This document shows, in pieces, positions 1 through 64,000 of a stretch of 64,000 bases of DNA (position 1 is the stretch's first letter; every line of letters begins with the position of its first letter). The DNA comes from Micromonospora sp. BL4 (GTDB lineage Bacteria; Actinomycetota; Actinomycetes; Mycobacteriales; Micromonosporaceae), in contig NZ_RCVJ01000053.1 of the NCBI RefSeq assembly GCF_003667505.1, positions 1-64,000 of the forward strand, read 5' to 3'. Under the pieces are notes generated by a model. The model was given only the letters and a program-made list of their open reading frames with translations, was not told the DNA's origin and made no database searches. The position numbers were made by a program, and so were the translations under genes.

Positions 1-108
1 CTGCCTGGGGTTGCGCGGCGGGTGCTGTTGGCGACGGGGGAGGGGGTCACGGTGATGCGGGACCGGATCGAGCTGCCGGCGGAGACCGCGGCGATCGTGT
101 CGCTTTGA
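1..108 (+). CDS. C-terminal fragment, possibly a GH13-type sugar hydrolase
   Basis: The reading frame is open from base 1 and ends in TGA at 106-108, giving 35 residues. The fragment has a beta-strand-rich pattern, with a run like RVLLATGEGV followed by LPAETAAIVSL. That resembles the last strands of the C-terminal beta-sandwich of GH13 alpha-glucosidases and related amylase-family enzymes. The assignment rests on this short similarity and on the style of the ending only. The catalytic domain lies outside the window, so the identity is tentative. It marks the edge of normal high-GC coding before a lower-GC patch. Confidence 0.4.
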   Translation: MPGVARRVLLATGEGVTVMRDRIELPAETAAIVSL

Positions 109-238
109 GGTGTTACGCGTATGGAAGACCTATTTCCTCGGTGGAGGTAGCGATAGTGGTAGCCCACAAAGTTCGTTGTTAACCTCATGCCTTCAATACG
201 CCGTTCCAGTTAACTCGAGCCTGGCGGCGGCCAGGCGT

Positions 239-1315
239 CTAGACATCTTCTGATGCTGCTCCAGCGGTGGTTGAATGGTGAGGTAGCAGAATCGCGAGCG
301 CTACCTCCTTAGCTGCCGCATCCCGTGAATCGATCGATGCCTTATCCAGCAATCTTTCGGCGATCAGATACCTCGACAGTTCGAGTGGCTGGGCGAAGTA
401 GGAGCGGAGGTGATTCGCAGATTCTTCTTGCGCCTTAACGAACGTTCGACCTACGTAAGCGGCGAGTCCCGCCCCGACCGCACCGAGCGCCCCGGCGATT
501 GCGGCTCCGGTGCTGTTCTGCGCGCGGACGATAGCTACTGCTGCAACCACAATTACGGCGAAACCTACTATCATCGCGTATTGTGCGTTCCGAAAACTTT
601 GGCGAGCCTGGGCGGTCGCTATTTCATGATAGTAATCAAGTCGCTTCTGGTTCACGTTCCATAGCTGGAAGAAGTCAGACTCAGATGCGCCCTCGCTGGC
701 CGTTCGGAGCCCTTCTTCCGCCTGTTCGAGACGGTGATGTGCGTTGGAAAGTAACCTCGTGTCCCTAAAGTGTGATAACCGTTGCTTATAGATACGGAGC
801 GCAATGGTGATTCCGACGAAAGACCAAAGCAAGCTGGCAGGGCCGGACTCGTAGGCGTTAAAGAAGTTGTTGGTCCATATCCCAAAAGCGCTACTGACGT
901 TCCCGCTAGGCCTGTTCATGTAGAAGAATGCGAAGCTCAAGATCTGTGAGATCGATATAACCACGACTGCGAGGATTAGGGCCCCACGGCGGTCCCTTGA
1001 CTTCCTCCAGGCTACCCGTTCCTGGGCTACCTCGAGGTCTGGGAGGGCATCTATCACCTTGGAACTCTCCTGTGACTTCGAAGAGTGGTTTCGTGCTGGT
1101 TGTGACTGGTTATCGAGGTCATTCACACTGGGGATGGTCCGTGATCTCGCAACAATCTCACTGCAACTGTCGCCTATCGGACAACATTTTGTGCGGCTCG
1201 CACCATCGGGGGCGTTGTCATTGCGGGGGCTTCGGTTGAATCCAGCCCGATAGCCGGGAACACCACCAGACGTACCCTTAAGAAATCGCACGCTGTGTCT
1301 CGTCGAGCCGCTCAT
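239..1315 (-). CDS. Four-helix membrane protein, TRADD-N-associated 2TM-like
   Basis: This is a membrane protein of about 358 residues. The chosen ATG (1315) has AAAGGA 11 bases upstream; the frame stays open further upstream, but a longer start would lie deeper inside the ATPase gene. From this start there are two helices (about 111-133 and 158-176), a charged region likely to form a helix or coiled coil (177-243), and two further helices (about 245-265 and 270-290). The last part, with an SFRNAQYAMIVGFAV-like entry into the helix pair and a glycine-rich second helix, resembles the two-helix membrane domain described next to TRADD-N-like domains in bacterial conflict systems. That resemblance is from memory and is an inference. 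It starts inside the end of the upstream ATPase gene, so the two are probably co-transcribed. Base composition is far lower in GC than the surrounding genome. Confidence 0.7.
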   Translation of the reverse strand: MSGSTRHSVRFLKGTSGGVPGYRAGFNRSPRNDNAPDGASRTKCCPIGDSCSEIVARSRTIPSVNDLDNQSQPARNHSSKSQESSKVIDALPDLEVAQERVAWRKSRDRRGALILAVVVISISQILSFAFFYMNRPSGNVSSAFGIWTNNFFNAYESGPASLLWSFVGITIALRIYKQRLSHFRDTRLLSNAHHRLEQAEEGLRTASEGASESDFFQLWNVNQKRLDYYHEIATAQARQSFRNAQYAMIVGFAVIVVAAVAIVRAQNSTGAAIAGALGAVGAGLAAYVGRTFVKAQEESANHLRSYFAQPLELSRYLIAERLLDKASIDSRDAAAKEVALAILLPHHSTTAGAASEDV

Positions 1316-3335
1316 AAAGATGCGTGTCCTTTGGCTTTCCATTCCGAGCTTGCCGAAGGAAAACCAGCAGGTCTTTGTCGCGTAGTAAGAGTACGATCCC
1401 ATCTTTGGCTTGGCTCGTTCGCTTTACATGTTCGTAGTAGTGATTCTTCAGTTCACCCCGGTAGCAGATAAACACCAATCTTCCCGCAGCGTTTGTGATG
1501 TAATACTGCGCTTGGTGGAAGTCGCTAGCGCTGAGGTTTTCGTAGTTCTTACACTCAAAGATCACTTGGCTCGCTAGGTATCGGGTCTTAACAAGTTCCC
1601 AAAATCCGCTTTGGGCCCGGTTGCTGGCGACCCAGTCGCGTCTGATGGTGCCGTCTGCGTCCCGAACCTGGCTAACCACATTATCTAGGACTCGGAAGAA
1701 GCAGAGCTTGATAACCTCGCCGACCAGTTCTTCGAATGCAGTAGCGTCTTCATTCCCCGTCGGCAGCGCCTTGAGCTGCTCAATGAGACTGTCAAGCTTT
1801 GCTTGGTATTCACTGAATTCAAGAGCTCCGGGAAGTTCAGTCAAGAGGCCGACCTTCTGGAACTGCTCATCACTCGCGAAGTTGCGAACAAGCAGATCGC
1901 GAAGATCTAAAGCCTCCCAGTAACTCGGATGTATGACCATATCGGTCGAAGTGGTGACGGGGGGTGGCGTCGTATCGCGAGGGCCCAGAGAGCGATAGAC
2001 AATTTGCTTATCTTGGCCTGATCGCTTCTTCTGCTCCAAGCCTAAAAATCCGATATTGTAGAGGAGTCGCACAAAAATCTGTGGGTCTGAATGTTCGTAT
2101 AGCCAAGACTTGCAGGCACTCTCAACCTCTGCATCATGCATCAACCGCGTAAGGAATGCGCCCATTCCTCCGAGAGTCCACCGTTGACCGAGCCCATAGA
2201 ATCTCCCGAGTACCAGCGATATCTGCGGATAGTTCTCCTGATATTCGTCTCCTAGGTCGTCCAGACGACTGGTGGAGAATCTCCGCCTCGCGTCCTGTAG
2301 GTCCTCAATCAGCACCTGTTCGTGCTTGTGGGACTGCGCTGTGTCGAGAGCGAGGCCAGTATAGGTGAGCACATCGCGGGGCCGATGTTGACACAGTGTA
2401 AAAACGTGATCCTGTGCATCTTGGCCCTCCTCGAAGAAGAGATTCCAGGTTAAGCCGTTGAGGGGGTATTTTGCGGTCAGTGGAGCATTTAAACGCCGTT
2501 CTACCATCTCAAGAAGCTGCTCCCTGCTCCAGTCAAGTCCAACAACACAGGTTTCGAGACGGGCAAACTCGCTGTCAACGATCCGCACCCGCTCGAAAAT
2601 GTTCTCGCGTAGAAACATCAGAACCCGCATACCTGACATGTTGCTGTTAATTTCCACGCATGCATGCATCATCGCGGCCAGATAGACGACGGCCTGCTCA
2701 CTCCCGTCCCAGGACTCATCGATGGCATCGAGGAGCACGCTATATGGCGAACGGCCCACCCCCTCTGATTCCATAGCCTTTGCAATCAACTTCGGCCTCT
2801 TGATTGCGCGGACCCATTCCTTGTCATCATTCTCGGCCAGGGGCTTTGTTAGTTCTTCTATAAAGGTCAAGGCCCGCAGATCGAAATCCAGATCCCCGGT
2901 CTCTTCGATCTCTTCTACTAATGTGGAAGACAGGGAACGCGAGTGAATCCCGCTCGCCTCCTGCCAGGTGAATAACACCTCGTCCTGTAGGCTGCGTCTG
3001 AAGGCTGCAACGAGCGACTTGAAGGGGCGCTGCTTCGCGTCTCTGAATTTGTCGAGGGAAAGTAGAGAGCTGCTGGGCGAAAATATTTCGGGGCGAATTA
3101 CGATTACGTTCGACATCGTTGAGTCGATATACCGGGTGATCGTGGTCTTCCCAGTTCCCCGGCGGCCCACGAAGAAGCAGTGCGGATTGTGGAAGTCGGC
3201 CGCGGCATTGAGCGCGGGAGTATGAACGAAGACATCCCGTTGACGCAGAGTGGTATCGTATTCCGCGAACGATTGTCCGAGGTGTACCTTTTCAAGAGTT
3301 CGTCGCGGAAGTTTTTGCACTTTTTCTTTGACCAT
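1278..3335 (-). CDS. P-loop ATPase (Sll1717-like) fused to PD-(D/E)XK nuclease
   Basis: The protein has 685 residues. Walker A is GRRGTGKT at 57-64. A Walker B-like LLDAIDES lies at 201-208 with D203, D206 and E207, an arginine-bearing FLREN follows at 241-245, and an RPRD motif sits at 318-321. These features match STAND/KAP-like or Sll1717-family P-loop ATPases. The C-terminal part (about 530-630) carries a restriction-endonuclease-like signature: E535, D567 in RRDWV, and E594-C-K596 in FECKNY. It therefore looks like an NTP-controlled nuclease. GGAAGG lies upstream of the ATG at 3335. The gene overlaps the membrane-protein gene by about 38 bases. Low GC compared with the flanks suggests acquisition. 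A role in phage or plasmid defence is inferred from architecture and has no direct support here. Confidence 0.8.
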   Translation of the reverse strand: MVKEKVQKLPRRTLEKVHLGQSFAEYDTTLRQRDVFVHTPALNAAADFHNPHCFFVGRRGTGKTTITRYIDSTMSNVIVIRPEIFSPSSSLLSLDKFRDAKQRPFKSLVAAFRRSLQDEVLFTWQEASGIHSRSLSSTLVEEIEETGDLDFDLRALTFIEELTKPLAENDDKEWVRAIKRPKLIAKAMESEGVGRSPYSVLLDAIDESWDGSEQAVVYLAAMMHACVEINSNMSGMRVLMFLRENIFERVRIVDSEFARLETCVVGLDWSREQLLEMVERRLNAPLTAKYPLNGLTWNLFFEEGQDAQDHVFTLCQHRPRDVLTYTGLALDTAQSHKHEQVLIEDLQDARRRFSTSRLDDLGDEYQENYPQISLVLGRFYGLGQRWTLGGMGAFLTRLMHDAEVESACKSWLYEHSDPQIFVRLLYNIGFLGLEQKKRSGQDKQIVYRSLGPRDTTPPPVTTSTDMVIHPSYWEALDLRDLLVRNFASDEQFQKVGLLTELPGALEFSEYQAKLDSLIEQLKALPTGNEDATAFEELVGEVIKLCFFRVLDNVVSQVRDADGTIRRDWVASNRAQSGFWELVKTRYLASQVIFECKNYENLSASDFHQAQYYITNAAGRLVFICYRGELKNHYYEHVKRTSQAKDGIVLLLRDKDLLVFLRQARNGKPKDTHLYERLDETQRAIS

Positions 3336-3662
3336 GACTCCGCGTCACCTTCCCGGCGAGAGTGCCAACGGTTCTGAGGATGGTATCGGTCAGACTGAAG
3401 TTCCGGCAGCACCTCACGGCCAGCAAAGTCAGCCGGTTTGGCGGCCGTGGCCGCGTTGCAGCGGGCCGTCGCAGGGTTCATGTGACTGGCGACTTGTAGT
3501 TGGATTGCCAACGGGTAGAGGGATCGCCGGTCTTATCGGCCACCAGGTTGCCAGATCCGGCCGTTATCGTGGACAACCTCGATCGTGCTGAAGGAGTACG
3601 GTGGATGGGCGACCGACTGTTGCTTAGTGATCACCATGGTCGTCTGAGGTAGGAGCCTTGCC
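3336..3662. promoter_or_regulatory. Divergent intergenic region between the ATPase and XRE genes
   Basis: These 327 bases lie between divergently transcribed genes and must hold promoters for both. AGGAG sits seven bases before the GTG at 3663. Open frames here are short and show no convincing ribosome binding site. Composition shifts from island-like to genome-like across this stretch, so a junction probably lies in or near it. I could not find direct repeats that would mark an attachment site. Confidence 0.4.
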
Positions 3663-4805
3663 GTGCCTCCACGCGCGAACACCATCGTCGATTCACGTTT
3701 CATTGCTGAGCTGCGGCGACTTCGGGAAGAGCGGGGCTTGTCCCTTCGGCAACTCGCCGCCGCAGTCAACTACGGCAAGAGTCTGATCCACCAGCTAGAA
3801 GCGGGGCAGACGAAGCCGACTGTGGGCATCGCCACCCGACTCGATGACGTCCTTGATGCGCACGGCGCCTTGGCTGCGCTGGTCGTCGATGCTCCTGCTG
3901 ATATTGAGCGTTTGGCGTATGTGGCGGCGTGCCCGCGCCGGGTCGACCGTGCTGCCGCCGAAGCGCTTGCCGGACTTTTGGCCGGCTACCGCCGCCTAGA
4001 GGATGCCATCGGGCCGGGCCCCATCATGGAGCCGGTTCGTGCCCACCTCGACACTGTGACCGGTCTGCTGCGGGAAGCTCGAGACGACCTGCGGCCGCGG
4101 ATCATCGACGTTGCTGGGCAGTGGGCACAGTTCGCGGGCTGGCTGAGCATCGCCCGGGGTGAGGAGCGCGCTGCCACAGCCTGGAACGCAAGGGCCTTGC
4201 GATGGGCCACTGAGGCCGGCAACACGGATCTGATCGCCACCGTGCTGTCCTTTCAGGGGCACCAGGCAGAGTTGCGGCACGACCTGCCGACCATGATCGA
4301 GTTGTCGCGGGAGTCACGGCGGGACGAGACGGTGAACACGGCGCTGCGCGCTTACTGTGCAGGGCAGGAGGCCAGGGGGCTAGCCATGGCTGGAGCAGCT
4401 AGCGCAGACGTACTCGCGCGGCTGTCGGAGGCGTTGGACCTCTCGGGTCAGGCGGCAGAGGAACCATTGTCCCCTTGGGGCTACTGGTACACACCATCGT
4501 TTTTCGCTGTTCAACAGGGCAGTGTCTGGCGTTACTTGGGTGCTGAGGACAGTCGTGCGAACGATCACGCGCTGGAACTGCTGACGGCCGGTGTCGCAGG
4601 CGTCAGCGAGGACGCCGGCGGCGCAGAATGGCACGGCCGCAACCTGGTGCATCTCGCCGTCGCTCAGGCGCAGGCCGGGGATGCGGCGGCGGCCCGCGAA
4701 ACCCTGGCGGCGGCAGACGCCATTGCCCTGGCCACGGCGTCCCGAGAACTCGCCCGCCAGGTGACCGAGGCTGTCCACCATCTTCGACTGTCCGCTATGC
4801 CGTAA
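3663..4805 (+). CDS. XRE-family regulator with TPR-like C-terminal domain
   Basis: This is a 380-residue cytoplasmic regulator. The N-terminal helix-turn-helix of the Cro/C1 type spans about residues 10-60 (LREERGLSLRQLAAAVNYGK, then IHQLEAG). The long alpha-helical remainder has alanine-rich helix pairs typical of the TPR-like sensing domain in actinomycete XRE regulators. The GTG start at 3663 has AGGAG seven bases upstream. It is transcribed away from the ATPase-nuclease gene across a 327-base gap. It could regulate that island or only mark its border. GC content is intermediate between the island and the downstream genome. Confidence 0.85.
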   Translation: MPPRANTIVDSRFIAELRRLREERGLSLRQLAAAVNYGKSLIHQLEAGQTKPTVGIATRLDDVLDAHGALAALVVDAPADIERLAYVAACPRRVDRAAAEALAGLLAGYRRLEDAIGPGPIMEPVRAHLDTVTGLLREARDDLRPRIIDVAGQWAQFAGWLSIARGEERAATAWNARALRWATEAGNTDLIATVLSFQGHQAELRHDLPTMIELSRESRRDETVNTALRAYCAGQEARGLAMAGAASADVLARLSEALDLSGQAAEEPLSPWGYWYTPSFFAVQQGSVWRYLGAEDSRANDHALELLTAGVAGVSEDAGGAEWHGRNLVHLAVAQAQAGDAAAARETLAAADAIALATASRELARQVTEAVHHLRLSAMP

Positions 4806-4918
4806 CGGACGCGTTTCGCCTGGTCCGCCACCGATCGTCACATAGACGATGACGGTGGGTGACGGCGTTGGTGCTACTCAGAGACTGATGCCGCGCCCGC
4901 TGTTCGATGGAGGTGGGC

Positions 4919-5080
4919 ATGCAAAACGACGAGTCGGCAAACAAGGGCGAGCAGTCCGAAGCTGCCGAGCGAGAAGCCGCCAAACAACGCCTCCTCGCCC
5001 AAGCCGAGGCGAAGCGCGTACCGGTGGAGGACACGACCCGCGCGGTCCCGGACCGGCGGTGGCGGCGTGGCCAGCGATGA
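4919..5080 (+). CDS. 53-residue charged small protein, coupled to XRE gene
   Basis: A short frame opens with ATG at 4919 behind a GGAGG five bases upstream, a near-ideal ribosome binding site. It encodes 53 residues rich in Glu, Ala, Lys and Arg and ends in a basic RRWRRGQR tail. The first half is predicted to be a single amphipathic helix. Its TGA (5078-5080) overlaps the GTG start of the next gene (5067) by 14 bases, which implies translational coupling. It has no recognised domain. A small regulator-associated or antitoxin-like role is only a guess. Confidence 0.6.
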   Translation: MQNDESANKGEQSEAAEREAAKQRLLAQAEAKRVPVEDTTRAVPDRRWRRGQR

Positions 5081-6221
5081 CCTGCCGATCGGCCGCCGGG
5101 TGGCACGCTGGCGGGTGCGGCGGTCGATGACCCAGCAGATGCTGGCCGACCGGCTCCGCAGGTCGAAGAGCTGGGTGGACAAGGTCGAGCGAGGCGTCCG
5201 CACTCTGGACCGGTACTCGGTGATCCAGGAGCTGGCCCACGTGCTGCGGGTCGAGCCGGAGGTGCTGCTCGGCCAGCCTCGGAGCACGCCTGCTGGCACG
5301 CCGGACGGGGTGGACGACATCCGGGCCGCTCTCGCCCGCTACGACACTCCACAAGCCCCAGCCCAGACAACTGAAGAGCTGCGAAGGCAGGTCGGGCACG
5401 CCTGGTTGACCTACCAGCACGCGCACTACGCGCAGTTGGTGCGGGTGCTGCCGGGTCTGCTCGACGCCGCCCAGGGCGCGCAGTCAGCGGAGCTGCTGGT
5501 GCAGGCGTACCGGATCACCTCGTCGGTGCTGGTGAAGCTCGGCGAGGCCGACCTCGGGTGGCTGGCGGCCGACCGGGCGATGGCCGTGGCGGGCGACGAT
5601 CCGGTCCTCGCGGCGACGGCGGCCGTGTCGGTCGGGCAGGCGCTGCGCGCTTCGGGCCGCGACCGCCTGGCCCTCGCCGCGACGCTCGCCGCCGCGAACC
5701 GCATAACACCGACGCCGCGTCGGTCGGCGGGGGAGTGGGCCGTGGGTGGGACGCTGCTGCTCCAGGCCGCCTTGGCCGCCGCCGGCTGCGGCGACACCCG
5801 CCGCGCCGACGAGCTGACCGATCGGGCCGCGGGGATCGCCGCGCAGCTCCGGGTGTACGACGACCCGCACCGGACCAGCTTCGGGCCGATCGTCGTCGAG
5901 CTGGCGCGGGTGCTGGTGGCGGTCCTGCGGGGTGACGCCGCCGAGGCGGTGCAGCGGCACGTGGTGGTGATCCGGCGGGAGGCGTGGCGGCGGCTGCCGG
6001 CCGAGTATCGGGGCGCGTACCTCGTGGATGCCGCGCGGGCGTACCTCCAGGTTGGTGACCTGCGCGGCGCCGCACGCGCCCTCGTGGACGCGGACAGTGT
6101 CGCGCCGGCCGAGGTTCGGTGCCGGCCTCTGGCGCGTACCGTGATCGCCGACGTTGCCCGGGGTCACCCGGCGCCGGCCGGCGTGGCGCGACTGGCGACG
6201 CTGGTCGGCCTCACGCGCTGA
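5067..6221 (+). CDS. XRE-family regulator, TPR-like C-terminal domain
   Basis: This 384-residue protein has an N-terminal helix-turn-helix at about residues 8-70 (RVARWRVRRSMTQQMLADRL, then SKSWVDKVERG, with a LLGQP tail after the domain). An alanine-rich helical-repeat region follows to the end. This is the common actinobacterial XRE plus TPR-like design, where the helical part probably senses a ligand or partner protein. Its GTG start lies inside the end of the preceding 53-residue ORF, so translation is likely coupled. It differs in sequence from the XRE gene at 3663, so the two are not recent duplicates. Its target is unknown. Confidence 0.85.
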   Translation: MASDDLPIGRRVARWRVRRSMTQQMLADRLRRSKSWVDKVERGVRTLDRYSVIQELAHVLRVEPEVLLGQPRSTPAGTPDGVDDIRAALARYDTPQAPAQTTEELRRQVGHAWLTYQHAHYAQLVRVLPGLLDAAQGAQSAELLVQAYRITSSVLVKLGEADLGWLAADRAMAVAGDDPVLAATAAVSVGQALRASGRDRLALAATLAAANRITPTPRRSAGEWAVGGTLLLQAALAAAGCGDTRRADELTDRAAGIAAQLRVYDDPHRTSFGPIVVELARVLVAVLRGDAAEAVQRHVVVIRREAWRRLPAEYRGAYLVDAARAYLQVGDLRGAARALVDADSVAPAEVRCRPLARTVIADVARGHPAPAGVARLATLVGLTR

Positions 6222-6240
6222 CCGGAAATCGTGCCCGCAC

Positions 6241-6942
6241 CTACTGGTAGGGACGTCGGCTCGGTTCGATTTTGACCCCTCGGCCGAGCTGCCAGGAGGC
6301 GGTGGGCCACGCCGCGATGTAGCCGGCTACCAGTCCTATCTGGCCCGAGAACCAGAATGTTGGGTTGTCGGCTCGCATGAGTGGCTCCGGAAAGACGATG
6401 TGATGCGCCAGCGTCAGCCAGGCGAACAGGGCGAACTCGAAGGCGGTGATGGTCAGCAGTTCGGCCTTGACGACGGTTGACAGTGCGGGCCAGATCTTCG
6501 TGACGCCGCGGCCCGTCGCGCCGAAGTATCGGAAGAGAACAGCTATCGCCACCGCCGTCAGATAGTCGCCGGCGTAATCGACCCACAGCGTCTTGTGGCC
6601 ATGCTCGGATTTGATGACGTACAGGGCGACCTCGGCGACGACGAAGCCGAGAGCGCAATGGGCGCCGCAGCGAGACACGTTGGTGGCGAGAATGCCGCGC
6701 CGGGGCCTTCGGAGCGGATCGTCGTGCTGCGGTCGCGAAAATGCCTCGGGCCTACCCCAGTTCCAGTAGAGCAGGATGGCTGCCGGGCCGATGTAGAGGA
6801 CGGTCACCGGCCAGACGAGTTCCATGATCTTGACCGGCTGGCGGTGCCCGCGAAGATAGGTGTCGGCAACGACAGTCGCAAGGCTGATGAATCCAACCGC
6901 GAGCGACGCCCACGAAAGCGCCAGGAGCCAGGTCGGTTGCAT
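6241..6942 (-). CDS. DUF4396 integral membrane protein
   Basis: This 233-residue membrane protein has about six hydrophobic segments. The N-terminus is membrane-embedded (LLALSWASLAVGFISLATVVA). A central segment carries the DUF4396 hallmark SRCGAHCALG followed by a helix with a conserved WVDYAGDY turn, which supports the family call. The Cys and His in this motif could bind metal, but this is unproven. The ATG at 6942 has AGGA immediately upstream. It is convergent with the XRE gene, with only 19 bases between them. No function is known for the family. Confidence 0.85.
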   Translation of the reverse strand: MQPTWLLALSWASLAVGFISLATVVADTYLRGHRQPVKIMELVWPVTVLYIGPAAILLYWNWGRPEAFSRPQHDDPLRRPRRGILATNVSRCGAHCALGFVVAEVALYVIKSEHGHKTLWVDYAGDYLTAVAIAVLFRYFGATGRGVTKIWPALSTVVKAELLTITAFEFALFAWLTLAHHIVFPEPLMRADNPTFWFSGQIGLVAGYIAAWPTASWQLGRGVKIEPSRRPYQ

Positions 6943-7116
6943 TCCTGCCCCTTCCGCACGCTGGGCGCCGATGCGCCGTCCGTGGCCGGACGTGGGGGAC
7001 CGCTGACCGGTGTGAAACGACCGAGGGCGTGTAGGTGATACTGGCCGACGCGCGAAGCCTCGCGCTGTCGAACGGGCGACATGATTTGAGCCCTGCTCAC
7101 ACTATCGGGGAGAGTC

Positions 7117-7512
7117 GTGACAAGTAGGTTCACCGAGTTGACCGTCGACTGCCACGATCCAGAGCGGCTCGCTGCCTTCTGGTGCCAGGTCCTGGATTTC
7201 CAGGTGATCGACCGGGGCGAGGGCAAGGTCGAGATCGGCTCCTGGGTGCCGACCGTCGAGGATGTGCGGGCCCGCCAGATGCCGCCCACCGTGGTGTTCA
7301 TCCAGGTGCCCGAGGGCAGGGCCGGAAAGAACCGACTGCACCTCGACGTCAGCCCGATCGACGGCAGCACCGAGGACGAGGTGACCAGACTGCTCGGCCT
7401 CGGCGCCACCAGGACGGATGTGGGCCAGGGCGTTGGCCGGAGCTGGGTGGTCATGGCGGACCCGGAAGGCAACGAGTTCTGCGTCCTGCGCACCCTGGCA
7501 CCGCAGAACTAG
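7117..7512 (+). CDS. VOC-family (glyoxalase-like) protein
   Basis: This is a 131-residue single-domain protein. The pattern FTELTVDCHDPERLAAFWCQVL at the start, a central RLHLDV strand and a final DPEGNEFCVL form the two beta-alpha-beta-beta-beta modules of the vicinal oxygen chelate fold. The subtype is the Glyoxalase_6-like group common in actinomycetes. Candidate metal ligands are H13, H89-region residues and the closing Glu. The substrate cannot be told from sequence. The GTG start has GGGGAGAG just upstream. It is followed 56 bases later by the TMEM175 gene on the same strand. Confidence 0.85.
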   Translation: MTSRFTELTVDCHDPERLAAFWCQVLDFQVIDRGEGKVEIGSWVPTVEDVRARQMPPTVVFIQVPEGRAGKNRLHLDVSPIDGSTEDEVTRLLGLGATRTDVGQGVGRSWVVMADPEGNEFCVLRTLAPQN

Positions 7513-7568
7513 GCCGGCGCGGGCTGCGGTCGAGCACGGCGGAAGCGGACAAATAGCATACTTGGGGC

Positions 7569-8204
7569 ATGCGTTCCAAGAGCGACGCCCCGCGGCTCGC
7601 ACGTGGTCCGGGCCGACTGGTGGCCTTCAGCGACGCTGTCTTCGCCATCGCGGTGACGCTCCTCGTGCTGGAGATCCAACCGCCGGCAGACTTCGGGCAC
7701 CTCCTGCGGGGCCTCGGGGCGCTGTGGTCGTCGTACCTGGCGTACGCGCTGAGCTTCCTGCTCATCGGGCAGGTGTGGGTCAACCACCACGTCATGTTCG
7801 ACCGTGTCCGGCACGTCGACCACCGGGTCTTGTTCTTCAACACGTTGCTCCTGATGGTCATCGCGTTCCTGCCGTTCTCCACGTCGCTCCTCGCCGGCGC
7901 GTTGCGCGCGGAGGAGGGCCTACGCACGGCGGTCGTCGTCTACGGCAGCACACTGTGGACGGCGGCCGCCCTGTTCAACGTCACGTGGGCCCATCTCCGC
8001 CGCGCCGAACTGCTGGACCCCAGCCTCGGCCCCTTCGCCGCCCGGGCCATCGGCCGCCGATTCGCCCTCGCGCTGCTCTGGATCGGCTCCGGCATCCTCG
8101 TCGGCGCGTTCGTGCCGATCGCCGGCGTCGTCATCATCGCCGGCTTCCTCCCCGCCTACTACCTGCCCATCCGAGGCGAGTACGGCGAGGACGACGACGG
8201 TTGA
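7569..8204 (+). CDS. TMEM175-family (DUF1211) potassium-channel-like protein
   Basis: This 211-residue protein has six hydrophobic helices. The family signature GRLVAFSDAVFAIAVTLLVL lies in the first helix (about residues 15-34). It contains the FSD triplet that forms the selectivity-filter region in bacterial TMEM175 potassium channels. A LLIGQVWVNHH segment marks the third helix. Bacterial members have one six-helix unit and assemble as tetramers in the membrane. The C-terminus is acidic (EDDD). A strong hairpin lies about 150 bases downstream, beyond a small ORF. Confidence 0.88.
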   Translation: MRSKSDAPRLARGPGRLVAFSDAVFAIAVTLLVLEIQPPADFGHLLRGLGALWSSYLAYALSFLLIGQVWVNHHVMFDRVRHVDHRVLFFNTLLLMVIAFLPFSTSLLAGALRAEEGLRTAVVVYGSTLWTAAALFNVTWAHLRRAELLDPSLGPFAARAIGRRFALALLWIGSGILVGAFVPIAGVVIIAGFLPAYYLPIRGEYGEDDDG

Positions 8205-8277
8205 TTGACTGGCCGGCATCGCGGCCGGGTCGATGGTTTGCCCGCAGATCCCTGGCCCGACCGAGGAGGTGAAGCCC

Positions 8278-8355
8278 GTGAACGCAGTTCGCACGTGGTG
8301 CTGCTGGGTCGGGGTGGACGACACGTTTCTGTCCCGCCACCCGGGCCTGACCTGA
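8278..8355 (+). CDS. 25-residue WCCW leader-peptide-like small ORF
   Basis: The GTG at 8278 is preceded by GAGGAGGT with a seven-base spacer, one of the strongest ribosome binding sites in the window. The peptide starts MNAVRTWCCWVGVDD and ends HPGLT, with adjacent codons TGG TGC TGC TGG. Its stop lies two bases before a 17-bp hairpin (8357-8395). The arrangement of strong initiation, a short peptide with clustered Trp/Cys codons and an immediate hairpin is that of a ribosome-mediated attenuator. It may control the membrane-protein gene at 8472. Confidence 0.5.
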   Translation: MNAVRTWCCWVGVDDTFLSRHPGLT

Positions 8356-8356
8356 C

Positions 8357-8395
8357 CGGTACCGGCGTCCGGCGCGAGGCCGGGCGCCGGTACCG
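8357..8395 (+). terminator. 17-bp stem-loop, terminator or attenuator
   Basis: The arms at 8357-8373 and 8379-8395 pair with one mismatch around a five-base loop (CGGTACCGGCG... against ...CGCCGGTACCG). No U-tract follows, which is normal for high-GC actinomycetes. It starts right after the stop of the small ORF at 8278 and lies 77 bases before the next gene. Confidence 0.55.
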
Positions 8396-8471
8396 ACAAC
8401 ATCACCAGGGCCGGTCGCGCGGACGAAGGGCCGACCAGGTCCGCAGGGCATACTCGGTATGCTCTGCGGCC

Positions 8472-9107
8472 ATGCGACCTGGTGACCGCACGGTGGCGCT
8501 CGCCTCCGTGGTGGGCGGATTCCTGCTCGGCTTTCTCGACTTCTGCTGGATCAAGTGGCTGCCGTTTCCCCTGGCAGAACTCGGCAACTCCACCGCCACC
8601 TGGGCGGTCGCCGCCTTCTCCTTCGGGTACTGGGTGCGGTCCGGGCGGCTGCGCTCCGCACTCGGCGCCGCATTCCTGCTCGTCGTCGCGGTGCCCAGCT
8701 ACTACCTCGCGGCGGCACTCCTGCAAGGCGACGACCTCGCCGTGCTCTGGGCGCCGACGTCGCTGGTCTGGATGTTCTTCGGCGTACTCGCCGGAGTGGT
8801 CTTCGGCACCGCCGGCACCTGGGCGCGCGGCGCGGGGTGGCGGCAGATCGTCGGGATGGCGCTGCCCGCCGCCGTGTTCTTCGAGGAGGCGGCCCGTTTC
8901 GCTCGCAAGGCGACCGACCCCGACCATCCGGCCGGCGCGTGGTGGAACGTGGCCATCGACCTCGCGCTGGGCCTGCTGATCGTGGCGCTGACCGGCGGAT
9001 CGCTTCGTCGGCGGGCGCTCGCCGTCGCGGTGGCCGTGCCGCTGGCCGGCGCGATTCTGGTGAGCTTCGCGGTGGCCGGCGGGACCGTCTCGTCGGCCGG
9101 TTGGTAG
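8472..9107 (+). CDS. Uncharacterised integral membrane protein
   Basis: This 211-residue protein has about six or seven hydrophobic helices (for example VALASVVGGFLLGFLDF at the start, then AFLLVVAVPSYYLAAALL and SLVWMFFGVLAGVVFG). A FFEEAARF stretch sits between helices near residue 140. It resembles small actinobacterial membrane proteins of the DUF6518 type, but I am not certain of that label. The ATG at 8472 was chosen because the hydrophobic N-terminus begins there; the longer frame upstream is the shadow of a leader region. It follows a possible attenuator (8278-8395). Function is unknown. Confidence 0.75.
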   Translation: MRPGDRTVALASVVGGFLLGFLDFCWIKWLPFPLAELGNSTATWAVAAFSFGYWVRSGRLRSALGAAFLLVVAVPSYYLAAALLQGDDLAVLWAPTSLVWMFFGVLAGVVFGTAGTWARGAGWRQIVGMALPAAVFFEEAARFARKATDPDHPAGAWWNVAIDLALGLLIVALTGGSLRRRALAVAVAVPLAGAILVSFAVAGGTVSSAGW

Positions 9108-9139
9108 GGCGCGCCGCACTCCCGCCAGCGGAATCTCGA

Positions 9140-9215
9140 ACGGCGGCTGCCGCACAGGTACCGGGGCGGCCGAACGCGCCTGTCACCCGTAACCCACAGG
9201 GCCGCCGCCGACGGA
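9140..9215 (+). pseudogene. Remnant of a DUF2267 gene
   Basis: Read in one frame, the DNA encodes AAQVPGRPNAPVTRNPQGRR. The intact DUF2267 protein at 20107 has AAQLPEGLDASVTRNPQGRR at about residues 48-67. The DNA block GTCACCCGTAACCC(A/G)CAGGGCC is shared almost exactly. No start codon or complete domain remains, and the frame diverges on both sides. Confidence 0.6.
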
Positions 9216-9232
9216 CCAGGTCAGCGTGTGGG

Positions 9233-9290
9233 TCAGGTCTTGCGAACCGCGCTGGTGAGATGTCGCGGGCGCCGGTCTTTGCGCTGGCCG
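9233..9290 (-). pseudogene. Remnant of the beta-helix membrane protein 3' end
   Basis: The plus-strand text TCAGGTCTTGCGAACCGCGC at 9233 matches 20529-20548 with one mismatch. There it encodes, on the minus strand, the C-terminal TSAVRKT and stop of the beta-helix membrane protein. A nearby block GTCGCGGGCGCCGGTC at about 9264-9279 also recurs inside that gene (about 20656). The rest of the roughly 1.8-kb gene is missing. Confidence 0.5.
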
Positions 9291-9332
9291 CGGCCAAGGC
9301 CGCTGCGGGTGGATGTGGTCGTTAGGGATATA

Positions 9333-9369
9333 CCTGTGAGTCATAAATATGCCTGTGAGGTATCACGCT
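9333..9369. repeat. Palindromic repeat, copy 1
   Basis: A 36-37 base block, CTGTGAGTCATAAATATG then CCTGTGAGGTATCACGCT, is shared with 22506-22541 with two mismatches. This copy has lost the perfect symmetry of the second copy. It lies upstream of the DUF5990 gene, within a duplicated-locus scar. Confidence 0.7.
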
Positions 9370-9519
9370 CACTTGGGACATGACCCCCGGATCCGCCTCG
9401 CGGCGAGCCCTGGCGCCCGGCACCCCGCCAACGAGCACGCAGCGCTAGGACAATCCCGCCACGTCACCCGTTCTCAGCAGCGGAATATCGAACGACGCGG
9501 CCGTACTAGGGTCGGTGGA

Positions 9520-9963
9520 GTGCGGATCCGGATCGAGGGCAGCGACCTGCCGGGGCGGCGGGCCGGTGCGGAAGCCGACGCGCTGCGGCTCGGCAACGTG
9601 CACGTCGGGGTCCAGCGCAAGGCCGAGGTGGTTGATCAGGTGCCGGCCGACGCGGCGACGGCGACCTGGTCCTTCGAGGTGTCCAGCCGGGAGATCGACG
9701 GGGTGCTGGACGTCGGCGGACCGTGGGTGCATGGCCGCCCCGGAGCGCGGTTCCTGTATCTGAGCTGGGGCGCGGTGACCGACGACGGCTTCGCGATGTT
9801 CCGGCGGGCGAAGTTGATGTTCACGGACATCCCGACCGAGCTGCTGCGCGCCGCACACGAGGGCAACGGAACGCTGGCGGGCCGGGTCGGCCTGACCGAT
9901 GCCACCGGCGGGCCGCTGTGCGCTCGGGTGCGCCCTCCCGGCGTCGCCTGGTCGGTGGAGTGA
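9520..9963 (+). CDS. DUF5990 family protein
   Basis: This is a 147-residue soluble protein. It opens MRIRIEGSDLPGR, continues with NVHVGVQRKAEV, and has GPWVHGRPGARFLYLSWG in the middle and a TDATGGPLCARVRPP ending. This pattern matches the DUF5990 family of actinobacteria. The GTG at 9520 with GGTGGA nearby was preferred because family members begin at this point; the open frame continues upstream but is non-homologous repeat DNA. Function is unknown. It is convergent with the gene ending at 10001. Confidence 0.8.
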   Translation: MRIRIEGSDLPGRRAGAEADALRLGNVHVGVQRKAEVVDQVPADAATATWSFEVSSREIDGVLDVGGPWVHGRPGARFLYLSWGAVTDDGFAMFRRAKLMFTDIPTELLRAAHEGNGTLAGRVGLTDATGGPLCARVRPPGVAWSVE

Positions 9964-10000
9964 CCACCGGACGGTGACACGGCCTCCGCCGTTGACCCGG

Positions 10001-10936
10001 TCACCGGCCGCAGGCCTGGCACGCGTCGCGGGTGCGGAGGTGGTAGTCGCTGGACGCCGCGATCAGTCCGAGCCCCAGGACGCAGTACGCCGACATCGCC
10101 ACCCAGAGGAACGCGTCGGAGAACTCGCTGACCGATCCCGACGACACCTGCACCAACCCCATGCCGAAGTAGGCGACGATGCCCACCCCGAGCCCGAAGC
10201 CGGGTACCAGCAACAGCAGCCGAGGGATCGTGCGGCCGGCGAGCAGCGGCACCCACCCCGGCCAGATCTCGCCCCAGCGGTGTACCAGGGCCAGCGGCAA
10301 CAGGACTCCTGCCAGCACCAGGCCGATCTCCAACCCGATGATGGAGGCGTCCTGCGTGAGACCGTCGAATCCCACCACGGCCTGGGCCGCGAAGCGGGCG
10401 ACGAGGCCGGCCACCGCGGCGTACGTGGCCCAGCGTGCCCACCGCGCCGGTGCTGAGCGCCGCGAACCCGGTCGGACCGTCCGGCAGCAGTCCTGACAGT
10501 CTCCCCGGGTGCGCCGCTGATAGCGGGCGGTGGCCACGCCGAGCAGGGCCGCTCCGGTGACACAACCGAGCCGGCTGGCGAACGCCAGCGGGTCGAAGTA
10601 CGGGCCGACCGTGAACAGCAGGAAGCCCACCAACTCCGGCAGGAGGATGGCCGCTGCCGCGATCAGTGCCCCGACGACCGTCCAAGCGGCTCCTGCGAGC
10701 GCCGGCCGCCAGGTCGTCACCCGCTCCAGAGCAACCGCCAGACCACCCGCGGCCACGCACAACGCCACCGACCGCCAGCCCGTGAAACCGAGCAGATCCG
10801 CCCCGAACCTGCCGAAATCCGGAGCCTCACCGACGGTCCACGCCAGACGTACGCCCCCGTATGCCACGGCCCAGCCGAGCACCGCGTACGTCAGGCCGTG
10901 GCCACTCCGGCGAGCGATCGATGCCGATGGCGTCAT
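10001..10936 (-). CDS. Multi-helix membrane protein with two CQxC motifs
   Basis: This 311-residue membrane protein has about eight hydrophobic segments. Two short cytoplasmic-type loops carry similar motifs: RRTRGDCQDC after the fourth helix and HLRTRDACQAC at the extreme C-terminus. The repetition at equivalent positions suggests an internal duplication of a four-helix unit. The CxxC-type pairs could bind metal or form a redox pair, but no family was recognised. The ATG is at 10936. It is convergent with the DUF5990 gene (37 bases). Function is unknown. Confidence 0.75.
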   Translation of the reverse strand: MTPSASIARRSGHGLTYAVLGWAVAYGGVRLAWTVGEAPDFGRFGADLLGFTGWRSVALCVAAGGLAVALERVTTWRPALAGAAWTVVGALIAAAAILLPELVGFLLFTVGPYFDPLAFASRLGCVTGAALLGVATARYQRRTRGDCQDCCRTVRPGSRRSAPARWARWATYAAVAGLVARFAAQAVVGFDGLTQDASIIGLEIGLVLAGVLLPLALVHRWGEIWPGWVPLLAGRTIPRLLLLVPGFGLGVGIVAYFGMGLVQVSSGSVSEFSDAFLWVAMSAYCVLGLGLIAASSDYHLRTRDACQACGR

Positions 10937-11035
10937 GCACCCGATCCTTCCGACGCCCCGGCCCGGGCGGCCCCCGCCCGCAGGGGAAGTCCGTCCCCCG
11001 CGGGAGGGACCTGATACAGCGGCGGTCGGGACCGG

Positions 11036-11410
11036 CTACAGGTACGGTCGCGTGATGATCTCGATGGCGTGCCCCGCCGGGTCGAAGAAGTAGAACCCGC
11101 GCCCGCCGTGCTCGGTGTTGGTCTCACCCTCCCGCTTCATCTGCGGGTCGGCCCAGTACGTGATGCCACGCTCCTCGATGCGCGCCAGGCACCGTGCGAA
11201 CAGTTCGTCGTCGACGAGGAACGCGTAGTGCTGCATCTGGATGTCCACCGGCGGTTCGGCGAACTGGAGCAGCACACCGCCGTCGAGCAGGACGTTGACG
11301 AACGGACCCCACGATGGTGCCTCGGGCAGCTCGAACAGCTCCCGGTAGAACGCGGCCGACGCGTTCCTGTCCTTCGTGGCGATGATGGTGTGGTTGAACG
11401 TGACTGTCAC
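11036..11410 (-). CDS. VOC-family (glyoxalase/bleomycin-resistance-like) protein
   Basis: This 124-residue single-domain protein opens with TVTFNHTIIATKDRNASAAF, followed by FYRELFELPEA. It contains an HYAFLVDD strand and ends GRGFYFFDPAGHAIEIITRPY. H7, H69-region residues and the Glu of IEIIT fit the paired metal-ligand positions of the VOC superfamily. The GTG at 11410 was chosen because homologous sequence starts there. It is not close in sequence to the VOC protein at 7117. The substrate is unknown. Confidence 0.83.
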   Translation of the reverse strand: MTVTFNHTIIATKDRNASAAFYRELFELPEAPSWGPFVNVLLDGGVLLQFAEPPVDIQMQHYAFLVDDELFARCLARIEERGITYWADPQMKREGETNTEHGGRGFYFFDPAGHAIEIITRPYL

Positions 11411-11627
11411 CCGTACCGTCTTCCCGGTCGATCCGAAGACCCGGCCGGAAGCCCGTGACGTCCACCAACCGCACCGAATGACAAAGCCCCGAGGGCGCCG
11501 ACGCCCCGGACTCCGCGCGAGACACACGTACGTCGTGTTGATCTCGGCGTGGCGGCTGACGTAGCCACAACCTCCGGGGGGTAGGCCCATCTGGGGCGCG
11601 ACCGAACGGTAACACGGCGGCCGCGAA

Positions 11628-11667
11628 GGCCGACGCCGCGTCCCTGCCACGCTGGTCGGCGTCGGCC
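11628..11667 (-). terminator. Stem-loop downstream of the GH43 gene
   Basis: Perfect 10-bp arms GGCCGACGCC (11628-11637) and GGCGTCGGCC (11658-11667) are separated by 20 bases. They lie 16 bases beyond the stop of the GH43 gene in its direction of transcription. Confidence 0.5.
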
Positions 11668-11682
11668 CTTGCGGCGTACCGG

Positions 11683-12738
11683 TCACTCGAAGAACTTGAT
11701 GCTGAACCCGGTGTCCGTCGTCGGGCCGGGCACGTTGGCGCGGCGGTAGGTAGTGTTGCCCCACCAGCAGAAGGTGCCGGTGTACCAGTAGCGGTTCGCC
11801 CAGCTGTACGGGGTGCCCTTGGGCACGGCGTGGAACATCAGGGGGAACCTCGGCCCGGCCGGCGGGCTCGTGGCGATGTCGCCGTTGAGCAGCACGAAAC
11901 TGTGGTGGCCGGGGCCGTCGACGTGCAGGGTGGGATCCCAGCCGGCCATCATGGTGGCCCGGTTCGAGCCGAACAGGCAGCCGTTGGACTTGTACCAGTC
12001 CCACACGTACGTCGGGTCGCCGCCGGCGCGCAGTCGCAGGTCGGCGAGGCAGTACTGGTTGCTCCAGCTGCCGTTGGCGGAGTAGACGATGTGGAGCTGC
12101 CCGTTGGGGTCCCTGATCGCCTCCGGGGCCTCGTTGATGTACGGGTTGCCGACGACACGTTCCCAGCTCTCCCGCGGCTGGGAGATGATGAACCGGTTGC
12201 CGGTCGGGGTGAGCGGATCGCTCATCCGGCTGAGGTAGATGTTCTGTTCGACGTTGGTGTCGCCGGCCCAGCCGGACCAGACGAACCACCGCTGGCCGTT
12301 GAAGGTGAACAGGCTGCCGTCGATGGCCCACTTGCCGCCGGGCAGCGCGAGCTGCCGCTCGGCCGTGTAGCCGCTGGCCGGGGACGCGGAGCTGATCGCG
12401 TACATGCGGTGGGCGGGGCCGCGCCCGGCCGAGAAGTAGATGTAGTAGCGGCCGCCGTCGGTGACGATCTCCGGGGCCCAGACCTCGCCCAGGTTGCGGG
12501 TGTCCGACCACACCTGTCGTGCCGGTGCGGCGGCCAGCGCGTCGGTCGACGCCGCCTGGCGGACGGCGATGCCGCCGTTGAGCGACTGGACGGAGATGTA
12601 GGTGCCGCCGACGCGGATCACGCTCGGGTCGGCGGCCCGCAGGCTGGTCTGTCCGGCCGCCGCCGGCCCGGCGCCGACGGTGGACAAGCCGACGGCGAGC
12701 ACGACGGCCAGTACGGCGGGAAGGATGCGAACGTTCAC
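11683..12738 (-). CDS. Secreted GH43 family glycosidase
   Basis: This 351-residue protein begins with a Sec signal peptide (MNVRILPAVLAVVLAVGL, ending AAAG near residue 29). The five-bladed propeller motifs of GH43 follow: ADPSV with D37, WAPEIVTDGGRYYIYFS at about 88-103, WAIDGS with D140, and NEAPEAI with E203. The three acidic residues match the family's base, pKa modulator and acid. GH43 enzymes act on arabinan, xylan and related side chains, but the exact substrate is not readable. It lies directly downstream of the GH92 gene on the same strand, separated by a hairpin. An unusual G-tract lies upstream of its start. Confidence 0.88.
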   Translation of the reverse strand: MNVRILPAVLAVVLAVGLSTVGAGPAAAGQTSLRAADPSVIRVGGTYISVQSLNGGIAVRQAASTDALAAAPARQVWSDTRNLGEVWAPEIVTDGGRYYIYFSAGRGPAHRMYAISSASPASGYTAERQLALPGGKWAIDGSLFTFNGQRWFVWSGWAGDTNVEQNIYLSRMSDPLTPTGNRFIISQPRESWERVVGNPYINEAPEAIRDPNGQLHIVYSANGSWSNQYCLADLRLRAGGDPTYVWDWYKSNGCLFGSNRATMMAGWDPTLHVDGPGHHSFVLLNGDIATSPPAGPRFPLMFHAVPKGTPYSWANRYWYTGTFCWWGNTTYRRANVPGPTTDTGFSIKFFE

Positions 12739-12762
12739 GGTGGTGTGCTCCCTGCGCTCGGT

Positions 12763-12781
12763 GGGGCGGGGCGGGGCGGGG
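12763..12781 (+). other. G-quadruplex-type sequence upstream of GH43
   Basis: The plus strand reads four G4 runs separated by single C bases, (GGGGC)3GGGG. It lies 25-43 bases upstream of the GH43 start codon, on the template strand of that gene. Such runs can form a parallel quadruplex. Confidence 0.5.
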
Positions 12782-12782
12782 A

Positions 12783-12807
12783 GGCCGCCTGAGCGGCTCA
12801 GGCGGCC
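12783..12807 (-). terminator. Stem-loop downstream of GH92
   Basis: Perfect 11-bp arms GGCCGCCTGAG and CTCAGGCGGCC surround a CGG loop, starting 14 bases past the GH92 stop. It probably separates GH92 transcription from GH43. Confidence 0.6.
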
Positions 12808-12820
12808 ACCCCGGGGGTGC

Positions 12821-15800
12821 TCAGGATCCGTACACCTCCACCTCGTAGAGGCGGGCGGCCTGGTCGGTGGTCTGGGTGGGGGTGAGCACGTTCAGCCGTA
12901 CGTACCGGCCACTGGCCGAGACCGGATGCTCGCTGGCGTCGGCCGTGTTGCCCCGGACCGGCGCCACGGTTGTCCAGGTGGCAGCGTCGGGGGACACCTG
13001 AAGGTCGAAGTCCCGGGTGTTCCAGGCCGGGTTCTCGCCGCCCGCCCCGGCGTGCAGGACGCGGATGCTGGTGATCGAGCGGGTGGCGCCGAGGTCGATC
13101 CGCAGGAACTTGCTGGCGCCGGTCGAGCACCACTTGTCGGTGTTGCCGCCCGAGGCGCTGCCGTTGACGGCCTTCTCCGGCCCCTCGGTGCTCGCGCACT
13201 GGGAGTCGGCGACGGCCGGTCGGTTCAGCGCGAGGTTGGTCGCCGTCGCGCCGCCGTACACCTCGAACTCGTTGATTCTGGCCGCGTTGTTGCCGTTGTT
13301 GGTGGGGGTGGTGATCGCGAGCCGGACGTGGCGGGCGGTGACCGCCCCGATCGGGTGGTAGGTGCGGCTGGACCGGTTGCCGGTCACCGTCGCGCGGGTC
13401 GTCCAGGTGGCGCCGTCGGTGCTGGTCTGGATGGTGAAGTCGGCGGTGTTCCAGCCGGTGGTCTCACCGCCGAGCCCGACGTGCTTGACGACGAACGAGC
13501 GCACCGTCTGGTTGGCGCCCAGGTCGACCTGGAGGGTCTTCGTTCCGGCGGCCAGCGAACACCACTTGCTGGCGCTGCCGAGCCTGCCGTCGAACGCCTT
13601 GTCGGGGCCCTCGGTGCTGTTGCAGGCGGCGGAGCCGGTGGCGGGCTTGCCGGCGGCGAGGTTCGTGCCCAGCTCCGGGGCCGCCGGCGGTGGGGTGAAC
13701 CCGTCATTGAACGACGGCGGCACGTTGGCCGGGTTGGTGCCCCAGGCCGACGGCGCGCCGCCCATCGTGTACGACAGGGTGCCGCCGGCGGCGATGTCGG
13801 CGTACCGCAGCCAGGGCCGCTGCGTCGACGTGCCGTTCACCGACAGGCCCTGGACGTACTGGTTGCCCTGCCCGGCGGCGGGAGCGGTGATCTGCAGGTC
13901 GCCGGTGGGCCGGTCGACCAGCATCGAGGGAAAGAGCGGGCCGTGCAGCGCGAGGGTGTCCGCACCCGGCGTCGGCGGGTACATGCCGAGCGCCGACCAG
14001 ACGAACCACGCCGAGGTGGCGCCGAGGTCGTCGTTGCCGGGCAGGCCGCCGGGGCCGGTGGTGAACGACTCGTTCATGATCCGGCGTACGGCGGCGCTCG
14101 TGCCGGCCGGCGCCGCCGCGAAGTGGTACGCCCACGGCACGCCGTGCTCCGGCTCGTTGCCGATGTAGAAGTACGGCTGCGACTGCCCACCGTTGGTCTG
14201 GGTGAAGTGGTGGTCCAGCCGCTGGATCGCGGTCTGCCGCCCGCCCATCAGGTTGATCAGACCCGCGAAGTTGTACGGGACCATCCACGTGTACTGCGAG
14301 GCGTTGCCCTCGACGAAGTTCGACTGGCTCGCCGGGTCGAGCGGCCAGGGCCAGGTGCCGTCTGCGTTGCGCGGGTGCACGTAGCTCGACTCGGTGTTGA
14401 AGGTGTTGCGCCACCACTGGGCGCGCGTCATGTGCGTGTTGTACGTGGCGGTGTCGCCCAGCGCGCGGGCGAACTGGGCGACGGCGAAGTCGCTCGCCGA
14501 GTACTCCAACGAGTCCGACGGGTCGCCGTCGATGTACTGGCGTTGCACGTAGCCGCTCTGCCGGCCCCGGATCGGGCTGCCCTGGGTGGTGCCGCCGGCC
14601 GAGCTCTTCTTCATCAGCGCCAGGGCCGCGGCGGTGTCGAAGGCACGGACGCCGAACTGGTAGAGGCTGTCCACGATGATCGGCCCGGGATCGCCGGTCA
14701 TCACGAACGCCTCGTTGTGGTTGTGGGACCACTTCGGCAGCAGGCCGCCCTGCTGGCCGTCGAGCACCATCGACTTGGCGATGTCGGCGGCCTCCTGCGG
14801 CGCGAGGTAGGTGATCAGCGACGCCCACGAGCGGTAGATGTCCCACCCGGAGTAGTTCTGGTACACGGGGTGGCTCGCGGTGTGGATGGCGTTGTCGAAC
14901 CCGCGGTACTGCCCGTTGACGTCGGTGGAGATGTTGGGATTGATGAACACGCGGTACAACGCGGTGTAGAACTTCTGGAGGTCGGCGGCCGTGCCTCCGG
15001 TGGCCTGGATCCGGTTCAGCACGGCGTTCCACTGCGCGTCGGCGTTGGTGCGCACGGTGTCGAAGGCGAAGCCGGACTGCTCGGCGGCCAGGTTGGCGGC
15101 GGCGCCCGCCTGGCTGACGAACGAGATGCCGACCTTGGCCTGCACGACCGCGTTGCTGGACGTGTCGAAGGTGAGGTAGCCGCCCGAGTTCGTGCCGCTG
15201 ACGCTGGTGCCGCCGGCGGTGACGGTGCCACCGAGCCAGGTGCCGGTGCCGCTCGGCGCGCGGTCGAACTCCATCCGGTAGAAGATCTGGTACGTCTTCG
15301 AGCTGCCGCAGAAGCCACCACCGGTGACGCTGCCGGTCACGGTCGAGCCGTTGATCGCGAGCGAGCCGGCCCGGCTGCCGGTGGCGCTGCGACTGGGGTT
15401 GATCAGCACGCGGGCGCTGGTGGTGGCCGGGTACGTCAGTCGCAGCGCCGCCGTGCGGGTGGTGGCCGAGGCCTCGACCCTCGTGTTGCCGTAGTTGCTG
15501 AGCACCGCCTGGTAGAAGCCGGGCCTCGCCTGTTCCTGGCTCTTGTTCTGGGTGGCGCGGTACGACGTCCAGGCGGTGCCCGGCGAGGAGCCGAGGGCGC
15601 CGGTGATCGGCAGGATGCCGAGGTCCTCGTTGTTGGCGCAGCCGGCCCCGTTGAAGTGGGTGAGGCTGAACTCCTCGATCTGGGTGTCGCTGAACCGGTA
15701 CCCCGACGGTGAGGCGGTCGGGGTGTCCGGGCTGAGCTGCACCATTCCGAACGGCTGGATCGGGCCGGGAACGGTGCTGCCGCCGGCGCCTCCGCCGACC

Positions 15801-15964
15801 GGGTTCGGCGCGTTGCTGTCGTCGGTGCCGATGAACGGGTTGACGTACGAGGTGAGGTTGAGCGGCGCCGCGGCGGCGGGCGCGGCGACGGCGACGAGGA
15901 CGGACGTGCCGGTGATGGCAGTCGCCAGCAGGCTGAGCAGACGGGACGGGCCTGATCGGGGCAT
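12821..15964 (-). CDS. Secreted GH92 alpha-mannosidase-like enzyme with two F5/8C domains
   Basis: This protein of about 1047 residues has a signal peptide ending AAPAAAA near residue 33. The GH92 catalytic region runs to about residue 760. It shows YVNPFIGT at the start, SLTHFNGAGC, a YFYIGNEPEHGVPW segment and GLPGNDDLGATSAWFVWSALG near 640-655, where the family's acidic catalytic residues lie. Two tandem discoidin (F5/8 type C, CBM32-like) domains follow, each opening NLA and containing a WCS plus TSTDG or VSPDA core. GH92 enzymes are calcium-dependent exo-mannosidases acting on N-glycans and yeast mannans. The ATG at 15964 follows AAGGAGGG. A 16-bp palindrome (15999-16014) lies 35 bases upstream. 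Confidence 0.93.
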   Translation of the reverse strand: MPRSGPSRLLSLLATAITGTSVLVAVAAPAAAAPLNLTSYVNPFIGTDDSNAPNPVGGGAGGSTVPGPIQPFGMVQLSPDTPTASPSGYRFSDTQIEEFSLTHFNGAGCANNEDLGILPITGALGSSPGTAWTSYRATQNKSQEQARPGFYQAVLSNYGNTRVEASATTRTAALRLTYPATTSARVLINPSRSATGSRAGSLAINGSTVTGSVTGGGFCGSSKTYQIFYRMEFDRAPSGTGTWLGGTVTAGGTSVSGTNSGGYLTFDTSSNAVVQAKVGISFVSQAGAAANLAAEQSGFAFDTVRTNADAQWNAVLNRIQATGGTAADLQKFYTALYRVFINPNISTDVNGQYRGFDNAIHTASHPVYQNYSGWDIYRSWASLITYLAPQEAADIAKSMVLDGQQGGLLPKWSHNHNEAFVMTGDPGPIIVDSLYQFGVRAFDTAAALALMKKSSAGGTTQGSPIRGRQSGYVQRQYIDGDPSDSLEYSASDFAVAQFARALGDTATYNTHMTRAQWWRNTFNTESSYVHPRNADGTWPWPLDPASQSNFVEGNASQYTWMVPYNFAGLINLMGGRQTAIQRLDHHFTQTNGGQSQPYFYIGNEPEHGVPWAYHFAAAPAGTSAAVRRIMNESFTTGPGGLPGNDDLGATSAWFVWSALGMYPPTPGADTLALHGPLFPSMLVDRPTGDLQITAPAAGQGNQYVQGLSVNGTSTQRPWLRYADIAAGGTLSYTMGGAPSAWGTNPANVPPSFNDGFTPPPAAPELGTNLAAGKPATGSAACNSTEGPDKAFDGRLGSASKWCSLAAGTKTLQVDLGANQTVRSFVVKHVGLGGETTGWNTADFTIQTSTDGATWTTRATVTGNRSSRTYHPIGAVTARHVRLAITTPTNNGNNAARINEFEVYGGATATNLALNRPAVADSQCASTEGPEKAVNGSASGGNTDKWCSTGASKFLRIDLGATRSITSIRVLHAGAGGENPAWNTRDFDLQVSPDAATWTTVAPVRGNTADASEHPVSASGRYVRLNVLTPTQTTDQAARLYEVEVYGS

Positions 15965-15998
15965 GAGGCGGACCCTCCTTCGAGGTGGTGACACCCGG

Positions 15999-16014
15999 AT
16001 GACATCGTTGTCAT
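15999..16014. promoter_or_regulatory. ATGACA-N4-TGTCAT operator-like palindrome
   Basis: Perfect six-base arms around TCGT lie 35 bases upstream of the GH92 start codon. The motif is close to the TGACAACGTTGTCA-type sites bound by LacI-family sugar regulators in actinomycetes. The link to a LacI regulator is inferred. Confidence 0.5.
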
Positions 16015-16063
16015 AGATGGGCGTCGAACTCCTGTGTAGGCCCCCGATGAGGAGACTGTCAAT

Positions 16064-16104
16064 GGCCCGGACGTGTGGCGGTGCTGCCGCCACACGTCCG
16101 GGCC
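16064..16104 (-). terminator. 18-bp perfect stem-loop after BNR gene
   Basis: Arms at 16064-16081 and 16087-16104 pair perfectly around a five-base loop (GGCCCGGACGTG... with ...CACGTCCGGGCC). It begins four bases beyond the stop of the BNR-repeat gene and should terminate the sigma-BNR operon. Confidence 0.75.
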
Positions 16105-16107
16105 CGC

Positions 16108-17310
16108 TCAGGGTGCGAGCGTGAAACGCGTCCAGCTGGTCGCGTCCGTGGTGAGCAGGAAATGGTCCGGCTCACCCGTCGACCCGTCGTCCGGGCCGAA
16201 GAGCCAGGCGTACCCGGGGGCGACGCTGATTGATCCGACGGCCGTCCCGTACTCCCGGGCGACTGTGAAGTGCCGCCCGTCGTCCCTGCTGACCAGCAGC
16301 GTCGCGCGGCCTTCGGCCCCGGTGCCACCGCTCGGCGTGATCGCCAGCAGGGACCCGTCGGACCCGACCGTGAGGTCCCAGTGCGTCCGGACCGGCAGGT
16401 CCGCGCCGGTGTCGGTCCAGGTCTTCCCACCGTCCGCCGTTCTGAGCAGCCGCGTCCCGCCACCCGCCCTCTGGGTCAGCAGGTAACCTTCCCGGTCGTC
16501 GACCCCCACGATCGCCATCACGTAGCCGTCCTCACCCACCTCCCAGGTGGTCCAGGTCGCGCCCCGGTCGGAGCTACGGGCGACGGTCGCTCCGGAGGGG
16601 CTCGGCGTCTGGTACGCCGCCCAGATCGTGCCGTCGGGGCTGGGGTAGAGGTTAGCGAGCGGACGCCACGACGGCGCCTTGCCGCTCAACCGGTACACGG
16701 TCCCGGTCGACGGATCCACCGCCAGCGCCTCCTGTAGCGCTCCACAGCCGAACCCGCAAAAGACCGGCCGGGCCGTCGCCGGGAACGTGGGAACGGCAAC
16801 GATCGCCTCGTTCGCTTCCCGCCAGGTTCGGCCGTAGTCCGTGGAGAGGCGGGAGTATCCCCTGTCACTGACCAGGTAGGATCGGTCGCTGAGCACGGAA
16901 AACTCGAGATCGCCCGCCGTCGGCGTGGGATCGGCCGCGCATCTGGCGCCCTCGAACCGGGCCGCGTCCCAGTCCGACCAGCTCCGGCCCCGGTCGTCGG
17001 TGACAGCGAACCGCAGGATGCAGTCGTTCTGCCGCACGTCCACACCGGAGTCGGGACCGGTCAGCGTGAAGTCGCTCAACTGGTTGGGGCGGGGCGACGG
17101 TTCCGCCGGCCGCGCCGGCGTGGCCCGGTCCGGCCCCGCCACGAGCGGCACGACGCTCACGCCGGCCAGCGCGAGCAGGGCGGTCGCCACCACCGCCACC
17201 GACCGCTGCCTGCGGAAGCGGGCCGTGGAGCGCAACTCTTCCAGGGGCGGCTGCCGGACGGCCTCGGCGATCGTCTCCACGTCGAACCCGGAGAACTCAC
17301 GAGCGAGCAT
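16108..17310 (-). CDS. Membrane-anchored BNR/sialidase-fold protein, sigma partner
   Basis: This 400-residue protein has a cytoplasmic N-terminus of about 37 residues, one membrane helix (about 38-60, VAVVATALLALAGVSVVPLV) and an exported remainder. The outer part has repeated Asp-box motifs (DDRGRSWS, DYGRTW, DRGATW, DGGKTW), the blades of a sialidase-type beta-propeller. It overlaps the ECF sigma gene by 14 bases. That position, and its short inner tail plus single helix, fit a membrane-bound partner or anti-sigma factor with an outer sensing propeller. No standard anti-sigma zinc motif is visible. Some databases would call it exo-alpha-sialidase, but the catalytic set was not verified. Confidence 0.75.
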   Translation of the reverse strand: MLAREFSGFDVETIAEAVRQPPLEELRSTARFRRQRSVAVVATALLALAGVSVVPLVAGPDRATPARPAEPSPRPNQLSDFTLTGPDSGVDVRQNDCILRFAVTDDRGRSWSDWDAARFEGARCAADPTPTAGDLEFSVLSDRSYLVSDRGYSRLSTDYGRTWREANEAIVAVPTFPATARPVFCGFGCGALQEALAVDPSTGTVYRLSGKAPSWRPLANLYPSPDGTIWAAYQTPSPSGATVARSSDRGATWTTWEVGEDGYVMAIVGVDDREGYLLTQRAGGGTRLLRTADGGKTWTDTGADLPVRTHWDLTVGSDGSLLAITPSGGTGAEGRATLLVSRDDGRHFTVAREYGTAVGSISVAPGYAWLFGPDDGSTGEPDHFLLTTDATSWTRFTLAP

Positions 17311-17824
17311 CGATCCTCCCGGTTTCCGTGGTGTCGGTGGCGTCGGAGTCGGTGAGCAGCGCCGCCAGGGCGGTCCGCCCCCTGGAGAGCCGGGACTTCA
17401 CCGTCCCGGCCGAGACGCCCAACGTGGCGGCGACCTCGTCCACCGGCAGGTCGACGAGGTAGTGCAGGGCCAGGGCCTGCCGCTGCCCCTCGGGCAGCCC
17501 GCGCAACGCGGCGAGCAGGGCCAGGTGCTCCGGCGAGTGGTCGGCGACGGCCGGCGGCGGGCCGATCCGGCGCAACAGCCCATCGAGTACGCGCCGACGC
17601 CGGAACCGGCTGCGGGCCACGTTCACCGCGACCCGGCGCAGCCACGCCTCCGGGTTCTCCAGCTCGGCGAAGCGCCGGGGCGCGGCCAGCGCCTTGGTGA
17701 ACGCCTCCTGGACCGCCTCCTGTGCCTCGTTCAGGTCGCCCGTCACCGCGTACAGCTGAACCACCAGGCGCCGGAAACAGCCGGCGTAGAGCTCGGAGAT
17801 CAGATCACCGTCGGACACCGCCAC
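17297..17824 (-). CDS. ECF RNA polymerase sigma factor
   Basis: This 175-residue protein has region 2 at about residues 10-75 (LYAVTGDLNEAQEAVQEAF, then NPEAWLRRVAVNVAR) and region 4 at about 105-155 (LPEGQRQALALHYLVDLPVDEVAATLGVSAGTVKSRLSRG). Both are typical of extracytoplasmic-function sigma factors of the SigE/SigM-like group. There is no region 3 or C-terminal extension. Its end overlaps the BNR-repeat membrane gene by 14 bases, so the two are translated together. It probably directs its own operon, although no promoter motif was confirmed. Confidence 0.9.
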   Translation of the reverse strand: MAVSDGDLISELYAGCFRRLVVQLYAVTGDLNEAQEAVQEAFTKALAAPRRFAELENPEAWLRRVAVNVARSRFRRRRVLDGLLRRIGPPPAVADHSPEHLALLAALRGLPEGQRQALALHYLVDLPVDEVAATLGVSAGTVKSRLSRGRTALAALLTDSDATDTTETGRIDARS

Positions 17825-17879
17825 CCCCCTTCTTCCACCAGTCCCACCAACGGGCGGGGGAGAAGGTTCCGGTGGCCGG

Positions 17880-18899
17880 TCAGAATATGTCGAGCGAGAT
17901 GTGCGCGGACAGCGCGCGGAGGAAGTCGGGCGCGTCGAAGATCGCGCCGGCGGAGGCGACGCCGCTCGTCCTCGTCCGGCCGCCGAGAATGCGATGGACC
18001 GCCTCGACGGCGAGGGGTGCGCTGATGGCGTAGATGTCCTGGCCGCTGGCGACGACGCGTCGCCGCGTGTCGCCGGATCGCACGACGACGTCGACGATGA
18101 ACGTCTGCGCGGACCGGCCGAGCTCGTCGACCACCGCCGGAGCGGGTGTGCCCGGAGCGGCCAGGTCCCGGGCCGCGTCGGTGGTCATGTGCGTGCGTAC
18201 CTCGGGAATGGACAGATGACTGGGAACCGTGACGACGTCGGCCATCGTGAACTCCCCGAGGACGGGCCGGCGGCCCAGCGGAGCGGGGAAGTCCCATTCC
18301 AGCCTCGGCAGGTCACCCGCCTCGACGTAGTCCAGCCGGCCACCGGTGTAGCGGACACGCCGACCGTCGCGCCGCTCCCGGGAGACGGCGCCGGCGGCAA
18401 GCGTCCCGGCCGTGGGGTGCCAGCTGCTCAGTCCGTACGCGACGTGCGCCTCGTCGGCCGCCGTCCAGTTCCCCATCGCCGTCGTCACCAGCAGATCGCC
18501 GAGTCCGCCGAAGAAGGCCATCGCCGGAACCACCGCGACGCCGGCGGCCCGCGCGCGGTCGGTGAAGTGCGTGAACGTGTCGACGTTGGCCTCGATCTCG
18601 GCGGCCACGTCGACGTACGGGATCCCGGCGCGTAGCGCGGCCTCGATCACGGGGGCCGCGGTCGAGGCGAACGGGCCGGCGCAGTTGACGACCGCGGCCG
18701 CGCCCTTCAACGCCCGGTCGAGCGAGGCCGGATCGTCGACCGACGCTACCCGGTATTCGAGCCCCGACGCCGCCAACGCCCGAAGCCTGCCCTCGTCGCG
18801 ACCGACAAGAAGTGGGACGAACCCGCGATCGCGCAACTCCGTCACCACGAACCGCCCGGTGTGCCCGTACGCACCGAAGACCGCAACGTTCCGACTCAT
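17880..18899 (-). CDS. Saccharopine dehydrogenase-like NADP-binding protein
   Basis: This 339-residue protein opens with a Rossmann-type nucleotide-binding motif, VAVFGAYGHTGRFVVTEL, and has a NCAGPFA turn at about residue 70 and YVDVAAE at about 95. Together these mark the saccharopine dehydrogenase NADP-binding superfamily, trans-acting enoyl-reductase-like branch. The ATG at 18899 has GAGGGGAA seven bases upstream. It is divergent from the GlxA-type regulator across about 95 bases, which suggests the regulator may control it. The substrate is unknown. Confidence 0.85.
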   Translation of the reverse strand: MSRNVAVFGAYGHTGRFVVTELRDRGFVPLLVGRDEGRLRALAASGLEYRVASVDDPASLDRALKGAAAVVNCAGPFASTAAPVIEAALRAGIPYVDVAAEIEANVDTFTHFTDRARAAGVAVVPAMAFFGGLGDLLVTTAMGNWTAADEAHVAYGLSSWHPTAGTLAAGAVSRERRDGRRVRYTGGRLDYVEAGDLPRLEWDFPAPLGRRPVLGEFTMADVVTVPSHLSIPEVRTHMTTDAARDLAAPGTPAPAVVDELGRSAQTFIVDVVVRSGDTRRRVVASGQDIYAISAPLAVEAVHRILGGRTRTSGVASAGAIFDAPDFLRALSAHISLDIF

Positions 18900-18994
18900 T
18901 TGACGTTCCCCTCGAAGATCGACTGAGAAGAGCCTCCCGCAGCGGTGAGCCTCGGACCAGTGTCGGGAACGCCATGCCCCGTACACTTTCGGAC

Positions 18995-19948
18995 ATGGCC
19001 ACTGTCGCGATCGCCGCCACCGACGGAATGCTGCACTTCGAGCTCGCCATGGCCTGCGAAGTCTTCGTCCGTGACCCCTCCGGCCAGGCGGACCCGTGGT
19101 ACGACGTGGCAGTCTGCGGCCCCGGCCCGGTCCGGATCGGCCGGTTCCGGATGGAGCCGGACGGCGGATTGGACCGGCTCGCCCGGGCCGACACGGTGAT
19201 CATCCCGGCCGTGGAGGACATCGACGCGGACGTACCACCCGAGCTGCTAGACGCCGTCCGCGCGGCCTCCGAGGCGGGCGCTCGGATGGTCTCGCTGTGC
19301 ACGGGTGCGTTCGTGCTGGCCGCCGCCGGGGTGCTGGACGGGCTGCGCGCGACCACGCACTGGGCCCACACCGAGGCGCTGGCAGCCCGCTATCCCCGGG
19401 TGCAGGTCGACCCGGACGTGCTCTACGTCGACAACGGCACCGTGCTCGCCTCCGCCGGCAAAGCCGCCGCGATCGACCTGTGCCTGCACCTGATTCGCCG
19501 CGACCACGGCTCGACGGTCGCCAACGCCGTCGCACGCCGCCTGGTCGTGCCGCCGCATCGCGCCGGCGGGCAGGCCCAGTACGTCACCACCCCGGTGCCC
19601 GCCCGCGACGACCATCCGCTCGCCAACCTGTTCCCCTGGGCGCTGGAACGGCTGAACCGACCGTTGACCGTCGAGGACCTCGCCCGCAAGGCGAACATGA
19701 GTTCGCGCAACCTGGCCCGCCACTTCAGGTCGGCGACCGGCACCACCTCGCTGCACTGGTTGTCGACGCAGCGGATCCGCCGGGCGCAGGAGCTGCTGGA
19801 GAACACCGACGACAGCATCGATGCCATCGCCGAGGCGGCCGGCATGGGAACCGCGGCGACGTTGCGCCGACACTTCCACCGCACCGTCGGAGTGCCTCCG
19901 GACGCCTACCGCCGCACCTTCCGCAGCGCCGCATCCTCGACCGGCTGA
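18995..19948 (+). CDS. GlxA-family AraC-type transcriptional regulator
   Basis: This is a regulator of about 317 residues. The N-terminal half has the DJ-1/PfpI fold (TVAIAATDGMLHFELAMACEVF, with SLCTGAF holding the nucleophile-elbow cysteine position). The C-terminal half is a double AraC helix-turn-helix (DLARKANMSSRNLARHFRS and AEAAGMGTAATLRRHFHR). The start at 18995 fits the family N-terminus; an in-frame ATG at 18974 is the alternative. Neither has a clear ribosome binding site, so a leaderless mRNA is possible. It is divergent from the saccharopine-dehydrogenase-like gene. Confidence 0.9.
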   Translation: MATVAIAATDGMLHFELAMACEVFVRDPSGQADPWYDVAVCGPGPVRIGRFRMEPDGGLDRLARADTVIIPAVEDIDADVPPELLDAVRAASEAGARMVSLCTGAFVLAAAGVLDGLRATTHWAHTEALAARYPRVQVDPDVLYVDNGTVLASAGKAAAIDLCLHLIRRDHGSTVANAVARRLVVPPHRAGGQAQYVTTPVPARDDHPLANLFPWALERLNRPLTVEDLARKANMSSRNLARHFRSATGTTSLHWLSTQRIRRAQELLENTDDSIDAIAEAAGMGTAATLRRHFHRTVGVPPDAYRRTFRSAASSTG

Positions 19949-20106
19949 TCCGCATGGTTCGCGGCGAGATGCGAGGTCCTTCCCGCCCGACGGCCGGGTG
20001 TCCGGGTCGACGGGTGAGCCCGTTTGCGGTCAGGGAGCCTGGGAACTCGCCCCGTTCGTCCGCCGGTAGGCCTGACGGCCGGCCGAGAAGACGGAAGGAG
20101 CGGGTC

Positions 20107-20493
20107 ATGGAGTACGAGCAGATGATCGCCACGGTACGGAAGCGCGCGGACCTCGGCGAGAACGAGGCCGTGCGGTCCATCCAGGCCGTCCTGTCGGTGC
20201 TCGGCGAACGACTCGCCGGACAGGAGGCCGACCACCTCGCGGCACAGCTACCGGAGGGGTTGGACGCGTCGGTCACCCGTAACCCGCAGGGCCGTCGGTG
20301 GGACGTCGGCGAGTTCCTGAAGCACGTCGGTGACCGGGAGCAGGTCGCGAACGCGGACCAGGTACGTCAACACGCCCAGGCGGTGTTGCGTACGGTGGCC
20401 GAGGCGCTCGACGACGACCAGCGTCACGACCTGCTCGCGCAGCTTCCCGGCGGCATCACCGATCTCTTCGGAGTTCCCACCCCGCGCGGCTGA
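20107..20493 (+). CDS. DUF2267 domain protein
   Basis: This 128-residue, mostly helical soluble protein opens MEYEQMIATVRKRADL and has a GERLAGQEADHLAAQLPEGL core repeated near the end as EALDDDQRHDLLAQLPGGI. This two-fold helical repeat is the DUF2267 pattern. The ATG has GAAGGAG upstream. A decayed copy of part of this gene lies at about 9140-9215. A longer DUF2267 paralogue is at 57452. Function is unknown; the family often lies near stress genes. Confidence 0.85.
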   Translation: MEYEQMIATVRKRADLGENEAVRSIQAVLSVLGERLAGQEADHLAAQLPEGLDASVTRNPQGRRWDVGEFLKHVGDREQVANADQVRQHAQAVLRTVAEALDDDQRHDLLAQLPGGITDLFGVPTPRG

Positions 20494-20528
20494 GCACCCC
20501 GCAAAGCCGCGCCCGCAGGCCGCGCAGG

Positions 20529-22337
20529 TCAGGTCTTGCGGACCGCGCTGGTGAAGCCCGCGATGAAGAGGGTGGCGAAGCTCCAGGCGAGCAGTTGCAG
20601 GATCCAGCCGGCAATGGTGAGGATCTGACCGGCGGCGGCGTCGGTGGGTTGACAGCGGTCGCGGGCGCCGGTCCTGAGCAGTGGGGTGCCGAGGTCGAGG
20701 CCGACACCGATCTGGTCGATGGTCGTGCAGGCGGCGGCAGCGCTGGTCGCCGGCTTCTGCGCGAGGCCGCCGTGGTGGCCGCCGACGACGCTGAGGGTGA
20801 CGGCGAGCGCCAGTGCGGCGAGGAGCATGAGCAGGGCACGCCAGGGCTGGTAGCCGTAGCCGAGGGTGATGCCGATGAGACGACCCCACGCTCGTTCGGC
20901 GATGGTCAGCCCGGCGCGCTGGATCTGATCGCGGCGTTGGGCGATGAGGACGGTGCGGGCGTCGCGGTCGTGGCCCACGGCCCGGTAGGCGGCGGCAAGG
21001 TGCTGGTAGGGCTGGGCGCTGTAACGGGGCGTGTGCTCGCGCAGCAGGGTCAACCAGCCCGGCAGTGACGCGGGGCGCGGCAGGCCGCTGTAGGTGAGCC
21101 CGTCCAGTTCGATCAGCGGTCCTGGACCGCGCGCCGTGCGCGTCATCCGATCGGTGTCGAAGCGGAGACCGCCGGCGATCCTCGCTCCGGCCAGCGCCAG
21201 CACCGCCACCTCGTCACCGCCGCTGGTGGCGTCGAATCCGTCATCCAGGAGCACGTCCTGATCGACCCGGGCGCTGCTGAGGTCGAGGGCGGGGCCGATC
21301 GTGTTCTCCAGTCGCGCGCCGCCGCAGGCCAGGATTCCGCCGATGTGTGCGCCGGCCAGGCCGATGGTGCCCCACTCGCTGGTGCTGGTGGCGGTGAAGT
21401 CGTCGTCCAGGGCCACGTCCCGGTCGACCGTGAGGACGTCGCCGTCCAGGACCGGTCCGGCGGTGTTCGTCAGCCGCGCACCGCCGGCGCTCAACGAGCC
21501 GATGTGGGCACCGAGCAGCCGGACGGTGCCCTGCTCGCTGGCGCTGCTGGCGGTGAAGCCGTTCGACAGCAGCACGTCCTGGTCGACCCGGAGGTTGTCG
21601 GCGTTGAGCGCCGGTCCGGCGGTGTTCTCCAGCCGTGCCCCACGGCAGTTGAGCTGCCCGCCGATGCGGGCGCCGAGCAGCCGGACGGTGCCGCGTGCGC
21701 TGGGACTGCTGGCGGCGAACCCGTCATTGAGGAACACGCTCTGGTCGGCCCGGAGGCCGTCGGCGTCCAGGGCGGGGCCCGAGCTGTTGTCCAACCGCGC
21801 TCCGCGGCAGTCCAACGTGCCGACGCGTGCGCCGGCGAGCCGAACGGTGCCGGCGGCGGCATCAGCGGTGGCCGTGCTTTCGTCGAGTGCGAGCACCCAC
21901 GCGGTGCAGCGGGTGGCGTCGAGTGCCGCGTCCGCGGAACCGGGCGCCTGCTCGATGCGGCACCCGGTCAGGGCCACCGCTGCCAGCCGGGCGTTGCGGA
22001 GATTCACGCCGCTGGGCAGGAGGCAGTCGCGCAGCTCCAGCGCCAGCTCACTGGCGATGTTCTCCAGATCGATCTGGCCGGCGATCCGTGCTCCGCGCAG
22101 CCGCAGGCCGTGCGGGTCGGGCTCGTCGACCACCCGGCCGCGGACCAGGTCACGGATGACCGAAGCCGAGATCGTCCGGTCGTCGCCCCAGGACCGCATC
22201 GCCGCAACACCGACCGGCCCGTCACCGGCCAGATCCAGCACCTCGCCGCAGGCGACGGACTCGATCAGTCGCTGCTCCACCGGACTGTGCGTCGCGCCGT
22301 TCGCATCCCGCACCCGCTGCGCGCCCACTGACGTCAT
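20529..22337 (-). CDS. Beta-helix membrane-associated protein with about 54-residue repeats
   Basis: This protein of about 602 residues matches actinobacterial proteins often called membrane-associated oxidoreductase, though nothing here shows redox function. Residues about 60-420 form a quadrilateral beta-helix-like region with GARIxGxLxCRGARLEN-type turns. Within it, a unit of about 54 residues (GTVRLLGARIGG... DNLRVDQDVLLSNGF) recurs about five times. Two or three hydrophobic helices follow near the C-terminus (LLMLLAALALAVTLSVV and ILQLLAWSFATLFIAGF). The start is uncertain: 22337 was chosen, but 22349 and 22412 are in frame. The 3' end is duplicated as a fragment at about 9233. A palindromic repeat lies upstream at 22506-22541. 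Confidence 0.75.
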   Translation of the reverse strand: MTSVGAQRVRDANGATHSPVEQRLIESVACGEVLDLAGDGPVGVAAMRSWGDDRTISASVIRDLVRGRVVDEPDPHGLRLRGARIAGQIDLENIASELALELRDCLLPSGVNLRNARLAAVALTGCRIEQAPGSADAALDATRCTAWVLALDESTATADAAAGTVRLAGARVGTLDCRGARLDNSSGPALDADGLRADQSVFLNDGFAASSPSARGTVRLLGARIGGQLNCRGARLENTAGPALNADNLRVDQDVLLSNGFTASSASEQGTVRLLGAHIGSLSAGGARLTNTAGPVLDGDVLTVDRDVALDDDFTATSTSEWGTIGLAGAHIGGILACGGARLENTIGPALDLSSARVDQDVLLDDGFDATSGGDEVAVLALAGARIAGGLRFDTDRMTRTARGPGPLIELDGLTYSGLPRPASLPGWLTLLREHTPRYSAQPYQHLAAAYRAVGHDRDARTVLIAQRRDQIQRAGLTIAERAWGRLIGITLGYGYQPWRALLMLLAALALAVTLSVVGGHHGGLAQKPATSAAAACTTIDQIGVGLDLGTPLLRTGARDRCQPTDAAAGQILTIAGWILQLLAWSFATLFIAGFTSAVRKT

Positions 22338-22505
22338 GGCACCCATCATCAACGACAGGTACGCGAGCGGCCCGCGCCACCACGCGGCTCGGACGGAAGA
22401 CGGCCGTGCCACACCCCATCACACCGTCCGCGAGATCGGTCAGGTCGACGACCAGGCTGTTGCCCCGGCGGTCGCCGCGGGCGAGCGTACTCGTTGGGGA
22501 AATGA

Positions 22506-22541
22506 CTGTGAGTCATAAATATGACTCTGAGGTATCACGCT
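22506..22541. repeat. Palindromic repeat, copy 2
   Basis: It contains the perfect 18-base palindrome GAGTCATAAATATGACTC (arms GAGTCATA/TATGACTC around AA) at 22510-22527, followed by TGAGGTATCACGCT. The block matches 9333-9369 with two mismatches. It lies about 170 bases upstream of the beta-helix gene start and could be an operator. Confidence 0.7.
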
Positions 22542-22605
22542 TACCGGGGACACCGCCCCGGACCCGCCCTCCGGCGAGCCCCGCACGACGGCTCGGACCA
22601 GCCGG

Positions 22606-23703
22606 CTACCGGGGACGGACTCCCGGCTCCACCGTCAGCGTCCCCGCCACGGCGTCGATCGTGGCCCGCGAACCGAGCGGAACGGTGAGCTGCCCGTTGC
22701 CGTGGCCCAGCCGGAGCCCGCCGAGGACCGGTACGCCCAGGTCGTAGAGGCGGTCCTTCAGGACCGCCGCCGCGTCCCATTCGTTCGGACCGCCGACGCT
22801 GTTGGTGATCTGCCCGATCACCACCCCGGCGACCCGGGACAGCACACCCACCCGGCGCAACTCGGTCAGCATCCGGTCGATGCTGTACGGCGCCTCGTCC
22901 ACGTCCTCGAAGAACAGGATGGTGTTGTCGAACTTCGGGGCGTCCGCGGCGCCCAGCGAGGTGGAGATCAGCGTGAGGCAACCGCCGAGCAGGGGACCCG
23001 TCGCCCGGCCCGGCACCAGCACGGGCGCCGCCGTCTCGGCAGGGTCCCGGGCGATGGTGACGGGTGCGGTCGTCATCACCGCCCGGCGAAGCGACTCGGC
23101 CGACTCCGGGCCGGTGCGGCTGTCGCTCCAGTTGACCATCGGGCCGTAGAAGGTGACCAGCCCGGCCTCGCGCCAGAGCCGGCCGTGGATGCTGGTGATG
23201 TCACTGAACCCGACGACCACCCGGGGGTCGCGACGGAGCCCGGCCACACTGATCCGATCGACGATCCGTTGGGTGCCGTAGCCGCCACGGGCGGCGAAGA
23301 CACCACGGACCCCGGGGTCGTTCAGCGCGGCGTTCAGGTCGGCCAGCCGCTGCGCGTCCGTGCCGGCCAGATAGCCGTACCTGGCGAAGACGTGCGTGCC
23401 CAGCTCAACCTCCAGGCCCCAGCTCCGCAGGATCTCCACACCGCGGGCCATGTTGTCCGGGTTGGGAGTGCCGCCGGGCGACACGACCCGGACCCGGTCA
23501 CCGGGGACCAGCACCGGCGCGCGCAACGCGCGCTTCGGGCCGCCGGGCGCGGCAGACGCCGCCTCGGCCGTGCCGGCCAGCACCGCGGCGCCGGCGGCGC
23601 CGACCCCGACACCCAGCACGTGCCGTCGGGACAGGGCGAGGGCCCCGGACGTGGAGGTGCGGTCTGTTCCGGAAGCACGCACAGGCGGTCCCCTCATCGA
23701 CAT
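22606..23703 (-). CDS. LD-carboxypeptidase (peptidase S66), Tat-type signal
   Basis: This 365-residue enzyme belongs to the family that cleaves the L,D bond of the tetrapeptide in peptidoglycan recycling or microcin-type immunity. The catalytic Ser lies in VVGFSDITS (S167), the Glu in FFEDVDEAPY and the His in RLGHGNGQL, which is the complete S66 triad. The N-terminus has a twin-arginine pattern, SRRHVLGVGVG, at about 25-35 followed by a hydrophobic stretch ending in AEA. That suggests export by the Tat pathway; many S66 enzymes are cytoplasmic. The start may be the second Met (23697). Confidence 0.88.
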   Translation of the reverse strand: MSMRGPPVRASGTDRTSTSGALALSRRHVLGVGVGAAGAAVLAGTAEAASAAPGGPKRALRAPVLVPGDRVRVVSPGGTPNPDNMARGVEILRSWGLEVELGTHVFARYGYLAGTDAQRLADLNAALNDPGVRGVFAARGGYGTQRIVDRISVAGLRRDPRVVVGFSDITSIHGRLWREAGLVTFYGPMVNWSDSRTGPESAESLRRAVMTTAPVTIARDPAETAAPVLVPGRATGPLLGGCLTLISTSLGAADAPKFDNTILFFEDVDEAPYSIDRMLTELRRVGVLSRVAGVVIGQITNSVGGPNEWDAAAVLKDRLYDLGVPVLGGLRLGHGNGQLTVPLGSRATIDAVAGTLTVEPGVRPR

Positions 23704-23850
23704 CGATGTCCGCGCCGCAACAGCCTACGACACCCGTCGATGGCCGTGGGGGTCCAAAAAGGACGTGTGTTGCATCGCCGGCGGCCTCGCCACCCGTAAC
23801 CTGACGTCAGCACGGGTTCGACCACCGCGACGACGAGGAGTCCTCGACCC

Positions 23851-24192
23851 ATGATCAGGCTGGCTGACCTCCGTAGCTACGCGATGGCTCTGCCGGAGGT
23901 CGTCGAGAAACCGCACTTCCGGCTGCCCGGCTTCCGCGTCGCGGACAAGCTCCTCGCTCATCTGGAGAGGGGCGACGCGCACGCGATCGTCTGTGTCGGG
24001 CAGGCGGAGGCCAGCACGGTGGCCGAGGATCAGCCGGACATCTACGAGGAGGTGTGGCGGAACGGCCGGATCTTCGTCGGCCTCCGCGTCGACCTGTCCA
24101 AGGTCACCGAGGAGCGCATGCGGGAGCTGATCGAGCACGCCTGGCGCAACCGGGCACCGAAGCGCCTGGTCGCCGCACATGACAACCGCTGA
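23851..24192 (+). CDS. MmcQ/YjbR-family protein
   Basis: This 113-residue single-domain protein has MALPEVVEKPHF near the start, FRVADKLLAHL and a late GRIFVGLRVDLSKVTEERMRELIEHAWR with a basic tail. These are the landmarks of the YjbR double-wing DNA-binding-like fold. A DNA-binding role is assumed for the family but not demonstrated. It is followed by a GNAT gene that overlaps its end by 14 bases, so the two are translationally coupled. Confidence 0.88.
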   Translation: MIRLADLRSYAMALPEVVEKPHFRLPGFRVADKLLAHLERGDAHAIVCVGQAEASTVAEDQPDIYEEVWRNGRIFVGLRVDLSKVTEERMRELIEHAWRNRAPKRLVAAHDNR

Positions 24193-24811
24193 CGGCCCCG
24201 GCCGCGTCGTCCCTGCCGCCACCGCGGTGGAGAACGAGCGACAGTCAACGCCCGGCGCGCCGTACGCGGGCGGGGAACCCACGGTGCGACTGCGGCCGGT
24301 CGCCGAGGCCGACCTGGAGATGTTCCGACGGTTCTGCACCGAGCCGGGGCTGATCGGGCTGGACTGGTCCGGCTTCCGCGACCCGGGCGCACCGGCGCGG
24401 CGGTTCGCCGCCGACGGCTGGCTGGGCGCCGACGACGGGCGGCTCATCGTCCAGGTCGAGCCGGACCAGGCCGCCGCCGGCTTGGTCAGCTACGTCTCCG
24501 GGTGCTACAGCGGCAGGGCGTCGTACTGGGAGATCGGGATCGTGTTGCTGCCGGCGTGGCGCGGGCGCGGCATCGGCTGGCGAGCCCAGGCGCTGCTCTG
24601 CGACTACCTGTTCCAGCACAGCCCGGCGCAACGCATCCAGGCCGGCACCCACCCGGAGAACGTCGCCGAGCAGCGGTCGCTGGAGAAGGCCGGCTTCCAG
24701 CTCGAAGGCGTCGTGCGGGCCTGCGAGTTTCGGGCCGGGCGGTGGCGCGACGGGTACCTCTACAGCCGGCTGCGCGACGACCCGTCACCCTGGGACGGAC
24801 CGGGGGAGTGA
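24179..24811 (+). CDS. GNAT family N-acetyltransferase
   Basis: This 210-residue protein has a GNAT core from about residue 35 to 200. TVRLRPVAEADLEMFRRF opens the fold, the acetyl-CoA loop is LLPAWRGRGIGWRAQALL, and HPENVAEQRSLEKAGFQLEGVVRA is the C-terminal motif typical of RimJ-like enzymes. About 30 residues of low-complexity sequence precede the domain. The ATG overlaps the YjbR gene. The substrate (protein N-terminus, small molecule or antibiotic) is not predictable. Confidence 0.88.
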   Translation: MTTADGPGRVVPAATAVENERQSTPGAPYAGGEPTVRLRPVAEADLEMFRRFCTEPGLIGLDWSGFRDPGAPARRFAADGWLGADDGRLIVQVEPDQAAAGLVSYVSGCYSGRASYWEIGIVLLPAWRGRGIGWRAQALLCDYLFQHSPAQRIQAGTHPENVAEQRSLEKAGFQLEGVVRACEFRAGRWRDGYLYSRLRDDPSPWDGPGE

Positions 24812-24818
24812 CGCCCGC

Positions 24819-26297
24819 CTAGGGAATGGGCCACTCGTGCACCGGCCGGTTGCTGTGCATCAGCGTCACGTAGTGCCGCACCACCTCGCGCAGCGCCGCC
24901 GGCCGGTCCAGGTGGTCGGCGGACTCCAGCCGGTGCAGCGTCTCCACCTGCCACGTCGCGCCGTTGCGGCCGGTCAGGCAGCGCTGTTCGATGATGCCGA
25001 GCAACCGGTCACGCTCGCCCGGATCGAGCCCCCAGCGGTCCAGGCCGTGGTGCGCCAACGGCAGCAGCCGGCGCAGCACCAGCTCGGTGACCGGCAGGTA
25101 GCCGAGACCGGGCCAGAAGACCTGCGCGTCGATGCCGTACCGGGCGCAGCTGGTGAAGTTTTCCTCGGCGGCGCTGAACGACATCTGCGACCACAACGGC
25201 CGGTCCGATTCGGCCAGGGCCCGGACCAGTCCGAAGTAGAAGGCGCCGTTGGCGATGGTGTCCAGCACGGTGGGCCCGGCGGGCAGCACCCGGTTCTCCA
25301 CCCGCAGGTGCGGCCGGCCGCGCGACACGTCGTACACGGGCCGGTTCCACCGGTAGACGGTGCCGTTGTGCAACCGCAGCTCGGCGAGCGTCGGCACCTC
25401 ACCGGCGGCCAACGCCTGCGCCGGGTCCTCCGCGGCGCACACCGGCAGCAGCGCCGGGAAGTAGCGGACGTTCTCCTCGAACAGGTCGAACACGTTGGTG
25501 ATCCAGCGTTCGCCGAACCAGACCCGCGGCCGTACGCCCTGCGCCTTGATCTCCTCGGACCGGGTGTCGGTGGCCTGCTGGAACAGCGGGATGCGGGTCT
25601 CCCGCCACAGCTCCCGGCCGAAGAGCAGCGGCGCGTTCGCGCCGAGGGCGACCTGGATGCCGGCGATCGCCTGGGCGGCGTTCCAGTAGTCGGCGAACTG
25701 GGCCGGGCTGACCTGGAGATGGAACTGGGTGCTGGTGCAGGCCGCCTCCGGGGTGATCGTGTCGGCGGTGACCGCCAGCCGTTCCACCCCGCTGATGGCG
25801 ATCGGCAGGTCCTCGCCCCGGGCGGCGAAGATCTGCTCGTTGAGCAGCGCGTACCGGGGGTTGTGCGAGAGGGTCTCGGCGGTCAGGTGCTCGGGACGCA
25901 GCGTCGGCAGGATGCCGATCATGACCATGTGCGCGCCGATCGCCCGGGCCTTCTCCTCGGCGGCGTTGAGGCTGGCCCGCACGTTCTCCTCGAACTCGGC
26001 GGTGCCGCTGCCGGTCAGCCGGCGGGGTGGCACGTTGATCTCGATGTTGAACTGGCCCAGCTCGGTCTGGAAACTCGGGTCGGCGATCGCCGCCAGCACG
26101 TCGGCGTTGCGCATCGCCGGCATCGACTCCTGGTCGACCAGGTTGAGCTCGATCTCCAGCCCCGTCAGCGGGCGGTCGATGTCGAACCGCGACTCACGGA
26201 GCATCTCGGCGAAGACGTCCAGGCAACGGCGGACCTTGTCCCGGTAGCGGGCCCGGTCCTCCCGGCTGAAGGTGCGTACGCCGACATCCTCGCCCAT
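24819..26297 (-). CDS. Glutamate-cysteine ligase family (GCS2-like) protein
   Basis: This protein of about 492 residues has the carboxylate-amine ligase fold. Key parts are LTGLEIELNLVDQ (about 45-57), FNIEINVPPR, HFQL-like STQFHLQVSP and LRVENRVLPAGPTVLDTIANGAFYFG. Together they provide the acidic metal-binding and ATP-grasp-like residues of the GCS2 group. In actinobacteria such proteins include glutamate-cysteine ligases, but many have no proven substrate, and the host would be expected to make mycothiol, not glutathione. The start is ambiguous among GTG 26306, GTG 26303 and ATG 26297. Confidence 0.82.
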   Translation of the reverse strand: MGEDVGVRTFSREDRARYRDKVRRCLDVFAEMLRESRFDIDRPLTGLEIELNLVDQESMPAMRNADVLAAIADPSFQTELGQFNIEINVPPRRLTGSGTAEFEENVRASLNAAEEKARAIGAHMVMIGILPTLRPEHLTAETLSHNPRYALLNEQIFAARGEDLPIAISGVERLAVTADTITPEAACTSTQFHLQVSPAQFADYWNAAQAIAGIQVALGANAPLLFGRELWRETRIPLFQQATDTRSEEIKAQGVRPRVWFGERWITNVFDLFEENVRYFPALLPVCAAEDPAQALAAGEVPTLAELRLHNGTVYRWNRPVYDVSRGRPHLRVENRVLPAGPTVLDTIANGAFYFGLVRALAESDRPLWSQMSFSAAEENFTSCARYGIDAQVFWPGLGYLPVTELVLRRLLPLAHHGLDRWGLDPGERDRLLGIIEQRCLTGRNGATWQVETLHRLESADHLDRPAALREVVRHYVTLMHSNRPVHEWPIP

Positions 26298-26472
26298 GGT
26301 CACCACCCTGTCACCGCTGGTCCCCCTAACCTCGCACGTGTCGAGCGGGCGGGGAAGACCCGATGGTCCCTTCCTACCCAGCTGTGCGCCCGGTGATCCC
26401 TGTCGCGCCCGCGTGGTCCGCTCCGGTGCGACCGCCCCGCACCGCTAGCATTGCCGCTCGAGAGGTGGTGGC

Positions 26473-26817
26473 GTGGGAATGCGTGAGAAGGTGACCCGGC
26501 TCTTCGTCGCGGCGGCGATCGCCGAGGCGTGCTCGTGGCTGGCCCTGCTGGTCGGGATGGCGGTCAAGTACGGTCCGCCGGAGAACGAGCTGGGCGTCAA
26601 GATCTTCGGCCCGCTCCACGGCGGCCTGTTCATCGCGTACGCCCTGCTGGTGCTCGTGGTGGCCGGGTTGCAGCGGTGGAGCCTGCCGGCCACGGTCGTG
26701 GCGCTGGCCTGCGCGGTGCCGCCGTTCGCCACCCTGATCTACGAGCGCTGGGCCCGCCGTCGCGGCATGCTCGACACCGCCCGCCGACCGGCCCGCGAGC
26801 CCGCCCCGGTCGGCTGA
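26473..26817 (+). CDS. DUF3817 membrane protein
   Basis: This 114-residue protein has three hydrophobic helices. It shows the family pattern FVAAAIAEACSWLALLVGMAVKY, a polar loop, then GPLHGGLFIAYALLVLVV and a last helix ending PPFATLIYERW. That is the DUF3817 integral membrane domain. The GTG at 26473 follows GAGAGGTGGTG. It is transcribed convergently with the hydrolase gene. Function is unknown. Confidence 0.85.
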   Translation: MGMREKVTRLFVAAAIAEACSWLALLVGMAVKYGPPENELGVKIFGPLHGGLFIAYALLVLVVAGLQRWSLPATVVALACAVPPFATLIYERWARRRGMLDTARRPAREPAPVG

Positions 26818-26858
26818 GCGGCACGTCGCACTGAGCCGCCACCGGCCGCGCTGACCGG

Positions 26859-27719
26859 TCAGTCGGCCAGGAAGTCGGCGAGCACCGCAGCGAGGGCCTC
26901 CGGCGCCTCCTCGGCCATGTGGTGGCCCGAGTCGACCGAGGTCGCCCGCACGTCGTCGGCCCACTCCCGCCAGATCGCCGCCGGGTCGCCGTGCAGCTCC
27001 ACCATGTCGTCGCGCTCGGACCAGACGAACAGCACCGGGCAGCCGATCTTCCGCCCGGCGGCGCGGTCCGCGTCGTCGGCCGCCCGGTCCGGCCCGAGGC
27101 CGGCCCGGTAGTCCTCACACATCGCGTGGACCGTGGCCGGGTCGTGGATCGCCCGGGAGTAGTCCGCGTACGCCTCCTCGCCCATCTCGGCGGGGGAGCC
27201 GCCGTACCAGGCGTCCGGATCCGCGTTGATCACCCGTTCCGCCGGCTTGTCGGTCTGGCCGAGGAAGAACCAGTGCCACCAGCGGGCGGCGAAGCGGGCG
27301 TCGCAGCTGGCCAGTGCCGCCCCGATCGGCACCCCGTCGAGCACACCGAGCCGGCTGATCCGGTCCGGATGGTCCAGCGCGGTGCGCATCGCCGCGTACG
27401 CGCCGCGGTCGTGGCCGACCACCGCGGCCCGCTCGTGGCCGAGCGCGTCGAGCAGCGCGACCACGTCGCGGGCCATCGCCCGCTTGGCGTACGCGGAGTG
27501 GTCGGCGGTCTCCGCCGGCTTCGTCGACCCGCCGTACCCGCGCAGGTCGGGGCAGATCACCGTGTGCCGCTCGGCGAGCAGCGGTGCCACCCGGTGCCAG
27601 GTGGCGTGGGTACGGGGATGGCCGTGCAGCAGCACCACCGGCGAGCCGGACCCGCCGTGGCGTACCCGCAGGCGTACCGGACCGACGTCGATCTCTTCGA
27701 GGGTGAATCCGGGAAACAT
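26859..27719 (-). CDS. Alpha/beta hydrolase, haloacetate dehalogenase-like
   Basis: This 286-residue enzyme has the oxyanion-hole motif LLHGHPRTHATWHRVAP and a nucleophile elbow VVGHDRGAYAAM, where the nucleophile is D104 and not serine. An acidic residue lies in FVWSERDDM and the catalytic His in DSGHHMAEE. An Asp nucleophile with this surrounding sequence points to the haloacetate dehalogenase or epoxide hydrolase branch. Conserved WWHWFFLGQ after the elbow strengthens that. The ATG at 27719 is preferred; an in-frame GTG lies at 27737. It is 50 bases downstream of a membrane-protein gene on the same strand. Confidence 0.85.
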   Translation of the reverse strand: MFPGFTLEEIDVGPVRLRVRHGGSGSPVVLLHGHPRTHATWHRVAPLLAERHTVICPDLRGYGGSTKPAETADHSAYAKRAMARDVVALLDALGHERAAVVGHDRGAYAAMRTALDHPDRISRLGVLDGVPIGAALASCDARFAARWWHWFFLGQTDKPAERVINADPDAWYGGSPAEMGEEAYADYSRAIHDPATVHAMCEDYRAGLGPDRAADDADRAAGRKIGCPVLFVWSERDDMVELHGDPAAIWREWADDVRATSVDSGHHMAEEAPEALAAVLADFLAD

Positions 27720-27769
27720 GCCGGTGCCGGTGCCCACCCGGGCGGGCCCGGAAACCCGGACACCGCCGA

Positions 27770-28339
27770 TCAGGTCAGCGCGGAGCAGGCCGCGACGCCG
27801 GTGAGCAGCAGCGCGCCCAGCACCGCCTGCAACAGCAGCGGCGGGCCGAGATGCGACCAGAGCGTCGCCGTACGCGGGGTGAGCAGCTGCCCGGTGGTGA
27901 GGTTGACGATCCGCTCGATGCGGGGCGGCAACTCCGGGTCGCGTTGCGGGCGCAGCGTGAGCTGGACCTGGTCGGCCGGGTGCAGGGCGCTCTGCGGCAG
28001 GTGGCCGTGCAGCTCGACCTCGCAGAGCTGGCCGGCGGTGTTGCGCAGCCGCACCGGGGTGACCAGGTATTCCGGGCCCTTCTTCAGCTCCTTCCACCGC
28101 CGCCGGGTGCCGCCGCCCCCGGCGGCGAAGAGCGAGCGCAGCAGCAGGGCGGGGAGCGCGGCGAACGCGGCCGCGGCGAGCACCGCGACCAGCACCGGCT
28201 GGCCGATGCGCACCTCGCGCGTGTAGCCGTCGAGCAGGCGGACCAACCGCCCGGTGACGATCCGCTCCGTCGGGTGCACGATCCGTCGGGTATCGAGTCC
28301 GCTGTCCATCTCCACCACCGAGAGTCCGCTTCCGTTCAC
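27770..28339 (-). CDS. Uncharacterised membrane protein
   Basis: This protein of up to 189 residues has one hydrophobic segment near 48-70 (VLVAVLAAAAFAALPALLLRSLF) and another at the C-terminus (LLLQAVLGALLLTGVAACS). Between them lies a soluble part with short beta strands (VTPVRLRNTAGQLCEVELHGHL and DQVQLTLRP). No family was recognised. The start may be Met 11 (28309). It lies upstream of the alpha/beta hydrolase and divergent from the baeRF2 gene. Confidence 0.6.
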   Translation of the reverse strand: MNGSGLSVVEMDSGLDTRRIVHPTERIVTGRLVRLLDGYTREVRIGQPVLVAVLAAAAFAALPALLLRSLFAAGGGGTRRRWKELKKGPEYLVTPVRLRNTAGQLCEVELHGHLPQSALHPADQVQLTLRPQRDPELPPRIERIVNLTTGQLLTPRTATLWSHLGPPLLLQAVLGALLLTGVAACSALT

Positions 28340-28460
28340 GCATCGTATCGACGTCTTCGGTTGAACGACGTGAATGAAACCTGGTCACGGGCTCACGGCC
28401 GCGAGGTGACATCCCGGGCGACCCGGGTAAGCGGGGGGCCGAGCTGGAAAGGGGTCGAGC

Positions 28461-29585
28461 ATGCAGCTGTCCTTCCTGCGCCCGCTCTACGACCGACCCG
28501 GGCCGTGGTGCTCGGTGTACCTGGACGCCTCCGCCGACACGGAGGACGCCCACGCGGCGCTGGCACTACGTTGGCGTGCCCTGGCGCGTCAACTGACCGA
28601 CCAGGGCGCGGACGAGGCGACCGTCGCCGCGCTGGACCGGGTGATCCGTGGCCACGACCCGATGGTCGGGGACTACGGGATCGCGCTGTTCGCCACCCGG
28701 GGCCGGGTGGTGCTCTCCGAGTACCTCTCCGCCCCACCACTGAGCGACCTGGCCAGTTACGCGCCACTGCCGCACGTGATGCCGCTGCTCGCCCAGCGCG
28801 GCGAGCAGGTGGCGTGGGTGCGGGTGCTGGCCGACCGTACGGGCGCCGACGCGATCGCGATCAGCGCCGGCGGAGTGCCCCGGCGGGCGCACGTCGTCGG
28901 CCGGGAGACCTTCCCGCTGCGCAAACCGCAGCCCGGCGGCTGGTCCCAGGACATCTACCAGAAGGCCGCCATGGAGGCCTGGCACCACAACGCCGGCGAC
29001 GTCACCGCGGCGACCGTCCAGCTGGCCGAGAAGGTGGGGGCGGAGGTGGTGGTGATCGCCGGCGACGTACGGGCCACCGGCATGATCGCCGCGCAGATGC
29101 CGGAGCGCTGGCAGGACCTGATGGTGCGTACCGATGCCGGCTCCCGGGCCGGCGGCGCCGACCAGACGCTGCTGGACGACCTCACCGTGCAGACCATCGC
29201 GGAGGTCGCCGACCAGCGGATCAGCGCCACCCTCGACCGGTTCGGCGTGCAGGAGGACGTGGGCGCCGGGCTCGACGCGGTCGTCGGAGCCCTGCAACGC
29301 AACCAGGTGGACACCATGCTCATCGTGGACGATCCGTCGGCCAACGGTGAGCTGTGGATCGGGCCGGAGCCGACCGAGATCGCCGTCGACCCGGGTCAGC
29401 TGGCCGCGATGTCGGTGGACGACCCGCAACGCGTCCGCGCCGATGCGGCGCTGGTCCGGGCGCTGGTCGGCACCGACGCGGCGCTGACCGTGCTGGGCCC
29501 GGACGAGGCGCCCGAGCTGACCGAGGGCGTCGGCGCGGTGCTGCGGTACGTCGATGCCAGCACGCCCGGGCGCGGCAATGGCTGA
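28461..29585 (+). CDS. baeRF2-domain protein (Rv2629-like)
   Basis: This 374-residue soluble protein resembles eukaryotic/archaeal release-factor-like proteins of bacteria (baeRF family 2), including Mycobacterium Rv2629. It shows YDRPGPWCSVYLDAS at the start, a GWSQDIYQKAAMEAW-like segment around residue 165 and a VGAEVVVIAGDVRATGMI strand region. A C-terminal region resembles eRF1 domain 3 (QVDTMLIVDDPSANGELWIG). Related proteins act on stalled ribosomes or are induced in hypoxia; the actual role here is unknown. Its end overlaps the TPP-enzyme start by eight bases, so the two form an operon. Confidence 0.85.
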   Translation: MQLSFLRPLYDRPGPWCSVYLDASADTEDAHAALALRWRALARQLTDQGADEATVAALDRVIRGHDPMVGDYGIALFATRGRVVLSEYLSAPPLSDLASYAPLPHVMPLLAQRGEQVAWVRVLADRTGADAIAISAGGVPRRAHVVGRETFPLRKPQPGGWSQDIYQKAAMEAWHHNAGDVTAATVQLAEKVGAEVVVIAGDVRATGMIAAQMPERWQDLMVRTDAGSRAGGADQTLLDDLTVQTIAEVADQRISATLDRFGVQEDVGAGLDAVVGALQRNQVDTMLIVDDPSANGELWIGPEPTEIAVDPGQLAAMSVDDPQRVRADAALVRALVGTDAALTVLGPDEAPELTEGVGAVLRYVDASTPGRGNG

Positions 29586-31332
29586 GCGCAGCGTGGCCGA
29601 CCTGGTGGTGGAGCGGCTCCTGGCCTGGCGGGTGCCGCGCGCCTTCGGCTATCCGGGCGCGGCGATCGCCCCGCTGGTCGACGCGCTGGACCGCACGGGC
29701 GGCGACCCGGCGTTCGTACCGGCCCGGCACGAGGAGACCGCCGCGTTCATGGCCACCGGGCACGCCAAGTTCACCGGCGGCATCGGAGTCTGCCTGGCCA
29801 CCCAGGGACCCAGCGCGGTGCAGCTGCTCAACGGCCTCTACGACGCCAAGTTGGACAGCACGCCGGTGGTGGCGATCATCGGCGAGGACATCTCCGGGCC
29901 GCTCGGCGGCGCACACCAGGAGATCGGGCTCAGCCGGCTCTTCGGCGACGTGTGCAACCAGTTCGTGCAGTACGGCCGCAGGCCCGAGGACGTACCCGCG
30001 CTGCTGGACCAGGCGTTCCGCACGGCGGCGGCGACCCGCAGCCCGACCTGCGTGGTGCTGCCCCGGCAGTTGCAGGAGGCCGTGGTGCCCGACCTGCAAC
30101 CGCAATCCGTCGGCGTGATCTCGGCGACCCCGGGCGTGCCGCTGGCCCGGGTGCTGCCACACGACATGGACCTCGACGCGGCCGCGCAGCTGCTCGGCAG
30201 CGGCCGGCGCACGGCGATCCTGGTGGGCCAGGGTGGCCGGGGCGCGGCCGAGGAGATCACCGAGCTGGCCGACCGGCTCGGCGCCGGGGTGGCCACCTCG
30301 CTGCTGGGCAAGCCGGTGCTCGACGAGCGGCTGCCCTTTCACGCCGGGGTGCTCGGCGAGGTCGGCACCTCGGCCGCCGCCGAGCTGATGGGCGGCTGCG
30401 ACACGCTGCTGATGGTGGGCACCAACGACCCGTGGACCGACTACTTCCCGATGCCCGGTCAGGCCCGCACCGTGCAGATCGACATCGACGGGCGGCGGAT
30501 CGGCACCCGGTACCCGGCCGACGTGCCGCTCGTCGGTGACGCCGCCGAGACGCTGCGGGCCCTGTTGGCCCGCGTGCCCGACCGGCCCAACCAGCAGTGG
30601 CGGGCCACGGTGGAGAGCTCCGTGGACCGGTGGCGGTCGGCCGCCGCCGACCGGGCCGCCGCGCCGGCCGAACCGGTCAACCCGCAGCTGGTGCTCCAGG
30701 AGCTGTCCTCCCGGTTGCCGTCCGTCGGCGCGGTCGCGGTGGACGTCGGCTCGGTCCTCTACTGGTACGCCCGGCACCTCGTCCTGCCACCCGGGGTGAA
30801 CGCGCAGCTGTGCGGCACCTTCGGCTCGATGGGCTGCGCCCTGCCGTACGCGGTGGCCGCGAAGCTCGCCGCCCCCGACCGGCCGGTGGTCGCGCTGATG
30901 GGCGACGGCGCCATGCAGCTCAACGGCCTCGCGGAGCTGATCACCGTCGCGCACCTGTGGCAGGAGTGGCGCGATCCGCGGCTGGTGGTGCTGGTGCTCA
31001 ACAACCGCGACCAGTCCGGCATGGGCGGCGGGCGGCGGACGTCGGCCGACCCGGCCACGAGGCGGCCGGACGTGCCGTACGCCGGCTGGGCCCGGCTGCT
31101 CGGGCTGCACGGCGTCCGGGTGGACCGCCCGGAGCTGATGGGTGCGGGCTGGGACGAGGCGCTCGCCGCGAACCGCCCGTGCGTGCTGGAGGCGGTGGTC
31201 GACGCCGCGGTGCCGCTGGCGCCGCCGGAGCCGGCGTTCGCCGACCTGCGCGGCCTGTACGCCGACGGCGAGGCCGCCCGGCGGGTCCGCGAGCAGGTGG
31301 AGCTGACCGTGAACGCGGAGGGCCTCGTTTAG
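29578..31332 (+). CDS. Thiamine pyrophosphate-dependent enzyme (acetolactate synthase/pyruvate oxidase-like)
   Basis: This 584-residue protein has the three domains of the POX/ALS family. The N-terminal pyrimidine-binding domain has the catalytic-type Glu in ARHEETAAFMATGHAKFTG. A central domain follows, and the C-terminal cofactor-binding domain has GDGAMQLNGLAEL (from about 442) ending in LNN about 35 residues later. This is the standard GDG-X-N thiamine-binding signature. Whether it makes acetolactate, acetate or decarboxylates another keto acid is not clear. The ATG at 29578 overlaps the baeRF2 gene. Confidence 0.88.
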   Translation: MAERSVADLVVERLLAWRVPRAFGYPGAAIAPLVDALDRTGGDPAFVPARHEETAAFMATGHAKFTGGIGVCLATQGPSAVQLLNGLYDAKLDSTPVVAIIGEDISGPLGGAHQEIGLSRLFGDVCNQFVQYGRRPEDVPALLDQAFRTAAATRSPTCVVLPRQLQEAVVPDLQPQSVGVISATPGVPLARVLPHDMDLDAAAQLLGSGRRTAILVGQGGRGAAEEITELADRLGAGVATSLLGKPVLDERLPFHAGVLGEVGTSAAAELMGGCDTLLMVGTNDPWTDYFPMPGQARTVQIDIDGRRIGTRYPADVPLVGDAAETLRALLARVPDRPNQQWRATVESSVDRWRSAAADRAAAPAEPVNPQLVLQELSSRLPSVGAVAVDVGSVLYWYARHLVLPPGVNAQLCGTFGSMGCALPYAVAAKLAAPDRPVVALMGDGAMQLNGLAELITVAHLWQEWRDPRLVVLVLNNRDQSGMGGGRRTSADPATRRPDVPYAGWARLLGLHGVRVDRPELMGAGWDEALAANRPCVLEAVVDAAVPLAPPEPAFADLRGLYADGEAARRVREQVELTVNAEGLV

Positions 31333-31381
31333 GCGTGGTCCGCCAGGGCATCAGTAGCGGCCCGAGAAGGCTGGAGGTCAC

Positions 31382-32467
31382 ATGCTGGAGCCCGTCGACC
31401 GTCGATACGGTCCCGCGCCCCTACCGCAACCGCGGGGTCCGCTCTCCGCGGCGGTGGTCGGGGCCCTGCGACGTCCGCCGCACGATCTGCCGGCGGGCCT
31501 CGGCGCCGACCTCGACCCGGCGGACCCGCTCGTCGACGAGGATCTCCAGCTCACCCTGTTCCTCTGCTACGAGCTGCACTACCGGGGCTGGCGCGGGGTG
31601 GACGAGGCCTGGGAGTGGCAGCCGACGCTGCTGGCCCTGCGGTCCCGTGCGGAGCGGCCCTTCGAGGCGGCGCTGCGTCGGCTGGCCGCCCCGCCGCCGC
31701 TGCCGCCCGCCGGGGTGGCGGCGGGCCTGGCCGAGCTGGTCGCGGCCGATGACGGGCCTCCACTGGCGGCCACCCTCCAGCGGCGTGCCGACCTCGCCCA
31801 GTTCCGCGAGTTCGTCGCCCACCGCTCGGTCTACCACCTGCGGGAGGCGGATCCGCACAGCTGGGCGCTGCCCCGCCTCGGCGGCCCGGCCAAGGCCGCC
31901 CTGGTGGAGATCCAGACCGACGAGTACGGCAACGGCCGGCTGGACCGGATGCACGCCGAGCTGTTCCGGCGCACGCTCGACCGGCTGGGCCTGGACACCG
32001 GCTACGGCGCCCACCTCGACGCGGTGCCCGCGGTGACGCTGGCGACCAACAACCTGATGTCCCTGTTCGGCCTGCACCGACGCCTGCGTGGCGCGCTGCT
32101 CGGTCACCTGGCCGCCTTCGAGATGACCTCGTCGGTGCCGAACCGCCGGTACGGCAACGGGCTGCGCCGGCTCGGCCTGGACGAGGTGGCCACCCGCTTC
32201 TACGACGAGCACGTCGAGGCCGACGCGGTGCACGAGCAGATCGCCGCGCACGACCTGTGCGGCGGTCTGGTCCGCGCCGAGCCGGCGCTGGCCGGCGACG
32301 TGCTGTTCGGGGCGGCGGCTGCCCTGGCGGTGGACCGGCTGTTCGCCGCACACCTGCTGGACAGCTGGGCCGCCGGGCGCACCTCGCTGCGGGCGCCGGC
32401 AGCGCTGACCGTCGCGCTGCCCGCGACCGTGACCCCCGCCGCGGGCCCGCTGGCCGGCGTCGCCTGA
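31382..32467 (+). CDS. Iron-containing redox enzyme family protein (haem-oxygenase-like diiron)
   Basis: This is a 361-residue helical protein. Candidate iron-binding motifs are ELHYRGWRGVDE (about 63-74), EFVAHRSVYHLREADPHSW and EIQTDEYGNGRLDRMHAELF (about 175-195). A second acidic/histidine helix, FYDEHVEADAVHEQ, lies near residue 278. The DEYG-x-G-x5-H arrangement is typical of haem-oxygenase-like domain diiron proteins, which perform oxidations and C-C bond cleavages. It is convergent with a CDGSH iron-sulfur gene only nine bases away. Confidence 0.85.
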   Translation: MLEPVDRRYGPAPLPQPRGPLSAAVVGALRRPPHDLPAGLGADLDPADPLVDEDLQLTLFLCYELHYRGWRGVDEAWEWQPTLLALRSRAERPFEAALRRLAAPPPLPPAGVAAGLAELVAADDGPPLAATLQRRADLAQFREFVAHRSVYHLREADPHSWALPRLGGPAKAALVEIQTDEYGNGRLDRMHAELFRRTLDRLGLDTGYGAHLDAVPAVTLATNNLMSLFGLHRRLRGALLGHLAAFEMTSSVPNRRYGNGLRRLGLDEVATRFYDEHVEADAVHEQIAAHDLCGGLVRAEPALAGDVLFGAAAALAVDRLFAAHLLDSWAAGRTSLRAPAALTVALPATVTPAAGPLAGVA

Positions 32468-32476
32468 CCGCGGCGG

Positions 32477-32707
32477 TCACCCCTCCCGGGCGGTGCCCGC
32501 GCGGAAGTCGACCATCTTGTGGGTGCCGTCGCAGAACGGCTTGAGCGCCGACTTGCCGCACCGGCACAGCGCCACCGTGCCCCGGCGGGCGTCGATCCGC
32601 TCGCCGTCCGGGGTGACCAGGGCGAAGTCGCCGCGGACCAGCAGCGGTCCGTCCTGGTACGGCGTGATCGTGGCGGCGGCGGGCTCGCTCGTGTCCTCGG
32701 TGCGCAT
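32477..32707 (-). CDS. CDGSH iron-sulfur domain protein
   Basis: This 76-residue protein has one CDGSH-type motif: C48-R-C50 and, after eight residues, C59-D-G-T-H63. The three Cys and one His set binds a labile [2Fe-2S] cluster, used in electron transfer or redox sensing. It lacks the membrane anchor of the mitochondrial relatives and is therefore cytoplasmic. It is convergent with the diiron-protein gene, a pairing I recall as recurring in actinomycetes. The ATG is at 32707. Confidence 0.88.
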   Translation of the reverse strand: MRTEDTSEPAAATITPYQDGPLLVRGDFALVTPDGERIDARRGTVALCRCGKSALKPFCDGTHKMVDFRAGTAREG

Positions 32708-32925
32708 GAGCCCGGAAGTGCCCGTCCTGGCCCCGGCGAAACCCGAGCCGTCGTACCGCTGCTGCCCTGGCCGGTTCGCCCCCGGCGACCCGCTCCCGCC
32801 GCCCGCGGCGGATCCGTCGTCGAACGCCGGTGATGACCGGCGACCCCCGCCGACCAGCGGATTGGTGTCGCCGGGTGGGTGATGCCCCGTTTGAACCCCA
32901 TCGGGACGGGAAGCCGGGCCGCGTG

Positions 32926-34365
32926 GTGAGCGAACGAGGCAAGGTGGGGCCGGTGCACAAGGTGCACAAGGGGCTCACGGCCGATGGCGCCGGTCTGGCC
33001 GGTGACCGGGTCGTGGCCGTGGGCAGTCCCGCCCGGGTGCTGGTCGCCGCCACCGCCCGGGCGCTGCGGGGCCTGGACTGCGCCGACCTGGGGAACGCCG
33101 GGCCGGTGTCGCGCTTCCCCGGCGCCCCGGAGCCGGTCCGCCGCGCCGCGGTCAGCCGGGCCGCCGGCCGGGTCGCGCTCACCATGGCCCAGATCGACGA
33201 GGTGGACGCCGGGCGGGTCGCCCGCTGGTTCGTCGACCAGTACCCCCGCCAGCGCTACCCCGGTGTGCTGATCGGCTCCCCGCACGGCGCGGCGGCCCAC
33301 CTCGCGGTGGCACTCGGGGTGCCGTGGCTGCCGGCCGGATTCGACATGTCCGTGCACTGGACCGGTGGCGCGGTGGACCGCCCGGGGGCGGCGCTGGAGC
33401 ACGGCGCGGAGCTCGCCGGTCGACTGCTCGCCGGCAACCCCGACGTGCATCTTCGCCAGGTGCACTGTCCCGCCAGTCGTGGCCCGCTGACCGGGGTGAC
33501 CGTGTCGCTGGCCGCCCGGTGGCGGGCGCTGCCGGCGGCGTACACGCAGTTCCTGGCCGACCGGCTGACCACCGGCGCTCCGGTGCTGCTGGTGCGCGAC
33601 GCGCGGACGTGGCCGGTGCTGGAGCGCGGCCCGGGGCACAGCTTCCAGGTCGGCTGCCCCGCCAGCGGGCTGGACCCGGTGGACTTCCACCCGGACAGCC
33701 ACGCGCTGCGGCAGGTTCTGCGCTCCGTCGGCGGGGACGCCGCCCGGTGGGAGCCGCCGGAGATGTCCGTCCCCTCCGGCGCCGCCGAGCACGGCGTGGA
33801 CTCGGGCTTCGAACTGGCCGCCCGGGACTGGGCGGCCCGCCGGGAGCACCCCCTGCACCGGGTGCTGGTGCCCCGGCCCGCCGCGCTGAGCGCGGCGGTG
33901 GCCGACCTGTACCGGCACTGGATGCGCCGCGCCGGCAAGACCGGTGACCGGTTGGTGGTGGAGTGCGGCCGGTTGCTCGATCCGTGGCAGGTGGTACGCG
34001 CGGGGCTGGTGCCGTACTGGTGCGAGAACGCCACCCGGCGCAGCGTCGACGAGGCCGAGTGGTGGCTGGCCGGCAGCGAGACGTTCAGCTCGGTGGACGT
34101 GCTGCCCGAGCCGCCCGGGGTGCGCTCGCCCGCCCTGGCCGGGCTGCCGCAGTGGCTGGCCGTGGCCGGGTTCGGCCGGCGTCGTCGGGCGTTGGACCGG
34201 ACCGCCGCCCGGGGTTACCCGGTCACCTCGGTGCCCACGCGCCGGGCCACCGAGGTGCTCCGCGCCCAGCCGTACGACCTGCCCACGCCGCCCCCGATGG
34301 GGGCCGCCGAGGCGCTCTCCGTGCTCCGGGACAGCGGCGGCCACCAGGGGTTGCTGGTCTCCTGA
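32926..34365 (+). CDS. Conserved actinobacterial protein of unknown function
   Basis: This is a soluble protein of about 480 residues. The N-terminus (about 1-30) has a KVGPVHKVHKGL run, and RYPGVLIGSPHGAAAHLAVALGVPWLP suggests a Rossmann-like or hydrolase-like core. Later conserved-looking parts include DFHPDSHALRQVLRSVGG and RWMRRAG-type basic helices. I do not recognise the family. The start is uncertain: in-frame candidates are GTG 32923, GTG 32926 and ATG 32830, none with a clear ribosome binding site. No cofactor motif was evident. Confidence 0.6.
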   Translation: MSERGKVGPVHKVHKGLTADGAGLAGDRVVAVGSPARVLVAATARALRGLDCADLGNAGPVSRFPGAPEPVRRAAVSRAAGRVALTMAQIDEVDAGRVARWFVDQYPRQRYPGVLIGSPHGAAAHLAVALGVPWLPAGFDMSVHWTGGAVDRPGAALEHGAELAGRLLAGNPDVHLRQVHCPASRGPLTGVTVSLAARWRALPAAYTQFLADRLTTGAPVLLVRDARTWPVLERGPGHSFQVGCPASGLDPVDFHPDSHALRQVLRSVGGDAARWEPPEMSVPSGAAEHGVDSGFELAARDWAARREHPLHRVLVPRPAALSAAVADLYRHWMRRAGKTGDRLVVECGRLLDPWQVVRAGLVPYWCENATRRSVDEAEWWLAGSETFSSVDVLPEPPGVRSPALAGLPQWLAVAGFGRRRRALDRTAARGYPVTSVPTRRATEVLRAQPYDLPTPPPMGAAEALSVLRDSGGHQGLLVS

Positions 34366-34588
34366 GGCGGAGCACGCCGAAACATCCTCGCGAACCCGGG
34401 GTCCCGTGATTGAGTACCTACGGAGCGGGAACATCGCTGACTGCGACGGCCTGATTGCGCTGCGCAAAGGCGTTGTCGCCCGCTGGCATCCCAGTCACTG
34501 ACCCACTTTTCCGGCCCGGTGCGTGGCTCGACCACGCGCACGACCGGTTTCCCGATCCGGGCGGGGGACCTTCCTGAGGGAGGCGCGG

Positions 34589-35725
34589 ATGTTCGGACAG
34601 ACGAGCACGACCACACCACCACCCACCGATCGCGGTCTGGAGGACCTCGACGCGGCAGCGCTGGCGTACGCGGCCCGAATCGAGGGGCTGCCGCCGGAGC
34701 GGCGGCAGGAGGCACGGGACGACCTGGTCCGCTTCGCGCTGCCGTTCGCCGGCCGCCTGGCCCGCCGGTACCGGGGGCGCGGGGAGCCGCTGGAGGACCT
34801 GGAGCAGGTGGCCCGCCTCGGGCTGGTCAACGCCGTCGACCGGTATGACCCGGAACGGGGCTCGTTCACCGCGTACGCCGCGATCACCATCGTGGGCGAG
34901 ATCAAGCGGCATTTCCGGGACCGTACCTGGGGTGTGCACGTGCCCCGCCGGCTCCGCGACCTGATCCTGGAGGTCGGCCAGGCCACCGCCGCGCTGACCA
35001 GTGAGCTGTCCCGGGCGCCCACCGTCGCGGAGCTGTCCAAACGACTGGAGACGCCCGAGGAGGAGATCCTCGCCGCGCTGGAGTCGGCGGCCGGTTACAG
35101 CCCCGCCTCGCTCAACGCCCCGGTGGGCGGGGAGAGCTCCGCGGAGTTCGGTGACCTGGTCGGCGAATCGGACAACGCGCTGGAATCGGTCGACGACCGG
35201 GTGACCGTGAGCGGCCTGCTGCACCGCCTGCCCTGGCGGGAGCGGCGGATCCTGGCCATGCGCTTCTACGGCAACCAGACCCAGGCGGAGATCGCCGCCC
35301 GGTTCGGCATCTCGCAGATGCACGTCTCCCGGCTGCTGTCGCGGGCACTGACCTGGCTGCGGCAGGCGATGCTCGCCGACGCGCCGCCGCCGTGGCAGAA
35401 CGGCGCCGCCGAGCCGGACCCGGGCAAGACCCGGATCTCGGTGAAGCAGAACGGCGACCGGGTGGTCGTCGAGGTCGGCGGCGAGGTCGACCGGGACGGC
35501 GCGGACCAGCTGCGCAGGGCGATGCTGGAGGCGGTCACCGGCCAGCCGAGCGAGGTGGTCGTCGACCTGGTTGGCGCGGGCGGCTTCGACGCCGGTGGGA
35601 TCGCCGCGTTGATGGCCGGGCGGGACGCGGCCGCCCGGACCGGGGTGCCGCTGCGGCTGACCCGGGTCCAACCCGCGGTACGCCGCTCGCTCACCGCCGC
35701 CGGCCTGGCGCCCGCACGGGAGTAG
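34589..35725 (+). CDS. SigB/SigF-type sigma factor fused to C-terminal STAS domain
   Basis: This 378-residue protein has sigma region 2 at about 45-115 (GEPLEDLEQVARLGLVNAVDRYDPERG), region 3 at about 120-190, and region 4 at about 210-265 (LPWRERRILAMRFYGNQTQAEIAARFGISQMHVSRLLSR). A linker is followed by a STAS domain at about 280-375 (RVVVEVGGEVDRDG, then VVVDLVGAGGFDAGG). The phosphorylatable serine motif, normally DSSG, is D334-A335-G336-G337, so this STAS domain cannot be switched by serine phosphorylation there. GAGGGAGG precedes the ATG. Covalent fusion of sigma and antagonist-like domains is unusual. A perfect stem-loop follows the gene. Confidence 0.9.
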   Translation: MFGQTSTTTPPPTDRGLEDLDAAALAYAARIEGLPPERRQEARDDLVRFALPFAGRLARRYRGRGEPLEDLEQVARLGLVNAVDRYDPERGSFTAYAAITIVGEIKRHFRDRTWGVHVPRRLRDLILEVGQATAALTSELSRAPTVAELSKRLETPEEEILAALESAAGYSPASLNAPVGGESSAEFGDLVGESDNALESVDDRVTVSGLLHRLPWRERRILAMRFYGNQTQAEIAARFGISQMHVSRLLSRALTWLRQAMLADAPPPWQNGAAEPDPGKTRISVKQNGDRVVVEVGGEVDRDGADQLRRAMLEAVTGQPSEVVVDLVGAGGFDAGGIAALMAGRDAAARTGVPLRLTRVQPAVRRSLTAAGLAPARE

Positions 35726-35745
35726 CGCGGCCCGCCACCGTACGC

Positions 35746-35781
35746 GACGAGGGCCGACACCCGCGGGTGTCGGCCCTCGTC
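35746..35781. terminator. 17-bp perfect bidirectional terminator
   Basis: Arms 35746-35762 and 35765-35781 (GACGAGGGCCGACACCC and GGGTGTCGGCCCTCGTC) pair perfectly around a two-base centre. It sits between the convergent sigma-STAS and ctaD genes. Confidence 0.85.
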
Positions 35782-35796
35782 AGCGCGTCCTGCTGG

Positions 35797-37788
35797 TCAG
35801 CGCTCCTCGGGGTCCTGGTCGCTGTGCGGGTGCCGCCAGCGCTCGTGCGGCTTCGGCGCGTCCTCGCTGTCCTGGGGCGCGTCGCTCTGCTCGAAGCTCG
35901 GCCGGCGGACGCCCTCGGGCTCCGGCACCTCCACGGGCCGGGCGCCGGACTGCGGCGCCGGCTGGAACTCGGTCGCGTCGCGGGCGCCGTGCGCGCCCTC
36001 GGCGGCGGGCGACTCCGGGACGTGGTGCTCCACGCGCAGCTCCTCGGTGAAGTGCTGCGGCGGCTTGGTCGTGCGCTGTGGCAGGTCCCGGCCCAGGTCC
36101 GCGACGAGCGGGCCGTACTTCAGGTCGAACGCGGGGCGCTCGGAGCGGATCCGGGGCATCCGGTCGAAGTTGCGCAGCGGCGGCGGGCAGGTGGTCGCCC
36201 ATTCGAGCGAGTTGCCGAAGCCCCACGGGTCGTCGACGGTCACCATCGCCCCGTACCGCCAGGACTTCCAGGCGTTGTAGATGAAGAACAGCGTGGACAG
36301 GCCGAGGATGAACGCGAAGATGCTGGAGATCGTGTTCAGCGTGGTGAAGCCGTCGGTCGGCAGGTAGTCGGCGTACCGGCGGGGCATCCCCTCGTTGCCC
36401 AGCCAGTGGTGCACCAGGAAGGTGCCGTGGAAGCCGATGAACATGGTCCAGAAGTGCGCCTTGCCGAGCCGGTCGTCGAGCAGCCGTCCGGTCATCTTCG
36501 GCCACCAGAAGTAGTAGCCGGCGAACAGGGCGAACACCACCGTGCCGAAGACCACGTAGTGGAAGTGCGCCACCACGAAGTAGGTGTCGTGGGTGTGCCA
36601 GTCCGCCGGCGGACTGGCCAGCAGCACCCCGGTGAGTCCGCCGAGCAGGAAGGTGACCAGGAAACCGATGGAGAACAGCATCGGCGTCTCGAAGGTGAGC
36701 TGTCCCTTCCACATCGTGCCGATCCAGTTGAAGAACTTCACGCCGGTCGGCACCGCGATCAGGTAGCTCAGGATGCTGAAGAACGGCAGCAGCACCTGGC
36801 CGGTGGCGAACATGTGGTGCGCCCAGACCGTCATCGACAGGAAGGTGATCGCGGCGGTGGCCAGCACGATCCCGGTGTAGCCGAAGAGCGGCTTGCGGGC
36901 GAAGACCGGGATGACCTCGCTGATGATGCCGAAGAACGGCAGCGCGATGATGTAGACCTCGGGGTGGCCGAAGAACCAGAACAGATGCTGCCAGAGCATC
37001 GGCCCGCCGGTCGCGGGGTCGAACACGTGCGCGTTGAGCAGCCGGTCGGCCGACAGCGCCAGCAGCGCGGCGGCCAGCAGAGGGAAGACCAGGATCACCA
37101 GCAGGCTGGTGAACAGCATGTTCCACGTGAAGATCGGCATCCGGAACATGGTCATCCCGGGCGCGCGCAGGGTCAGGATCGTGGTGATCAGGTTGACCGC
37201 GCCGAGGATGGTGCCCAGCCCGGAGACGACCAGGCCGACGACCCACATGTTCGCGCCCACGCCGGGGGAGTGCTCGGCGCTGCTCAACGGGCTGTACGCG
37301 GTCCAGCCGAAGTCGGCCGAGCCGCCGGGCGTCAGGAACCCGCCGACCACCATCAGCCCGCCGAACAGGTACAGCCAGTAGGCCAGCGCGTTGAGGCGGG
37401 GGAACGACACGTCCGGCGCGCCGATCTGGATCGGCACGATGAAGTTGGCGAACCCGAACGCCGCGGGCGTGGCGAACAGCAGCAGCATCACCGCGCCGTG
37501 CGAGGTGAACAGCTGGTTGTACTGCTCCGAGGAGAGGAACTGCAGCCCGGGACGGGCCAGCTCGCCCCGCATCACCATCGCCTGCAGACCGGCCAGGAGG
37601 AAGAAGCCGAACGAGGTGAGCAGGTAGAGCACACCGATCTGCTTGTGGTCGGTCGTCGCGAGGAACTTGATCAACGAGTTGCCGGGGACCGGCGTCCGCA
37701 GTGGTCCGGGGAAGCCCCCGAAGCGGGCCGGTGCCAGGATCGCCGGGCCTCGATCGCGACTGGGTTCCGTGGTTACCCGCTTGGGCAT
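35797..37788 (-). CDS. ctaD: Cytochrome c oxidase subunit I (aa3 type)
   Basis: This 663-residue protein has the twelve-helix core of haem-copper oxidase subunit I. Diagnostic motifs are [12 protein letters not shown], the haem a ligand in [13 protein letters not shown], the copper-B region [23 protein letters not shown] and [15 protein letters not shown], which supplies the remaining haem ligands. An extra hydrophilic tail of about 110 residues follows the last helix. Subunits II and III and cytochrome bc1 are not adjacent, so this is a stand-alone copy, common in actinomycetes. It catalyses oxygen reduction with proton pumping in the cytoplasmic membrane. It is convergent with the sigma-STAS gene. 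Confidence 0.95.
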
Positions 37789-37904
37789 GGCTGCTCACCC
37801 CGCCGTTGTGACAGAAAGGACGGGTGTGCCTACCCGACCCTCTGACCATAAAACCAGGGCAGAGCGGTAATTTCAGTCAGATAGCCCGAGGGTGGCCGGA
37901 ACGC

Positions 37905-38633
37905 TCAGGTTGCCGGCACCATCGCCCACACCGCCTTACCCTGGCCGGCCGGCACGCTGCCCCACCGCTGGGCCAGCTCCCGGACCAGCAGCAACCCGCG
38001 CCCACCCTCGGCGCGCAGATCCGCCGCCGCCGGGCGCGCCGCCGCCTGGCTGCCGTCCACCACCGCCAGGTGCAGGTACGGCCGACGCAGGGTCACCGTC
38101 ACCTGCATCGGCGTGCCGGCGTGCCGGACCACATTGCCGACCAGCTCGCTGAGCACCAGCGCGGCCGGGCCGGCGGCATCGGGGAGGTTCCACCGCGCGC
38201 ACGCGTCGACGACCAGCTCCCGAGCCCGCCGGCAGGCCTCGGCGACCGGCTCCAGCCGCGCCTGTAGGCGGGGCGGGGCGGCCGCGCCGGCCAGCCGGGT
38301 CGCCTCCGCACAGTCCCGCGACACCGGGACGACCCGGCACGTGGTCGACTCGGCCAGCCACCGTTCGGCGTCCGGCGGTGGGGCGCAGACCACCACCGGC
38401 ACGGCCGGCCACTCGGCGGCCCGCCGGGCCGTCGCGGCGAAGACGGACAGCGCCAGCCGGTCCCGGACGGTGACCTCGGCGAGGTCGACCACCAGCGCAT
38501 CCGGTTGGGCGGCCAGCGCCTCGTCCAGCACGCGGTACACCGATCGCATGGTGCCCAGGTCCAGCGCACCGCGGAGCCGGACGACCGCCACCGGTGCGGT
38601 GTCGCAGACCTCCCAGGTGATCCGGCTGGACAT
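37905..38633 (-). CDS. STAS-HATPase fusion (anti-sigma-type kinase domain)
   Basis: In this 242-residue protein the first half (about 5-110) is a STAS domain (VAVVRLRGALDLGT, then ALVVDLAEVTVRDR). The usual serine motif is replaced by V-R-D-R, so it is degenerate. The second half (about 120-240) is a GHKL/HATPase domain with N-box ELVGNVVRHA (E163, N167, H171), D193 in VVDGSQ and GGRGLLLV at 210-217. This resembles RsbW-type serine kinases that bind sigma factors. Fusion to a STAS domain, and the nearby sigma-STAS fusion, suggest a self-contained partner-switching pair. It lies just upstream of the ctaD 5' side on the same strand. Confidence 0.85.
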   Translation of the reverse strand: MSSRITWEVCDTAPVAVVRLRGALDLGTMRSVYRVLDEALAAQPDALVVDLAEVTVRDRLALSVFAATARRAAEWPAVPVVVCAPPPDAERWLAESTTCRVVPVSRDCAEATRLAGAAAPPRLQARLEPVAEACRRARELVVDACARWNLPDAAGPAALVLSELVGNVVRHAGTPMQVTVTLRRPYLHLAVVDGSQAAARPAAADLRAEGGRGLLLVRELAQRWGSVPAGQGKAVWAMVPAT

Positions 38634-38755
38634 GACGCCCTCACTTCGCTGATGTGTCGGGATCTGCGAACTACCCGAGGCGCAGCCCGGTCAAACCGGA
38701 CCTACGGGCCGGGCGAGGCAGGTCACGGTGTGGCGGGGCAGGTCACGGGTGGTGT

Positions 38756-38828
38756 GGCCGGTCAGGGACGGGGGCGGCCGGTCAGGACGGGCGCGGTCGG
38801 TCAGGGACGGGCGCGGCCGGTCAGCACG
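38756..38828. repeat. About 20-bp tandem repeat at DUF4383 3' end
   Basis: About four units of the form GG(C/T)CGGTCAGGGACGGGCGC run from 38756 to 38828. The last units include the stop codon and final codons of the DUF4383 gene, so its 3' end has been tandemly copied downstream. Confidence 0.65.
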
Positions 38829-39259
38829 CCCAGCGCGATCATGCCGACACCGAGGCCGAGGTGCAGCCAGTCGTCGGCGTCGTTGACCGGCAGCACGTTC
38901 GCCCCGGTGTCGTGGTCCACCGCGAGGCCGTAGAGCCACAGCACCAGGTAGACGGCGCCGCCGCCGATGAGGAACGTCCGGGCGCCGCTGACCGTCCGAG
39001 CCAGCGCCAGGCCGGCCACCCCGAACAGCAGGTGCACCAGGTTGTGCAGCACCGACACCTGGAACACCCCGAACAGGTACGCGCCCGAGCCGTGACCGGC
39101 GAACCGGAGATCGGCCGTGCCGCTGGTGATGCCCGGCACGAAACCGAGCACGCCGATCAGCAGGAACAGCACCGCCACCGTCCCGGCGGCGCGGCGTACC
39201 GGCGGCTTGCCGTCGGCCGGATTGTGCCGGGCCCGGGAGTGCGCCATCGGTCCGACCAT
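38801..39259 (-). CDS. DUF4383 membrane protein
   Basis: This 152-residue protein has four hydrophobic helices: AGTVAVLFLLIGVLGFVPG, GVFQVSVLHNLVHLLFGVAGL, TFLIGGGAVYLVLWLYGL and WLHLGLGVGMIALGVL. The HNLVHLLFGV and DDWLHLGLG histidine-bearing helices are the DUF4383 signature. Start 39259 has GAGGAG six bases upstream, better than the longer in-frame option. A tandem DNA repeat overlaps its stop codon. Function is unknown. Confidence 0.85.
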   Translation of the reverse strand: MVGPMAHSRARHNPADGKPPVRRAAGTVAVLFLLIGVLGFVPGITSGTADLRFAGHGSGAYLFGVFQVSVLHNLVHLLFGVAGLALARTVSGARTFLIGGGAVYLVLWLYGLAVDHDTGANVLPVNDADDWLHLGLGVGMIALGVLTGRARP

Positions 39260-39344
39260 CACCGGCTCCTCGCTGCACGGCGGGCATGAGCGCTGCGGGC
39301 TACCCGTCGCCGCCGACGGCAAACCCGGCGGCGGGGACGGGCCG

Positions 39345-40502
39345 TCAGACCGGTTGCAGCCGTGGCGCGCCGGCGAGCTGGCGGACCCGCTGATACAGCT
39401 CGACGTACCGCTGAGCCATCACCGCCGGGGTGAATCGCTGCGCGGCCACCCGCCGGCACTCGTCGGCGTCGAGCAGCTCGGCGGCCAGCACCAGCTCACC
39501 CAACTCCTCCTCGTCCGTGGTGAGCAGCCCCGTGCGGCCGTGCTCGATCAGCTCCGGCAGGCACCCCCGGGCCGTCGCCACCACCGGCGTGCCCAGGGCG
39601 AGCGACTCGACCACCGCCGTGCCGCCCGGCTCCTCCCAGCGCAGCGGGAACAGCGACGCGCGGGCGCTGGCGAGCAGGTCGTCACGCTCCTGACCGGCCA
39701 CGGTGCCGACCCAGCGGACCAGGTCACCGTCGACGTGGGGCGCCACCTCGTCGAGGAAGAACCGCACGTCCGGGTTCTGCCGGGCCTCGTCGCCGGCCGC
39801 AGCAAGATCGGCCGGCCGGTGGTACGGGCCGACGGGCCCGGCCAGCACCAGCGGGAAACCGACCTGATGGGCGAGGCGGGCGCCCACGTCCTGCCCCTTG
39901 CCCGGGTTGATCCGGCCGAGGATGAGCAGGTGCTCGCCCTTCTCCGGGCGGGACCGCCGGTCGGCGTTCACGGCGAGCGGGGTGGACAGGTGCACGTGCC
40001 CCACCGAGTGCTCCCGCAGCGCCCGCGGAGCCCGGGCCAGCTGGGACGCGGACACACCGTTGACGCGGACCCGCTCGCCGCCGTCCAGGCTGCCGTAGAG
40101 CGCGGGGTGTTTGGCCAGGTCCCAGTGCAGGGTGTGCAGGGTCGGCGGGCCGCTCGGCCCCATCGCGGCGAGGGTGGCCAGCCCGACCGCTTCCACATGA
40201 TCGTGCACCAGGTCGATGTCGTCGCGGGCGTGCAGCTCGCGCACCACCCCGGCCAGGTGCGCCTGCGCGATTCCGCAGACCTGGTTGTACGGCCGCTGTA
40301 GCGCGGCGAACTGCCCGTCGGGAAAGACCGACACCTTCTCGTCCACCGTCAGGGTGCTGCTCTCCACCGAGGCGAGCACCACGCGTACGCCGAGTCGCCG
40401 CAGCTCCGGCACCAGCGTGGCGATCACGTTCTCGATGCCCCCGTAGCCCGGTGGTGGCACGGACAGCCACGGGCCGGCGTTCATCAGCACGGTGAGACTC
40501 AT
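39345..40502 (-). CDS. GT4-family glycosyltransferase
   Basis: This 385-residue GT-B enzyme has an N-terminal acceptor domain with PPGYGGIENVIATLVPELRRLG and HDHVEAVGLAT, and a C-terminal donor domain with LLILGRINPGKGQDVG. The E-x7-E region is WEEPGGTAVVESLALGTPVVAT, typical of nucleotide-sugar binding in GT4. It lies about 50 bases downstream of the GpgS-like gene on the same strand and is likely co-transcribed. A sugar-phosphoglycerate, lipid or trehalose-type acceptor is possible, but none can be chosen from sequence. Confidence 0.88.
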   Translation of the reverse strand: MSLTVLMNAGPWLSVPPPGYGGIENVIATLVPELRRLGVRVVLASVESSTLTVDEKVSVFPDGQFAALQRPYNQVCGIAQAHLAGVVRELHARDDIDLVHDHVEAVGLATLAAMGPSGPPTLHTLHWDLAKHPALYGSLDGGERVRVNGVSASQLARAPRALREHSVGHVHLSTPLAVNADRRSRPEKGEHLLILGRINPGKGQDVGARLAHQVGFPLVLAGPVGPYHRPADLAAAGDEARQNPDVRFFLDEVAPHVDGDLVRWVGTVAGQERDDLLASARASLFPLRWEEPGGTAVVESLALGTPVVATARGCLPELIEHGRTGLLTTDEEELGELVLAAELLDADECRRVAAQRFTPAVMAQRYVELYQRVRQLAGAPRLQPV

Positions 40503-40551
40503 CGGACCCGGCCCTTTCGTGCGACGGCACCCGGGGCGGTCGCCGACGTCC

Positions 40552-41568
40552 TCACGCCGCGGCCACCCGTCGACGGGGCACCCGGTGGCGCAGCTCGGCC
40601 AGCGGCGGGCGCTCCTCGATGGACACGTCGCTGACGACGATCTCGCGGTCGAGGTTCGGCAGCGTGTCGGACCCGCCACGGCGGAACTGGGTCAGCAGCG
40701 CCTCCGGTGCCATGCCGGGGCTCGCCCAGCCCCGCCGTTGCAACCGCGACCAGGCGGTCAGCATGATCTGTGCGGACATCCGGCCGAGCGCCGCGGTGTC
40801 CTGGTGCCGGTGCTTACGCTCACCGAGGTCGACCTGCGCCAACGCGTCCAGGCCGACCAGGTCGAGCAGGTCGATCAGCATCGCCGTCTCCACTCCGTAC
40901 CCGGAGACGAACGGCACCTGGGCCAGCACCTCCCGCCGGCCGGCGTACTCGCCGGCGAGCGGCTGCACGAAGCCGGCCAGTTCGGGCCAGAAGAGGTTGA
41001 GCAGCGGTCGCGCCATCAACTCGGTCACCCGGCCGCCGCCGTCCTGCTCCACGCTGGCGGTGCCGACCAGGGGCCGGTGGTAGAAACCCTTCACGAAATC
41101 GACCGACGGGTCAGTCAGCAGGGGGCCGAGCAGTCCGCTCACGAAGTGCGGCCGGAACTCCCGCAGGTCGGCGTCGATGAACGCCACCACGTCCCCCTCG
41201 GCGGCGGCCAGGCCGGCCCAGAGGGCGTCGCCCTTGCCGGCGAGCCGGGGCAGCCCCCGGGTCATCTCGTCCTGGCTGACCACCTCCGCGCCGGCGGCCC
41301 GGGCCACCCGCGCCGTGCGGTCGGTCGACCGCGAGTCCACCACGATCAGCTCGTCGACCAGCGCGACCCGATCCATCAGGTGTTCCCGGATGGTCGCCAC
41401 GATCGCACCGACCGTGGCCTCCTCGTTACGCGCCGGCAGCACCACGCTGACCCGGCTCTCTCCCTTGGCGCGTAGCAGCCGGCGCGCCGGCCAGTCCGCC
41501 GCCGACGTGGTCCGGTACGTGGCCCACGCCTCCACCACCGGTGACACGCTCGATGTCGTATCCCGCAC
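40552..41568 (-). CDS. Glucosyl-3-phosphoglycerate synthase-like GT81
   Basis: This 338-residue retaining GT-A enzyme has VSVVLPARNEEATVGAIVATI for nucleotide binding, a GKGDALWAGLAAAEGDVVAFIDADL run containing the D-A-D metal site, and PLAGEYAGRREVLAQVPFVSGYGVETAMLIDLL in the acceptor half. These match GpgS, which joins NDP-glucose to 3-phosphoglycerate for glucosylglycerate and methylglucose polysaccharide precursors. The GTG at 41568 follows GGAGGG with a six-base spacer. It pairs with the GT4 gene and is divergent from the Gfo/Idh/MocA-dehydrogenase pair. Confidence 0.85.
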   Translation of the reverse strand: MRDTTSSVSPVVEAWATYRTTSAADWPARRLLRAKGESRVSVVLPARNEEATVGAIVATIREHLMDRVALVDELIVVDSRSTDRTARVARAAGAEVVSQDEMTRGLPRLAGKGDALWAGLAAAEGDVVAFIDADLREFRPHFVSGLLGPLLTDPSVDFVKGFYHRPLVGTASVEQDGGGRVTELMARPLLNLFWPELAGFVQPLAGEYAGRREVLAQVPFVSGYGVETAMLIDLLDLVGLDALAQVDLGERKHRHQDTAALGRMSAQIMLTAWSRLQRRGWASPGMAPEALLTQFRRGGSDTLPNLDREIVVSDVSIEERPPLAELRHRVPRRRVAAA

Positions 41569-41761
41569 GGGCACCCCTCCGAATCCTGGCGGAAAACCGA
41601 GTTTGGTTGTTCCCATTCCCCACCATGCGCTAACCGCTTCCAGGGAAACAGCTTGATCACATGGGTGCCTCCGGCGCGTTCCCGGGGCATGAACGTTTGA
41701 TTGCGCCCACCCCAGGGGACTGCTCCCGGCGGAGATGAAACCTTCTCGAAGGGGATTTCGA

Positions 41762-42772
41762 ATGCGTGAATGCCGGGTGGGTCTGATCGGCGCCGGCGGA
41801 GTGGCACAGCGGCACGCCCGCGTGCTGGCCGGGTTCGATGACGTCGAGCTCGTCGGCGTCACCGACGTGGCGCCGGAGGCGGCGTCGGCGCTGGTCGCGC
41901 AGCACGGCGGACGGGCCTGCGCCGACGTCGCCGAGCTGCTGGCCGCCGGCCCGGACGCCGTGTACGTCTGCGTGCCACCGTTCGCGCACGGCCCGGCCGA
42001 GGAGGCGGTGATCGACGCCGGTGTGCCGATGTTCGTGGAGAAACCCGTCGCGGTCGACCTGGTCACCGCCGAGCGGATCGCCGACCTGATCGCCCGGCGC
42101 GGGCTGCGTACCGCCGTCGGGCACCACTGGCGTTACCTGAGCGTGCTCGACCAGGCCCGTGAGCTGCTCGGCGACCGTCCGGTGCGGATGGTCAGCGGCT
42201 CCTGGCTGGACAAGGTGCCGCCGGTGGCCTGGTGGTCGCGGCGGGACCGCTCCGGCGGCCCGGTCGTCGAGCAGGCCGCGCACGTGCTGGACCTGATGCG
42301 GGCGCTGGTCGGTGAGGTCACCGAGGTCACCGCGTACGGCAACGGCACACCCCCGCCGGTGGACGGCGCCGACATCGACTCGGTGACAACCGCCACGCTG
42401 CGCTTCGCCGGCGGCGCGGTCGGCACGCTCAGCGCGGCCTGCGTGCTGGGCTGGAAGCACCGGGCCGGGCTGGAGATCCTCGCGGACGGGCTGGCTCTGT
42501 CGATCAGCGAGGACGGCCTGCTGATCCGCGACGCCGACGGTGAACGGCACGTGCCGGCCGATCCGGAGGCCGCCCGGGTGGCGGTCGACCGCGCCTTCAT
42601 CGACGCGGTGCGTGGCGTCGGCGACGACGTGCGCGTCCCGTACGCCGAGGCGCTGGGCACGCAGCGACTGGCCCTCGCGGTGGCCGACTCGGCCCGCACC
42701 GGCGAGACCGTGCGGCTCACCACCCCCGTCGGACCGGCGGTGCTCGCCACCGGGGTGACCGTCGATGCGTGA
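41762..42772 (+). CDS. Gfo/Idh/MocA family oxidoreductase
   Basis: This 336-residue NAD(P)-dependent enzyme has the Rossmann motif VGLIGAGGVAQRHARVLAGF, the conserved EKPVAVDL near residue 92 and GHHWRYLSV near 120, then a C-terminal beta-sheet domain. It oxidises or reduces sugars or cyclitols. The ATG at 41762 has AAGGGG upstream and was preferred over Met at 41735. It overlaps the zinc-type dehydrogenase by eight bases, so the two form an operon divergent from the GpgS-like gene. Confidence 0.85.
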   Translation: MRECRVGLIGAGGVAQRHARVLAGFDDVELVGVTDVAPEAASALVAQHGGRACADVAELLAAGPDAVYVCVPPFAHGPAEEAVIDAGVPMFVEKPVAVDLVTAERIADLIARRGLRTAVGHHWRYLSVLDQARELLGDRPVRMVSGSWLDKVPPVAWWSRRDRSGGPVVEQAAHVLDLMRALVGEVTEVTAYGNGTPPPVDGADIDSVTTATLRFAGGAVGTLSAACVLGWKHRAGLEILADGLALSISEDGLLIRDADGERHVPADPEAARVAVDRAFIDAVRGVGDDVRVPYAEALGTQRLALAVADSARTGETVRLTTPVGPAVLATGVTVDA

Positions 42773-43853
42773 CCGGGTCGTCGTGGTCTCCGCCCCCGGC
42801 CGGGTGGAGCTGGTCGAGCAGGACGCCGCCCCGCTGCGCCCCGGCACCTTCCGGGTCGAGACGCTGTTCAGCGGCGTCTCCGCCGGCACCGAGCTGAGCT
42901 ACGTCAAGGGCACCAACCCGTATCTGCACGTCACCTGGAACGCCGACCTGGGGCTGTTCCAGCCGGGGGAGGCGAGCACCCCGTACCCGGTGACGCGGCT
43001 GGGTTACATGCAGGTCGGCCGGGTGGTGGAGAGCGACACCCCGGCGGTCGCGGTGGGCGCGGTGGGCGCGATGACGTACGGGCACCGCACCGGCTGGCTG
43101 GCCGACCCGGTCGCCGAGCGGTTCGTTCCGCTCCCCGACGAACTGGACCCGCTGCTCGGCGTCTACGTCGCGCACATGGGCCCGATCTGCGCCAACGGCC
43201 TGCTGCACGCCGCCGCCGACCTGCACGGCGCCGGCGTCCGCTCGCTCGGCGACGGGGTGCGCGGCCGGCGGGTCGCGGTGGTCGGCGCCGGCGTGGTGGC
43301 GCTGCTGACCGCGCTGTTCGCCCGGCGGCACGGCGCCGCCTCGGTGGTGGTGCTCGACCCCACCCCGCAGCGCCGGCAGGTCGCCGAGGCCCTCGGCCTG
43401 GAAACCCTCGACCCGGGTTCGGACGACCCGGCGGCGGTGCTCAAGACCCGCTGGGCGCACACCGCCGGCGACCGGGGCGCCGACGTGGTGTTCCAGTGCC
43501 GCGGGCAGGCGTGGGCGTTGCAGCTCGCGCTGCGGCTGCTGCGGCCGCAGGGCACGGTGATCGACCTCGCCTTCTACCAGGGCGGCGCGGACGCGGTCCG
43601 GCTCGGCGAGGAGTTCCACCACAACGGGCTGTCGCTGCGCTGCGCGCAGATCGGTCGGGTGCCGCGCGGGCTCGCGCCCACCTGGGACCGGGAGCGGCTC
43701 TCCGCCGAGACCGTCGACCTGCTCCGGGCGTACGGGGACGTGATCCGCAAGCACGTGGTGTCGGCGGTGGTGCCGTTCGACGAGGCGCCCACCCTGCTCA
43801 CCGACCTGGCCGAGCGCCGCCGCCAGGAGCTTCAGGTGGTGCTGACCGGCTGA
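42765..43853 (+). CDS. Zinc-type medium-chain dehydrogenase
   Basis: This 362-residue enzyme has a GroES-like N-terminal part (VELVEQDAAPLRPGTFRVETLFSGVSAGTEL) and a Rossmann domain with VAVVGAGVVALLTALFARR. The usual catalytic zinc Cys is replaced in SGVSAGTE, and the Cys cluster of a structural zinc lobe is not visible. It therefore resembles the bi-domain sugar-dehydrogenase branch that works with Gfo/Idh/MocA partners. Its start overlaps the preceding oxidoreductase gene. Together they probably interconvert a sugar or cyclitol intermediate. Confidence 0.82.
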   Translation: MRDRVVVVSAPGRVELVEQDAAPLRPGTFRVETLFSGVSAGTELSYVKGTNPYLHVTWNADLGLFQPGEASTPYPVTRLGYMQVGRVVESDTPAVAVGAVGAMTYGHRTGWLADPVAERFVPLPDELDPLLGVYVAHMGPICANGLLHAAADLHGAGVRSLGDGVRGRRVAVVGAGVVALLTALFARRHGAASVVVLDPTPQRRQVAEALGLETLDPGSDDPAAVLKTRWAHTAGDRGADVVFQCRGQAWALQLALRLLRPQGTVIDLAFYQGGADAVRLGEEFHHNGLSLRCAQIGRVPRGLAPTWDRERLSAETVDLLRAYGDVIRKHVVSAVVPFDEAPTLLTDLAERRRQELQVVLTG

Positions 43854-43905
43854 CCTGGCGGCGGAGCGCGCTTCCCGGGTGACGGGACGGGCTACCGTTC
43901 CCGCC

Positions 43906-45657
43906 ATGAGCACCCCTGACGCCCGGCCCGTCGGCCTGGCCGCGCTGCTGCCGTACCTGCGGGAACACCGCGGCACGCTCGCCGTGGTGGGCGTCCTGTC
44001 GCTGGCCGGTGCGGCGGCGTCGCTCGCCCAGCCGCTGCTCACCCGGTCGGTGCTCGACCGGGTGGGCGCGGGCCAGGCGGTGACCGAGCTGGTGGCGGTG
44101 CTGGTGGTGCTGGTGGTGCTCGGCGCGGCGATCGGCGGGCTGCGCGACTACCTCCTGCAGCGCACCGCCGAGGGGCTGGTGCTGGGCACCCGGCGGAGGC
44201 TGGCCGGGCACCTGCTGCGGCTGCCCATCGCCGAGTACGACCGCCGGCGCACCGGCGACCTGCTCTCCCGGGTCGGGTCGGACACCACCCTGCTGCGCGC
44301 GGTGGTCACCTCCGGGCTCTTCGAGACGGTCACCGGGGCGGTGATGGTGGTCGGCGCGGGCACGGCGATGGTGCTGCTCGATCCGCTGCTGTTCGGCGTC
44401 ACCCTGGTCGGCGTGGGGCTGGGGCTGGGCTTCGCGGCCACCTTCGCCCGGCGGGTCCGGGCGCTGGCCCGTGCCGCCCAGGAGCGGATCGGCGAGATGA
44501 CCTCGGCGGTGGAGCGCGCCATCTCGGCGGCCCGGACCATCCGGGCCAGCCGGGCCGAGTCCCGCGAGGCGGACACCGTCACCGGCAGCGCCCGAGCGGC
44601 GTACGGGGCGGGGCTGCGGGTGGCCCGGGTGCAGGCGGTCGTCGGGCCGATCGGCTCGGTCACCGTGCAGGGCGCCTTCCTGCTGGTGCTCGGCATCGGC
44701 GGGGCCCGGGTGGCCGCCGGCGCGATCACCGTCGGCGACCTCGTCGCCTTCGTCATGTACCTGTTCTTCCTGGCCCTGCCGCTGGCCCAGGTGTTGCGCG
44801 CGTACACCCAGCTGCAGACCGGCCTGGGCGCGCTGCAACGGATCGAGGAGATCCTCGCGGTGCCGGCGGAGGGCGCGGCGGACCGGCCGGTGGAGACCGC
44901 CGGAACGACGACCCCGCGCCACCCCGCCCCGATGATCGAGTTCGACCGGGTGGGGTTCGGTTACCCGGGCGGCGAACCGGTGCTTCGCGAGGTGAGCTTC
45001 GCGGTGCCGGCCGGCACCCGCACCGCCCTGGTGGGCCCCTCCGGCGCCGGGAAGTCGACCCTGCTGGCCCTGGTCGAGCGCTTCTACGAGGTGAGCGACG
45101 GCGCCGTGCGGCTGGACGGCACGGACGTGCGGGAGCTACCCCGCGACCTGCTGCGGGCCCAGCTCGGCTACGTCGAGCAGGAGGCCCCGGTGCTGGCCGG
45201 CACGCTGCGGGAGAACCTCCTGATCACCACCCCGGACGCCACCGACGACCGACTGCACGAGGTCCTCGACAAGGTCAACCTGGCTCATCTGGCGCACCGC
45301 TCCCCGCAGGGCCTGGACGTCCAGGTGGGCGAGGGTGGCGTGCTGCTCTCCGGGGGCGAGCGGCAGCGGCTGGCCATCGCCCGGGCGCTGCTGGCCGGCC
45401 CGCCGGTGCTGCTGCTCGACGAGCCGACCAGCAACCTCGACGCGCGCAACGAGATCGCGCTGCGGCGCGCCATCGACGCGGTCGCCGTCCGCCGGACACT
45501 GTTGATCGTGGCGCACCGGCTCGCCACCGTGGTCGACGCCGACCAGATCGTCGTTCTCGACGGCGGTCGGGTGGTAGCCGTGGGCACCCACGCCGAGCTG
45601 ACCGCCACCGACCCGCTCTACCGGGAGCTGGCCACCCACCAGCTGCTGGTCGGCTGA
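43906..45657 (+). CDS. ABC exporter with fused membrane and ATPase domains
   Basis: This 583-residue half-transporter has six membrane helices (about residues 25-320) containing an RLLRLPIAEYDRRRTGDLLSRVGSDTTLLR-type intracellular loop. A C-terminal ATPase domain follows, with Walker A GPSGAGKST, Q-loop in LGYVEQEAPVL, signature LLSGGERQRLAIARALL and Walker B VLLLDEPTSNLD. It works as a homodimer or heterodimer in lipid, peptide or drug export. The substrate is unknown. The ATG is at 43906, and a branched inverted-repeat region follows the stop. Confidence 0.92.
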   Translation: MSTPDARPVGLAALLPYLREHRGTLAVVGVLSLAGAAASLAQPLLTRSVLDRVGAGQAVTELVAVLVVLVVLGAAIGGLRDYLLQRTAEGLVLGTRRRLAGHLLRLPIAEYDRRRTGDLLSRVGSDTTLLRAVVTSGLFETVTGAVMVVGAGTAMVLLDPLLFGVTLVGVGLGLGFAATFARRVRALARAAQERIGEMTSAVERAISAARTIRASRAESREADTVTGSARAAYGAGLRVARVQAVVGPIGSVTVQGAFLLVLGIGGARVAAGAITVGDLVAFVMYLFFLALPLAQVLRAYTQLQTGLGALQRIEEILAVPAEGAADRPVETAGTTTPRHPAPMIEFDRVGFGYPGGEPVLREVSFAVPAGTRTALVGPSGAGKSTLLALVERFYEVSDGAVRLDGTDVRELPRDLLRAQLGYVEQEAPVLAGTLRENLLITTPDATDDRLHEVLDKVNLAHLAHRSPQGLDVQVGEGGVLLSGGERQRLAIARALLAGPPVLLLDEPTSNLDARNEIALRRAIDAVAVRRTLLIVAHRLATVVDADQIVVLDGGRVVAVGTHAELTATDPLYRELATHQLLVG

Positions 45658-45666
45658 CCCGACAGC

Positions 45667-45719
45667 GCCGGCTTCGACATGCCGCCCGCCGGCCGGGCGA
45701 CCGGGCGGCAAAAGCCGGC
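45667..45719 (+). terminator. Branched inverted repeat after ABC transporter
   Basis: GCCGGCTT (45667-45674) pairs with AAGCCGGC (45712-45719), enclosing a second GCCGCCCG/CGGGCGGC hairpin. It starts about ten bases after the ABC gene stop and lies before secA2. Confidence 0.4.
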
Positions 45720-45743
45720 CGGAATCGCGTACCGTTGCCGCTC

Positions 45744-48035
45744 ATGGGTGTGTCGCAACGGTTCAAGAGCAAGTTCCGGCGTTTCCTCCAGCGCCCGGGC
45801 TCGACGGTGGATCTTGCTCCGCTGGAGAAGCTGCTGCCGGCGATCGAGGCGCGCGAGGCTGACCTCGCCGCGCTGGACGACGCCGGGTTGACCGAGGCCG
45901 CCAGTGCGGCGACCGGCTACGAGGAGATCTGCGCGGTCGGCCGCGAGGCCGCCCGCCGCGGCCTCGACCAGCGGCCGTACGACGTGCAGCTGCTCGGCGC
46001 GATGGCGCTGCTGTCGGGCAAGGTCGCCGAGATGGCCACCGGTGAGGGCAAGACCCTGACCGCCACGATCGCCGCGTACGGGCACGTCCGGCTCGGCAAC
46101 GGGCCGGTGCACGTGCTGACCGTCAACGACTACCTGGCCCGCCGCGACGCCGAGTGGATGGAGCCGGTCTACACCCTGCTCGGCCTGCGGGTCGGCTGGG
46201 TCAACGAGGCGTCCAGCCCGCAGGAGCGGCGCGACGCGTACGCCTGCGACGTCACCTACGTCTCGGTCAGCGAGGCGGGCTTCGACTACCTGCGCGACCA
46301 GCTGGTCACCGACGTGGCCGACCGGGTGCAGCCGCCGCTGGCCACCGCGATCGTGGACGAGGCCGACTCGATCATGATCGACGAGGCCCGGGTGCCGATG
46401 GTCCTCGCCGGCTCGGTGCCGGGCGAGCAGGACCCGGTGCACGCCGCCGCCGCGCTGGTGCGCGGGCTGCGCAAGGGCAAGCACTACACGATCCCCGAGG
46501 ACGGGCGCAGCGTGGCCTTCACCGCCGCCGGCCTGGCCGCCGTCGAGGCCAAGCTCGGCATCGACCTGTACGACGAGGAGCACGTCACGCAGCTCTCCGC
46601 GGTCAACGTGGCGCTGCACGCGCACGCCCTGCTGCACCGCGACGTGGACTACATCGTCCGGGACGGCTCGGTCGAGCTGATCGACGAGATGCGCGGTCGG
46701 GTGGCCCAGCGCCGCCGCTGGCCGGACGGGCTCCAGGCGGCGGTCGAGGCCAAGGAGGGCCTGGACGCCACCGCCGAGGGTGAGGTGCTGGGCACCATCG
46801 CGATGCAGGCGTACATCGCGCTCTATCCGAGGGTCTGCGGGATGACCGCCACCGCGGTGCTGGTCGGCGACCAGCTGCGGGAGTTCTTCAACCTTGAGGT
46901 GGCGGTGATCCCGCCGAACACCCCGTGCGTGCGCGAGGACGAGCCGGACCGGATCTACGCCACCCGGGCGGAGAAGGACGAGGCGCTGATCGACGAGATC
47001 CGCCGCTGCCACGAGGTGGGGCGGCCGGTGCTGGTCGGCACGCTGGACGTCAAGGAGTCCGAGGGGCTGGCCGCCGGGCTGAACGCGGCCGGGGTGCCCT
47101 GCGTGGTGCTGAACGCCAAGAACGACGACGAGGAAGCGGCGATCATCGCCGAGGCCGGCGCGTACGGGGCGGTGACGGTCTCCACCCAGATGGCCGGCCG
47201 GGGCGTGGACATCCGGCTCGGCGGCAGCGACCAGGCCGACCAGGAGCGGGTGGCCGAGCTGGGCGGTCTCTACGTGATCGGCAGCGGCCGGCACGACAGC
47301 CGCCGGGTGGACGACCAGCTGCGCGGCCGGGCCGGCCGACAGGGCGACCCGGGCGGCTCGGTGTTCTTCGTCAGCCTGGAAGACGACCTGGTCGTCCGGC
47401 ACGCCGCCGACGCGGTGCCGGCGTCCCCGCGGATGAACGCGGACGGCCTGGTCACCGACGACGAGGTGGATTACGCGGTGGAGCACGCCCAGCGTGTCGC
47501 CGAGGGCGTCAACCACGAGATCCACCGCAACACCTGGCGCTACAGCGTGGTGATCGAGCAGCAGCGCAAGGCCCTGGCCGAGCGTCGGGAACGGCTGCTG
47601 ACCAGCGACGTGGCCGCCCTGATGCTGCTGGACAAGATGCCCGAGAAGGCCGGCGAGATGGACGAGGACCTGCTCGCCCGGGCGGCCCGGTCGATCGCGC
47701 TCTACCACGTGGACCGGCTCTGGGCCGAGCACCTGGCCGAGCTGTCCGAGGTCCGGGAGGGCGTGCACCTGCGGGCGCTGGGCCGGCTCGACCCGCTGGA
47801 CGAGTTCCACCGGGCCGCGGTGCCGGCGTTCAACAACCTAATCCCGGAGATCGAGGCGCGCACCCTCGCCACCTTCGCCGAGACCGAATTCGACGAGGAC
47901 TGGCAGGCCGACGACGGCGCTCTGGTCCGCCCGACCGCGACGTGGACCTACCTGGTGCACGACAACCCGTTCGGCTCCGAGCTCGACCGGCTGATCGCGT
48001 CGATCGGGCGGCGGCTCAGCGGCGCCTCGCGCTGA
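45744..48035 (+). CDS. secA2: Accessory Sec translocase ATPase SecA2
   Basis: This 763-residue protein has the SecA DEAD-motor. Walker A is MATGEGKT (K103), followed by TVNDYLARRDAEWM, YGTNNEFGFDYLRD-like VSVSEAGFDYLRDQL, the DEAD-box VDEADSIMIDEAR, a preprotein-crosslinking region and a second RecA domain with MAGRGVDIRLGG and RGRAGRQGDPG. It ends soon after the helical scaffold without the zinc-binding tail of housekeeping SecA, and at this length it matches SecA2. It drives export of a subset of proteins. No SecY2 or substrate is adjacent. Confidence 0.88.
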   Translation: MGVSQRFKSKFRRFLQRPGSTVDLAPLEKLLPAIEAREADLAALDDAGLTEAASAATGYEEICAVGREAARRGLDQRPYDVQLLGAMALLSGKVAEMATGEGKTLTATIAAYGHVRLGNGPVHVLTVNDYLARRDAEWMEPVYTLLGLRVGWVNEASSPQERRDAYACDVTYVSVSEAGFDYLRDQLVTDVADRVQPPLATAIVDEADSIMIDEARVPMVLAGSVPGEQDPVHAAAALVRGLRKGKHYTIPEDGRSVAFTAAGLAAVEAKLGIDLYDEEHVTQLSAVNVALHAHALLHRDVDYIVRDGSVELIDEMRGRVAQRRRWPDGLQAAVEAKEGLDATAEGEVLGTIAMQAYIALYPRVCGMTATAVLVGDQLREFFNLEVAVIPPNTPCVREDEPDRIYATRAEKDEALIDEIRRCHEVGRPVLVGTLDVKESEGLAAGLNAAGVPCVVLNAKNDDEEAAIIAEAGAYGAVTVSTQMAGRGVDIRLGGSDQADQERVAELGGLYVIGSGRHDSRRVDDQLRGRAGRQGDPGGSVFFVSLEDDLVVRHAADAVPASPRMNADGLVTDDEVDYAVEHAQRVAEGVNHEIHRNTWRYSVVIEQQRKALAERRERLLTSDVAALMLLDKMPEKAGEMDEDLLARAARSIALYHVDRLWAEHLAELSEVREGVHLRALGRLDPLDEFHRAAVPAFNNLIPEIEARTLATFAETEFDEDWQADDGALVRPTATWTYLVHDNPFGSELDRLIASIGRRLSGASR

Positions 48036-48164
48036 GCGTCGGTTCAGCGGCTTCCGGGGTCCCTGTAGCGCATCCGCGCGCCGCAGGGGCCCCGATTTAC
48101 GCCGTTTCGACCCGGCTTTGCGAGGGTAGTAGGGCTGGTCGGTCCAGTCGGGAGAGAGCAGACG

Positions 48165-48227
48165 ATGACACAGGTGACGATGCTCGCCGAGCAAGCGCGG
48201 GGGCGTACGGGGGCTGCGGACCGGTGA
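48165..48227 (+). CDS. 20-residue ORF coupled to GAF-ANTAR gene
   Basis: ATG at 48165 follows GGGAGAG and encodes MTQVTMLAEQARGRTGAADR. Its TGA (48225-48227) overlaps the GTG start (48224) of the next gene as GTGA. It may serve only to couple translation or be an alternative start region. Confidence 0.35.
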   Translation: MTQVTMLAEQARGRTGAADR

Positions 48228-48964
48228 ACCTGGACACGCGGGAGCCGATGCTGCAGAGCCTCGGTGTACTGGAGACTGCCGCGCTGCTGCGCGAGCTGAC
48301 CGCCGGCCTGATCACGCTGACCGATTTCGATGAGGCGCTGCTGGCGCTGGTGCGGGTCACCCGGGACGCGGTGCCCGGCGTGCGCTGGTGCGGGTTCACC
48401 GCCCTGCGCGCCGGCGAGCCCGCCGGGGCGGCGGCCTCCGACGAGCGGCTGGCCGGCCTGGACGACCTGCGGCACGGGCCCGACTCGCCGGCGATGAGCG
48501 CGATCCGGCGGCGGGAGATGATCCTCGCCGTGGACCTGGCCGGGGAGCCCCGCTGGCCGGCCTGGACGGCGCGCGCCCGCGACCTCGGCGTCCGCGGCGT
48601 GATCTCCGCGCCGGTGGACATCGACGACCAGGTGATCGGGGCGATCAACCTGTACGCGGCCGCGCCGGATCTGCTCACCCCCCAGCACCAGTTGACCGCG
48701 ATGCTGCTGGCCGAGCACGCCGGCCTGCTGCTGGCCGCCGTCCGGGACCGAAGCCGCCAGCTCGCGCTCGCCGGCGAGCGGGACGCCTCGCTGCTGCACG
48801 AGGGAGTGGTGGGTCAGGCCATCGGCGTGATCATGACGCAGCGCGGGTGCCCGCCGGCCGAGGCGCTGGAGGTGTTGCGCACGGCCGCGTCCTCGTTGGC
48901 CATCCCGCTGCGCGAGGTGGCGGAGCGGCTGGTCCGGACGGTCTCGCGGCAACGCGACAACTGA
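48224..48964 (+). CDS. GAF-ANTAR regulator
   Basis: This 246-residue protein has a GAF sensing domain over about residues 20-165 (FDEALLALVRVTRDAVPGVRW, then DIDDQVIGAINLYA) and an ANTAR RNA-binding domain at about 180-245 (LLHEGVVGQAIGVIMTQRGCPPAEALEVLRTAA). ANTAR proteins bind paired hairpins in mRNA and prevent termination. No such dual hairpin target is obvious nearby. The start is uncertain: GTG 48224 is overlapped by the stop of a 20-residue ORF, and in-frame ATG 48248 is another option. Confidence 0.85.
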   Translation: MNLDTREPMLQSLGVLETAALLRELTAGLITLTDFDEALLALVRVTRDAVPGVRWCGFTALRAGEPAGAAASDERLAGLDDLRHGPDSPAMSAIRRREMILAVDLAGEPRWPAWTARARDLGVRGVISAPVDIDDQVIGAINLYAAAPDLLTPQHQLTAMLLAEHAGLLLAAVRDRSRQLALAGERDASLLHEGVVGQAIGVIMTQRGCPPAEALEVLRTAASSLAIPLREVAERLVRTVSRQRDN

Positions 48965-49081
48965 TCCGACCGCGGTGCCCGTTCTCCCGGTCGGTGGCGA
49001 GTCGGTCGTCCCTGTTTCGCCGTTGCAGACCTCGGGTAGCACTCTGGTACTGGTGAGCTGCGCCGACCCGGGGGAGGACCG

Positions 49082-49589
49082 ATGCAGAGCCGGCTGCGCG
49101 TGCAGGGGCACCCCATCCAACCGATGCTGGTGACGTTCCCGCTCGGGCTCTTCGTCAGCGCCACCATCTTCGATCTCACCGACGTCATCGGTGGGCCGGC
49201 CTTCCTCGGCGAGGTCGGCTACTGGACCAGCGTCGCCGCCCTGTTCGCCGCCGCGATGACCGCGGTCGCCGGCATGGTCGACCTGTGGGACGTACCGGGT
49301 GACCGCACCCGCCGCACCGCCGTCGCCTTCAACCTGGTGAACGCGACGATGGCCGCCATGTTCCTGCTCACCTGCCTGATCCGGGCGCAGTCCCCGCAGC
49401 GCGGCGCGTCGGTCGCGATGCTCGTCACCGAGCTGGTCGCGCTGGCCGTCGGCGGGGTCGGCGTGCACCTGGGCGCCCGGCTGATGCGCCAGTTCGACGC
49501 GCGCCGCCGCGCCGAGGTGGGCACGTTCGACGCGCTCGGCGGGGTGACCGGGCCGCCCGCCCGCTGGATCCGGGCCGCGCGCCCCTGCT
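49082..49589 (+). pseudogene. DUF2231 membrane protein, 3' end disrupted by REP-like element
   Basis: About 165 residues fit the DUF2231 family: GHPIQPMLVTFPLGLFVSATIFDLTDV, four hydrophobic helices and a VHLGARLMRQFDARRRAEVGTFDALGG ending. Family members usually end about there. Here no stop is found; the frame continues through a REP-like palindrome (49590-49670) and across the methyltransferase region to 50908. I interpret this as a lost stop caused by element insertion. The coordinates given end at the edge of the element, and the real protein end is unclear. GGGGGAGG precedes the ATG at 49082. Confidence 0.6.
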
Positions 49590-49670
49590 GGTTGATCAAC
49601 TCGGTATCGGCGATGTCGCGGTGTCCCGGCCGACGGATGCCCCGATGTCGGCGATACCGAGTGGATCACC
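49590..49670. repeat. REP-like imperfect palindrome, 81 bases
   Basis: The left arm GGTTGATCAACTCGGTATCG and the right arm CGATACCGAGTGGATCACC are near-perfect complements, with a divergent centre (49617-49643). The length and structure match intergenic REP-type palindromes I recall as abundant in Micromonosporaceae. Confidence 0.6.
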
Positions 49671-49751
49671 ATGCGACGGGCCAGCCGCGCGTGCCGGGTG
49701 CGGCGGCAAATGCGTTGCCGGCGGTACGGGCGTCCGGCGAGGCTGGTCGCC

Positions 49752-50510
49752 GTGGAAACTGCGCGCGACGTCGAGGATCTGATCGCGGAGGCGGCCGCCG
49801 CGCCGGTCGACGGCTGGGCTTTCGACTGGCTGGCCGGTCGGGCCACCGAGGAACGCCCACCCTGGCGGTACGCCCGGTTGGTCGCCGACCGGATGGCGCA
49901 CGCCGACGCGGCGCTGGACGTGGACACCGGCGGCGGCGAGGTGCTCGCCGAGGTGCCCCGGCCACCACGGCTGCTGACGGCCACCGAGGCGTGGCCACCC
50001 AACGTGGAGGTCGCCCGGCGTACCCTGCGGCGGGTCGGTGCGCGGGTCGTGGCGGTGGCCCCGGCCGCGCCGCTGCCGTTCCGCGACGCCTCCTTCGACC
50101 TGGTGGTCAGCCGGCATCCCGTCCACACCGACTGGGCGGAGACCGCCCGCGTGCTGCGTCCCGGTGGGACGTTCCTGTCCCAGCAGATCGGGGCGGGCAC
50201 CATGCGGGAGGTGAGCGAGGCGATGCTCGGCCCGCTGCCGCCGCCGACCCAGCGGCACCCGGAGCAGGCGGTGGCCGCCGCCCGGGCCGCCGGTCTGATC
50301 GTCGTCGATCTGCGCCGGGCCACGCTGCGGGCCGTCTTCCACGACGTCGGCGCGGTGGTGTGGTTCCTGCGCAAGGTGATCTGGACCGTGCCCGGCTTCA
50401 CCGTGGACCGCTACCGTCCGCAGCTGCTCGCCCTGCACCACCGCATCACCACCGAGGGTCCCTTCCAGGCCCACGCCCAGCGCTTCCTCATCGAAGCGAC
50501 CCGCCCCTGA
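49752..50510 (+). CDS. Class I SAM-dependent methyltransferase
   Basis: This is a protein of about 252 residues. The SAM-binding motif is atypical: ALDVDTGGGEVLAEV stands for the usual D-x-G-x-G-x-G. It is followed by ATEAWPPNVEVARRTLR (motif II) and ASFDLVVSRHPVHTDWAETARVLRPGGTFLSQQIG (motif III and the hallmark LRPGG). That is the Methyltransf_11 type. A GTG at 49752 gives a natural N-terminus; ATG 49671, directly at the edge of the REP-like element, would add 27 residues of basic low-complexity sequence. The substrate is unknown. Confidence 0.78.
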   Translation: METARDVEDLIAEAAAAPVDGWAFDWLAGRATEERPPWRYARLVADRMAHADAALDVDTGGGEVLAEVPRPPRLLTATEAWPPNVEVARRTLRRVGARVVAVAPAAPLPFRDASFDLVVSRHPVHTDWAETARVLRPGGTFLSQQIGAGTMREVSEAMLGPLPPPTQRHPEQAVAAARAAGLIVVDLRRATLRAVFHDVGAVVWFLRKVIWTVPGFTVDRYRPQLLALHHRITTEGPFQAHAQRFLIEATRP

Positions 50511-50546
50511 CCGCCCCGCCCCGCCGATCACGAGGACCGGACCGGG

Positions 50547-51497
50547 TCAGTGCGGGTGGGTCCGGTGGTGGGCGGCCAGGACGTCCGCGCCGAAGTCGCT
50601 CGCCGGGCGGCGGAGCACGGTGTGCGCGTGGTTGCCGTCCTCGGCGGTGTTGTCGTACTCGATCAGCAGGTCGTCGCCCTGCACCCGGTAGTAGTGCCGC
50701 TGCCCGGCACGGGTCGGGCCGGCCCAGGCGAAGTGCAGCTGGCCGCCGTCGAGCCGGCGGGCCTCCCGAACCGCCAGCTCCGGTGACAGCCGGTCCAGGT
50801 AGAGCGCGACCACCTGGTCCAGCAGCGCCCGGCCGGTGGGCCCGAGCCGGTTCGCCGGCACGCCGAGCGGCTCGAACGGGCCGTCAACCCGCCCGCGGGT
50901 GGCGCTGACGATGTCCGCCGGGGCGTCGTCGGCGATGATCGCGGCGGCCCGCTCGGCCGGGCCGAGCGCGTCGAGCAGCGCGCGGGCCAGGTCCTCCTCG
51001 GGACCAAGCGGGCGGGAGACGGGCCGGCCGGCGTACCGGACCGCGGCCGGGTTGGCGCCGAAGAAGATCGGGGCGGGGGAGACCTGGTCGTCCACCACCG
51101 TCATGCTGACCGACAGGTGGTGGCCCTCCAGCCGCCACGCCCAGCGGTCGTCGCGCGCGGGATCGCCGAACACCGCGACCCAGTAGTCGCCGCTGTGCCG
51201 CCCCCGTCCCCAGCCCTCGGCCCGGTCCAGCACCTCCTCCAGCGCGACGATCGCCATCGCCTGCGCGTACGCCGAGGGGCTGAGCGCGGTGGCCAGCAGC
51301 CGGTGCGCGGCCTTGCGCCCGGCGATGTCCAGCTCGGCGAGGCAGGCGCCGGGGCGGGGCCGGGGCCGGTACTCCAGCCAGCGCCGGGCCGCCTCGTCGT
51401 CGAACGGGTGCACGGCCTGGTCGCGCGCCGCAGGGTCGAGCGCGGCCAGCAGCGCGGTGCCGGCGGCGCGCATCTGCTCGGGCAGGGGATCTTCCAC
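50547..51497 (-). CDS. DUF3500 domain protein
   Basis: This 316-residue soluble protein has motifs recalled for DUF3500: RWLEYRPRPRPGACLAELD near residue 35, WAWRLEGHHLSVSMTVVDDQVSPAPIFFGANPA near 115, LHFAWAGPTRAGQRHYYRVQGDDLLIEYDNT near 260 and a final HxHT. The conserved His and Asp clusters suggest metal or substrate binding, but the function is unknown. The GTG at 51497 is preceded by AGGGTCG. It is next to the ankyrin-repeat gene on the same strand. Confidence 0.85.
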   Translation of the reverse strand: MEDPLPEQMRAAGTALLAALDPAARDQAVHPFDDEAARRWLEYRPRPRPGACLAELDIAGRKAAHRLLATALSPSAYAQAMAIVALEEVLDRAEGWGRGRHSGDYWVAVFGDPARDDRWAWRLEGHHLSVSMTVVDDQVSPAPIFFGANPAAVRYAGRPVSRPLGPEEDLARALLDALGPAERAAAIIADDAPADIVSATRGRVDGPFEPLGVPANRLGPTGRALLDQVVALYLDRLSPELAVREARRLDGGQLHFAWAGPTRAGQRHYYRVQGDDLLIEYDNTAEDGNHAHTVLRRPASDFGADVLAAHHRTHPH

Positions 51498-51529
51498 CGA
51501 CCCTGTATACCGGCCCCGCGGGGCTGGTG

Positions 51530-51922
51530 TCAGCCGGCCCGCAGCAGCTCCGTCATCTCCGGCAGGTCGAAGAACTGCGCCGTCTCCGCCGCGGACGGGT
51601 TGCCGTGCTCCGGGTCGGCGCCGGCGGCGAGCAGCGCGCGGACCGCCTCGGTGCTGCTGCGGAAGACCGCGGCGGCCAGCGCCGTCTGGCCCCGGTCGTT
51701 GCTCCGGGAGTGGTCCGCGCCGCGATCCAGCAGGGCGGCGACCGTGGCCGGGTGCGCGTGGTACGCGGCCAGGATCAGCAGCGTGTCGCCCTTGTCGTTG
51801 GTCAGGTTCACCGGCAGGCCGGCGTCGACCTGCGCGGCAAGCTCCTCCGTGGAGCCGGCGCGTGCCAGGTCGAACATCCGGTGCGCGAACGCCAGCGTCT
51901 CGGCGTCGAGGTCCTCGGTCAC
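51530..51922 (-). CDS. Ankyrin-repeat protein
   Basis: This 130-residue protein has an N-terminal helical cap and three to four ankyrin repeats (NDKGDTLLILAAYHAHPATVAALLDRGAD, then SNDRGQTALAAAVFRSSTEAVRALLAAGADP, then a last FDLPEMTELL half). The helix-loop-helix units start with G-x-T-x-L-x-x-A. Such proteins bind other proteins in the cytoplasm. It is divergent from the cupin-like gene and followed by the DUF3500 gene. Confidence 0.88.
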   Translation of the reverse strand: MTEDLDAETLAFAHRMFDLARAGSTEELAAQVDAGLPVNLTNDKGDTLLILAAYHAHPATVAALLDRGADHSRSNDRGQTALAAAVFRSSTEAVRALLAAGADPEHGNPSAAETAQFFDLPEMTELLRAG

Positions 51923-51987
51923 CGGTCCAGGTTAGTCGCCGGGGCCCTGATAGGTTGCTCGGCCGGTGCGCGGTGGGGTGGGGTCCG

Positions 51988-52365
51988 ATGGGTGAGACGG
52001 TGTACGTGGGCAACGCCGGTGTCGACGGCGCCGGCAACGCGGGTTGGCTGCTCGGGCACTTCGCGCCGCCGGGGGAGGTCCTGCACAGCACCGACGTCGA
52101 GGTGAAGTGGGGTGTGCACCCGCCCGGGGAGGCCCGCTCGCGGTGGGCGACCGGTGAACGGCGGACCACGCTGCTGGTGCTGGTCGAGGGACGGTTCCGG
52201 GTGGAGCTTCCGGACCGGACGGTGCGCCTGGCCGCGCCGGGCGACTACGTGGTGTGGGCCCGGGGGGTGGACCACTCCTGGTACGCCGAGTTCGCCTCCG
52301 TGGTGCTGACCGTGCGGTGGCCGTCGCTGCCCGGCTACCGGGTGGAGCCGCCGATCCTGCGCTGA
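51988..52365 (+). CDS. Small cupin-fold protein
   Basis: This 125-residue protein has the strands and glycines of a cupin barrel: VEVKWGVHPPGEARSRWA, TTLLVLVEGRFRVELPD, LAAPGDYVVWARGVDHSWYAEFASVVLTVRW. H116-region and HSW His residues could bind metal. Similar actinobacterial proteins are sometimes mislabelled signal peptidase I; no membrane helix or Ser-Lys dyad is present here. The ATG at 51988 lies 65 bases from the divergent ankyrin gene. Function is unknown. Confidence 0.72.
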   Translation: MGETVYVGNAGVDGAGNAGWLLGHFAPPGEVLHSTDVEVKWGVHPPGEARSRWATGERRTTLLVLVEGRFRVELPDRTVRLAAPGDYVVWARGVDHSWYAEFASVVLTVRWPSLPGYRVEPPILR

Positions 52366-52411
52366 GCCGGCCGCGGTCGTGCCGGCGTCCCGACAGGTGG
52401 AATTGCCTACT

Positions 52412-52426
52412 AAACCTATAGGGTTT
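52412..52426. promoter_or_regulatory. AAACC-TATAG-GGTTT operator-like palindrome
   Basis: Five-base arms AAACC and GGTTT flank TATAG, 49 bases before the cysteine dioxygenase start, in a short AT-rich stretch (CTACTAAACCTATAGGGTTT) that stands out from the surrounding sequence. A sulfur- or cysteine-responsive Rrf2/CymR-like site is an inference from the downstream genes. Confidence 0.45.
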
Positions 52427-52474
52427 GCCGGCTAGAGTACGGGGGCACCCGCCGAACGACCCGCGAGGACCGTC

Positions 52475-52930
52475 ATGAGCCACCACCGTCCGGAGCCCGA
52501 CCTGCTCGCCCTCGCAACCCGCTGGGCCGATCCGGCCACCTGGCCGGTGGCGTTGCGCTTCGATCCCGCCGAACGCTGGTACGCCCGGCTGGCCGCCGAC
52601 GCCGAGCACGAGGTGTGGGCGCTGAGTTGGCTGCCCGGCCAGGGCACCGGCCTGCACGATCACGGCGGCTCCGCCGGGGCGTTCCGGGTCGTCGCCGGGG
52701 CGCTCACCGAGGAGACGGTCGGCGGCGGTCGGTTGCGCCCGCGCCTGCTGCCCACCGGGGCCGGTCGCCGCTTCGGTCCCCGGCACGTGCACGCGGTGAC
52801 CAACCGGGGCGCGACGCCGGCGGTCAGCGTGCACGTCTACCGGCCGGCGCTGCGCCGGATGACCCGCTACCACCTCCTCGACGGTCGGCTGCGCGTCGCC
52901 GAGGTCGCCGAGGCCGGCCGGTCCTGGTGA
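52475..52930 (+). CDS. Cysteine dioxygenase family protein
   Basis: This 151-residue cupin oxygenase has H61-D-H63-G-G-S in TGLHDHGGSAGAF, the first iron-binding pair. The HVHAVTN segment around 104-110 gives the third His. These fit the cysteine dioxygenase type I family, which oxidises cysteine to cysteine sulfinate. An operator-like palindrome lies 49 bases upstream. It is followed 47 bases later by a rhodanese-type gene, supporting a sulfur-metabolism unit. Confidence 0.87.
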   Translation: MSHHRPEPDLLALATRWADPATWPVALRFDPAERWYARLAADAEHEVWALSWLPGQGTGLHDHGGSAGAFRVVAGALTEETVGGGRLRPRLLPTGAGRRFGPRHVHAVTNRGATPAVSVHVYRPALRRMTRYHLLDGRLRVAEVAEAGRSW

Positions 52931-52977
52931 CCGCCGGGCAGCCAGCACCCACCCCCCAGCACCGGAAGGAACCGAGA

Positions 52978-53465
52978 ATGCAGATGACCGCCGAGCGCTG
53001 TCCCGCCCCCGTGCCGCGCCGGGATCCCGGGGCATCGACGAGATCCTGGCCGCCGCGCGTGCCCGGCTCGACCGGCTCGACCCGGAGCGGGCGCACCTCG
53101 CGTACCGGGCCGGCGCGCTGCTGGTCGACATCCGGCCGGCCGCTCAGCGGGCCGCGCACGGCATCGTCCCGGGCTCGCTCGCGATCGAGCGCAACGTGCT
53201 GGAGTGGCGCTTCGACCCGCGCTGCCCGGCCCGCCTGCCGCAGGCGGTCGACTACGACGTGCCCGTGGTGATCCTCTGCCAGGAGGGCTACACCTCGTCG
53301 CTGGCCGCCGCCGCCCTGCGGGACATCGGCCTGCACCGCGCCACCGACGTGTTCGGTGGATTCGCCGCCTGGCGGATCGCCGGTCTGCCCGCCCTCGGCC
53401 CGACCCCGCTGCACCGAGCGTCCCCCCTCGCGCCGCCGGTCACCGCCGGCCCGGCGCGCCGCTGA
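52978..53465 (+). pseudogene. Rhodanese-like protein gene with frameshift
   Basis: ATG at 52978 has GGAAGGA eight bases upstream and encodes [18 protein letters not shown] in one frame. The rhodanese body ([28 protein letters not shown], then [11 protein letters not shown] with the active-site Cys) lies in another frame from about 53022. That frame has no start codon except an internal GTG at 53196. One extra G in the GGGG run at 53029-53032 would join the two frames. The gene is therefore frameshifted by mutation, sequencing error or a programmed shift. It follows the cysteine dioxygenase gene. Confidence 0.7.
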
Positions 53466-53515
53466 CCGCCACGCCGCACCGGGCGTGGCGGGCGTACCGC
53501 CACTCAGGAGGCATC

Positions 53516-54082
53516 ATGTCCGTCGTCGCCATCCCCTCGCGCCCCCATTCGGCACGTCGTCCCGACCGGGCCGCACCCGCCCGCCCACGCGCCGTCCCGA
53601 GCCTTACCATCACCCTCGACCTCGCCCCGGGGCCGCTGAGCCCACGGCTGGCCCGGCTGGTCCAGCTGCTCGGCGAGCTGGCCGAGGCGGGGGAGGGCCG
53701 ACTGCGCGCGGTCGACGATCTTCCACGGGAGCCGCGACCGGCTCCCACCGACCGCGCGGAGCCGTCCGCCGCCATCGACGCGGACCAGGTGTCCATCCTG
53801 GCCGGCTCCCGGATCGTCCGCCGGGGCGACCGGGTCGTCCCGCTGACCCGCATCGAGTACGAGCTGCTGCTGTTCCTGGCCGAGCGACCGCGCCGGGTCT
53901 TCACCCGCCTCCAGCTGCTGGCCAACGTCTGGGGTTACGAGCACGCCGTGGCCCGGACGGTGGACGTGCACGTCCGACGACTGCGCGCCAAGCTGACCGG
54001 GGTGCCGGTCGTCACCACCGTCTACGGCGTGGGTTACCGGCTGGCCGACGAGGCGCCGATCACCGTGGACCGCAGCCGCTGA
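53516..54082 (+). CDS. Orphan winged-helix DNA-binding protein (OmpR/PhoB type), copy 1
   Basis: This 188-residue protein has a C-terminal Trans_reg_C domain at about 95-180 ([54 protein letters not shown] and [11 protein letters not shown]). There is no receiver domain; the first about 80 residues are a basic tail and a helical segment ([15 protein letters not shown]). It therefore binds DNA without phosphorylation input. CAGGAGG precedes the ATG. A paralogue follows 260 bases downstream. Confidence 0.88.
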
Positions 54083-54342
54083 ACATCGCTCGACTTTCAA
54101 CGTCGCGGGCGGCGAAACGGCCCCGGGGGAACCGGGCGGGGACCCCCGTATCGGGTCATCCTGGCGGCTCTGCTGTAATCATCGGGCGGCGTACGCAGAG
54201 CGAGCAGACGGCTCCTATGTGTTCGTCAATTGTCACATTCATGCAACGCAGCCGCCTCTTGACCCTCGCCCGGACGCCGGGAAGCATCGATGAAGCGGCG
54301 TCCCGGGCCGTGGGGAGATACCCGGACCAGCCAAGGAGGACC

Positions 54343-54948
54343 ATGTCGGTCAGCCCCGCTTCGTCGCGCGCCGGATGGCATACGTCCCAACCCGCGGTGC
54401 CCGGTCGGCCACCGGGCGGCCAACGCCGCCCGGCGAACACCGCCGCGCCCGTGCTCACCGTGACGCTGTCCATTCCGCTGGCCTGCGAGGAGTCGCTGAC
54501 CCCGCCGGCGCGCCGGCTGCTCGAGGCGGCCCGCGAGCTGCTGGAACGGGGCGAGGCCGTCATCACCAACTCCGTCCCGGTCGAACGCCGCGCCGACGCG
54601 GTGCCGGCCAACCGGTCGCCGGCCAGGCCGCTGAGCCCGACCATCCCGGCCCTGCACATCCTCGCCTCGTCTCGTTCGGTGCTGCGCGACGACGAGCCGC
54701 TGCCCCTGACCCGGCTGGAGTTCGACCTGCTGCTGCACCTGGTCGCGCACCCCCGGCGGGTCTTCACCCGGCTGCAACTGCTCAACGCCGTCTGGGGCTA
54801 CGAGCACGCCGGCGTCCGCACCGTCGACGTGCACGTGCGCCGGCTGCGCGGCAAGGTCGGCGTCGACGTCCCCCTGGTCACCACCGTCTACGGCGTCGGC
54901 TACCGGCTGGCCGACGACGCCCGCGTCACCATCGACCGCACCGGCTGA
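54343..54948 (+). CDS. Orphan winged-helix DNA-binding protein, copy 2
   Basis: This 201-residue paralogue of the preceding gene has the same winged-helix region at about 110-195 ([51 protein letters not shown] and [11 protein letters not shown]). It shares the helical [13 protein letters not shown]-type segment before it, but the N-terminal tail differs. AAGGAGG precedes the ATG. Tandem duplication of an orphan response-regulator output domain suggests divergent targets or heterodimers. Confidence 0.88.
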
Positions 54949-54989
54949 CCGGCGGCGCCGTCCCGCCCGACCCGGGGCAGGATGGTCCG

Positions 54990-55652
54990 GTGCGCATCCG
55001 CCCCATCTCGCCCGACCTGCTCGTCACCGAGCTGACCGGCCGGCTGGCCGACGACGCGACCCGCGCCGCGACCGCCGCCACCGGGCCCGCGCGCCTGCGC
55101 GTGGCCGTGGACGGCGCCCCCGCCGCCGGCCCGGACGCGCTGGCCGCCGCGCTGGTCGAACCGTTGCGCGCCCGGGGCCGACCCGTGCTGCACGTACGCG
55201 CCACCGACTTCCTCCGCCCCGCGTCGCTGCGCTTCGAACTCGGCCGCACCAACCCGGACGCCTACTACGAGGGCTGGGTGGACGAGGCCGGGCTACGCCG
55301 GGAGGTGCTCGACCCGGCCGGCCCCGGCGGCACCGGACGACTGCTCCCCTCGCTCTGGGACGCCGCCGCCGACCGGGCCAGCCGCGCCCGGTACGTCGAC
55401 CTGCCACCGGGCGGCGTGGTCCTGGTCAGCGGCGCGCTGCTGCTCGGCGGCGGCCTGCCCTTCGACATCACCGTCCACCTGGAGCTGTCCGCGGCGGCGC
55501 TGCGCCGGCGTACCGAACCGGCCCAGGACTGGACCCTGCCGGCCTTCGACCGGTACGCCGAGGAGGTCGTTCCGGCCAGCTTCGCCGACGTCGTGGTACG
55601 GGCCGACGACCCCCGCCGACCGGCGCTCGTGGAGCCCGGCGCCGACGCCTGA
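54990..55652 (+). CDS. Uridine-kinase-like protein with degenerate P-loop
   Basis: This 220-residue protein follows the uridine kinase layout: VAVDGAPAAGPDALAAAL where the P-loop should be, VLHVRATDFLRPAS, YYEGWVDEAGLRREVLDP, LPPGGVVLVSGALLLGG and TVHLELS. In the P-loop, G42-x4-G47 is followed by P48-D49, so the lysine and Thr/Ser needed for nucleotide phosphate binding are absent. I recall similar actinobacterial proteins with this change, so it may be a family trait and not a decay. Catalysis as a normal kinase is unlikely. Confidence 0.8.
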   Translation: MRIRPISPDLLVTELTGRLADDATRAATAATGPARLRVAVDGAPAAGPDALAAALVEPLRARGRPVLHVRATDFLRPASLRFELGRTNPDAYYEGWVDEAGLRREVLDPAGPGGTGRLLPSLWDAAADRASRARYVDLPPGGVVLVSGALLLGGGLPFDITVHLELSAAALRRRTEPAQDWTLPAFDRYAEEVVPASFADVVVRADDPRRPALVEPGADA

Positions 55653-55814
55653 CAACCGCCGAAAATTCGCCGGTTTGATCGACTGTTCCGGCGGGTACTC
55701 GCCCGGCTCACAGAGCGCGGGTGACCGCCCGCGCACCAGACGCGACCGCGACCGGGGCCAGGTGCCGCCGGCTTCCCGGTTCACCTTGATCAGGCCCAGG
55801 AAAGGCAGGCAGCG

Positions 55815-56213
55815 ATGCTCGTCCATGAGACGGTCGACACGGGTCGTTCCCAGGCGGAGATCGACGAGATCCGGCGCTCCCTCCAGGCGCGCTACGACGA
55901 GCTCTCCGCGGAGTACGAGCAGGCCGTGCTGCAGAGCCAGGTGCTGCGGCTGGTGGAGGTCGGTGACACCGCGGGTGACGACCAGGCCGACAGCGGCACC
56001 AAGACGGCCGAGCGTGACACCGCGCAGTCCCTGTTGCGCACCATTCTCGACCGCCGCGCCCAGTACGAGCACGCCCTCGCCCGGCTCGCGGAGGGCACCT
56101 ACGGCTGGTGCGAAGGCTGCTCGGCGGCGATCCCGGTGGAGCGGCTGGAGATCTTCCCGTCCGCCACCACCTGCGTGACCTGCAAGCAGACCCGCGAGCG
56201 GCGGGCGGCCTGA
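55815..56213 (+). CDS. TraR/DksA family zinc-finger protein
   Basis: This 132-residue protein has a coiled-coil N-terminal half (about 12-90) and a C4 zinc finger: C99-E-G-C102 and C120-V-T-C123 at the C-terminus. The layout matches DksA/TraR proteins that insert a coiled coil into the RNA polymerase secondary channel to modulate transcription under stress. The acidic coiled-coil tip (DDQADSG) is near residues 55-61. The gene lies between the uridine-kinase-like and DUF72 genes. Confidence 0.88.
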   Translation: MLVHETVDTGRSQAEIDEIRRSLQARYDELSAEYEQAVLQSQVLRLVEVGDTAGDDQADSGTKTAERDTAQSLLRTILDRRAQYEHALARLAEGTYGWCEGCSAAIPVERLEIFPSATTCVTCKQTRERRAA

Positions 56214-56262
56214 GCGACTGTCAGCGGTTGCCGGTCGGTCCGGAACACGGTGGACTCCACCC

Positions 56263-57135
56263 ATGGGTGACATTCTCGTGGGCACCGCTTCCTGGACCGA
56301 CCGCACGCTGCTGGACTCGGGCTGGTATCCGCAGACCGCGGACACGCCGGAGAAGCGGCTGGCGTACTACGCCCGACAGTTTCCGCTGGTCGAGGTGGAC
56401 GCCACCTACTACTCGCCGCCCGCCGAGGCGACCGCGCGGCTCTGGGCCGAGCGCACGCCGGACGGCTTCACCTTCAACATCAAGGCGTTCAGCCTGCTGA
56501 CCGGTCATCCCACGCGGGTCAGCGCGCTCTACAAGGACCTGCGCCCGGAGACCGACAAGAAGAACATCTACCCCGACGACCTGCCCGCGCAGGCGTACGA
56601 GGAGGTGTGGACGCGCTTCCTGTCCGCGCTGGACCCGCTGGTCCAGGTGGGCAAGTTGGGAGCGCTGCTGTTCCAGTTCCCGCCCTGGTTCACCATCAAG
56701 CGGGACAACAAGCAGTACCTGCTGGAGGTGGCGAAGCGCTGCGCGCCGCTGCGCCCGGTCTACGAGTTCCGCCACGCCTCCTGGTTCGACGGCGCCAACG
56801 CCGACGAGACCCTCGCCTTCCTGCGCGAGCACCGGCTGCCGTACGTCTGCGTGGACATGCCGCAGGGTCACCGCTCGTCGTTGCCCCCGGTGCTGGCCGC
56901 GACCGCGGACCTCGCCGTTGTGCGCTTCCACGGCCACAGCGACAAGTGGACTAGCAAGGACATCCACGAGAAGTTCGGCTACCACTACTCCAAGCGGGAG
57001 CTGGCCGACTGGGCGCCGAAGCTGCGCGAGCTGGCCGACGAGGCCGGGCAGACGCACGTGCTGATGAACAACTGCTACCGCGACTACGCGCAGACGAACG
57101 CGAAGACCCTGGCCGGGCTGCTCGGCGCGGACTGA
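56263..57135 (+). CDS. DUF72 domain protein, copy 1
   Basis: This 290-residue TIM-barrel-like protein opens LVGTASWTDRTLLDSGWYP and has VEVDATYYSPP, a DGFTFNIKAFSLLTGH run, LGALLFQFPPWF, VYEFRHASWF and a final TGQTHVLMNNCYRDYAQTNA. These are DUF72 landmarks. The catalytic-looking acidic and aromatic residues suggest an enzyme, but the substrate is unknown. A second DUF72 gene lies at 57928 on the opposite strand; the two differ clearly in sequence. Confidence 0.88.
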   Translation: MGDILVGTASWTDRTLLDSGWYPQTADTPEKRLAYYARQFPLVEVDATYYSPPAEATARLWAERTPDGFTFNIKAFSLLTGHPTRVSALYKDLRPETDKKNIYPDDLPAQAYEEVWTRFLSALDPLVQVGKLGALLFQFPPWFTIKRDNKQYLLEVAKRCAPLRPVYEFRHASWFDGANADETLAFLREHRLPYVCVDMPQGHRSSLPPVLAATADLAVVRFHGHSDKWTSKDIHEKFGYHYSKRELADWAPKLRELADEAGQTHVLMNNCYRDYAQTNAKTLAGLLGAD

Positions 57136-57273
57136 GCGGCCTGAGCGGGTTGAGCAACGTCGTCCGGCTCACCCGTTCGGGGTGGGGCCGGGTCACCCAC
57201 CGGACGGGCAGGCTGGCAGGTGCGTGCGGTCGTGAGGGCGGCCGGCGCCGGAGACGACACGGAGGTGACGGGA

Positions 57274-57459
57274 ATGACGGTTCGACTGGTGGCGGATAGA
57301 CGGCGTGGCGCCGTCCTGCACGTGGTCGGTACGGCCGACAACGCCCGGCGCGCGCCGCAGGGCAGCCCGATACGGGCCCGACGTGGCCCGGCGGGGCCGC
57401 CGCGGCGCAACGACGACCAACGGTGGGACACCGCGGAACGGGGGTCGACCGATGGCTGA
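57274..57459 (+). CDS. 61-residue basic small ORF overlapping DUF2267 start
   Basis: ATG at 57274 follows GGAGGTGACGGGA, a strong ribosome binding site. The product, MTVRLVADRRRGAVLHVV followed by an Arg/Gly/Pro-rich tail, overlaps the ATG of the DUF2267 gene (57452) by eight bases. No domain is recognised. It may be a real coupled small gene or a chance frame. Confidence 0.35.
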   Translation: MTVRLVADRRRGAVLHVVGTADNARRAPQGSPIRARRGPAGPPRRNDDQRWDTAERGSTDG

Positions 57460-57880
57460 CACGATGATTTCGGCGTTCGAGTCCTCGCTGGACAAGACGA
57501 ACCTCATTCTCAAGGACATCGAGAACGCCTACGGCTGGCCGAAGGACCGACGCAACCAGTCGTACGCGGCGTTGCGCACGGTGCTGCACCTGCTGCGGGA
57601 CCGGCTTCCCGTGAACGAGAGCGTGGAGTTCGCCCAGCAGCTGCCGATCCTGGTCCGGGGGATCTACTTCGACGGCTGGAACCCCGCGGACGTCCCGATC
57701 AAGCTCAACCGGGACGACTTCCTCTACGAGGTGCGCCAGGGATTCCCGTACGACGCCGAGGGCGGCGCCGAGCGGGTGACGCAGGTGGTGCTCGACACCC
57801 TGCGCCGACACGTCACCCAGGGCGAGTGGCAGGACGTCAAGGACACCATGCCCAAGGACCTGGCCCGGATGCTGCCCTGA
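57452..57880 (+). CDS. DUF2267 domain protein, copy 2
   Basis: This 142-residue helical protein has a two-part DUF2267 core: SYAALRTVLHLLRDRLPVNESVEFAQQLPILVRG, then GGAERVTQVVLDTLRRHVTQGEWQDVKDTMP. The central YFDGWNPADVP link is also typical. The ATG is at 57452, overlapping a possible small ORF. A paralogue is at 20107. It is convergent with the second DUF72 gene. Function is unknown. Confidence 0.88.
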   Translation: MADTMISAFESSLDKTNLILKDIENAYGWPKDRRNQSYAALRTVLHLLRDRLPVNESVEFAQQLPILVRGIYFDGWNPADVPIKLNRDDFLYEVRQGFPYDAEGGAERVTQVVLDTLRRHVTQGEWQDVKDTMPKDLARMLP

Positions 57881-57927
57881 CGGGCTGTCCTGACGCTGTG
57901 GGCCCGCCCGACCGTCGTCGGGCGGGC

Positions 57928-58713
57928 TCAGCCGTCGGAGGTGGCCGGGTCCCTCGGCGGTGCGGACGGCACCCGGGACACCGGATGGCCGGCCCGGCTG
58001 GCCAGGGCGGCGAACGCGACGGCGTCCACGATGGCGGCGCCGCCAGGATCGTTGTTGAAGTAGACGTACGCCGGCTCGTCCGCGCCGAAGGCGTCGGCCA
58101 GCCGGCGCACCCAGGAGGCGAGCGCGGTGCGACCGTACCGGGGCCAGGGCCGGGCCCGTCCCTCGTGCAGCCGCAGGTAGCCGAAGTCGGTGGTGCGCCA
58201 GCGCGGGGCGACCGGGCGGCCGAGCCGGTCCGCCCAGACCAGCGCCGCCCGCCGGCGCTCCAGCACCCCGCGGGTGGCGTCGGTCCACCACGAGGGGTGC
58301 CGCGGCTCCACCGCCACCCGCACCTCGGCCGGAAACAGCCGCAGCGTCGCGTCGAGCGCGTCGACGTTCGCCGGCAGGTTCGGTGGGAGTTGCAGCAGGA
58401 CCGGGCCGAGCCGGTCACCGAGCGCGGTCGCCCGGCCGAGGAACCGGGCCACCGGCTCCTCCGGGTCGCGCAGCCGCTTGATGTGGGTCAGGTAGCGGCT
58501 CATCTTGACCGCCACACAGAAATCCGCGGGGGTCCGGGCCCGCCAGGCGGCGAAGGTGTCCCGCTCGGGCAGCCGGTAGAAGGCGTTGTTGACCTCGACG
58601 GTGGCGAACCCGGCCGCGAAGTGCTCCAGCCAGAGCCGCTGCGGCAGCGTCTGCGGATAGAAGCGGCCGCGCCAGTCGCGGTACTGCCAGCCGGAGGTGC
58701 CCACCAGGATCAT
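57928..58713 (-). CDS. DUF72 domain protein, copy 2
   Basis: This 261-residue TIM-barrel-type protein opens MILVGTSGWQYRDWRGRFYP, with VEVNNAFYRLP, CVAVKMSRYLTHIKRL, GPVLLQLPPNLPANV and VYFNNDPGGAAIVDA. It matches the more common DUF72 (YecE-like) subfamily. The ATG at 58713 follows GAAGGG. It lies convergent with the DUF2267 gene and divergent from the repeat-peptide gene. Function is unknown. Confidence 0.9.
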   Translation of the reverse strand: MILVGTSGWQYRDWRGRFYPQTLPQRLWLEHFAAGFATVEVNNAFYRLPERDTFAAWRARTPADFCVAVKMSRYLTHIKRLRDPEEPVARFLGRATALGDRLGPVLLQLPPNLPANVDALDATLRLFPAEVRVAVEPRHPSWWTDATRGVLERRRAALVWADRLGRPVAPRWRTTDFGYLRLHEGRARPWPRYGRTALASWVRRLADAFGADEPAYVYFNNDPGGAAIVDAVAFAALASRAGHPVSRVPSAPPRDPATSDG

Positions 58714-58869
58714 CCCTTCATCCTGGCACCGGGCCGCGCGCCGGTGAACCGCCCGTGTCGCCCCGGTTCGGCGTCTACGGTGTGGGTTAGAGAAGATCGC
58801 GCGTGGGGTACCACCCGCAGCACGACGGACCCCGGCGTACGGCGGGGCGGCACACCCGAGGGAGTACCG

Positions 58870-59112
58870 ATGGCACTCAACGATGACGACATGCAGACCA
58901 CGGGCGGCGGCGGCCTGGAGGGCCCGGCCGACGGTGGTGCGACCCCGGGTCGCCAGGACGGTGGCGCGGACGGCGGCGCCGAGGGCCCGGCCGACGGCGG
59001 CGCGACGCCCGGCCAGCAGGACGGTGGCGCCGATGGTGGCGCCGAGGGCCCCGCGGACGGCGGTGCGACCCCGGGCCAGCAGGACGGCGGCGCCGACGGC
59101 AGCGCCCGCTGA
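58870..59112 (+). CDS. 80-residue protein of three 21-residue ADGGA repeats
   Basis: A 16-residue leader-like N-terminus (MALNDDDMQTTGGGGL) is followed by three consecutive 21-residue units of the form EGPADGGATPG(R/Q)QDGGADGGA (residues 17-37, 38-58, 59-79) and a final Arg. Units are 63 bases each (58918-58980, 58981-59043, 59044-59106) and almost identical at DNA level. The composition (Gly, Ala, Asp, Gln) is hydrophilic and unstructured, with no signal peptide. The ATG has GAGGGAG close upstream. A JmjC/cupin oxygenase gene starts 10 bases after its stop. The peptide is a plausible multi-core substrate of that oxygenase. Confidence 0.8.
   Translation: MALNDDDMQTTGGGGLEGPADGGATPGRQDGGADGGAEGPADGGATPGQQDGGADGGAEGPADGGATPGQQDGGADGSAR
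58918..59106 (+). repeat. Three 63-base tandem repeats inside small gene
   Basis: Three in-frame copies of 63 bases each begin at 58918, 58981 and 59044. They encode 21-residue units that differ only at the R/Q position and near the end of the last copy. Confidence 0.85.
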
Positions 59113-59122
59113 CGGCATCACC

Positions 59123-60397
59123 ATGACGCATCTCGACCCGCCGGGCGGCCACGGTCGCCCGGCGGTTCCGTCCGCGCCCGCCACCGCCGCGCTGGCCCGC
59201 TGCGTCTCGGTCGAGCCGGCCAAGTTCGCCGCCGCGCACTGGGGGCACACCCCGCTGCTGTCCCGCGCCGCCGAGCTGCCCGACCCGGCCGGTTTCACCG
59301 ACCTGTTCAGCCCCGCCGACGCCGACGAGCTGCTCAGCCGGCGCGGTCTGCGTACCCCCTTCCTGCGCATCGCCAAGGACGGGCAGCTCGTGCCGGCGGC
59401 GCGCTGGACCGGCGGCGGCGGCGCCGGCGCGGAGATCGGCGACCAGGTGCTCGACGAGCGGGTCCTGGAGCAGTACGCGGCCGGGGCCACCCTGGTGCTG
59501 CAGGGCCTGCACCGCATCTGGCCGCCGCTGATCGACTTCGCCCGCGACCTGGGTCTCGCGCTGACCCAGCCGTTGCAGATCAACGCCTACCTCACCCCGG
59601 CGGGCAGCCAGGGCTTCGCCACCCACTACGACACCCACGACGTGTTCGTGCTCCAGGTCGACGGTCGCAAACACTGGCGGATCCACCCGCCGGTGCTGCC
59701 GGACCCGCTGGAGAAGCAGCCCTGGGGCGGCCGCGCCGACGAGGTCGGGGCCACCGCGCAGGGCCGGGCCGCGCTGGACGTGGTGCTCGCCCCCGGCGAC
59801 GCGCTCTACCTGCCACGTGGCTGGCTGCACAGCGCGCAGGCGCAGGAGGCCAGCTCGCTGCATCTGACCGTGGGCATCCGCGCGTTGACCCGGTACGCCC
59901 TGGTCGAGGAGCTGCTCGCCCTCGCCGCCGAGGACCAGCGCCTGCGGGCCAGCCTGCCGTTCGGCACCGACGTCGCCGACCCGGACGCCATCGAGCCGGA
60001 GCTGACCGAGACGGTGGAGGCGCTGCGGGACTGGCTGCTGCGCGCCGATCCGGGCGCCGTCGCGGCGCGGCTGCGGCAGCGGGCCTGGCCGGCCGCCCGC
60101 CCGGCGCCGATCCGGCCGCTCGCCCAGGCCGGCGCATTGGCCACGCTGAACGCCGACTCCCGGCTCACCCCGCGTCCGGGCCTGCGCTGGCAGCTCGCGC
60201 CGCACGGGCCGGACACGGTGGCGCTGCGGCTGTTCGACCGCGCCATCACCCTGCCCGCCGACTGCGAGCCCGCCGTCCGCACCCTGCTCACCGGTGGAGT
60301 CGTCCGGGTCGGTGACCTGCCCGGGCTGCCCGACGACGCCGACCGGGTCACCCTCGCCCGCCGGCTGCTGCGCGAGGCCGTCCTGGTCCCGGCCTGA
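59123..60397 (+). CDS. JmjC/cupin_8 Fe(II)/2-oxoglutarate oxygenase
   Basis: This 424-residue protein has a JmjC-type double-stranded beta-helix at about residues 70-260. H168-Y-D170 in the segment around 165-185 (HYDTHDVFVLQVDGRKHW) and H236 in LYLPRGWLHSA form the HxD...H iron triad. K184-region and R/W residues fit 2-oxoglutarate binding. A helical C-terminal domain follows, as in RoxA/YcfD, MINA53 and NO66 ribosomal-protein hydroxylases. It is ten bases downstream of the repeat-peptide gene and almost certainly in the same operon, making that peptide a likely substrate. Confidence 0.88.
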   Translation: MTHLDPPGGHGRPAVPSAPATAALARCVSVEPAKFAAAHWGHTPLLSRAAELPDPAGFTDLFSPADADELLSRRGLRTPFLRIAKDGQLVPAARWTGGGGAGAEIGDQVLDERVLEQYAAGATLVLQGLHRIWPPLIDFARDLGLALTQPLQINAYLTPAGSQGFATHYDTHDVFVLQVDGRKHWRIHPPVLPDPLEKQPWGGRADEVGATAQGRAALDVVLAPGDALYLPRGWLHSAQAQEASSLHLTVGIRALTRYALVEELLALAAEDQRLRASLPFGTDVADPDAIEPELTETVEALRDWLLRADPGAVAARLRQRAWPAARPAPIRPLAQAGALATLNADSRLTPRPGLRWQLAPHGPDTVALRLFDRAITLPADCEPAVRTLLTGGVVRVGDLPGLPDDADRVTLARRLLREAVLVPA

Positions 60398-60479
60398 GCA
60401 CCGGGCCACCGATCCGGGTGGGGGTGGCTGTGGGTTGACGACCTCGCCCGGGTATCCGCGCCGATCCGGAGGGTCCAGG

Positions 60480-61145
60480 TCAGCGGCCGAGCACCAGCAG
60501 CAGCGCGGTCGCGAGCAGGCCGGCGCCGAGCACGATGGTGATCGGCCGAGGCCCGAGCACCGCGTGCCGGCGGTCGGCCACCATCCGCGCCGGCACCAGG
60601 CCGACCAGTGGCCCGAGCAGGGTCACCACCAGCGCCAGCACCGGCATCCCGACCGCGAGGTCGCCGCCGTACCCGACGCCGAGCGCCCGCGCGCCGGCGC
60701 CCAGCCCGTACGCGAGCACCGCGCCGGCCACCCCGCAGAGCGCCAGCAGCGGGTTGACCGAGCCCGGCAGCTCGCCCGGCTGCCCGGCCCGGTCGAGCAG
60801 ATCGCGGGCCCGGCTGAGCAGCAGCACCGGGTCCGCCGAGCCACCGTCGGCCGGGGCGGGCGGGCCACTGAGGCGGCGGGCCCCGGCACCGAGACGCTTG
60901 CGCAGCTCCTGCCACAGGTGCGCGACCTCGGCGTCCACCCGCTCCTGCTCCTCGCGCGCCGCGACCAGCTCCTCCTCCGCGTGCCGCACCTGTTCGGCGG
61001 CGTCGGCGACGGCCCGGTCGGCCGCCGCGCACTGCCGGTCGTACCAGGTGTGCGCCTCGGCGCGCTGTTCGCGCACCCGGGCGGTCAGCTCCGCCAGCCG
61101 CCGCAGCTGCGCCGCGTACGTCTCACTGGCCACCGGTTGGTTCAT
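60480..61145 (-). CDS. Coiled-coil membrane protein, partner of FtsK-like ATPase
   Basis: This 221-residue protein has an N-terminal coiled coil (about 8-95, RRLAELTARVREQRAEAHTW then AAEQVRHAEEELVAAREEQERVDAEV), followed by three or four hydrophobic helices (LLALCGVAGAVLAYGLG, LAVGMPVLALVVTLLG and a last LGAGLLATALLLVLG). No family was recognised. Its ATG at 61145 overlaps the end of the FtsK-like gene by four bases (ATGA-type overlap). The two are therefore translated together and probably form one membrane complex. Confidence 0.75.
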   Translation of the reverse strand: MNQPVASETYAAQLRRLAELTARVREQRAEAHTWYDRQCAAADRAVADAAEQVRHAEEELVAAREEQERVDAEVAHLWQELRKRLGAGARRLSGPPAPADGGSADPVLLLSRARDLLDRAGQPGELPGSVNPLLALCGVAGAVLAYGLGAGARALGVGYGGDLAVGMPVLALVVTLLGPLVGLVPARMVADRRHAVLGPRPITIVLGAGLLATALLLVLGR

Positions 61146-64000
61146 CGCGTCGGTCCGTAGGGGATGATCACTTGCCCGGTGCGGTGCACCGCCCGGTCGA
61201 AGAAGAGCCCTCGCCACGGGCGGGGATACCAGTCGGGGCCGCCGGTGCCCGGATAGAGCGAGGCGCCCAGCTCGCCGCCGTGCGCGTCCAGCGCCACCCA
61301 GGCGCCGATCTGGTCGGTGCGGGCGGCCGGCCCGCCCAGGTCGGCGCGCATCCGGGCCACCCCCCGCCACCAGGCCAGCACGTGGGTCCGCCGTTCCGGC
61401 CCGTCGTGCAGGACCCGGCGCAGCTGCTCCAGACCGGTCCGGCGGCCCGCCCGCGCGGCCAGCGCCCCGGCTGCCGCGTCCACCGCGAACAGCAGCAGGT
61501 AGTGCGGGCTGCCCGGCCCGGTGAGCCCGTCGGCGGTCTCGGCCATCAGCTCGCCGACGGTCTCCTCGTCGTACCAGGCGGCGTCGTCGGCCAGGTCGTC
61601 GTAGAGGGCACGGGCGATCGGGTCGGCGTCGGGGTCCAGGCAGGCGATGGAGAACCGGGCGGTGCCGGGCGGGTGTTGGCGGGCCAGCGACCGGGCGGCC
61701 GCGTCCAGCACCGCGCACGCCTCGTCCACCCGGGTGCCCAGCACCGCGAGGTTGCGCCCGGGTGCGCGCGGCAGCCGCAGCGCCGCCGAGCGGGCCTGCA
61801 CGTCGATGATCTCGCCGAGCAGGGCCACCGGGGTGCGTGGCGCCGACCCGTCCGCCGGGGCGGCGAGCGCCCGGAAGTCCGGGGCCTCCACCAGCCGGGG
61901 AATCGCGTCGCCGTCGAAGAGCCGGGCCGGCGCCGCGTCCGGCGGGCGCATCCGCCACAGCCGGTTCTGCAGGGCGCTCCACGTCTCCCAGTCGCTGGCC
62001 GCCGGGATCCGGGCGGTCTCGTTGCCCTCCACCATGCCGGACTCGGCGTTGACGACCGCGTGCCAGCGGGGCAGTGACTGTGCCGCGTCGTTGCGCTCGG
62101 CCAGGATCCGCAACGCCTTGGGCAGCGCGATGCGCAGGGCGAACTGGGCGACCAGCGCCGGGCGGCCCCACAACGCCTCGATGCCGCGTACGTCCTGCGA
62201 GGCGAGCACCAGGTGGATGCCCTGCGACCGGCCCCGCCGGGCCAGGTCCTCCAGCAGGTCCGCCGCCTCCCGGGCGACCACGTCCCGGCCGGCCAGCAGC
62301 ATCTGGAACTCGTCGACCACCGCGACGATCCGCGGCCAGTGTCCCGTCGGGTCGACCGCGCGCAGTTCGGCCAGCTTGGTCACCTCGTGCTTCTTGGCCG
62401 CGTCGGCCCGCCGGCGCAGCTCCTCGGCGAGGAACCGCAGCAGCGCCAGCCCGAACTCCCGGTCGGTGTTCACGTTGATCCCGACCAACCGCATGTGCGG
62501 CAGCCAGCTCGGATCGCGCCGGCCCTTCGCGAACCGCGCGAAGGACACCCCCTCCTTGAAGTCCAGCAGGTAGAACTCCAGCTCGGCGGGGGAGTAGCGG
62601 GCCGCCAGCGCGCCGATCCAGGCGAAGATCAGGTTGGTCTTGCCGGTGCCGGACGGCCCGCCGATCAGCGCGTGCGGCGGATAGTCGCCCAGCGTCAACC
62701 GCACCGGCCGGCCGTGCGGGCCCTCGCCGATCGGGGCGGTCAGCCCGGCTGCGGAGTCCTCCCGCCACATCAGCTCCGGCGGCGGCAGCAGGTCGGCGAA
62801 CGGGGCCGGCGGTGGGCCGGCGTTCACCCGGGCGGCGGCTTCCCGGCAGGTCTCGGTGACCAGCGACGCCGGAGGTGGCGGGTCCAGCCGGACCGGCAGG
62901 CCGGCCGGACCGCCGATCCGCGTGCCGGAGGCCTCGGCGACCACCCGGGTCACCGTCGGATCCTCCGGCAGCGGCACGCCGCGGACCACCAGGTGCACCC
63001 CGCACGCCGCACCCGCCCGCACCACCCGGTCGAGCTGCCCGCGCTCGTGCCGGTTCGGCTCGTCGCCGCCGAGCAGCACCGCCACCCGCCATGGTTCGGG
63101 ACGGCGGCCGGTCGCCGCGGCCAGCTCCCGCAGCGAGCCGTACTCGCCGGCCAGCACGGTCTCGTTGATCCGGCGGATCTGCTCGACGAGGTCGTCCAGC
63201 AGCGGGCCCAGCCCGCCCGGGCCGACGAAGGTGAGCAGCCCCGCCGTGCCCAGCGGCGCGAACCCGGCCAGGCCGCCGCCGAGGTGCTCCGGGTCGTACC
63301 CGATCAGCCGTACCGCGCCCGGGTCCGCGCGGCCGACGGCCCGTAGCAGCAGCGCGGCGACCACCGCGTCGCAGCCGGCGCGGTCGTCCCCGGAGAGGTG
63401 CACGTGCCCGGCGTCGAGCAGCGGCACCAGCGCGGGCACCGGGTCCACGTCGTCGAGCCGGACCGTGCCGACACGCAGCGCGCCGGGCGGCTCGGCCCGG
63501 CGCGTGGGCGTGGGCGTCCATTGCGGCCATTCGGCGGCCGCGCAGCCGGGGGCCTCCCGGCGGGCGGCGTCGGCGGCGTGCCGGGCCAGCTCGGCGATCC
63601 GCGCGGCGTGCCGCGCGTCGATCTCGGCCAGCCGGCGGTCCCGCTGGCCGCCCACCCGCTCCGGTACGGCGGCGGCCGCGCGGCGGACCCGGGCCAGCCG
63701 CTCCCGTGCGGCGGTCAGGTCGGCCTGCGCGGCGGACAGCCGGGTACGGGTGGCCCCCAGCGCCTCGGCGAGGGTGTCCCGCACCCGGGTGGCCAGTTGG
63801 CCGCGCCGGAGCACCGATGGCTGACCGGCGCGGACCGGCGGCTCGGCGGTCGCGGCCCGCGGTCCGGCGGTGGGCTGCGAGCCGGCGGCGGTGGGCAGGT
63901 CCCGGCCGAGCCGGGCCAGCAGCAGTCCGGTCGCCACGCCGGCCGTCACCGCGGAGTCCGCGGCGTGCGGCGGCTCGCCGGCCCCGCGAGGCGGCGGCAT
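61142..64000 (-). CDS. FtsK/SpoIIIE-type ATPase with N-terminal coiled coil
   Basis: At least 952 residues are present; the frame starts with ATG at the very window edge, so it may extend further. Residues about 65-160 are coiled coil (LSAAQADLTAARERLARVRRA). Walker A, GGPSGTGKT, is at 447-455 with K454, followed by ELEFYLLDFKEGVSF and RMRLVGINVNTDREF. Walker B-like IVAVVDEFQMLL is near 555, and RGRSQGIHLVLASQDVRG is typical of FtsK/SpoIIIE. A weak FtsK-like fold may precede (about 200-350). It could move DNA or protein across the membrane; it lacks the triple-ATPase layout of ESX EccC. It overlaps the coiled-coil membrane gene. Confidence 0.82.
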   Translation of the reverse strand: MPPPRGAGEPPHAADSAVTAGVATGLLLARLGRDLPTAAGSQPTAGPRAATAEPPVRAGQPSVLRRGQLATRVRDTLAEALGATRTRLSAAQADLTAARERLARVRRAAAAVPERVGGQRDRRLAEIDARHAARIAELARHAADAARREAPGCAAAEWPQWTPTPTRRAEPPGALRVGTVRLDDVDPVPALVPLLDAGHVHLSGDDRAGCDAVVAALLLRAVGRADPGAVRLIGYDPEHLGGGLAGFAPLGTAGLLTFVGPGGLGPLLDDLVEQIRRINETVLAGEYGSLRELAAATGRRPEPWRVAVLLGGDEPNRHERGQLDRVVRAGAACGVHLVVRGVPLPEDPTVTRVVAEASGTRIGGPAGLPVRLDPPPPASLVTETCREAAARVNAGPPPAPFADLLPPPELMWREDSAAGLTAPIGEGPHGRPVRLTLGDYPPHALIGGPSGTGKTNLIFAWIGALAARYSPAELEFYLLDFKEGVSFARFAKGRRDPSWLPHMRLVGINVNTDREFGLALLRFLAEELRRRADAAKKHEVTKLAELRAVDPTGHWPRIVAVVDEFQMLLAGRDVVAREAADLLEDLARRGRSQGIHLVLASQDVRGIEALWGRPALVAQFALRIALPKALRILAERNDAAQSLPRWHAVVNAESGMVEGNETARIPAASDWETWSALQNRLWRMRPPDAAPARLFDGDAIPRLVEAPDFRALAAPADGSAPRTPVALLGEIIDVQARSAALRLPRAPGRNLAVLGTRVDEACAVLDAAARSLARQHPPGTARFSIACLDPDADPIARALYDDLADDAAWYDEETVGELMAETADGLTGPGSPHYLLLFAVDAAAGALAARAGRRTGLEQLRRVLHDGPERRTHVLAWWRGVARMRADLGGPAARTDQIGAWVALDAHGGELGASLYPGTGGPDWYPRPWRGLFFDRAVHRTGQVIIPYGPTR

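Follow-up and report, generated by a model that had tools for sequence, protein, structure and literature searches.

An aspartate-rich repeat peptide encoded beside a JmjC oxygenase: a widespread RiPP-like gene pair of actinobacteria with aspartate hydroxylation as the likeliest chemistry

The question raised by this locus of Micromonospora sp. BL4 is whether a small aspartate-rich repeat peptide is the substrate of the JmjC-type oxygenase encoded immediately downstream of it and, if so, which of its residues are modified. The window is the whole 64,000-nucleotide stretch of DNA that was analysed. The peptide gene, the proposed precursor gene (58870–59112, + strand), begins with the ATG at 58870, ends with a stop codon at 59110–59112 and encodes an 80-aa, Asp-rich product. 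This consists of a 16-aa head, MALNDDDMQTTGGGGL (58870–58917), a putative leader with LNDDDM as its candidate recognition motif, followed by three in-register 21-aa units that start at 58918, 58981 and 59044 (EGPADGGATPGRQDGGADGGA, 58918–58980; EGPADGGATPGQQDGGADGGA, 58981–59043; EGPADGGATPGQQDGGADGSA, 59044–59106) and a terminal Arg, so that repeated cores are present within one candidate precursor. The unit consensus is EGPADGGATPGxQDGGADG(G/S)A; the peptide contains no His, and the units contain one Arg. An earlier note, made from the sequence alone, had described an 80-residue protein with a 16-residue head and three 21-residue repeats, ten bases upstream of the oxygenase gene; the coordinates and the translation agree with it in each of these points (the peptide gene ends at 59112 and the oxygenase gene starts at 59123), and the occurrence of a repeat peptide beside a JmjC oxygenase is real. 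No family model in NCBIfam or Pfam matches the window peptide, and no NCBIfam model matches five peptides from relatives. The DGGADG signature has ten matches in the window's genome, three in the peptide gene and seven in unrelated or wrong-frame ORFs. Pairwise, the three repeats of the window differ at 6–8 synonymous and 1–2 nonsynonymous codons.

The downstream gene (59123–60397, + strand) encodes a 424-aa Fe(II)/2-oxoglutarate-type oxygenase of the JmjC_2 family (PF08007, E 3.6e-29), which in Pfam matches JmjC_2 and cupin models only and in NCBIfam matches no model; the DUF692 (MNIO) model gave no match at E up to 1. The complete HxD...H triad noted earlier is positioned correctly, with iron ligands H168 and D170 (59624–59632) and H236 (59828–59830). 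These residues, together with N154 and with K183 (59669–59671), which aligns with a Lys of NO66 and which we take to bind 2-oxoglutarate, are conserved without exception in an alignment of 73 diverse homologues (10 of the 110 Micromonosporaceae loci L001–L110 were included, and L155, L160, L177, L181 and L202 were omitted from L135–L202 as short or repeated). When the AlphaFold2 model (pLDDT 94.1) was compared with solved structures using Foldseek, NO66 was the nearest (E 3.5e-27), followed by MINA53, YcfD and YxbC, with FIH far weaker. NO66 (RIOX1), MINA53 (RIOX2) and YcfD/RoxA share with the window protein the JmjC_2 domain, the triad, the aligned Lys and a C-terminal winged helix, so that the fold is that of the ribosomal oxygenases. 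Identity to NO66 in the fold alignment is 24–25 %, however, and the window protein differs in being linked to a repeat peptide without His in its units.

The association between the two genes was examined in upstream DNA at 228 loci (L001–L202 and L243–L268), 198 of which are distinct as judged by the central part of the oxygenase gene. At 193 of these 198 an Asp-rich small ORF ends next to the oxygenase start; the five misses are four contig ends (L074, L080, L091 and L160) and one gap of Ns (L071), and a partial repeat peptide is still visible in L071, L074, L080 and L091. All 193 peptides pass the strict form of the Asp-rich ORF test, which was passed at 6 of 1677 positions drawn at random from 30 comparable loci (34 of 1677 for the loose form), a background of 0.4–2 %. 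Since the loci were chosen by oxygenase homology and 102 are Micromonosporaceae, the 193 are not independent events, and the weight of the linkage is therefore carried by the 91 loci from other families. One locus, L144, is doubtful as a pair because its upstream ORF, which passes the cut, is acidic and without repeats. In the reverse direction, the EGPADGGA codon pattern, which is narrow and blind to variant peptides in many oxygenase-bearing genomes, matches in 17 of 246 genomes of a class sample. In 12 of the 17 the matching ORF has repeats and is directly followed by the oxygenase gene, and all ten genomes with at least two matches are among these; in the other five the matching ORFs have no repeats and the 3-kb locus contains no oxygenase. 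An adjacent, dedicated modifying enzyme, as looked for in a RiPP system, is thus present in both directions (193/198 and 12/12).

The oxygenase itself was found in 48 of 61 relatives by whole-genome search (E <= 1e-10), in 166 of 298 genomes of the order and 42 of 296 of a phylum sample (both E <= 1e-30), and in 77 of 246 of the class sample at the looser E <= 1e-15, which includes distant homologues. Of 355 confirmed stretches in the genome scan the 80 best were kept, and by name all of these are Micromonosporaceae, from genera that we take to belong to that family (Micromonospora, Verrucosispora, Salinispora, Plantactinospora, Asanoa, Paractinoplanes, Actinoplanes, Jidongwangia and one further member). 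The earlier note had looked to actinomycete genomes for recurrence of the pair, and it does recur there, with 1–6 exact units per locus in Micromonosporaceae; oxygenase homologues that lack the repeat gene in nearly all genomes, which the same note had named as the observation that would speak against its proposal, were not seen within the oxygenase clade.

That clade has a boundary. In a tree of 93 oxygenases the Asp-repeat loci group together with a support of 0.82, with L144 and L281 inside the group; L281 has no Asp-rich ORF in the upstream position. More distant JmjC_2 proteins (about 27–36 % identity) are not accompanied by the Asp-repeat peptide: there is no Asp-rich repeat ORF upstream of L269–L273, and a 35–37-aa MDPIEVEVEDLAEVTSRDITAGGDSDGTDSSSDFI-like peptide is encoded upstream of the distant JmjC_2 genes at L274, L275, L278 and L280. 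Since such copies either have no Asp-rich ORF or have other peptides, the Asp-repeat peptide characterises one clade, and the JmjC_2 clades next to it may have precursors of their own. In another distant clade (L276, L277 and L279) ORFs of 40–50 aa with SDGGGTGRSDGND-like tails lie upstream of the JmjC_2 gene, possibly as a further precursor type. Near three loci of the MDPIEVEVEDLAEVTSRDITAGGDSDGTDSSSDFI-like clade, for which L304, L305 and L310 were considered alongside the four named above, genes for an MFS transporter and for a [2Fe-2S] protein of the FhuF_C type recur.

Within the Asp-repeat clade the peptides vary. Between one and six exact 21-aa units are present per locus in 81 Micromonosporaceae loci, including truncated ones. 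Across families the core passes from 21-aa units through EGPADGGSNPxGHDGGADGTA to (DGGA)n and, in deep branches, to DADGTDGDATDGTDGD; along this series the Asp residues are spaced first by 4, 8 and 9, next mostly by 4 and finally by 3 and 2, and Asp is never lost. A head motif of the type [LIV]xD[DE]D[IM] is seen in most peptides, in forms such as LNDDDM, LSDDDI, LDDDDM and LTDEDI, with 8 of the 193 giving no match in a motif search, so that these peptides have the conserved head and variable or repeated core of short RiPP precursors. Extra DRGAERGADQGAD-type spacer stretches lie between the 21-aa units in L010, L012 and L104, and are much expanded in the last of these. On a deep branch, L152 has a different repeat, SADGTDQGVxGGTYGPRDA, in an ORF that ends just upstream of the oxygenase.

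The regular expression used to separate heads from cores misplaced some cores (for example in L163, L178 and L254), and residue counts were therefore taken from the 45-residue tails of the 193 peptides (102 Micromonosporaceae and 91 from other families, summed). Asp, the one polar residue common to every core, and Ala are present in all 193 tails, Gly in 192, Ser in 175, Pro in 162, Thr in 161, Glu in 151, His in 126, Gln in 122, Arg in 99 and Asn in 32; the tail of L259 contains D, G and A only, and in Micromonosporaceae 99 % of core Asp residues are directly followed by Gly. The earlier note had offered Asp, Gln or Pro as the modified residue, and of these three Asp alone is universal, Pro and Gln being less frequent. 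His and Arg, presumably the residues hydroxylated by NO66, MINA53 and YcfD, are absent from many tails, and His from the window peptide altogether; neither is thus a shared target, which leaves Asp as the best candidate. At the ten columns of the Micromonosporaceae repeat unit not fixed by the search pattern, pS is 0.47 and pN is 0.11 (267 units from 81 loci, 248 of them distinct in DNA and 120 of those compared). Judged from these codons the repeats are under purifying selection, which preserves the protein product.

The C-terminal part of the oxygenase (residues 330–424; 60110–60394, + strand) is predicted to form a winged-helix, RRE-like domain, the proposed leader binder (modelled alone, pLDDT 92.0; compared by Foldseek and VIA-align). 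The best matches to these 95 residues are the same domains of MINA53 and NO66 (Z 10.1–13.2), and those that follow are for the most part RiPP recognition elements (RREs) or RiPP enzymes that carry one, among them PqqD (Z 7.5 over 82 residues, 2.6 A), followed by TigE (7.1), TbiB1 with its leader (6.7) and MccB with MccA (6.6) and, lower, by PbtF and ThcOx (both 6.3), McbB (6.1), the heterocyclase 4v1v (6.0) and TruD (5.8). Unrelated-looking proteins match equally well, however, including a methyltransferase (Z 8.1) and carbamoyltransferases (about 7; GdmN 7.1), and Z values below 8 are middling by the scale of the tool and may reflect a common arrangement. No match to the PqqD/RRE Pfam models was found among 73 C-terminal domains, so that the likeness to RREs is one of compared folds; and since the ribosomal oxygenases have the same winged helix, the domain need not bind a leader. 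Given the run of RRE matches we nevertheless describe it, with caution, as RRE-like. Leader-binding domains of the RRE kind are frequent in RiPP systems, though not present in all.

At 45 of 54 loci outside Micromonosporaceae the oxygenase gene is followed on the same strand by a Suc_Fer-like gene (PF06999; three examples gave E 1.3e-13 to 5.6e-18), the exceptions being L136, L144, L152, L155 (a contig end), L245, L246, L252, L254 and L263. No match to this gene was found in the flanks, some of them short, of the 80 Micromonosporaceae loci kept from the genome scan, nor was PF06999 found in the window's genome by a search that matched 4 of 14 control genomes, two of them over the cut-off. As Micromonosporaceae do without it, the gene is not essential to the pair. 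Suc_Fer-like proteins carry a [2Fe-2S] ferredoxin-like domain, and this one could keep the iron of the enzyme reduced or act on product-bound metal. The flanking genes in the window encode DUF72, DUF2267, an unassigned membrane-type ORF and FtsK/SpoIIIE, with no recognised protease or transporter beside the pair. Among 61 Micromonosporaceae loci with full flanks DUF72 is present at 30 and the membrane-type ORF at 57, against none of 20 loci in other families, and we therefore regard both as lineage synteny. Crude ORF clustering of 30 neighbourhoods returned only the oxygenase (27 loci) and the Suc_Fer-like gene (16 loci) as widely recurring, the next clusters having six loci (an apparent antisense ORF) and five.

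Some further features of the region were noted. There are two DUF72 genes within 2.5 kb (56263–57132, +; 57931–58713, −), the second divergent from the peptide gene, and genes for a small ankyrin-repeat protein (51533–51922, −) and a type I cysteine dioxygenase (52475–52927, +) lie less than 1 kb apart. An iron-control box was sought at 153 loci with a 19-base IdeR-type consensus and one base shuffle per locus; at least 12 identities were reached in one observed upstream sequence and in 13 shuffled ones, and the box was rejected as a sign of iron control since the best upstream match is no better than in the shuffles.

We think it probable that the pair is a minimal RiPP-type operon, in which a JmjC enzyme, guided by an RRE, adds hydroxyl groups to Asp within the DG repeats of its precursor. 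The head of the peptide, with its LNDDDM motif, would be held by the C-terminal winged helix of the oxygenase, which would bring the flexible repeats within reach of the JmjC pocket with its Fe(II) and 2-oxoglutarate; there the Asp residues that recur in the DG motifs would be hydroxylated, several times per peptide and most likely on the beta carbon. Our guess is that the modified peptide is left intact and binds metal ions (Ca or Fe), and that in other families the Suc_Fer-like third gene might help in this binding. That the repeat peptide is very probably the substrate of the oxygenase, in the style of a RiPP, is argued by its conserved head and repeated core, by the adjacent enzyme with an RRE-like domain and by the near-constant linkage. 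The wider proposal of a beta-hydroxyaspartate-rich RiPP class across actinobacteria, in which a JmjC enzyme bearing its own RRE would place many hydroxy-Asp metal ligands in DG-repeat peptides, with products that are metal-binding (iron/calcium) polymers and with Suc_Fer-like proteins (in a distant clade also an FhuF_C protein) handling metal or electrons, we regard as possible but doubtful. The pair might instead carry out another chemistry, which seems to us unlikely: Gly might be hydroxylated at C-alpha, with cleavage or amidation as the outcome; Ala, Thr, Gln or Pro might be oxidised; or Asp might be oxidised further than the hydroxyl, for example to aminomalonate. Gly and Ala are as good as universal in the tails (192 and 193 of 193), but Pro, Gln and Thr are absent from many, and the known JmjC hydroxylases of this family modify side chains. 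The step from Asp to aminomalonate has a precedent in a graspetide cluster (cited in the accessible part of PMC13097080).

The earlier note had proposed the repeats as the serially modified units of a candidate multi-core RiPP or repeat-hydroxylation system. Comparison supports its view of them as a RiPP-like substrate and not the cutting into separate cores, as neither a protease nor a transporter was recognised next to the pair in the window. The repeat number also drifts, with one to six exact units in Micromonosporaceae and (DGGA)n runs elsewhere, which fits one multiply modified peptide as well as many small products. We consider it improbable that the modified repeats are cut into separate small exported peptides: the discrete 21-aa units of Micromonosporaceae and the MFS gene near three loci of the distant short-peptide clade are in keeping with this, but the genes flanking the pair in the window and the two gene types that recur among the 30 neighbourhoods are not, and elsewhere the units dissolve into (DGGA)n with no evident cut site. 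It is very unlikely that the enzyme acts on a ribosomal protein and that the repeat peptide is a regulator or a translated leader; NO66, MINA53 and YcfD are its closest solved relatives over the whole fold, winged helix included, yet identity to NO66 is low, the peptide is conserved in its amino-acid sequence and recurs at almost every locus of the clade, and the more distant JmjC_2 copies are without it. Lastly, the Asp- and Gly-rich sequence of the 193 peptides and the Suc_Fer-like neighbour in other families would suit an unmodified partner, such as an acidic metal buffer feeding iron to the enzyme. We know of no unmodified acidic peptide partner of a JmjC enzyme, however, and a head motif together with an RRE-like domain is presumably the usual layout of a substrate, and we think this explanation highly improbable.

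Precedents exist for parts of the hydroxylating operon that we favour. The graspetide cluster with SmaO and SmaX, from which we know of no repeat peptide, resembles it in chemistry. In the accessible part of PMC13097080, SmaO/SmaX are cited for beta-hydroxylation of precursor Asp, the likeness to the system proposed here, together with a two-step route from Asp to aminomalonate; the difference is that they are part of a graspetide cluster. JmjC/cupin-like hydroxylases (BipG, BpmG and PbsQ) act on the ribosomal precursor of the biphenomycin RiPPs, but each belongs to a larger cluster with several enzymes and hydroxylates ornithine, according to the accessible parts of PMC12707348 and PMC12257519; the window enzyme, compared with them by description only, is the sole modifying enzyme and has an Asp-repeat peptide. 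According to a 2025 survey of RREs, PF08007 proteins of fish and algae carry RRE-like domains, and bacterial homologues that are about 30 % identical occur in RiPP-like contexts; the Pfam domain and the fused RRE-like fold are shared with the window protein, whereas Asp-repeat precursors and the operon are absent from the accessible part of that survey (PMC12710340). Bufferins are likewise made from small operons of a precursor and an iron oxygenase, with metal binding proposed (accessible part of PMC12452194), although that oxygenase is an MNIO rather than a JmjC enzyme and metal binding by the product of the window pair is a guess. The earlier note knew of no described class for this combination, and a literature search found no description of the pair either, nor the string ADGGADGG in the text searched; most subscription journals and supplements lie outside its coverage, and an earlier description is possible.

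The pair is real, widespread and little-studied, and is best filed as RiPP-like with Asp hydroxylation as its likeliest chemistry. If this reading is true, it would represent a family of JmjC enzymes, both large and simple, that modify peptides encoded in genetic linkage with them, and being a two-gene system it would be easy to rebuild and engineer. It would also connect the leader-binding domains of RiPP enzymes in evolution, and in a way that is directly testable, with the winged helix found in human NO66 and MINA53. Should the product prove rich in hydroxy-Asp, these bacteria, better known as makers of antibiotics than of anything else, may use their ribosomes to produce a polymer that binds metal.
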